DNA from: a virus | IMG/VR virus record: IMGVR_UViG_3300032311_001364 | Span: 1-25,223 of that record | Direction: 5' to 3' (one strand) | DNA: 25,223 bases | Shown here: positions 1 to 25,223 of the stretch, piece after piece | Position numbering within the stretch: the stretch's first letter is position 1 | Layout of the letters: the number at the start of each line of letters is the position of its first letter | Translations under genes and position numbers: made by a program | Notes under the pieces: model-generated | Databases searched by the model: none | The model's input: only the letters and a program-made list of their open reading frames with translations | What the model was told of the DNA's origin: nothing

Positions 1-725
1 CTTTTAATCTTACTGGTAATATTACTGGTAGCGTTTCTGGAAGTGTTGGCTCTGTAACAGGTTCAGTTGGGTCTGTAGTAAATCCTGTTTTAGTTGCAAC
101 AGCATCTATGTCTGGTATTGCTAACACTGTATGGACTAATGCTTCAAGAACTATTACTGGTGGTGCTGTAACTAGTGTTGTAGACCCAGTAAACGTTTCA
201 ACTACTTCTATGAGTGGTATTGCTGGAACTGTTTGGACATATTCACCAAGAACTTTAACAAGTGGTGCAGGCTCAACTGCAGGTGATATCTGGAATTATA
301 ATATCTCTGGAATTACTGCTTCTGGTACTGCTGGAGCTGTTTTAAATGATGCAAGTGTATCTGGAAGTGTAGTTACTATTGTTAATGGTCCTTATAGACT
401 TACTTCTATTGCTGAAGGCACTGATGGAAGAATTGATATTCTTGCAGATAGTGTTCAAACTATTCAACTTAACTGCTTAGATGGCTTCGGACAACCATTT
501 AATGTAACTGGTTATGCAGTTGTAGTAAATGTTTACGATGTATCTGGAGCGTTAGCAGTAACTTACACTCCAACTGTTGACTTTGCATCTAGTGGTATTG
601 TTAGCTTTGATATTGATACTGATGTTACTGGAACAACAGGAAGATATACTCTTGTTGTTGAACTTACCGCTGGAGCTGAAGTAGTTCAACTTGGTCCACT
701 TGAAATCTTGGTAAGACCACTCTAA
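1..725 (+). CDS. Ig-like (BppU-N-like) structural protein, 5' end cut by window
   Basis: The frame is open from base 3, so the gene starts before the window; the first ATG inside (108) is not convincing as a start. Visible sequence has two parts. The N-terminal part is low-complexity and rich in Gly, Ser, Val and Thr, with GSV/GSVT steps, followed by two copies of a unit of the form SMSGIAxTVWT...RT(I/L)T. The last 110 or so residues look like a beta-sandwich of the BppU N-terminal or Ig-like type seen in phage virion proteins. It ends in a TAATG overlap with the gp10-like gene, so it is translated with the head-tail joining genes. Its position suggests a virion surface or connector-associated protein. 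The Ig-like fold is inferred from sequence style, not from a match to catalytic or diagnostic residues. Confidence 0.6.
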   Translation, partial: FNLTGNITGSVSGSVGSVTGSVGSVVNPVLVATASMSGIANTVWTNASRTITGGAVTSVVDPVNVSTTSMSGIAGTVWTYSPRTLTSGAGSTAGDIWNYNISGITASGTAGAVLNDASVSGSVVTIVNGPYRLTSIAEGTDGRIDILADSVQTIQLNCLDGFGQPFNVTGYAVVVNVYDVSGALAVTYTPTVDFASSGIVSFDIDTDVTGTTGRYTLVVELTAGAEVVQLGPLEILVRPL

Positions 726-1123
726 TGCTAAAAACTGGAGTCACATTGAAGATTAACTCTGTTGCCTTGGACAATATGTTCAGGGCAGCGGAGAAAGCTG
801 TCAATGATTCTGCTAATAATGTTGCTAAAGAGATGAAAAAAAGTATTCTTACTGGTTCAAAATCTGGAAGACAATATTTTATTAAAGGAAGAAGACATCA
901 ATCTTCAGCTCCAGGTCAGCCTCCAGCTAATAGTACTGGTCAATTAGTAAGAAGTATTAAAGTTAAAACGACAAACAATGGTCAAGAAGTAACTATAGAT
1001 GCTGAATATGCTGCATTTCTAGAATATGGAACATCAAGAATGAGACCAAGGCCGTTTATTATGCCAGCTTTGATGAAAGTTAAAAAGAACTTATTAACAA
1101 AACTTAAAGGATTAGTAAAATAA
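725..1123 (+). CDS. HK97 gp10-like head-tail joining / tail completion protein
   Basis: A 132-residue basic protein. The C-terminal half carries the hallmark of the HK97 gp10-like family: YAAFLEYGTSRMRPRPFI (about residues 98-115), followed by a basic helix rich in Lys. The middle has a Pro/Gly-rich loop (SSAPGQPPANSTGQLVRSI) also typical of the family. These proteins act at the head-tail interface or tail completion step. The start is fixed by a TAATG overlap with the preceding gene, and the end overlaps the next gene in the same way, so the three genes form one translational unit. Length fits the family. Confidence 0.85.
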   Translation: MLKTGVTLKINSVALDNMFRAAEKAVNDSANNVAKEMKKSILTGSKSGRQYFIKGRRHQSSAPGQPPANSTGQLVRSIKVKTTNNGQEVTIDAEYAAFLEYGTSRMRPRPFIMPALMKVKKNLLTKLKGLVK

Positions 1124-1599
1124 TGTCATTCGAGCCATTAGTTATATCAAAATGGATATACGATACTTTAAGTGCTGATAATACTCTTGCTATTTTATTA
1201 GCAGGTTCAAAAGCTCCAAACTATCAACAAGGTATTTACAATGAGGTAGCTCCAGAAAAAGATGCTATATCTCAACAAATGCCTCAGTTACCATATGTAG
1301 TTTTCAGCAGGTCTGGTTCTGATATAAATGATGAATCTGCCCTATGTGGAACAAGATATTATTCTATCCCAGTGTATAGAATCACAGTATGGGATAATAA
1401 AAATGGAAGTATTAGTTATGCTAGACTCAAAAATATAATTGAGAGAGTAGACACTTTGCTTTCAAATGAAAGTGTTAATGTTTCTGGTATTAAATTTTAT
1501 TGCCAGAGATTTGATACTGACCAGCCGTTTGAAGTCGGTTCAGATGGCAGAGTTGATTATGGTTTGACAATTTTATATAGATTTAATACTATAGTATAA
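1123..1599 (+). CDS. Tail terminator-like protein (DUF3168-type)
   Basis: A 158-residue protein lying between the gp10-like protein and the tail tube gene, which is the usual slot for the tail terminator. Features consistent with this family are an N-terminal helix (WIYDTLSADNTLAILL), a central PYVVFSR strand, a YRITVWDN strand, a long helix running from YARLKNIIERVDTLL, and a C-terminal strand ending in GLTILYRF. Such proteins form a hexameric ring that stops tail tube growth and joins the tail to the head. The identification rests on position and secondary-structure pattern more than on invariant residues. Translation is coupled to the gene upstream by the TAATG overlap. Confidence 0.7.
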   Translation: MSFEPLVISKWIYDTLSADNTLAILLAGSKAPNYQQGIYNEVAPEKDAISQQMPQLPYVVFSRSGSDINDESALCGTRYYSIPVYRITVWDNKNGSISYARLKNIIERVDTLLSNESVNVSGIKFYCQRFDTDQPFEVGSDGRVDYGLTILYRFNTIV

Positions 1600-1610
1600 G
1601 AGGTAATATT

Positions 1611-2051
1611 ATGCCACAACCGGTTTTAGTTTCTGATGCAACAGTAGAAATCAGCTTTGGTGCTGATCCTCAAAGTGTTGGCGGTGCTGGTTCTATTCCA
1701 TCAACCCCAACTGTAGACTATCAATGTTTAGCAACAAGTGTTAGAGTTAGCATTTCAGGTAGGACAATTGACCTTTCAACCCTTTGTTCAACAACCGAAG
1801 CTACTTTCCAAACTGGTCAAACAGGTACACTTGAATTAGAGCTTTATGTTGATGATACAAACGGTCCAGTATTCCTTTACAAAGAGGGATATCTCTGCAA
1901 AGTTAAGATTGTTCCAGGCGGTTCTGGAAGTACATTAACATATCAAGGTCTTGTTACTGATGTAACAAATTCATTCACACCTGGAGAAGTCGAACGAGAG
2001 ACAGCTACGATTAAGCTTGGAGCGTTCGGATTCTCAGCTGTTTACGTTTAA
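1611..2051 (+). CDS. Major tail (tube) protein
   Basis: A 146-residue, strand-rich, acidic protein with few long helices, located just before the tail assembly chaperone. It has a good ribosome binding site (GAGG seven bases before the ATG). Position, size and beta-rich composition fit a siphovirus tail tube subunit, which polymerises into stacked hexameric rings around the tape measure. Residues 55-140 contain alternating strands and a short helix-like segment, and there is no extra C-terminal Ig domain, so this is a minimal tube protein. I cannot assign it to a named subfamily by eye. Confidence 0.7.
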   Translation: MPQPVLVSDATVEISFGADPQSVGGAGSIPSTPTVDYQCLATSVRVSISGRTIDLSTLCSTTEATFQTGQTGTLELELYVDDTNGPVFLYKEGYLCKVKIVPGGSGSTLTYQGLVTDVTNSFTPGEVERETATIKLGAFGFSAVYV

Positions 2052-2070
2052 TAACTATTAAGGATTATAT

Positions 2071-2451
2071 ATGATTAAGGGTTTATCTAAAGTCAAGAAA
2101 GTTGAGTCTAGACCATCGGTTAAAATCGATTTAAGTGAGTTTGCTGAAGAAAATTGTTTCGTAGAGCTAAGGGAGCCTTCTGCAAGTGCGTTGTTCCCTG
2201 ATAATGCTATATTAAACAAGCTTAAAATTAAGTTTCCAGCATATCCAGAAGCAATGATTTATCAAATTGCTTTACTAGGCAAATGTTATGTTGACCAACC
2301 AGGTGAACCTGAATCTATGAATCCAATGGTAGATTTTGGTGAATTGGCTAAGAACAATAAAGAATGTTTCTATCACATTCTTACAGAGTTTTTAAATGCC
2401 TTCCCAACTTCTAACTTTGATGAACGGGTAACAGAAGCAAAAAACGGTTAA
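2071..2451 (+). CDS. Tail assembly chaperone, zero-frame product (G-like)
   Basis: A 126-residue, mainly helical, slightly acidic protein directly between the tail tube and tape measure genes, the position of lambda gene G and its analogues. The ATG at 2071 follows AAGGA at good spacing. The product ends shortly after an in-frame slippery heptamer (A AAA AAC at 2439-2445), two codons before the TAA. This is the normal termination product; a fraction of ribosomes should shift to the -1 frame to make the longer G-T form. These chaperones coat the tape measure protein and recruit tail tube subunits. Confidence 0.8.
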   Translation: MIKGLSKVKKVESRPSVKIDLSEFAEENCFVELREPSASALFPDNAILNKLKIKFPAYPEAMIYQIALLGKCYVDQPGEPESMNPMVDFGELAKNNKECFYHILTEFLNAFPTSNFDERVTEAKNG

Positions 2452-2630
2452 TCGGATGCTCACCGCAGGTACTTTATTTTAGTGTTAAGTATCTGCGTAG
2501 GCATCCGAGTGAAACAAACCTCACTATTGACCAGTTTGCTGAAATTGCTTATGTATGTAGAGAAATAGAAAAAGCAGAAGCAGAACAAGCTACTGCAATA
2601 TTAAAAGCATTAATGGGAAGTAGACTATGA
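2071..2630 (+). CDS. Tail assembly chaperone frameshift fusion (G-T-like), via -1 slip at 2439-2445
   Basis: Reading the gene at 2071 to base 2445 and slipping back one base gives a continuous frame from 2445 to the TGA at 2628-2630, adding 61 residues for a product of 186. The added part is helical and charged; it contains YLRRHPSETNLTIDQFAEIA and ends in a Glu/Ala-rich helix. Its stop codon overlaps the tape measure ATG (ATGA at 2627-2630). No good independent start for the T part is visible. The position, slippery sequence and hairpin match the conserved programmed frameshift of long-tailed phages, so I regard the fusion as real, though its frequency cannot be read from sequence. Confidence 0.8.
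2439..2508 (+). promoter_or_regulatory. Programmed -1 ribosomal frameshift signal
   Basis: The slippery heptamer A AAA AAC lies at 2439-2445 in the correct phase (GCA AAA AAC). After a 6-base spacer, a long two-part hairpin follows: outer stem 2452-2459 with 2501-2508 (TCGGATGC / GCATCCGA, 8 bp) and inner stem 2464-2474 with 2487-2497 (11 bp, one G-U pair). Slippery site, spacer and stimulatory structure together form a textbook signal. Confidence 0.88.
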
Positions 2631-4645
2631 CATTTGCAGAATTAGTTATTAAATTTGAAACACAAGGTGATAGTTCTACTAAGACTTCAATAAGGGCTGT
2701 TGAAGCAGAACTTAAAAATGTTTCTAATGCTTCAGTTAATGCAAGTAATAAGTTTCAACAGTCATTTGGAAAAATATCTACATCTATTAGGTCAGTTAAT
2801 TTTAATAGTTTAAACTCTCAGTTTTCTCAAATGTCTACTGCAATGACTCCAGCAATGAGTTCTTTGCAAGGCACAGTAACTACTTTATCTCTTTTAAAAT
2901 TAGCATTAAAAGATAGTTCAGTTGGTAAATTTTCAAAAGATTTTACTATTGGAATATTTAAAATGCAAAATGCTCTTTTAGATTTTCAGCATAAAAAAGC
3001 TATATTTAATGTTCCAAAAGTATTAGGTAAAATGCAAAGTGGTTATCAAATGTCTGCAAGTCCAGATGGTGGAATGTTCTTTAGACCTAAAGCTGATGCA
3101 ACAATAGCTGAAAGATTAGCATTTGATAAACTATCTAAAAAGTTAGAGCTTGCAAGAGCAGCTAAACAAAGACTCGATGATAAGCTAAACACAACAGCTG
3201 GACATCAACAAATTCAAGAATATGCTGAACGTGTCCAAGGTGTAATAACTGGATTTGCAGGTGTAGCTAGTGTAATTTTGCAAGTGGCTAAAGCTATCAC
3301 TGTTGTAATATCAGCTGTTTATGCTTTTAATGCTGCAGTTATTCAATCTACAGTTCAAGCAGCATTTAACTTTGAAGAATTACAAAAAAGATTATCTGCA
3401 TTAAAAGGTCCTGCAAAAGCTAATGATATTCTTGACTTTGTAAGAAAACTAGCAGAACCATCAAACTTTACCACTGATGAATTAGCAAACTCAGCTGTTC
3501 AATTAGAAGCTTTTGGTCTTAATGCTAAACGTGTTTTACCTACTATTGCTCAACTTGGAATGGCTTTTGGTGGTGGTGCTGAAAAACTTAGACTTCTTAC
3601 TGATATGTTTGGAAGATTAAGTCAAGGACAACTTCCAGATGTTCAAGTAATGTCTCAATTTGGTCTTTCTAAATCTAAATTGATGAAAGAAGGTATCAAG
3701 TTTGACAATCAAGGCTCTTTAGTAAGCTCAACAAGAGAAGTCTTTGTTGCTATTGAAAAGATTGTTAAAAATAATTATAGAAAAATCTTTGAAGAAATGG
3801 CTAACACTGGTAATGCAAAATTAGCTTCTGTTACCGATGTATTTGAAAGATTAAAAATACAAGTTGGTAATTCCTTAATGGATGTTGCAAAAAACTCATT
3901 AAATAGTTTAGCTGGACTTTTATCTGCTATTGAAAGAACTGGCATCTTAGAGAAAGTTGCACAAACAATGATTTTGCCTTTTCAAGCTTTAGCAAATGTA
4001 TTTACTGGAAAAGATAAAAGCATTGGAAATATTCAAATGACAATGGCCACTTGGACTGGTGGTTTACTTGCTGCATTTGAAGAAATTAATATTCAAGTAT
4101 CTTTGTTTGTTGAACAACTTGCAAGAGTTTCTAAACTAGCTTTAATATTTCAAACAGGCCAAGGCTTTACTAAAATCAAAGAAGTTGGTGGTTTAATTGC
4201 TGATATTGCTAAAGGTACAAGAGGTCAATTTGCACCAGGAAGAGCTATTAATAAAGGCTCTGACTATGCAATGATGATATTAGACCAACTACAAAATCCT
4301 GGTAAAGCAACTAATATTGATGACTTAATTAACAAATCTAAACTCACTGACTTTGGCAAGCTTGAAGACTTACTTAAAAATGACAAAACAAAAGAAAAAT
4401 CTCAACGTACCTTAGATTTAATTCAACAAAACACTAAGACTCAAAATGAATTAACACTTAGAAATATGACTTATGGTGGTGGTGAATTAGCTGCCCAAGG
4501 TATTTCTGCTGTTCAAATGGGTGGGTTTAAAAGTGTATCAAGTCCTCAAATAAATGCCTCAAATGACATCGTTAGAGGGGTAGAAAAGATTGTTAGGGGA
4601 TATTCCAACTCGAACAACTTAAACTTTAGTTTCCGGAGGTCATAA
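2627..4645 (+). CDS. Tape measure protein
   Basis: A 672-residue, largely alpha-helical protein after the chaperone frameshift pair. Residues 20-75 are Ser/Asn/Gln-rich and probably coiled. A hydrophobic stretch at about residues 205-238 (starting VITGFAGVASVILQVAKA) is a likely membrane-insertion segment. Residues 245-380 resemble the phage tape-measure core domain, including LAEPSNFTTDELANSAVQL and LPDVQVMSQFGLSKSKL. The rest is helical with a C-terminal linker. It sets tail length and is ejected with the DNA. Its start overlaps the T stop codon; its end overlaps the tail hub gene (TAATG), which has a strong CGGAGG site inside this gene's end. By length the tail would be about 100 nm, a rule-of-thumb estimate. 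Confidence 0.88.
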   Translation: MTFAELVIKFETQGDSSTKTSIRAVEAELKNVSNASVNASNKFQQSFGKISTSIRSVNFNSLNSQFSQMSTAMTPAMSSLQGTVTTLSLLKLALKDSSVGKFSKDFTIGIFKMQNALLDFQHKKAIFNVPKVLGKMQSGYQMSASPDGGMFFRPKADATIAERLAFDKLSKKLELARAAKQRLDDKLNTTAGHQQIQEYAERVQGVITGFAGVASVILQVAKAITVVISAVYAFNAAVIQSTVQAAFNFEELQKRLSALKGPAKANDILDFVRKLAEPSNFTTDELANSAVQLEAFGLNAKRVLPTIAQLGMAFGGGAEKLRLLTDMFGRLSQGQLPDVQVMSQFGLSKSKLMKEGIKFDNQGSLVSSTREVFVAIEKIVKNNYRKIFEEMANTGNAKLASVTDVFERLKIQVGNSLMDVAKNSLNSLAGLLSAIERTGILEKVAQTMILPFQALANVFTGKDKSIGNIQMTMATWTGGLLAAFEEINIQVSLFVEQLARVSKLALIFQTGQGFTKIKEVGGLIADIAKGTRGQFAPGRAINKGSDYAMMILDQLQNPGKATNIDDLINKSKLTDFGKLEDLLKNDKTKEKSQRTLDLIQQNTKTQNELTLRNMTYGGGELAAQGISAVQMGGFKSVSSPQINASNDIVRGVEKIVRGYSNSNNLNFSFRRS

Positions 4646-7600
4646 TGGCAGTTCCAAGTGGATTAGAAGAACTTGATATTAAAGTATATGTAGACTATCC
4701 TCAAGAACGTAAGAATCGATTAGGTCCTTACGTTTTTGCAACTGATGGTACACAAGTAGATGCTGGTACAAGAGATAACTGCATTATTGACCCAGTAACA
4801 CTATCTGTTTTTGGAAAACCACTTCCAATGACACCTGAATGGAATGATGCTACTACTCCCTGTACTGGTAATTACGCAAGATATCAAATAGCTGACTTTA
4901 CTTTTACTGGAACTGGTGGGTCTTCAAACTGGACAATACAAGACTATAAAAAAACTGGTAATACTTATATCATTTGTAAATCTGATAGCACTCCAGTAAT
5001 GTCACAAGTTATTCAGTTAACTGCTGGTGTTAAAAGAAATGAACCCTTATTCTTTTCATTTAGTAAACTTGAAAAGAAAAATAGTAATGATGAGCCTTTA
5101 ATTAAACTATATTGGGCTAACTCTTCTAATAATGATAAAGATATTCAGTTACATTTTAGTTCTGATGGTTCTTGTTCAGTTTATCGTGGTTACATTGCAT
5201 TATCTGGTGTAATATCAACATCTACTAGTTCAACAACAGTAACTGGCAATAACACAAAGTTTATGTCAGAACTAGCAAATGGTACTGTTATTTATGACCA
5301 ATATGGAAGGCTAATTGGTACTGTTGCAAATAGAGCTTCAAATACATCTTTGACTTTAGTTGCTAATGCATTAAAAAATAATTCTAATGTTGAATACAAT
5401 AAAAAACAACCTAATAAAGTACAAACTTATTCAAGAACAGAAAGCAATTATTCTCAGGGAAGACCAATATCTGCTATTGCAAATCCTAACGACCAATATA
5501 ATGATGTTTGTATAATTCCTTGTCGTGGAAACTCATTATTAATTCTTACTTCTTATGGTTTGAACTTTTGTCACGCATTTACTGATTTAAATGTTCCTGA
5601 CCCACCAGCTAACTTTGGAAACTATGATGATGTTAATGATTCTTCAACTCCAATCATTACACCTTCAGGAAGTTTTAGTATTCAAATTTCTCAAGGTAAA
5701 GCAGCATTTCAGTTGGCTAAGTTATATTTCTTATCTAACTGGTCAATCAAATCACAGAATATTACAACTGAATCTGCACCACCAGCTTATCCTACTTTTT
5801 TAACTGGTGATATTAGTGGAGTTAATGGTGATGCAACTATTACAGGAACAGGTACTTTATTTACCAGTGAGTTAAACGTTGGAGACAGAGTTTATATTTA
5901 TCCAGATTCACAACAACCTGATGGAATAGTTATTGGATTTGTTCAAACTATTACTAATGACACTAGTTTTGAATTATCTGCAGATTCTCAATATACATTT
6001 ACTGCAAAATCATTTTCAAAAGATAATGTAAAAACTGGAGATATTACATTTACTGCTGGTAATGGAGCTATCTCTGGAACTGGTACTTTGTTTACATCTG
6101 AAGTAAATTACGATGATGCTCTTTACGATAACAATGGAAATTTTATTGGTGTTGTTGATTCTATTATCAGTGACACAAACTTAACCATTACTCCAGTACC
6201 TTCTTTTTCAGGTGTTTCAGAAACATTTTGGACTAATATTAATCTTTACATCAATAGATTCATAAATGCACAAGCTGAACCATTTAAATGTTTACCACCA
6301 GTTGCTACAGACCAAGTGTTTTTGCAGTTTTATGTAACTGATTTAGCTGGTAATACTAATCCATTTAACAACTTTACATCTGATGTTGATAGACCAAACT
6401 CACAATTTAGAATTAAGATATTCCAAACTAATCTTGATGATGCAGACCCACTAGCTTCTACTGATTATGGTAATATGTTTTATAGTATTGATGATGTCTA
6501 TACTCTTAGAAATGAAATAACTTCTAACTCTACTGTTGATATTACTGCAGCTATAGAACAGTTAAGTATTGATAGGTCAGAACAAGGTGGATTAAGTTTA
6601 AGACTAACTGGAAGAAATCAACTATTAGAAGATGCTGGAATGATTAAACCAGATATAACAAGTAATAGGTCAATAAAAGTACAACTAGAACCAAGACCAC
6701 CAGCTCTTTTATCTGGATTAATAAGCTTCTATGATGCTATCTCAATTTATGGTCAAGATACTTTATTTTTAAGTGAATTAAATGCAGGCGATACTTTATA
6801 TGCAAATGATGGAACTGCAATAGGTATTGTTGATTATATTATTGATGATTTTGAATTAGCTATATTAGATAACTTTATTGGTGGAACAGTAGAAGATATT
6901 GAATACACAAATCTTCCAAATTATAATCCAATAATACTCTTTGAAGGTTATCTAATGCCACCTCAAATAAACTACATACAAGGTGAAAATTACGATAAAT
7001 ATGCTTTATTAGAGTTTGAGGCTATAGATAAGAATAACCATTTAAATCTTGAATATTATTCTGAAGCTCCAAACTTTGATAATACAGACTTAGAAACTAT
7101 TTTTAAGACTAATATTATCTTTGGTGGTTCTGGTAATAATAATCCAAACACTCTTGATTTATATGTTTCTCCCACTTTATCAACATATCAAGTTTCACAA
7201 AATAGAAATAACTCACAGGGACAATATAACTTTATTGCTAACCTTGGTGATAATGTTGGTGGCTATTTAGAAAAGCTTAGAAGTGATTTTGCTCAGAACT
7301 TTACTTTCTTTAGTAAAGGTACTTGGTATCCATCTCTTTATGGTCAAAATCAATATATTCAATACAATCAATTTCAACTATTAGATTTAGATTTTATACC
7401 TGACCAAAATCCTTTTGTTTCTTTATATTTAAATGAAACATCAGCAAACAATGATGGTGGTATTCCAATTTATGATGCATACAAAAGAACACTTAGAAGC
7501 TTAAGAAAGACTTATGAAAAACCTGAAGCTAATAGAATTTTTATTGTTGGATTAGATAAAGCTACAGGTGATAGATTACAACTGTTATTAAATGACAATG

Positions 7601-8526
7601 CTTCACAAAATCCTTATCTTGCACCAGCATTAAGACCTCAAAACTGGCTTGGAGATGTTAATCCTTTTGTTATGATTAATGACAAATTGAATACTAAAAC
7701 AGACATTTCTCAAGCTGCTAATCAATTCTATGCTAAGTTAACTCCAGGCAGAGAAATAGTTGAATTAGAAGCAGACCTTCTTACTTATTTTGATTTTACA
7801 AGTAGATTTATTCCTAATAACATCACACCTTTAACAGGAACTATAACTACTAATACTTCAACTACTCTTGTATCTGGTGTTGGAACATTTTTTACTACTG
7901 AATTATCAGTTGGTGATACTCTTTATGATAGTGATGGAATTGTACTTGGCATAATAGGGTCAATAAATACAGATACAAGTTTAGACTTAATACAAAACTC
8001 CACTGCTACTATGAGTGGTTCTTATAACAACTTTACTGTTTATAAAAATGAGTTTGATTATCTAGACATTGGAGATGTTTTTTATCTTAATGATTTAGAA
8101 GGTAATCCAGAGACATATAGAATTATCGAATGGAACTGTAACTTTATTAAAGAGACAACAAACTCAGATACTATTAATGTTAGAAGAGCTGTTTATCGTG
8201 CTAAAAAGGTGTCAATTCCTGCAAATAATCCACCAGAAATTGCTTATGCATTCAATACTATTCCAGCTGCTAATGAATGGATTGTAACTCAAGGATACGA
8301 AATGATTTTTTCAGTTGTCGCTCTTGTAGGACAATTTGAAACTGCATCATTTTCTTTAACTGGTGAACCACCAGGAATGACAATTGATTCTGTTACTGGT
8401 GAAATAACTTGGACACCAACATCAATGCAACAAAATAATATTTATAGTAATATTGGAGTAGTTGTATCAGATGGTACTTCTACAAAAACATATAGATTTA
8501 CTGTAAGGACATATAGCACACTTTAA
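4645..8526 (+). CDS. Tail hub/tip (baseplate-like) protein with five GTG-FTSEL repeats and a C-terminal Ig-like domain
   Basis: A 1293-residue protein directly after the tape measure, where the distal tail/tail hub genes lie. The segment around residues 760-1170 looks like a hub (gp27/Tal-like) fold: GYLMPPQINYI, a long middle region, then LEADLLTYFDFTSR, LDIGDVFYLND and YRIIEWNC. Five degenerate copies of a roughly 50-residue module (TGTGTLFTSELNVGD type) are inserted at about residues 188-240, 388-443, 465-516, 691-740 and 1065-1116. The last 100 residues resemble a putative Ig (He_PIG) domain, with PPGMTIDSVTGEITWTPT. It is likely a single protein combining hub and host-contact modules. 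Start supported by GGAGG seven bases upstream. Hub assignment is inference from position and C-terminal pattern. Confidence 0.65.
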   Translation: MAVPSGLEELDIKVYVDYPQERKNRLGPYVFATDGTQVDAGTRDNCIIDPVTLSVFGKPLPMTPEWNDATTPCTGNYARYQIADFTFTGTGGSSNWTIQDYKKTGNTYIICKSDSTPVMSQVIQLTAGVKRNEPLFFSFSKLEKKNSNDEPLIKLYWANSSNNDKDIQLHFSSDGSCSVYRGYIALSGVISTSTSSTTVTGNNTKFMSELANGTVIYDQYGRLIGTVANRASNTSLTLVANALKNNSNVEYNKKQPNKVQTYSRTESNYSQGRPISAIANPNDQYNDVCIIPCRGNSLLILTSYGLNFCHAFTDLNVPDPPANFGNYDDVNDSSTPIITPSGSFSIQISQGKAAFQLAKLYFLSNWSIKSQNITTESAPPAYPTFLTGDISGVNGDATITGTGTLFTSELNVGDRVYIYPDSQQPDGIVIGFVQTITNDTSFELSADSQYTFTAKSFSKDNVKTGDITFTAGNGAISGTGTLFTSEVNYDDALYDNNGNFIGVVDSIISDTNLTITPVPSFSGVSETFWTNINLYINRFINAQAEPFKCLPPVATDQVFLQFYVTDLAGNTNPFNNFTSDVDRPNSQFRIKIFQTNLDDADPLASTDYGNMFYSIDDVYTLRNEITSNSTVDITAAIEQLSIDRSEQGGLSLRLTGRNQLLEDAGMIKPDITSNRSIKVQLEPRPPALLSGLISFYDAISIYGQDTLFLSELNAGDTLYANDGTAIGIVDYIIDDFELAILDNFIGGTVEDIEYTNLPNYNPIILFEGYLMPPQINYIQGENYDKYALLEFEAIDKNNHLNLEYYSEAPNFDNTDLETIFKTNIIFGGSGNNNPNTLDLYVSPTLSTYQVSQNRNNSQGQYNFIANLGDNVGGYLEKLRSDFAQNFTFFSKGTWYPSLYGQNQYIQYNQFQLLDLDFIPDQNPFVSLYLNETSANNDGGIPIYDAYKRTLRSLRKTYEKPEANRIFIVGLDKATGDRLQLLLNDNASQNPYLAPALRPQNWLGDVNPFVMINDKLNTKTDISQAANQFYAKLTPGREIVELEADLLTYFDFTSRFIPNNITPLTGTITTNTSTTLVSGVGTFFTTELSVGDTLYDSDGIVLGIIGSINTDTSLDLIQNSTATMSGSYNNFTVYKNEFDYLDIGDVFYLNDLEGNPETYRIIEWNCNFIKETTNSDTINVRRAVYRAKKVSIPANNPPEIAYAFNTIPAANEWIVTQGYEMIFSVVALVGQFETASFSLTGEPPGMTIDSVTGEITWTPTSMQQNNIYSNIGVVVSDGTSTKTYRFTVRTYSTL

Positions 8527-11480
8527 TGGCTACATATATTGATTTAGATAGAACTTGCACTCAAAGTTGTATTTTAGCTTATGATGCTGCTGCTAAATTA
8601 ACTGACCTTTCATATGCAAAACCACCAGAATATTATGAATGGGAACGTGGTGCTGACTATACAATCAGTGGACATTTTGGTGGAAGTGTTCAAGTAGTAA
8701 CCAATTTTGTTACTACAGGTTCTTTACCAGTACCAGCTCCATTTGGTGTACCTTGGTATTGGTATATAAATGCAGATGTAACAGTAGATAATGGTTTTGG
8801 AACAGTAGTTACACAAACAATAGTTTTAAAATCTGGTTCTATTCCTGGTGTTGTTGGATATGTTCCTTTTGTTGAAGAATCACAAGCAATTTCTGGCACT
8901 GTAAATTTTTCTTATCCAACTAGAATATTTTATGACATTGATGAAAATGTTCCAGGAACTGAATATTTATGGCCACCAAGAACAAAATATACTCAATATG
9001 AACGTACTAGAGTTGGACAAACAGCAACAGTATCTATTACATTAAATGGTCAAACTGTTACTGCAAGTGGGGCTATTTCATCAGCTGTAGGTTCAGATTA
9101 TAACTTTGTTTTTGATGGAGAAGCTTTTGCAAATGGAGCTTCAGCATCAGTAGAAAACTTTATACTTTCAGCTCCACAAATTAATAGTATTTTAATTCCA
9201 AGTTACAGTTATATTTATGCTAGAGATGCAAGTCAATTTGTAAGCCAAGACACTACTATTAATTTACATACTACTGGTGCTGATGATGCTTTTGGTGCAG
9301 CTCTTAATACATATGCTATTTTGAATAGTGATGTAAAACTTGAAAGAAAAATGAATTTTAAAGGCTGGGTAAATGCTTGGTCTTATTCTATGGATACTGA
9401 TAAAGATATCAATATTTATGGTTTAACAGCTTTTCCAGAAGTTTTTAGTTTTACTGGTGATTATGATGTTTCTTATGTAGGTACTCAAAGACAATTTAAT
9501 GCAACTTTAGGATTAGGTCCAAGTGTAATTGGTGATAGTACTAATACAGACACTATGCCAGTGTCAAATATCTACTGTGAATTAAGTGATACTGCACCTA
9601 TATTTCAAGAGTTAGGAAGTCCTAGAATGCCATTTAGAGGATGGTCATTTAATGGTGCTTCTATCTATAATCAGAAAGAAATTACTTTGCCAGGAAGTGG
9701 AACATCAAGAACTTATGCATATCCAAACTGTCAAAACTTTTCAGCATATAGATTCTTAGATATTAATGCAAACTCTAATACTGCATCACCAATTTTATCT
9801 ACATTAACAGTAAGATATGGTCAACTATCTAATACTGATATATTACAAACTGATTTAACTTTTCAACCTGCTGGTAACACTGCTAGAGTTGATTTATGTT
9901 TTGCTGACCAGTTGCATAATACTTATCCATTTCCTGATATTTCATATCAGGACAATCCATATCCTCGTGCAAATCCAATTGACCCAGTATTTGAATCATT
10001 ATATAAAAAAGTCAATGATGATATGTATGGAATCTCACTTGTTGGCTCATTAAATTTAAGCGGAAATATCAACGTTTCAAGCATTAAACTAATAAGAGAT
10101 GACAATACAGCTAAATGTAATTTTATAGCTCCAAATTACGATTATTCAGAAGGATTAGGTTATCAACAACTACCTGAAGTATATACTGGTGGATTAATAC
10201 CTGACACAAATATATCAGTTACTTATTATGGTAGAAGATTTTGGCAACATAACACTCAAGGTAAAGAAGAAGAAGAGTTTGATGTTATGTTTATCAATGA
10301 CCAATCTTCAATTACTATCTCTTCAACTGGTATTTCTAATCTTTGTGACAGAATAGAAGCAACTAATTATCTTGGAGATAAAATACATCCAGGGTGGACA
10401 GCTAACCCATCAACTCCATTTAATAATGCAAGTTATTTACAAAATGGATATCTAAACTCAACAACTGGGTATTCAACCTGGTTAATGGGTGGTGGAATGG
10501 AATATATTGCTGGTAATCAAAGATTTGGTTTTGATAGAGATTTATCTGAAGAAACTAATGATTATGATATTAAAGCTCAAACTATATTTGATGAATTAAA
10601 TCATGACTTTATTCCTGACTATCCTGACCCATTTGGTTTAGAAGCACCAGGTGAAACAGATTTAAAATTATATTCTTTTCAATGTTGGAGAGGTCAATTC
10701 CACGGGTTAGTACAAAAACAAGTAGCTGGACAATTAGTAGAAACTAAACTTGCCTCTAGTGGTGCTTTTGGTCCTAATGCCAACACTGATTCAATTGGAA
10801 CTTATTTTACTGGTTTTCCTGGAAATAGACAGCTTGGATGGAAAGTATCTACTGGTGGAACTGAAACTACTTCTTTGCCAATTATAGGCTCAAATACTAG
10901 AAGAGTTAGTTTTTATTATGTACTTGTTGGTCAATACATTATATCAGCATCTATGTCTGGTTTTTATCAACATATGATTGGAACTTTAACTGGTAATAAT
11001 GTTCAATTAATATCAACAACAACACCAGATTTTTCTACATTTGATTATTTAAATACAGATATTGATGATGCAGCTGAACCTGCAATAAGTTGGATATCAC
11101 CTACTAATCTAAATGAACTAGCTATAGTAGTTAGGAATATAAATAATAACGATATTGAATATTACACTTTAAATGATTTTGTAAATGGAGTAGCTTCAAT
11201 GCCAACTGTATTAGGTACTGGAACAACACCAGCAATAGCAATAAATGGAAACGGTAGTCAACTAATTGTTTTTAGAACATCATCTTCAAACATTCAAAGA
11301 GTGATTATTGATAGTGCTGGAAATATCACCACTGCAGCTTCAAATGTAGTAACTGGTAATGTTGCTGATAGTGGTTTAGGATGTTACTGGTTAGATGATG
11401 TACCTTACCTTGTCTATGACCATACAACCAATGGAATCACTGTAGTTAAAAGTGAAAATTACGGACAAACTTTCTCATAA
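8526..11480 (+). CDS. Large tail fibre / tail tip-associated protein, unassigned fold
   Basis: A 984-residue, strand-rich, Asn/Thr/Ser/Tyr-rich protein, last gene of the tail block and coupled to the hub gene by TAATG. I do not recognise a named family along most of its length. The N-terminus has a CTQSC motif (residues 11-15) that might bind metal or form a disulphide. The last 150 residues look like a beta-propeller (repeats of the type LAIVVRN, QLIVFRT, PYLVYDH), and the protein ends with SENYGQTFS, which resembles a sialidase/BNR Asp-box (SxDxGxTW). Position and composition suggest an adhesion or receptor-binding role. A glycan-binding role is inference. Confidence 0.55.
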   Translation: MATYIDLDRTCTQSCILAYDAAAKLTDLSYAKPPEYYEWERGADYTISGHFGGSVQVVTNFVTTGSLPVPAPFGVPWYWYINADVTVDNGFGTVVTQTIVLKSGSIPGVVGYVPFVEESQAISGTVNFSYPTRIFYDIDENVPGTEYLWPPRTKYTQYERTRVGQTATVSITLNGQTVTASGAISSAVGSDYNFVFDGEAFANGASASVENFILSAPQINSILIPSYSYIYARDASQFVSQDTTINLHTTGADDAFGAALNTYAILNSDVKLERKMNFKGWVNAWSYSMDTDKDINIYGLTAFPEVFSFTGDYDVSYVGTQRQFNATLGLGPSVIGDSTNTDTMPVSNIYCELSDTAPIFQELGSPRMPFRGWSFNGASIYNQKEITLPGSGTSRTYAYPNCQNFSAYRFLDINANSNTASPILSTLTVRYGQLSNTDILQTDLTFQPAGNTARVDLCFADQLHNTYPFPDISYQDNPYPRANPIDPVFESLYKKVNDDMYGISLVGSLNLSGNINVSSIKLIRDDNTAKCNFIAPNYDYSEGLGYQQLPEVYTGGLIPDTNISVTYYGRRFWQHNTQGKEEEEFDVMFINDQSSITISSTGISNLCDRIEATNYLGDKIHPGWTANPSTPFNNASYLQNGYLNSTTGYSTWLMGGGMEYIAGNQRFGFDRDLSEETNDYDIKAQTIFDELNHDFIPDYPDPFGLEAPGETDLKLYSFQCWRGQFHGLVQKQVAGQLVETKLASSGAFGPNANTDSIGTYFTGFPGNRQLGWKVSTGGTETTSLPIIGSNTRRVSFYYVLVGQYIISASMSGFYQHMIGTLTGNNVQLISTTTPDFSTFDYLNTDIDDAAEPAISWISPTNLNELAIVVRNINNNDIEYYTLNDFVNGVASMPTVLGTGTTPAIAINGNGSQLIVFRTSSSNIQRVIIDSAGNITTAASNVVTGNVADSGLGCYWLDDVPYLVYDHTTNGITVVKSENYGQTFS

Positions 11481-11520
11481 ATTTTAAACATCAAGAACAA
11501 AAACTCTAGCGATAAAAAAA

Positions 11521-11543
11521 AGAGCCTTAAAAAATAAGGCTCT
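11521..11543 (-). terminator. Rho-independent terminator for minus-strand transcription
   Basis: A perfect 9-bp stem, AGAGCCTTA with TAAGGCTCT, and a 5-base A loop. Eight A residues precede it on the plus strand, giving a U-tract only in the minus-strand transcript; the plus strand has no T-tract after the stem. It would stop antisense transcripts from entering the tail genes. A plus-strand role, such as mRNA stability, is also possible. Confidence 0.6.
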
Positions 11544-11560
11544 ATGAGTTGGAGTGTTCA

Positions 11561-12133
11561 ATGATTATAACAGCTTTATACTATACTATTCCAAACCAGG
11601 TGTCAAGTAAAATGCAAAAAGAAATAGCTTTATTAGCAGCAGATGAAGCAGTGTTAAACATTGGAGTAACTGAATCAAGTATAGACAATTTTGGACCTGC
11701 CATCAAAAAATACTTAGCATCAGTAAACCTCGAAGAAGGATTCGCTTGGTGCTGCGGTTTTGTTAAGTATAGATTTATGAATGCAGCTGAAAAACTAGAC
11801 TTAACACTGTCTAAGGAATTTCTTAAGCTTGATGGATGGTCTACCTCTTGGAAAAAATATGCTGAAAAACACAACGTTTGGACATCTTTAGAGGAAGCTA
11901 AAGCCAATCCATCAATTGTCAAAAAAGGACACGTTATTCTCTTTTATTCTGCTGAAAAGAAACGTATTTATCACGCTGGAATTGTCATCTCTTCAAATGA
12001 AAGTGGAGTGGTTACAGTTGAAGGAAACACAGGACCTGGTCCTGGAGTAACAGCTAATGGTGATGGAGTATATTTAAAACGTAGAAGCTGGACTTCTATT
12101 GGAAAACTCGGAGGTTTTTTAAGAACATATTGA
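11561..12133 (+). CDS. Endolysin, CHAP/NlpC-P60-like cysteine peptidase or amidase
   Basis: A 190-residue protein. Residues 58-72 (EEGFAWCCGFVKYRF) match the catalytic Cys motif of CHAP-type peptidoglycan hydrolases, with Cys64 the likely nucleophile. The strand IYHAGIVI provides His138, and VEGNTG gives Asn156 (or Glu154) as the third polar residue. Residues 110-136 include KKGHVILFY, the usual strand before the His. It would cut peptidoglycan peptides or the amide bond late in infection. I chose the ATG at 11561 because GGAG lies six bases upstream; an in-frame TTG at 11549 lacks a site. No signal peptide or membrane segment is seen, so a holin would be expected, but none is adjacent. No separate cell wall-binding domain is evident. 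Confidence 0.82.
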   Translation: MIITALYYTIPNQVSSKMQKEIALLAADEAVLNIGVTESSIDNFGPAIKKYLASVNLEEGFAWCCGFVKYRFMNAAEKLDLTLSKEFLKLDGWSTSWKKYAEKHNVWTSLEEAKANPSIVKKGHVILFYSAEKKRIYHAGIVISSNESGVVTVEGNTGPGPGVTANGDGVYLKRRSWTSIGKLGGFLRTY

Positions 12134-12172
12134 CTATTTTAAACTGCACAACAAAACAACAGCTAATTGAAA

Positions 12173-12209
12173 AAACCAGGAAGTAAAATTCCTGGTTTCT
12201 TTCTTTTTT
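12173..12209. terminator. Bidirectional terminator between the endolysin and a minus-strand gene
   Basis: Stem CCAGGAA (12176-12182) with TTCCTGG (12189-12195), extended by A-T pairs. It is followed by a T-rich tract to 12209 on the plus strand and by a T-run (from 12175-12171) on the minus strand. It serves the converging endolysin and 12229-12453 genes. Confidence 0.85.
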
Positions 12210-12228
12210 GTGAGTTATGATTGATGGA

Positions 12229-12453
12229 TTACTGAACGAACGAAAGTATTGTATCATCTTCTTCAACAAAAACAATACCATCCTTTAAAAGTATACGGTC
12301 AATAATGTCAATGCAGTTTTGAATTAGTACCTTTCTCTTTTCAACTGCTTCTTTCATTGCATTATCCCACTCTTCATCATAAGCAAACCAAGAATCATCA
12401 TCTTCTTCTTCAACGTCACTGTTCATTTGATTAACCACTTTCTTGTTTAACAT
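12229..12453 (-). CDS. Small acidic protein of unknown function (orphan gene)
   Basis: A 74-residue protein if the ATG at 12453 is used; strongly acidic (EEEDDDSW, residues 14-21) with a basic-amphipathic helix after it and a hydrophobic helix/strand toward the end (IDIIDRILLKDGIVFVEEDD). I do not recognise a family. The frame is open up to a TTG at 12522 (97 residues), but that TTG has no ribosome binding site and sits in the T-run of a small hairpin (12526-12538), so I prefer 12453. Just upstream of 12453 on the minus strand is a promoter-like TTGCAT-16-TAACAT with a TATAACG motif, which would give a very short leader. It runs opposite to the phage's main direction and shares a terminator with the endolysin. 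An inhibitor or DNA-mimic role is possible from the acidity, but is only a guess. Confidence 0.55.
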   Translation of the reverse strand: MLNKKVVNQMNSDVEEEDDDSWFAYDEEWDNAMKEAVEKRKVLIQNCIDIIDRILLKDGIVFVEEDDTILSFVQ

Positions 12454-12525
12454 CCAACAGTTAATGTTATCATGATAAACGTTATATGCAAATCTTTTTT
12501 CTGGAGTAGGTATTCCTATCAAAAT

Positions 12526-12574
12526 AGGGCGAAGCCCTCTCTATATCTTATCTTTCTCTTCTACTTCGTAGAAG
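12526..12574. other. Two short GC-rich hairpins with TTC/GAA loops
   Basis: AGGGC-GAA-GCCCT at 12526-12538 and CTTCTAC-TTC-GTAGAAG at 12558-12574 are perfect stems with 3-base loops. On the minus strand the first is followed by ATTTTG, so it may be a weak terminator for minus-strand transcription. The function of the second is unknown. Confidence 0.45.
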
Positions 12575-12591
12575 TAATTAATTAAGATGAG

Positions 12592-12740
12592 CATTATTTA
12601 GGATAGGATTTGTTTGACAGCTTACCTTTACGTCAAACAAATAATGCTTTACTGTCAAACAAATAATGTTTTTTCGTCAAACAAATAATGTTTCTCTGTC
12701 AAACAAATAATAAGACCATAATTTCTATTATTTGTTTGAC
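12592..12740. repeat. Iteron-like repeat array, core GTCAAACAAATAATG
   Basis: Four direct copies of the 15-bp core lie at 12632-12646, 12654-12668, 12676-12690 and 12698-12712 (the last ends in ATA). The period is exactly 22 bp, about two helical turns, and the 7-base T-rich spacers are unrelated or weakly related to each other. A perfect inverted copy of the last repeat lies at 12726-12740, and a further inverted copy, split by about 12 bases, lies at 12592-12618. The last direct and inverted copies could form a 15-bp stem. The array is intergenic, upstream of a DNA-binding protein gene. Even spacing on one DNA face suggests cooperative protein binding: an origin, a partition site or an operator. 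Confidence 0.8.
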
Positions 12741-12784
12741 AAAAAAACTCTTTATCAGATAAGCAGGAAATCTTTAAACTTGTG

Positions 12785-12793
12785 TGGTATATT
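12785..12793 (+). promoter_or_regulatory. Candidate extended -10 promoter for the 12892 gene
   Basis: TGGTATATT is an extended -10 element (TGnTATATT) about 100 bases before the start codon. A TTGACA at 12736-12741 overlaps the inverted repeat of the array but pairs only with a weak -10 near 12758. Transcription from about 12800 would include the leader hairpin at 12812-12871. Confidence 0.4.
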
Positions 12794-12811
12794 ACCAATG
12801 GAACTAAGATT

Positions 12812-12878
12812 CCATTTTTCACCAAAAGAATTTACTGGAGATTTGCAAGTCTCCAGTAAATGTGAAAATGGATTTTTT
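12812..12878 (+). promoter_or_regulatory. Long leader hairpin followed by a T-run, possible attenuator
   Basis: Inner perfect 11-bp stem TTTACTGGAGA (12831-12841) with TCTCCAGTAAA (12850-12860). Outer stem of about 10 bp between CCATTTTTCAC (12812-12822) and GTGAAAATGG (12862-12871), with one bulged T. Six T residues follow at 12873-12878, just before the ribosome binding site (AAGGTG, 12881-12886). The layout resembles a terminator in the leader of the DNA-binding gene; a role as an RNA or protein binding site is also possible. Confidence 0.55.
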
Positions 12879-12891
12879 CCAAGGTGAAAAA

Positions 12892-13641
12892 ATGGTTATA
12901 TCTGCACAAACTCTTTCAAGAGAAATTTATTCTTTTGTCGCTCAAAATAAGTTAGAAAAAATTCCTGGTTTTAAAGAATCTTTTCCTGAATACAAAAAAG
13001 TCTATGATGACTATTATGATTTATATGAAGAAAAAGTTAGTTTATTTTGTGAGACAATAATAAAAAACAACTCTTTACTTACTGTTGAAAATATATCTGA
13101 GTTTTTTTTGACAAACTTTAAACATTTATATGACAATGGCTATGTTCATAAAAAAACAAAACCAGCTATTGCAAAAACCAACTTAACTCCAAAACCAAAG
13201 GGTAGACCTAAAGGCTCAAGTAATAAAAAAGAAGTGCCTTTTGAACTTCCTAAATATCAAGTTACAGAAGAAAACTTTGTCCATTGTTTAACAGATTTGA
13301 TGTGGTACAAGCAAGGTTTAAAAGCTAAAGAGTTATTTACATACTTAGAATATGACCAAGCCTTAGAAAAGAAGCTTTATTGGTTACTTCATAAACACAC
13401 TGGTTTATGTTGGAAGAAAACTCAAAAAGCATATAAAAACTTTAACGTTGAAAGGTTTTATGCTATTGGTGAACGAACTGGATATTATTATGAAGGAAAG
13501 ATATTATCGCTTTCTGAATTGGCAAAAATTACTGGAAAATCTAAACAAATATTAAGTTATAGAATCAAAAAGGGTATGAGTCATTTTCAAGCCATAAGTG
13601 AAGAAATTAACACTAATATGGTTAGAAAAAACCAGGTATGA
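12892..13641 (+). CDS. DNA-binding protein with AT-hook-like GRPKGS motif and C-terminal HTH
   Basis: A 249-residue basic protein. Residues 1-95 are helical. At about residues 104-113 is GRPKGSSNKK, an AT-hook-like basic motif common in phage DNA-binding proteins. The C-terminal 45 residues, with GYYYEGKILSLSELAKITGK and then ILSYRIKKGMS, match the helix-turn-helix module often attached to phage HNH proteins (NUMOD-like). No nuclease motif is visible. I chose ATG 12892 because AAGGTG lies five bases upstream; GTG 12862 and ATG 12868 fall within the leader hairpin. It is followed by a shorter paralogue at 13674. It may bind the repeat array upstream, as a repressor or replication/partition protein; that is inference from adjacency. 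Confidence 0.6.
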   Translation: MVISAQTLSREIYSFVAQNKLEKIPGFKESFPEYKKVYDDYYDLYEEKVSLFCETIIKNNSLLTVENISEFFLTNFKHLYDNGYVHKKTKPAIAKTNLTPKPKGRPKGSSNKKEVPFELPKYQVTEENFVHCLTDLMWYKQGLKAKELFTYLEYDQALEKKLYWLLHKHTGLCWKKTQKAYKNFNVERFYAIGERTGYYYEGKILSLSELAKITGKSKQILSYRIKKGMSHFQAISEEINTNMVRKNQV

Positions 13642-13673
13642 TATGATTTAGTTGTACGAAAGGATATTCTTTA

Positions 13674-14195
13674 ATGTTTGAACACTCATATGAGACAAAT
13701 ACCTTAATAGATGAAAAATCTATATTGCAAAAACCTAAATCAAATGCAGGTAGACCAAAGGGTAGTAAAAATAAAAAAACTCAAAAGTCAATCTTTATGC
13801 CATTTCACAAGATTAGTTTTGTTAATGGTCATATAGAAATAGATGTTTTAGTTAAGGCTATTGCAGATTTAGTTTGGAGACAAGAAGGTTTGATGATAAG
13901 AGAATATGTTAATTTGTTAAACTTAACCGATTCTCAAAAAAAATATATTATTAACTCATTTACTAAAAACCCACAAATTTTTAATAATAAATACTGGGAA
14001 ATAAGTTTTAATAATAAAATAAAAGTTTTAAAACCAAAGATGAGAAGGTCTGGTTATTATGGAAAAGCTAAAGGATTATATGATTTATTTGGATTATCTT
14101 TCATAGCAGAACATACTAATATAAATAAAAATACACTTTTATATAGACTAAAATTTATGAGTATTAAAGATGCAATAAAAAACCCTGGTGAATAA
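13674..14195 (+). CDS. Paralogous DNA-binding protein with GRPKGSKNKK motif and C-terminal HTH
   Basis: A 173-residue basic protein with GAAAGGA as ribosome binding site. It shares its plan with the gene upstream: NAGRPKGSKNKK (about residues 25-36), then a region with ADLVW (compare TDLMW upstream), then SGYYGKAKGLYDLFGL and a final helix pair with TLLYRLKFMSIKDAI (compare ILSYRIKKGMSHFQAI). The shared order of features suggests a duplication in which the N-terminal domain was lost or replaced. Its stop codon lies inside the loop of the following terminator. DNA binding is inferred from the AT-hook-like motif and HTH; the target is unknown. Confidence 0.6.
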   Translation: MFEHSYETNTLIDEKSILQKPKSNAGRPKGSKNKKTQKSIFMPFHKISFVNGHIEIDVLVKAIADLVWRQEGLMIREYVNLLNLTDSQKKYIINSFTKNPQIFNNKYWEISFNNKIKVLKPKMRRSGYYGKAKGLYDLFGLSFIAEHTNINKNTLLYRLKFMSIKDAIKNPGE

Positions 14196-14210
14196 CCAGG
14201 GTTTTCTTTT
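14180..14210. terminator. Bidirectional terminator for converging genes
   Basis: Stem AAACCCTGGT (14180-14189) with ACCAGGGTTT (14195-14204), loop GAATA. T-rich on the plus strand to 14210, and six Ts on the minus strand. The stop codon of the 13674 gene is in the loop. It also serves the minus-strand 14222-14659 gene. Confidence 0.88.
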
Positions 14211-14221
14211 ATCTGAACTGT

Positions 14222-14659
14222 TTATCTGTTGGTGACATTAAATATTATTGAATGGCCAGCAGTTGACATTAAAACAAATTTCTTCTCTTCAAAATCATAA
14301 TATAAATGATTTTCATTACCATCAGGATTTTGATTATAGGCCAACTGAGTTAAACCAAAACCAAATAAAAAGTCAATGCATTCTTCTGACCCAATGTTTT
14401 CCATAAACTCAATGAAATATTTTCCACTGTTGTACTTCTTAACAATAAAAAACTTCTTGTTTGAGTTATTGAAATATAAAACCATTTGCACTCTTTCATA
14501 GCTAACCTTTGAAATAGCAAATATATCACCAATAACATTGTATCTACCAAATACTCTTAAGCTAGTAGCCTGAGTACGAGTCGGGTCATTACATATTTCA
14601 ATTAAATTGTCCAAGGAAATATAAAGTTCCTGAGACATAATATCGTTCACTTTTTCCAT
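14222..14659 (-). CDS. Orphan protein of unknown function, minus strand
   Basis: A 145-residue mixed alpha/beta protein I cannot assign to a family. Visible segments are an N-terminal helix (MSQELYISLDNLIEICND), a strand-rich middle with YERVQMVLYF and KKFFIVKKY, and a C-terminal half with LFGFGLTQLAY and HLYYDFEEKKFVLM. Cysteines are too few and scattered for a zinc site. I chose ATG 14659, which has GAGG eight bases upstream; an internal ATG seven codons later lacks a site. It has its own promoter (14678-14707, minus) and shares a terminator with the 13674 gene, the pattern of an accessory moron gene expressed independently of the late genes. Confidence 0.7.
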   Translation of the reverse strand: MEKVNDIMSQELYISLDNLIEICNDPTRTQATSLRVFGRYNVIGDIFAISKVSYERVQMVLYFNNSNKKFFIVKKYNSGKYFIEFMENIGSEECIDFLFGFGLTQLAYNQNPDGNENHLYYDFEEKKFVLMSTAGHSIIFNVTNR

Positions 14660-14677
14660 TTACTAAACCTCACACAC

Positions 14678-14707
14678 ATTATAACGTATACTCTGATAAA
14701 AGTGCAA
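14678..14707 (-). promoter_or_regulatory. Promoter for the minus-strand 14222-14659 gene
   Basis: Minus strand: TTGCAC (14702-14707), 18-base spacer, TATAAT (14678-14683). The plus-strand motif TATAACGTATA (about 14680-14690) overlaps the -10, matching a motif seen at other promoters in this window. Its -35 box is five bases from that of the divergent promoter. Confidence 0.75.
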
Positions 14708-14712
14708 CATCC

Positions 14713-14742
14713 TTGCAAAAATATATTTGTATGTGTTATAAT
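14713..14742 (+). promoter_or_regulatory. Promoter of the regulatory/terminase operon, apparently leaderless
   Basis: TTGCAA (14713-14718), 18-base spacer, extended -10 TGTTATAAT (TATAAT at 14737-14742). The ATG at 14749 begins exactly seven bases after the -10, where transcription should start, so the mRNA would have no leader and no ribosome binding site. Confidence 0.8.
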
Positions 14743-14748
14743 ATTGGT

Positions 14749-14976
14749 ATGGACGAAGAAGAAGATTTTATCATTTCTGAAGAAGGTGTTATTCCCTACG
14801 TCAGAATCTATATCACTGTTGGAAAAGCTAATCACGATATGCTTGAAATACATGAAATTATCGATGCCTTAACACAAGATAACAAATCACCTAGTGAAAA
14901 CATTAAAGATATTATTGACAAGGGAATGGTTAATATTTACGCTTGCACATTTAACGAGACAGTAAAAGTATTATGA
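14749..14976 (+). CDS. Small acidic protein, first gene of regulatory operon, leaderless
   Basis: A 75-residue acidic protein (N-terminus MDEEEDF) of unknown family, with a strand-rich first half (VIPYVRIYITVG) and a helix around LEIHEIIDALTQD. The ATG at 14749 coincides with the expected transcription start of the promoter at 14713-14742; the frame extends upstream only over the promoter. The gene ends in an ATGA overlap with the XRE gene, so the two are co-translated. A regulatory role is suggested only by this coupling. Confidence 0.7.
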   Translation: MDEEEDFIISEEGVIPYVRIYITVGKANHDMLEIHEIIDALTQDNKSPSENIKDIIDKGMVNIYACTFNETVKVL

Positions 14977-15185
14977 AGAGAAAAGATTTACTTATCACAG
15001 AATTGACACAGATGGAAATTGCAGAAAGGGTAGGTGTCGCTCAACCTTTAATAAGTAGATGGTTCTCAGGTTCTTGTATGCCTCGTCCTTCTACTATTAA
15101 AAGATTAGCAACAGCATTGGAAGTGAGCGAAAAGGAATTATTAGTCTATTTGTATGAAAAACATCAAAACCTGGCAAGATTATAA
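14973..15185 (+). CDS. XRE-family (Cro/CI-type) helix-turn-helix regulator
   Basis: A 70-residue protein that is almost entirely one HTH_3 domain: LTQMEIAERVGVAQPLISRW (residues 11-30) contains helices 2 and 3 of the HTH, followed by PRPSTIKRLATALEVSEKEL, the usual helices 4-5. It has no dimerisation or cleavage domain, so it is Cro-like in size. It overlaps the 75-residue gene by ATGA and the sigma-like gene by 32 bases, linking its synthesis to both. It may act on the divergent promoters at 14678-14742; the operator is not known, but TATAACGTATA there is a candidate. Confidence 0.85.
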   Translation: MKRKDLLITELTQMEIAERVGVAQPLISRWFSGSCMPRPSTIKRLATALEVSEKELLVYLYEKHQNLARL

Positions 15186-15927
15186 ATACTCTAGGAAATT
15201 AAATCCTGGATATCCTAATCTTGCTGAGGATAAGTTTTTGCATAATCAACTACAAACAAGACATAGAGAAAAAGCTCTTGATGAAATAATCACCATCAAT
15301 ATGTCCCAAGTACACAAAATATGCAAAACTTATCATTGGTGTAATCTTGACTATGAAGACCTTATCCAATATGCAATAGAAGGAATCATAGCAGCAGCAG
15401 ATAACTACAAACCTGAAAGTGGTAATAAGTTTTCAACATTAGCTTATCATTATATTTTAGGAAGAGTTAGAAGAGCAATCGAACAATATAATCACACTAT
15501 TAAAATCCCAGCTCATATCAATTTAGCAAAATTAAGAATAAACCACCTTGACCTTGAAAAAGAAATTACCGATGAAGAGTTATTACCACTAGTCACTGAA
15601 AAATATTCCTTGTATTCTTTACGCCAAGCAATAATAGCAAAAGGCATTAAAATACAAGAGTTTGATGCAACCTACGATGTTGATGTTGAGTTTGTAGAAA
15701 ACCAAACTAATGAAGCTAACTATGCTATTAATCAAATACTCTCCACACTTAGACCTATCGATATCAAATGCATAGAAATGTACTTTGGTCTTAATAACAA
15801 TCGAACACATTTTTACAAAGAGATAGATAAAGAGCTTAATGTTGATAGCGAAGGCATAATTAAACGAGCATTGATTAAACTAGGAAATATTAGTGGAATT
15901 GAGTCGTTTTTGGATTACTTAAAATGA
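15154..15927 (+). CDS. RNA polymerase sigma-70-like factor
   Basis: A 257-residue protein with the layout of a small sigma factor. Region 2 is visible at about residues 66-110: DYEDLIQYAIEGIIAAADNY, then KFSTLAYHYILGRVRRAI, matching the DLxQeG...fxTyA...IR.AI pattern of sigma-70 region 2. A short segment with IPAHINL (about 117-123) resembles the start of region 3. Region 4-like sequence lies near residues 196-250 (LSTLRPIDIKCIEMYFGL, then a helix pair). It would direct host polymerase to phage promoters, probably late ones. The start overlaps the XRE gene; no strong ribosome binding site is seen, so translation is probably coupled. It ends ATGA with the small terminase. Region 4 is divergent, so specificity is likely unusual. 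Confidence 0.78.
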   Translation: MKNIKTWQDYKYSRKLNPGYPNLAEDKFLHNQLQTRHREKALDEIITINMSQVHKICKTYHWCNLDYEDLIQYAIEGIIAAADNYKPESGNKFSTLAYHYILGRVRRAIEQYNHTIKIPAHINLAKLRINHLDLEKEITDEELLPLVTEKYSLYSLRQAIIAKGIKIQEFDATYDVDVEFVENQTNEANYAINQILSTLRPIDIKCIEMYFGLNNNRTHFYKEIDKELNVDSEGIIKRALIKLGNISGIESFLDYLK

Positions 15928-16346
15928 GTTTAACTGAAGAAAAGAAACCAGAAGTTATAGCTTTACTATTACAAGGTATGACTATTAATGAAATCCATAG
16001 ACAAACTGGTGTTGCAAAATCAGCTATATGGAGAATTAAAGATAGTATCATTGATGGCAAATATTCTGGTGCAATATTAGACCTGAGAGATAACTTATCA
16101 GAATATATTGCTCTTTCACTTAAAAAACATTTAGATGCAATGAACGCAATAGCAGAGGTGGCAGTTGAAAAAGATTACATCAGAAGTAATACCGCACGAG
16201 ACGTTGCAAGCCTTCACGAGAGACTTGAATCTTGGTCACTTTCAATTCTCCAAGCCTCAAGTAACATCAACCAAAAACAACTTACCCCAAGAGACGAAAC
16301 TATCGATGCAGAAATTATCGATGAGGAAGAAAAACCAATTTCATAA
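15924..16346 (+). CDS. terS: Small terminase subunit (TerS)
   Basis: A 140-residue protein immediately before the large terminase. Residues 5-40 form an HTH (VIALLLQGMTINEIHRQTGV, then AKSAIWRIKDSI) for DNA recognition; residues 50-115 are helical and probably oligomerise; the C-terminus is acidic (ETIDAEIIDEEEKP), as expected for the segment that contacts the portal or TerL. It recognises the packaging site and regulates TerL. The start overlaps the sigma gene by ATGA, so the packaging genes are expressed with the sigma factor. The assignment rests on position, size and HTH, since TerS sequences are poorly conserved. Confidence 0.78.
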   Translation: MSLTEEKKPEVIALLLQGMTINEIHRQTGVAKSAIWRIKDSIIDGKYSGAILDLRDNLSEYIALSLKKHLDAMNAIAEVAVEKDYIRSNTARDVASLHERLESWSLSILQASSNINQKQLTPRDETIDAEIIDEEEKPIS

Positions 16347-17637
16347 ATATTTGACAGAAACATCTCCAGACAATTGGAATGTTAATGCAAAACATTTAAA
16401 CTTAATCTGCGAATATTTACAAAAAGTTGCTGATGGTGAAATTAAAAGATTAGCTATCTCGTTGCCTCCAAGGTCAGGAAAGAGTGAAACCTGCTTACGC
16501 TTTGCCTCTTTTTTCCTAGAAAACAATGCAAATTCCAACGTTTTAGTATGTGGTTATAGTCAAAGTATAGCAAGAAGATTCTCACGCAAATCTAGACAAA
16601 TATGCCTTGAAAGAACAGGATTAAATAATAGCCACCAAAGTATAGATGAATGGTCAATACCTAATGGCTCTACTTATTTTGTTGGTTCAGTTAACAATCC
16701 ACGAACCTCAATCGGATTCAACCTAATTCTGGCAGATGATTTGATTCGTAACCGTGAAGAAGCTAATTCATCTGTAATGAAAGAAAAGATTCGTGACTTT
16801 TACCGAGAGGATTTATATTCACGTTTAGAACCTTCAGGGGCAATGGTTTTAATTAATACTAGATGGTCAAATGATGATGTGATAGCTTTCGCAACAGAGC
16901 TAGACCCATCATTTGTAGTTTTAAATATTCCTGCAATTTGTGACGACCCAGAAAACGATTTACTAGGACGTGAGTTAAATGAATCTATATGGCCTGAGAG
17001 ATATTCAACTCAAGACTATTTAGATATTAAATCAATTATGGGAACGATGGGTTTTAGTGCTTTATATATGGGCAGACCTATTCCTAAAGAAGGGGCAATG
17101 TTTAATGTTAATTCTATCAAAATTGTTGACGATATTCCAAAAATGGTTAGAACTGTTAGGTCATATGATATTGCAAGTTCTAGTGGAAAAAATGACTATT
17201 CTGTAGGTGTTTTAATGGGAATAGATATCAATAACTGTTATTACTTGTTAGATTTATGGCGTGAACAGCTTGGAACAAAAGACCGAGACGACAAGATTTT
17301 AAGAACTGCAGAGCTTGATGGTAAGACAGTTAAGATTACTTTACCAAATGACCCTGGAAGTGCTGGAAAGAGTTTAACATTTTACTGGACTAAGATGCTT
17401 GCAGGATATATAATAGAATTTGTAAGACCTACTAAAAGCAAAGAAGTCAGAGCAGAACCATTATCAGTGCAAATTAATAATGGAAATGTATTTATGAAAA
17501 GGGCAAATTGGAATAAAGATTTGCTAGATGAATTTGAAACATTTCCATTTAATTCTCATGACGATATTGTGGATGCTTGTGCAGATGCTTTCAATGATTT
17601 AACAACTAAAGCTATCAGGAAATTTAGAGCAATATAA
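16321..17637 (+). CDS. terL: Large terminase subunit (TerL), ATPase and nuclease
   Basis: A 438-residue packaging motor. Walker A is LPPRSGKSE at residues 48-56; Walker B is LILADD at 135-140 (the second acidic residue is in the usual catalytic position); the motif ANSSVMKEKIRDFYRED follows it. The RNase H-like nuclease domain has Asp283 in SYDIASSSGKNDYSVG and the C-terminal acidic pair in SHDDIVDACADAF (Asp414/415/418). It pumps DNA into proheads and cuts the concatemer. The start is uncertain: ATG 16321 and ATG 16306 are both possible within the end of the TerS gene, and neither has a strong binding site. It overlaps the HNH gene by TAATG. Confidence 0.92.
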   Translation: MRKKNQFHKYLTETSPDNWNVNAKHLNLICEYLQKVADGEIKRLAISLPPRSGKSETCLRFASFFLENNANSNVLVCGYSQSIARRFSRKSRQICLERTGLNNSHQSIDEWSIPNGSTYFVGSVNNPRTSIGFNLILADDLIRNREEANSSVMKEKIRDFYREDLYSRLEPSGAMVLINTRWSNDDVIAFATELDPSFVVLNIPAICDDPENDLLGRELNESIWPERYSTQDYLDIKSIMGTMGFSALYMGRPIPKEGAMFNVNSIKIVDDIPKMVRTVRSYDIASSSGKNDYSVGVLMGIDINNCYYLLDLWREQLGTKDRDDKILRTAELDGKTVKITLPNDPGSAGKSLTFYWTKMLAGYIIEFVRPTKSKEVRAEPLSVQINNGNVFMKRANWNKDLLDEFETFPFNSHDDIVDACADAFNDLTTKAIRKFRAI

Positions 17638-18104
17638 TGGCAAAGAGATTATATAACGTAGACCCAATAGAACGTTTCAACCAAAAATATACTGTTGATG
17701 AAAATACAGGATGCTGGAACTGGAATTGTAAGTTATCATTTTATGGTTATGGTGTTTTAAAAGTTAATAAAAAAACTATTAAAGCTCATAGATTTTCTTA
17801 TGAGTATTTTATTGGACCACTATTAGATGATAAAATTATTTGCCATACTTGTTCAAATAGAAAATGTGTTAATCCAAACCATTTGAGACAGGACACACAT
17901 AAATCAAATTCAATTGATATGGCTATTGATGGAAAATGTAAAGACCAAATTTTATCAGTTGAAGAAGTAATAGAAATAAAAAAGTCATTAAAATGTTTCT
18001 ATCGTGGACAAGTTAAGGATTTAGCACATTTTTATAAAGTCAGTCCAAAAACAATATCTGCTATAAAAACTGGATATTCTTGGTCTCATATTCTAATACC
18101 GTAA
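17637..18104 (+). CDS. HNH homing-type endonuclease with C-terminal HTH
   Basis: A 155-residue protein. The HNH core spans residues 45-95: KAHRFSYEYFIGPL, then ICHTCSNRKCVNPNHLRQDT, with the Cys pairs and the CVNPxHL sequence of the HNH_3 family of phage homing endonucleases. The C-terminal 50 residues form an HTH (VKDLAHFYKVSPKTISAIKT) for target binding. Such genes are freestanding mobile elements that cut alleles lacking them. It is inserted between the terminase and portal genes, joined to TerL by TAATG, and the portal has its own promoter directly after, so the insertion need not disturb head gene expression. Some HNH proteins next to TerL assist packaging; both roles are possible. Confidence 0.85.
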   Translation: MAKRLYNVDPIERFNQKYTVDENTGCWNWNCKLSFYGYGVLKVNKKTIKAHRFSYEYFIGPLLDDKIICHTCSNRKCVNPNHLRQDTHKSNSIDMAIDGKCKDQILSVEEVIEIKKSLKCFYRGQVKDLAHFYKVSPKTISAIKTGYSWSHILIP

Positions 18105-18117
18105 AAATATAATAGAT
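18089..18117 (+). promoter_or_regulatory. Late-type promoter element before the portal gene
   Basis: CGTAAAAATATAATAGAT at 18100-18117 with TATAAT at 18108-18113; TATTCT at 18089-18094 sits upstream. No TTGACA-like -35 at 16-18 bases. The same element occurs before the protease (21867) and connector (24658) genes, each time about 25-30 bases before an AGGAT ribosome binding site. Confidence 0.65.
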
Positions 18118-18139
18118 TAACATCAAGGATTTAAATAAA

Positions 18140-19792
18140 ATGGGCTTCTTCGATTTCTTACGACCATCAGCTAAAAACCAACCAATAGCAAATATAAGCC
18201 AGAACCTTCCACTGCCAACTGTAATGCGTGGACAAAACTATTTATCAGGTATTGGCCTTCAGGATTTATTTGCTAACCTTTCTCGAAGATTACCAAACAC
18301 ATCTAAAGACTGGCAAAACATCTGTGGCGACTTGATGCTTAACTCCATCGTGGCGATAAGTATGGATTATTATATCAGAGGTTTTAGTCAAGCCCTTCCA
18401 ATGGTTTATAGACTTGTTGAAGGTAGCGATTCTGAATATGAAAAATATCCAGAACATCCTATGATTGCCCTTATTTCCAATCCTCAATATCAATTAGCAC
18501 CAACACGTTTCTGGAGCAATTGTATTATTGATTACAAGATTTATGGAAATGTTTATATCCGAAAGATTAGAAAATCAAAAGGCGGTCCAGTAATAGGATT
18601 GCAGTTTTTACCATCACAACAATGTCAGCCTGTTGGAGATAATATAAATCCAATCACACACTATAACTATGTTGTTGACGGTACTCCATATGCAGTTTCA
18701 CCAGAAGATATTATTCACATAGCTTACGGCAGAGACCCAATTGATTATAGACTTGGTCGTTCTCCGCTTATGTCAGTGTTAAGAGAAATAGCAACAGATA
18801 ACGTAGCTTCATCTTGTGCTTTTGGTCTTATGAACAACTCTGGCCTTCCCTCTATTATGGTAAGTCCTGATGCTACTGACCAAATTGTAGACATTAGTGA
18901 TGACGACCTTAGAACAATGAAGAGACGTTTAGAGGATTCATTTACCGGAGATAATGCAGGTTCTATTGCTGTTATGTCTGGTCCATTTAAAGTAGAGAAA
19001 GTATCATTCAGTCCTAATGAAATGGCTCTTGATTCTATTAGACATACACCTGAAGAAAGAATATCCTCTGCAATGGGTTTAAACTGTATGGTCCTAAACT
19101 TGTCTGCAGGCTTAGAAAACTCAACCTATTCTAATATGTTTGAGGCAGAAGCAGCAGCGTGGAATCAAGGTATCATTCCACTCTTAACTGTATTTGCAGA
19201 ATCAATTACTCAAAACTTATTAGGTGAATTCCCTGAAACACAAGAGGGTGATTTCTATAACTGGGACCTGAGCAAAATTAAAGCACTGCAAGATGATAGT
19301 TTACAAGAGGCTAAAAAGGCTGAAACATTATATAAGGCTGGAATTATCGATAGGTCAGAAGCTAAGAGAATTGTTGGATATGATTACAACGCTACTGATG
19401 AAGAGATTTACCATCCTCAAGGCACACCAATATCAACTCAAAACCCAAACTCTGATGTTGCTGGAAAAAGTATTAAAGCATCTTACAAACCAAATGCATC
19501 TATGGTCACTAACGCAAAGAGAGCATTAAAGTGGAAAGATGAAGGCAGAGACGGCGGAACAATCATAGGTTTAACAAGGGCAAATCAAATTGTTAACGAA
19601 GAAAACTTATCAGAAGATACAGTTGTCAGAATGTATAGTTTCTTCAGTAGACACGAAGTTGATAAAAAAGCAGAAGGATTTAACTCTGGAGAACAAGGAT
19701 ATCCAAGTAACGGTAGAGTAGCCTGGGACCTTTGGGGTGGTGATGCTGGATTTACTTGGTCAAAAAATATAGTGGACAAATTGCAGGATTAA
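18140..19792 (+). CDS. Portal protein with a fused C-terminal accessory domain
   Basis: A 550-residue protein in the portal slot after terminase. Residues 1-440 resemble HK97-type portals: YRLVEGSDSE, HPMIALISNPQ, a segment IYGNVYIRKIR, then PEDIIHIAYGRDPIDYRLGRSPLM (portal core) and TPEERISSAMGL. Residues 455-550 are an extra domain with AKRALKWKDEGRDGGTIIGL, FFSRHEVDKKAEGF and GRVAWDLWGGDAGFTWSK. I recall that module recurring in other phages, alone or fused to head proteins, with no firmly known function. The portal forms the dodecameric DNA entry ring. Start supported by AAGGAT ten bases upstream. It is separated from the capsid genes by about 2 kb of orphan genes, which is unusual. Confidence 0.85.
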   Translation: MGFFDFLRPSAKNQPIANISQNLPLPTVMRGQNYLSGIGLQDLFANLSRRLPNTSKDWQNICGDLMLNSIVAISMDYYIRGFSQALPMVYRLVEGSDSEYEKYPEHPMIALISNPQYQLAPTRFWSNCIIDYKIYGNVYIRKIRKSKGGPVIGLQFLPSQQCQPVGDNINPITHYNYVVDGTPYAVSPEDIIHIAYGRDPIDYRLGRSPLMSVLREIATDNVASSCAFGLMNNSGLPSIMVSPDATDQIVDISDDDLRTMKRRLEDSFTGDNAGSIAVMSGPFKVEKVSFSPNEMALDSIRHTPEERISSAMGLNCMVLNLSAGLENSTYSNMFEAEAAAWNQGIIPLLTVFAESITQNLLGEFPETQEGDFYNWDLSKIKALQDDSLQEAKKAETLYKAGIIDRSEAKRIVGYDYNATDEEIYHPQGTPISTQNPNSDVAGKSIKASYKPNASMVTNAKRALKWKDEGRDGGTIIGLTRANQIVNEENLSEDTVVRMYSFFSRHEVDKKAEGFNSGEQGYPSNGRVAWDLWGGDAGFTWSKNIVDKLQD

Positions 19793-19800
19793 CGTATAAT
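19772..19800 (+). promoter_or_regulatory. Candidate promoter at the end of the portal gene
   Basis: TGGACA (19773-19778), 16-base spacer, TATAAT (19795-19800), preceded by TTAACG. No plus-strand gene follows before the terminator at 19853-19884, so it may drive a short RNA of about 80 bases. Confidence 0.4.
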
Positions 19801-19852
19801 AATAGTGTTCTTAATTGTTTACTGGTTCATAAATTTCCTATTCCTAAACGAA

Positions 19853-19886
19853 AATAACCCCTGGAGTAAAATCCAGGGGTTATTTG
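19853..19886. terminator. Strong bidirectional terminator after the portal
   Basis: Stem AATAACCCCTGGA (19853-19865) with TCCAGGGGTTATT (19872-19884), loop GTAAAA. It closes the portal transcript and the converging minus-strand gene at 19892-20155. Confidence 0.85.
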
Positions 19887-19891
19887 TTTAT

Positions 19892-20155
19892 TTAGAACTT
19901 ATAATCAAATATTTCTTTAGAAGATTTTGTCTGCCACTTTTTTGCAAGGTCTATCATTTCAAGAATATTGTTATCAGAAATATTGCTAACTTCTTTAATA
20001 GCATTCCAATTTACAGGGCTAGAAGAAAAAACATCTCTTTTACCAACCCTTTTATAAGTTGTCTTCGGCATAAAAGAATCAATTACATTCTCTTCGATTC
20101 CATTGTTCTTTAAACAAGTGACAATCGGTACTAACATCATCATCGAAACATTCAT
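19892..20155 (-). CDS. Orphan protein of unknown function, minus strand
   Basis: An 87-residue protein starting MNVSMMMLVPIVTCLKNNGI; the first helix is hydrophobic, then a mixed region with FMPKTTYKRVGKRDVF and a C-terminal amphipathic helix (ILEMIDLAKKWQTKSS). Not recognised. The ATG at 20155 has GGAG six bases upstream; the TTG at 20167 does not. It has its own promoter (20184-20212, minus) and ends at the bidirectional terminator after the portal. Opposed orientation and its own signals mark it as an accessory (moron-like) gene. Confidence 0.65.
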   Translation of the reverse strand: MNVSMMMLVPIVTCLKNNGIEENVIDSFMPKTTYKRVGKRDVFSSSPVNWNAIKEVSNISDNNILEMIDLAKKWQTKSSKEIFDYKF

Positions 20156-20183
20156 TTTTAACTCCAACCTTTCCTACACCAAT

Positions 20184-20212
20184 ATAATAGCATACGTTAT
20201 ATAGAATTGCAA
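20184..20212 (-). promoter_or_regulatory. Promoter for the 19892-20155 gene
   Basis: Minus strand: TTGCAA (20207-20212), 17-base spacer, TATTAT (20184-20189). The spacer contains TATAACGTATG, shared with other promoters here. Confidence 0.7.
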
Positions 20213-20213
20213 G

Positions 20214-20244
20214 AAAAAACCCCTATATTTCAAGGGGGTTTTTT
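20214..20244. terminator. Terminator between two minus-strand orphan genes
   Basis: AAAAACCCC (to 20223) pairs with GGGGTTTTT (20235-20243) around a loop of about 11 bases, with T-runs on both strands. It ends the 20246-20440 transcript before the next promoter. Confidence 0.75.
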
Positions 20245-20245
20245 A

Positions 20246-20440
20246 TCACTTACTTTCTAAATAGTCTTGCACTGCTTTAAGAACTTCAGCATCGTTTTTA
20301 CATTTCAGTGCAATTCTTTTAATTGCATTCAGCTGTATTTTTTCACTTGTATTCTCAAGCATAGCCAATTCATTTGACCAATTTCCAGGACAAGGATACT
20401 TAGATAACTGAAACAACAGTGCAAACATTTTACTTACCAT
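20246..20440 (-). CDS. Small orphan protein, minus strand
   Basis: A 64-residue protein, MVSKMFALLFQLSKYPCPGN at the start and helical after it, ending VLKAVQDYLESK. Not recognised; it could be a small helical regulator or inhibitor, but nothing in the sequence proves it. ATG 20440 is preferred over 20446 because GAGG lies eight bases from the former and only two from the latter. It has a good promoter (20478-20506, minus) and a terminator at 20214-20244, forming a one-gene transcription unit. Confidence 0.6.
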   Translation of the reverse strand: MVSKMFALLFQLSKYPCPGNWSNELAMLENTSEKIQLNAIKRIALKCKNDAEVLKAVQDYLESK

Positions 20441-20477
20441 AATCATTTCCTCTTAAACAAAACTTACCAACAGAAGT

Positions 20478-20506
20478 ATCATATCAAACGTTATAATGAT
20501 TGTCAA
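20478..20506 (-). promoter_or_regulatory. Promoter for the 20246-20440 gene
   Basis: Minus strand: perfect TTGACA (20501-20506), 17-base spacer, TATGAT (20478-20483). The spacer contains TATAACGTTTGA, matching the motif in the neighbouring promoters. Confidence 0.8.
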
Positions 20507-20583
20507 GAAAATAGATGGGTTTTTTTCAAGACAGATTCCGAATAAAACAGTGCGCCATATTTATTTCTTAAATAACCCTAACG

Positions 20584-20617
20584 AAAAAAAGTCACTACCA
20601 CATCTAGTGGCTTTTTT
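20584..20617. terminator. Bidirectional terminator isolating the next promoter
   Basis: AAAAAAAGTCACTA (20584-20597) pairs with TAGTGGCTTTTTT (from 20605), one G-U pair, loop CCACATC. It lies just before the promoter at 20623, shielding it from read-through. Confidence 0.8.
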
Positions 20618-20622
20618 GTTGT

Positions 20623-20650
20623 TTGACTATATAACGATAGAGTGTATAAT
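20623..20650 (+). promoter_or_regulatory. Promoter of a small-gene operon, apparently leaderless
   Basis: TTGACT (20623-20628), 16-base spacer containing TATAACGATAGA, TATAAT (20645-20650). ATG 20657 begins seven bases after the -10, the same geometry as at 14737-14749. The stretch TATAATATTGnTATG is shared by both. Confidence 0.8.
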
Positions 20651-20656
20651 ATTGTT

Positions 20657-20950
20657 ATGACACACAAGGACATTATTACAATCACAGCATTTAAAGAGAT
20701 GGGTTTTAAGAATATAGATTTAAAATATATCTCTGACATTAAACTCAACAGGATTACTTGTGAGTTTGAAATGAAAGTTGGCAAAGGTACATATACGATA
20801 CCATTTGAAGCTTTTTGCAATCCATCAAATAAAATAACTCTTTCAAAACATTTCCTTTTTGCAGAAGTAGTGAAAATGTTAGAGGAATTTAATGCACTAG
20901 ACTATAAATCAAAAGTATCTTATTTAGAAAAGTTAGGTGCAAAACAATGA
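20657..20950 (+). CDS. Small protein of unknown function, leaderless first gene of operon
   Basis: A 97-residue protein with ITITAFKEMGFKNIDLKYIS at the N-terminus, a strand-rich middle (CEFEMKVGKGTYTIPF) and a helical C-terminus. Not recognised. The frame begins upstream at a GTG within the -10 box (20642), which cannot be transcribed from this promoter, so ATG 20657 is the start. It overlaps the next gene by ATGA. Confidence 0.7.
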   Translation: MTHKDIITITAFKEMGFKNIDLKYISDIKLNRITCEFEMKVGKGTYTIPFEAFCNPSNKITLSKHFLFAEVVKMLEEFNALDYKSKVSYLEKLGAKQ

Positions 20951-21231
20951 GTGAGTTTTTTGTAGCATTGGACGAAGAGTATGTAGGATGTTGGAACTGT
21001 AATTCTAACAAAAAAACCTACGTTATTTATGATTACTATGACAATGGTTGCGGTTATTGGTGTAAAGATTGTTGGTATTCTAAATTAACAGGAATTCAAA
21101 TGAAATTCCTCGGTGTAATAATGAAGTATGACAATGGCTTCTTCCGACAACAAAACACTAAAATCGGCAATATTATGCAGAGTTATGATAGATACACATT
21201 ACCACCGAGTATTGATAAAGAAGGATTTTAA
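20947..21231 (+). CDS. Small zinc-ribbon-like protein
   Basis: A 94-residue protein with two Cys pairs: CWNC (Cys15, Cys18) and CKDC (Cys39, Cys42), plus Cys35, spaced as in a zinc ribbon. The stretch between them is aromatic (TYVIYDYYDNGCGYWC). The C-terminal half has no known motif. It overlaps the previous gene by ATGA. Zinc binding is inferred from spacing; function unknown. Confidence 0.7.
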   Translation: MSEFFVALDEEYVGCWNCNSNKKTYVIYDYYDNGCGYWCKDCWYSKLTGIQMKFLGVIMKYDNGFFRQQNTKIGNIMQSYDRYTLPPSIDKEGF

Positions 21232-21235
21232 AGTG

Positions 21236-21301
21236 ATGAAACTAGGCGATTATATTTTAAATCTTCTTATCAAACAAATGACAGAAAAGAATGATAGATA
21301 A
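21236..21301 (+). CDS. Very short possible peptide (21 residues)
   Basis: An ATG five bases after the previous stop reads 21 residues (MKLGDYILNLLIKQMTEKND...) and ends overlapping the next ATG. It fits the packed spacing of the operon, but its length makes it doubtful; it might only carry ribosomes to the next start. Confidence 0.3.
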   Translation: MKLGDYILNLLIKQMTEKNDR

Positions 21302-21446
21302 ATTATTACTATTATTCTTTGCAGTATTTAATTTGTATTTACTCTGGCGTGTTGATAAAATAGAGAAAGAACGACCAAGCTACGAAGATATTAAAAAAAT
21401 ATTTGAAATTCTGGTTGATAAGGTAACTAATAATGAGCAAGATTAA
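21291..21446 (+). CDS. Small single-pass membrane protein
   Basis: A 51-residue protein with one membrane segment at about residues 4-19 (KLLLLFFAVFNLYLLW), then Arg20 and a highly charged tail (VDKIEKERPSYEDIKK). It overlaps the next gene by 14 bases. It has the plan of a small type-II-like or N-out anchor. A holin or spanin-like role is possible because no holin is seen next to the endolysin, but a single short helix and its place in an early-looking operon make this uncertain. Confidence 0.55.
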   Translation: MIDKLLLLFFAVFNLYLLWRVDKIEKERPSYEDIKKIFEILVDKVTNNEQD

Positions 21447-21726
21447 TTTAGACTTTGATTTCTTATTTAAACTACTTTGTGAAAATGAAAAACTACTTAA
21501 AGAATTACGAGAAGAAAAAGCAGCTCATACAGAAACAAAGAACAGAGTTATTTTTGCTACTCATATTCTTAATGGCAATAGAGATGAAGCCACCAAAGAA
21601 TTTACTAATGAGTATGATAAACAAATCGAATCATTAACAAAAGAAAATGGAAATCTAAAAAGAGAGATTGCTGATTATAAAAAGTCATTAAATGCTTGGC
21701 ACACTAAGTTTAATAAAATGGTATAA
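21433..21726 (+). CDS. Coiled-coil protein of unknown function
   Basis: A 97-residue, highly charged, helical protein. Residues 8-35 and 60-90 show heptad-like patterns (LLCENEKLLKELREEKAAH; ESLTKENGNLKREIADYKKS), so it probably forms a coiled coil. It overlaps the membrane protein gene, so the two may work together. Not recognised. Last gene of the 20657 operon, ended by the terminator at 21773-21800. Confidence 0.6.
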   Translation: MSKINLDFDFLFKLLCENEKLLKELREEKAAHTETKNRVIFATHILNGNRDEATKEFTNEYDKQIESLTKENGNLKREIADYKKSLNAWHTKFNKMV

Positions 21727-21772
21727 TCTAATCAGTTCTCAAAAACTGCTCGACAAAACCTGTGGGGGAGGG

Positions 21773-21806
21773 AAAACCAGCCGTAAAAAAGCTGGTTTTT
21801 CTTTGT
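21773..21806 (+). terminator. Terminator after the small-gene operon
   Basis: AAAACCAGC (21773-21781) pairs with GCTGGTTTT (21791-21799), loop CGTAAAAAA, followed by a T-rich tract. A G-rich run (GTGGGGGAGGG, 21762-21772) directly precedes it, unusual in this AT-rich genome. Confidence 0.8.
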
Positions 21807-21854
21807 TTATAGGTTCAAAAAACAACTATAACCATTTCAGTGTAATATTTTTAA

Positions 21855-21883
21855 TATCTTATATATCGTAAAATAATATTAGA
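21855..21883 (+). promoter_or_regulatory. Late-type promoter element before the protease gene
   Basis: TATCTT at 21855-21860 and CGTAAAATAATATTAGA at 21867-21883, the same spacing (12 bases) as before the connector gene. No TTGACA-like -35. The AGGAT binding site follows at 21896. Confidence 0.65.
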
Positions 21884-21907
21884 ATTGGATATTAGAGGAT
21901 TAATTGT

Positions 21908-23251
21908 ATGTTTAAAGCAAAACCTGAAGATTTAAAAATGGATGACTATGTATCTTGGGGTACTTCTGCGTCTGATGCAAGAGGTAAGATTGTAGATATT
22001 CGTACAGATGGCGAAGTACAGTCATCAATCTCAGACTATACTTTAACTGGAACACCTGAAGACCCTGTGTATCTCATTAAATTAGTGCAAAAGGATCAAG
22101 ACGGTAAAGATGTTTTAACAGAGCAAACAGTAGTCCATAGAGCTGATGCATTAAGAGTTATTCCAGACCCTATCAAATCAATGAAAACTTTTTACTCATC
22201 AGAAATTAAAGCCAAAGAAAATGGTGTTGTTGAGGGTTATTTAGTACGCTTTGGCAATTCTAATGACACTGACCTTGAAAAGGATTATTTTACTAAGTCC
22301 ACTGATTTTGGATTTGAATTTGATAATGGTGAAAGTCATAAGCTTGGTCTTTATTACAACCACGGAATGGACAAGACTTTAGGCACAAAAAAGATTGGCT
22401 ATGGCACTGTTAAGATGGATGATAAAGGTCTTTGGTATTCAGCTCAATTAGATATGGCTGATGAATATTCTAAGATGATTTATGACCTTGCTAAAAAGGG
22501 TCAATTAGGTTTTAGTTCTGGTTCCGCTTCTCATATGGTTGAAAGAGAAATGATGGGCAAGTCTTATGAAATTAAAAGATGGGCACTTGCAGAAGCATCA
22601 TTAACACCTACACCTGCTGAATATCGTAATAAAGCTGAAGCAAAGAGATATTTTGATAGAGAAGGCAGATATGTTGACTATACCGAAAAGGAAAAAAGAG
22701 AAATGTCAAAGAAATCTGAAGACGAATACGAATCAGAAGATGAAAATGTAGACGATATGGTGGAAGGATTAATGATGATTAATGCTACACCTGAGGAAAT
22801 TGCATCTACTATTTACGATGGTGTTGAAGAAGATTTAGTTGCTGATTCAATTCACTGCCTATATAAACGAATGATAGAGGGTGTTTTAGGTGTGATTGAG
22901 TCTGGTGGTGATATTGCTACTATTAATGCAGTAGTTCAAGGATTCCACGATAGAGTTATGATGGTTGCAGATAAGTATGTTGCAATGCCAGATGCTCAAA
23001 TGTCTATGGAAATGGAAGCAATGAAGGGTATAGTTGCTAAATCACCTGAAAATATTAAACAATGTGAAAGAGCCTTGCGTGATGCTATGGACCTTTCTCG
23101 CAGCCAAGCTAAAGGTTTGGCAAAATTGGTTTGGTCTCATTTGCGTGATGTAGATGATATTCAAGAACCAGAAATTAAAAAAACAATTGATATTGATAAA
23201 GAAGCTGAAAGAAATGCATTACTTACAGCAGCTTTGAAATATTTAATTTAA
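21908..23251 (+). CDS. Prohead protease with N-terminal Tudor-like domain and C-terminal scaffold-like region
   Basis: A 447-residue protein just before the capsid gene. Residues 1-90 resemble the Tudor-like domain (HVA_TUDOR/DUF2945 type) with DYVSWGTSASDARGKIV at 13-29 and VVHRADALRVI near 85. Residues 95-260 match the HK97-type prohead protease (U35/S78): VVEGYLVRFGN, His152 in YYNHGMD, and Ser203/204 in LGFSSGSASH, then LAEASLTPTPAEYRN, the conserved end of the domain. The rest is helical and acidic (residues 265-290 rich in Glu and Asp), probably the scaffold removed during maturation. It processes the capsid precursor. Start at ATG 21908 after GAGGAT; own promoter at 21855-21883. Confidence 0.83.
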   Translation: MFKAKPEDLKMDDYVSWGTSASDARGKIVDIRTDGEVQSSISDYTLTGTPEDPVYLIKLVQKDQDGKDVLTEQTVVHRADALRVIPDPIKSMKTFYSSEIKAKENGVVEGYLVRFGNSNDTDLEKDYFTKSTDFGFEFDNGESHKLGLYYNHGMDKTLGTKKIGYGTVKMDDKGLWYSAQLDMADEYSKMIYDLAKKGQLGFSSGSASHMVEREMMGKSYEIKRWALAEASLTPTPAEYRNKAEAKRYFDREGRYVDYTEKEKREMSKKSEDEYESEDENVDDMVEGLMMINATPEEIASTIYDGVEEDLVADSIHCLYKRMIEGVLGVIESGGDIATINAVVQGFHDRVMMVADKYVAMPDAQMSMEMEAMKGIVAKSPENIKQCERALRDAMDLSRSQAKGLAKLVWSHLRDVDDIQEPEIKKTIDIDKEAERNALLTAALKYLI

Positions 23252-23279
23252 GTCGAAGTACAAGACTAAGGTAAAAAAA

Positions 23280-24593
23280 ATGACACTTGAAGAAATCCAA
23301 GCCAAAATCAAAGACAATGCGATTAAGGCTACTGAAATTCTAGAGCTTGAAAATGCAGATACAGTTGCAGCTAAAGCTCTAATCGAAGAAAACAAAGCAT
23401 TGGAAGAAAAAGCAGAGATGATTAAAGCTCTTGCACAAGTTCCTACTGCTACTCCAGATAACGTAGAGGTTAAAAAAATGTCCGATATTATCATTCCTAG
23501 CTCTTCATCTTTTAAAAATGTTAAGGGCTTTTCACCAGATTCCCGTGCAGAAAAAGAAAAGATGGGTTATGCTTTTGGTCAGTTGGCTAAGATGGTTGGC
23601 CGTAATGACAAAAAGGCTCATCAGTGGTTAGTTGAAAATGGCTATTACACAAAGGGTCAAAACGAAACAACCGATGCAGACGGTGGATATTTAGTTCCAC
23701 AGATTCTTGCTCGTGAAGTTATTTTCTTGCGTGACCAATATGGTGTTATGAGACAGAATGCTCGTGTTATGGGTATGTCAAGCGATAACTTGAACGTTCC
23801 AAAGAACACTGCTTCAACAACTGCTTACTGGCCAGCTGAAAACACCAACATTACTCAATCACAAGTTACTTTTGCAAACGTTCAAATCCTTGCTAAGAAA
23901 CTTGCTATTCTTACACAGGTTTCTTCAGAATTACAAGAAGACTCTATTGTGGACGTTGGTGCTACATTGGCACAAGATATGGCATATGTAATGGCATACA
24001 ATGAAGACCTTGCAACCTTCTTAGGTGATGGTACTTCCACTTATGGTGGTATTACTGGTGTAGTTCCACAGATTGCTGGTGTTAACGGTGGTGCTAACGC
24101 AGGTTGGATTTACACTGGTGCTGACGTAACTGGAAACTGGAATGCAACTACTCTTGCAGACCTTCGTAAACTTACTGCAGCTATTCCTCAGTACGCAGAT
24201 AGACCAGGCGAATGTGCATTCTATATGAACCGTGCATTCTTCCAACAGGTTGTCTGCAATGACCTGGATGCGCTTTCTGGTAACGGCTTCTTTGACCTTA
24301 CTGCTGCTCCAGGACCTAACCCGACATTGTTTGGTTATCCTGTCATCTACACTCAGGTATTAAGCCAAGACCCAACACCTGCAGCTGATACTGCTCTTGC
24401 ACTCTTTGGTAATATGTCCACTGGTGCTATTATGGGTTCCAGACGTGACCTTAGAATCCAAGTATCTGACCAAGCTGGTTTCATTAGTGATTCCCTCTTC
24501 TTCAGAGCTACCGAGCGCTTTGGGTTCAAATATCACGATTTACCAACAGCATCTGTATGTGGTTCAATTGCGGTGCTTGTCGCCAACAACTAA
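23280..24593 (+). CDS. HK97-fold major capsid protein
   Basis: A 437-residue protein. Residues 1-70 form a charged coiled coil like the HK97 delta domain, which acts as internal scaffold and is cut off. The mature part starts near residue 90-110; motifs include TDADGGYLVPQILAREVIFL (residues 131-150, the E-loop/N-arm start), QILAKKLAILTQVSSELQED and the P-domain segment YNEDLATFLGDGTSTYGGI, all typical of the family. The C-terminus contains GSRRDLRIQVSDQ and FRATERFGFKYH. It forms the icosahedral shell. AGG is about 9 bases before the ATG. It is followed by a strong terminator, as is common for capsid genes. Confidence 0.93.
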   Translation: MTLEEIQAKIKDNAIKATEILELENADTVAAKALIEENKALEEKAEMIKALAQVPTATPDNVEVKKMSDIIIPSSSSFKNVKGFSPDSRAEKEKMGYAFGQLAKMVGRNDKKAHQWLVENGYYTKGQNETTDADGGYLVPQILAREVIFLRDQYGVMRQNARVMGMSSDNLNVPKNTASTTAYWPAENTNITQSQVTFANVQILAKKLAILTQVSSELQEDSIVDVGATLAQDMAYVMAYNEDLATFLGDGTSTYGGITGVVPQIAGVNGGANAGWIYTGADVTGNWNATTLADLRKLTAAIPQYADRPGECAFYMNRAFFQQVVCNDLDALSGNGFFDLTAAPGPNPTLFGYPVIYTQVLSQDPTPAADTALALFGNMSTGAIMGSRRDLRIQVSDQAGFISDSLFFRATERFGFKYHDLPTASVCGSIAVLVANN

Positions 24594-24613
24594 TAGTATC
24601 ATTACTATGGGAG

Positions 24614-24643
24614 AAAGACCAGAGAAATCTGGTCTTTTTTTTT
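24614..24643 (+). terminator. Strong terminator after the capsid gene
   Basis: A 10-bp stem, AAAGACCAGA (24614-24623) with TCTGGTCTTT (24628-24637), a GAAA tetraloop, and a T-run to 24643. It would let the capsid protein be made in excess of downstream proteins. Confidence 0.9.
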
Positions 24644-24645
24644 CT

Positions 24646-24674
24646 TATCTTTAATGTCGTAAAATATAATAGAT
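24646..24674 (+). promoter_or_regulatory. Late-type promoter element before the connector gene
   Basis: TATCTT (24646-24651) and CGTAAAATATAATAGAT (24658-24674), the best copy of the shared element; no TTGACA-like -35. It directly follows the capsid terminator and precedes an AGGAT binding site at 24683, so it restarts transcription for connector and tail genes. Confidence 0.7.
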
Positions 24675-24694
24675 ATAATTCGAGGATTTAAACT

Positions 24695-25198
24695 ATGCCA
24701 TTGTCAAGATTACAAGCGATTAAAAAACTAAGTTGGATGGTACAAGCTGATGCATATCCTGAGCTTGATTCTAACGCACTTGGAGAATTAATTGATGAGC
24801 ATAAAAGATTTGGTTCTTGGACAGCTTCTCAAACTTATAGTGTCGGAGACCAAATTGTTCCTACAGTTCCTAATGGACGTGTTTATCAGTGTTATATTGC
24901 TGGCACTTCTGGTACTGTTGAGCCTAGTTTTCCTGAAATTAATTATGCTGTTGGACAAAACTTTCAAGATGGCGTAGTTCCAGCAGATGGTAATCCTTTA
25001 ACTTGGCGTGATAGTGGTTTCGTCCAACAAGAAATCTATGATGTTAGAGCTTCCGCCAGAGAAGGTTGGATGAGAAAAGCCTCTATTGCCGCTAATCTAT
25101 TAAATACAGATGACGGTGCAACAAAGGTAGACTTGAACAGATTAATCGAAAATTGCCATGCTCAAGCTGCTAAATTCAGGTCATTTGGAATACTTTAA
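24695..25198 (+). CDS. Head-tail connector (adaptor)-like protein with an inserted carbohydrate-binding-like domain
   Basis: A 167-residue protein in the slot of the gp6-type connector, after the capsid. The ends form a helical frame: LSRLQAIKKLSWMVQADAYP and ALGELIDEH at the N-terminus, and ARAREGW-like, NLLNTDDGATKVDLNRLIEN and HAQAAKFRSFG at the C-terminus. Between them, residues 40-108, is a strand-rich module: TASQTYSVGDQIVPTVPNGR, YQCYIAGTSGTVEPSFP and PLTWRD, which resembles small carbohydrate-binding-like domains (CBM5/12-type) in phage virion proteins. It would sit between portal and tail with the insertion exposed. Ends TAATG with the next gene. The fold assignments are by pattern. 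Confidence 0.65.
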   Translation: MPLSRLQAIKKLSWMVQADAYPELDSNALGELIDEHKRFGSWTASQTYSVGDQIVPTVPNGRVYQCYIAGTSGTVEPSFPEINYAVGQNFQDGVVPADGNPLTWRDSGFVQQEIYDVRASAREGWMRKASIAANLLNTDDGATKVDLNRLIENCHAQAAKFRSFGIL

Positions 25199-25223
25199 TG
25201 CCTACTCCAACAAGTTTATTAAA
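25198..25223 (+). CDS. Start of a further structural gene, cut by the window edge
   Basis: ATG at 25198 overlaps the connector stop codon (TAATG), the same layout as at 725, 1123, 4645, 8526 and 17637. Only MPTPTSLL is visible. By position it could be another head-tail joining protein. It does not read in frame into the left end of the window. Confidence 0.5.

Follow-up and report, generated by a model that had tools for sequence, protein, structure and literature searches.

A phage sigma factor and a compact, putative late promoter element in a lineage of small uncultured phages

Does a small phage genome encode both a sigma factor and the promoters that this factor serves? The question is raised by an IMG/VR virus record of 25,223 bases and 33% GC (analysed at its full length and referred to as the window; all features given with coordinates lie on the plus strand), for which a sigma-70-like gene and three copies of a short element upstream of structural genes had been predicted, the latter as possible promoters read by the sigma factor. 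From left to right, the window carries tail genes, an endolysin gene, small early genes, genes for a small acidic protein, a helix-turn-helix (HTH) protein and the sigma factor, the terminase small (terS) and large (terL) subunit genes, an HNH endonuclease gene, the portal gene, further small genes, and the genes for the prohead protease, the capsid and the first post-capsid protein. Judged by gene order, it covers part of a circularly permuted genome of ~29–33 kb: the same genes occur in rotated order in a relative of 32,125 b (G003), and the contig ends of another relative (G029; 28,737 b) join in frame within its HNH gene, so that this contig appears to be a complete circular genome of 28.7 kb. 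A search for integrases, performed with positive controls, returned none.

The sigma-70-like gene (15154–15927, 257 aa) was confirmed by profile searches (Sigma70_r2, E 7.6e-10; phrog_351, RNA polymerase sigma factor, E 1.1e-29), and its product has an intact region 2 and region 3.0 motif followed by a degenerate region 4. Region 2, which binds core polymerase and recognises the −10, scored above the curated Sigma70_r2 cut-off; for region 4, which recognises the −35 and binds the flap, the Sigma70_r4 cut-off was passed only by the sigma of relative G023 among the seven records searched. The family profile matched housekeeping sigma factors from region 2 to region 4, best of all cyanobacterial SigA (E ~1e-27), and its best matches among solved structures were SigA/RpoD proteins of cyanobacterial and other origin. 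Foldseek matched sigma A chains to the predicted structure (mean pLDDT 78.8, pTM 0.44), in which the individual domains can be trusted fairly well but not the way they are arranged. Region 4 aligns with region 4 of SigA; the phage protein differs from the housekeeping factors in a recognition helix (region 4.2) shortened by 3 residues and in the replacement of the −10 recognition positions. At what we take, from an alignment by eye, to be the equivalents in E. coli sigma-70 numbering, an invariant G stands in place of Q437 and either R or K in place of T440, and H455 is kept. Invariant columns amount to 12 of 41 in regions 2.3–3.0, the most invariant part of the protein, and to 4 of 70 in region 4. 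Because the −10 positions are replaced, region 4 is poorly conserved and the recognition helix is short, the protein fits a sigma factor that would recognise an altered −10 sequence and make little or no use of a −35. A match to a Klebsiella sigma was set aside, being the rpoD of the host next to a prophage.

The first gene of the sigma operon is the small acidic ORF (75 aa, 14749–14976), for which no match was found in Pfam or PHROG, and it is followed by the gene for a Cro/CI-type HTH protein (70 aa, 14973–15185; HTH_3, E 2.2e-9), which overlaps the sigma gene. A vegetative-type promoter sequence, TTGCAA-N18-TATAAT, is located at 14713–14742. TATAAT lies 6–7 nt 5′ of the first ATG of the operon in all 18 contigs with such a site, several of which also have TTGACA/TTGACT-like −35 boxes 17–18 nt upstream of TATAAT; the operon promoter thus appears to be of the vegetative type and the first gene appears to be leaderless. 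It has no CG extension of the kind seen in the late elements described below, and two promoter types in one genome would fit a two-step cascade. Further downstream, a terminase small subunit candidate (15924–16346; phrog_3218, E 6.6e-4, and position before terL), the terminase large subunit (16282–17637; phrog_38, E 3.3e-78; the longest ORF opens at 16165) and, between terL and portal, the HNH endonuclease (17637–18104; HNH_3, E 4.7e-8), which some relatives lack at this position, are encoded.

All three element copies quoted in the original prediction were recovered at the coordinates given for them (18089–18117, 21855–21883 and 24646–24674). Copy 1 (ATACCGTAAAAATATAATAGA, 18096–18116) is diverged, is overlapped by the 3′ end of the HNH gene, and precedes the portal gene (18140–19792; Phage_portal, E 1.5e-42), which is followed by an intrinsic terminator (19852–19885). 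Copy 2 (ATATCGTAAAATAATATTAGA, 21863–21883) has the consensus sequence and precedes the genes for the prohead protease (S78 family, 21908–23251; Peptidase_S78, E 1.1e-11) and the major capsid protein (23280–24593; Phage_capsid, E 1.1e-42). Upstream of it, a terminator-like hairpin, AAAACCAGC-N9-GCTGGTTTTT (21773–21800), was spotted by reading the sequence, as its loop is too long for the terminator scan; a CGTAAAA at 21782 sits in this loop and was taken as chance. Copy 3 (ATGTCGTAAAATATAATAGAT, 24654–24674) comes immediately after an intrinsic terminator (24609–24642) and precedes the first post-capsid gene, which is connector/decoration-like and opens the tail operon (24695–25198; phrog_20658, head decoration, E 1.1e-9). 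AGGAT is found 25–29 bases 3′ of the CG of each copy (25–30 had been predicted), and the string TATCTTN5TCGTAAAATA, given as common to the two best copies, is exact at 21855 and 24646, with no other site in the window within 2 mismatches. With a weight matrix trained on more distant relatives only, the three sites ranked 1, 2 and 3 in the window at 28.0, 18.0 and 5.6 bits, whereas the best match in 100 shuffles averaged 6.6 bits and reached 16.2 at most. Copies 2 and 3 exceed chance; copy 1 alone is not significant and was accepted because strong portal copies in relatives share its position (C at −40 relative to the portal ATG).

The sigma, portal, capsid and terminase proteins were used to scan IMG/VR, which yielded ~60 related contigs; occurrences were counted in 41 non-redundant related contigs (511 kb). 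The 12-mer TATCGTAAAATA was found 56 times, each time in the sense orientation of the genes, with no copy on the opposite strand, against an expected count of 0.05 under an order-2 Markov model. Every one of these exact copies lies less than 75 nt upstream of the start of one of four genes, i.e., portal (6/15), protease (26/27), the post-capsid gene (22/29) and holin (2/3); with up to 2 mismatches, the counts are 10/15, 27/27, 29/29 and 2/3, respectively. Upstream of 14 other gene families (including capsid, terL, sigma and tail genes), none was found even with 2 mismatches. The predicted placement before portal, protease/capsid and post-capsid gene was thus borne out, more strongly in the relatives than in the window alone, and some relatives have a fourth copy before holin. 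Using leave-out matrices, the element sites were the top matches (17–29 bits, the next below 9) in eight of nine long relatives including G029, and one site at 18 bits was found in the ninth, G022. The portal element is absent from three contigs (L012, L235 and L236), in which the portal gene starts ~30 nt after terL. The element-bearing relatives are one phage lineage, so that shared ancestry adds to the association; the surrounding DNA has diverged nonetheless. A scan of the whole collection with TATCGTAAAATA-N-ATG was uninformative, the pattern being too loose.

Among 21 diverged sites (upstream DNA less than 62% identical), only ATATCGTAAAATAA and, more weakly, the TTAGA after it were conserved. 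Conservation was strong only from −4 to +16 around the CG, with a weak T-tract upstream, and the CGTAAAA columns are conserved partly through the way in which sites were collected, a bias of which the 56-copy count is free. The repeated element of the original prediction is therefore real, but its conserved unit is ATATCGTAAAATAAnnTTAGA rather than a TATCTT box plus a TATAAT block: TATCTT is kept in the protease copies but weakly supported in the others, and in the window TATAAT is present in copies 1 and 3 only, where its register differs from that of the conserved −10-like TAAAAT. ATATCGTAAAATAAnnTTAGA may be read as an extended −10 (TATCG), a −10 (TAAAAT) and a start site, transcription being predicted to begin on the A of TTAGA, 7 nt past the −10, or on an adjacent base. 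The portal copy of G022, CGTATAATAAATTAGA, has TATAAT for TAAAAT in the same register, as expected of a −10. That the element has no conserved −35 agrees with the narrow block of conservation and with two contigs (L232 and L233) that are identical in element and leader from about TAGACCG onward and have exchanged the upstream sequence, one having terL there and the other an HNH gene; as they share nothing upstream of this point, there is no fixed −35. A T-rich tract is weakly conserved ~18–22 nt before the −10 and might represent a degenerate −35, although in the post-capsid copies this tract is the terminator tail. Since the T-tract of a terminator hairpin ends just 5′ of most post-capsid copies, a fresh transcription start is required there. 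The element is directional and close to gene starts, and very likely acts as a late promoter.

The best explanation of these observations is a two-step cascade, to which we assign a probability of roughly 0.7. The main sigma factor of the host would read the TTGACA/TATAAT-type promoter ahead of the operon encoding acidic protein, HTH protein, sigma factor and terminase; the phage sigma would then join the host core RNA polymerase and direct it to the compact late promoter ATATCGTAAAATAAnnTTAGA, where the extended −10, the −10 and a start near TTAGA would suffice and a −35 would not be needed. Three such promoters would start the portal, protease–capsid and post-capsid/tail units, and a fourth would start holin in some relatives. 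The phage sigma is likely the reader of the element. Both it and the HTH gene were present in 23 of 23 contigs with enough sequence on the upstream side of terS, near-identical contigs among them, so that the proposed search of relatives for co-occurrence revealed the sigma gene in every checkable contig and the motif before late genes, and the opposite outcome (a random motif rate, or relatives without the sigma gene) was sought, with the result that the rate is not random and no sigma-less relative was found among these contigs. Sigma identity among relatives ranges from 36 to 100%, and in the contig with the lowest value (L224, 36%) the CGTAAAATAA core is unchanged. A distant contig (G030; terL 27%) lacks the element and carries sigma genes of another kind.

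As sigma and HTH gene always travel together, co-occurrence cannot tell which of the two proteins reads the element, and the HTH protein, being linked to it as faithfully as sigma, is the main rival reader. The host housekeeping holoenzyme might read the element with the HTH protein (14973–15185) activating transcription by binding TATCG, and sigma would then serve some other role. Besides the linkage and the overlap of the two genes, the conservation of the recognition-helix segment of the HTH protein across relatives speaks for this arrangement, yet we consider it improbable on three grounds. HTH_3 proteins usually bind palindromes as dimers, whereas the element is asymmetric, with AAATAAATTT as its best self-complementary stretch; the conserved sequence runs continuously through the −10 and the start region with no separate operator; and no host −35 is found at the element.

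Instead of a promoter, the element could be a 5′ leader RNA signal or another DNA site, e.g., a homing or recombination site used by the HNH genes, which are often found immediately upstream and in several relatives end exactly at the element. This reading is quite unlikely, given that the element also precedes protease and holin, that it occurs in relatives in which an HNH gene is missing from the upstream side, that the terminators before most post-capsid copies demand a new start, and that its orientation follows the downstream gene: in G023, the whole sigma–terS–terL–portal block lies in the reverse orientation, and the portal element has turned with it. A contiguous element of ~20 bp with no two-box structure would also suit a phage single-subunit RNA polymerase, a class that likewise reads compact contiguous promoters, but we regard this as very improbable because no such polymerase was recognised in seven records (a search in which the controls stayed blank) or among the ORFs of G029, and sigma is always present. 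Chance or inherited, functionless similarity among the three copies, for which the AT-richness of the window (33% GC) and the insignificance of copy 1 by itself might be adduced, is contradicted by 56 copies against 0.05 expected, all at the same four places, and may be dismissed.

Read as a phage sigma factor acting on late promoters, the system follows a known principle. The late sigma gp55 of T4 recognises late promoters consisting of an 8-bp TATA box with no conserved −35 (PMC2988020), and the proposal made here is similar in that a small phage sigma would redirect the host polymerase to a single block at the −10 position without a −35. The systems differ in several respects: gp55 is sigma-70-like in domain 2 only, whereas the sigma described here aligns through SigA region 4; gp55 works with gp33 and the sliding clamp; and T4 has ~50 late sites, compared with 3–4 here, where the promoter has a CG-containing 5′ extension. 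Neither a sliding clamp nor a gp33 was recognised among the G029 ORFs searched, a set that covers part of the small ORFs. In SPO1, a Bacillus phage of the Herelleviridae that likewise encodes its own sigma factors, ordered middle and late expression cannot proceed without the middle and late factors gp28 and gp34 (PMC9429907). The siphovirus P-SS2 has a group 3 sigma beside its terminase genes, and a role in a specific regulon has been proposed for it; this sigma follows terL in a genome of >100 kb, and no cognate promoter element is reported for it in the sections of that paper on which this comparison draws (PMC2784084). Synechococcus phage S-CBS1 (NC_016164), a siphophage of ~30 kb, has a sigma of similar size with 28% identity to that of the window, encoded on the opposite strand near the endolysin and away from the terminase.

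The original prediction of a previously undescribed late-gene switch is accordingly to be narrowed: the sigma–element pair is in no cultured-phage record or paper searched, but −10-only promoters served by a phage late sigma are known from T4 gp55 (PMC2988020), and what is new is this pair, carried by small phages of an uncultured lineage. The analysis turned up no cultured member; searches of cultured phages gave no near relatives by DNA and portal and capsid matches of ~30% or lower, capsid and portal profiles detected no relative in 84,980 GTDB genomes, and a literature search for the exact 12-mer returned only an unrelated pneumococcal serotyping paper. It is possible, though rather doubtful, that the element represents a new promoter class for a holoenzyme of the sigma-70 type, in which a phage sigma of full domain layout with a disabled −35 reader would recognise a continuous element of ~20 bp (TATCG directly joined to TAAAAT, with a TTAGA start); the HTH and acidic proteins encoded with it might act as its partners or timers.

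With one factor and 3–4 near-fixed sites in a genome of ~29–33 kb, the proposed regulon would be among the smallest complete sigma regulons. It predicts the starts of late transcripts across a whole uncultured phage lineage and offers a candidate orthogonal sigma–promoter pair. Its natural variants, with sigma identities spanning the above range and the promoter nearly unchanged, would be material for studying how a sigma factor reads a promoter devoid of a −35. The resemblance of the phage sigma to cyanobacterial SigA may be taken as a hint to the host.

The first gene of the sigma operon appears to be leaderless (window 14713-14751; L075, L077, L086, L090, L221 and other related sequence records). 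The arrangement TATAAT-N6-ATG at the operon start was conserved in 16 of 18 contigs, and in contigs without the acidic ORF the putative leaderless start passes to the HTH gene.

A fourth copy of the late element precedes a holin gene (phrog_2359, E-value 1.3e-15) in some relatives (L083:1040-1365; L220:835-1165; L221:3707-4033), and this holin is adjoined by an endolysin; the window showed no such holin gene. Directly upstream of putative late promoters, HNH endonuclease genes were found in various relatives (L232:4740-4790; L233:4250-4300; window 17637-18116), located, depending on the relative, between terL and portal or between capsid and post-capsid gene; the end of the HNH gene in L233 coincides exactly with the element.

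Between terL and portal, contig G018 (L082, 9358-11258, reversed coordinates) carries three tandem paralogous ORFs sharing FYTLCMKNPKENIGLR and flanking a methyltransferase-like ORF. The early region of G003 encodes an AAA_25/KaiC-like ATPase (L075:824-1747; Pfam E-value 3e-26), which is absent from the window, where other small genes occupy the corresponding place. In G023 (L083:1716-6088), the capsid and tail genes are oriented opposite to the sigma-terS-terL-portal block, i.e., the block is inverted. L076:172-4509 encodes a tail protein of 1445 aa built from many degenerate repeats (GDVWNYDISGI, GTVWSTDVS), and the start of the window falls inside the counterpart of this gene.
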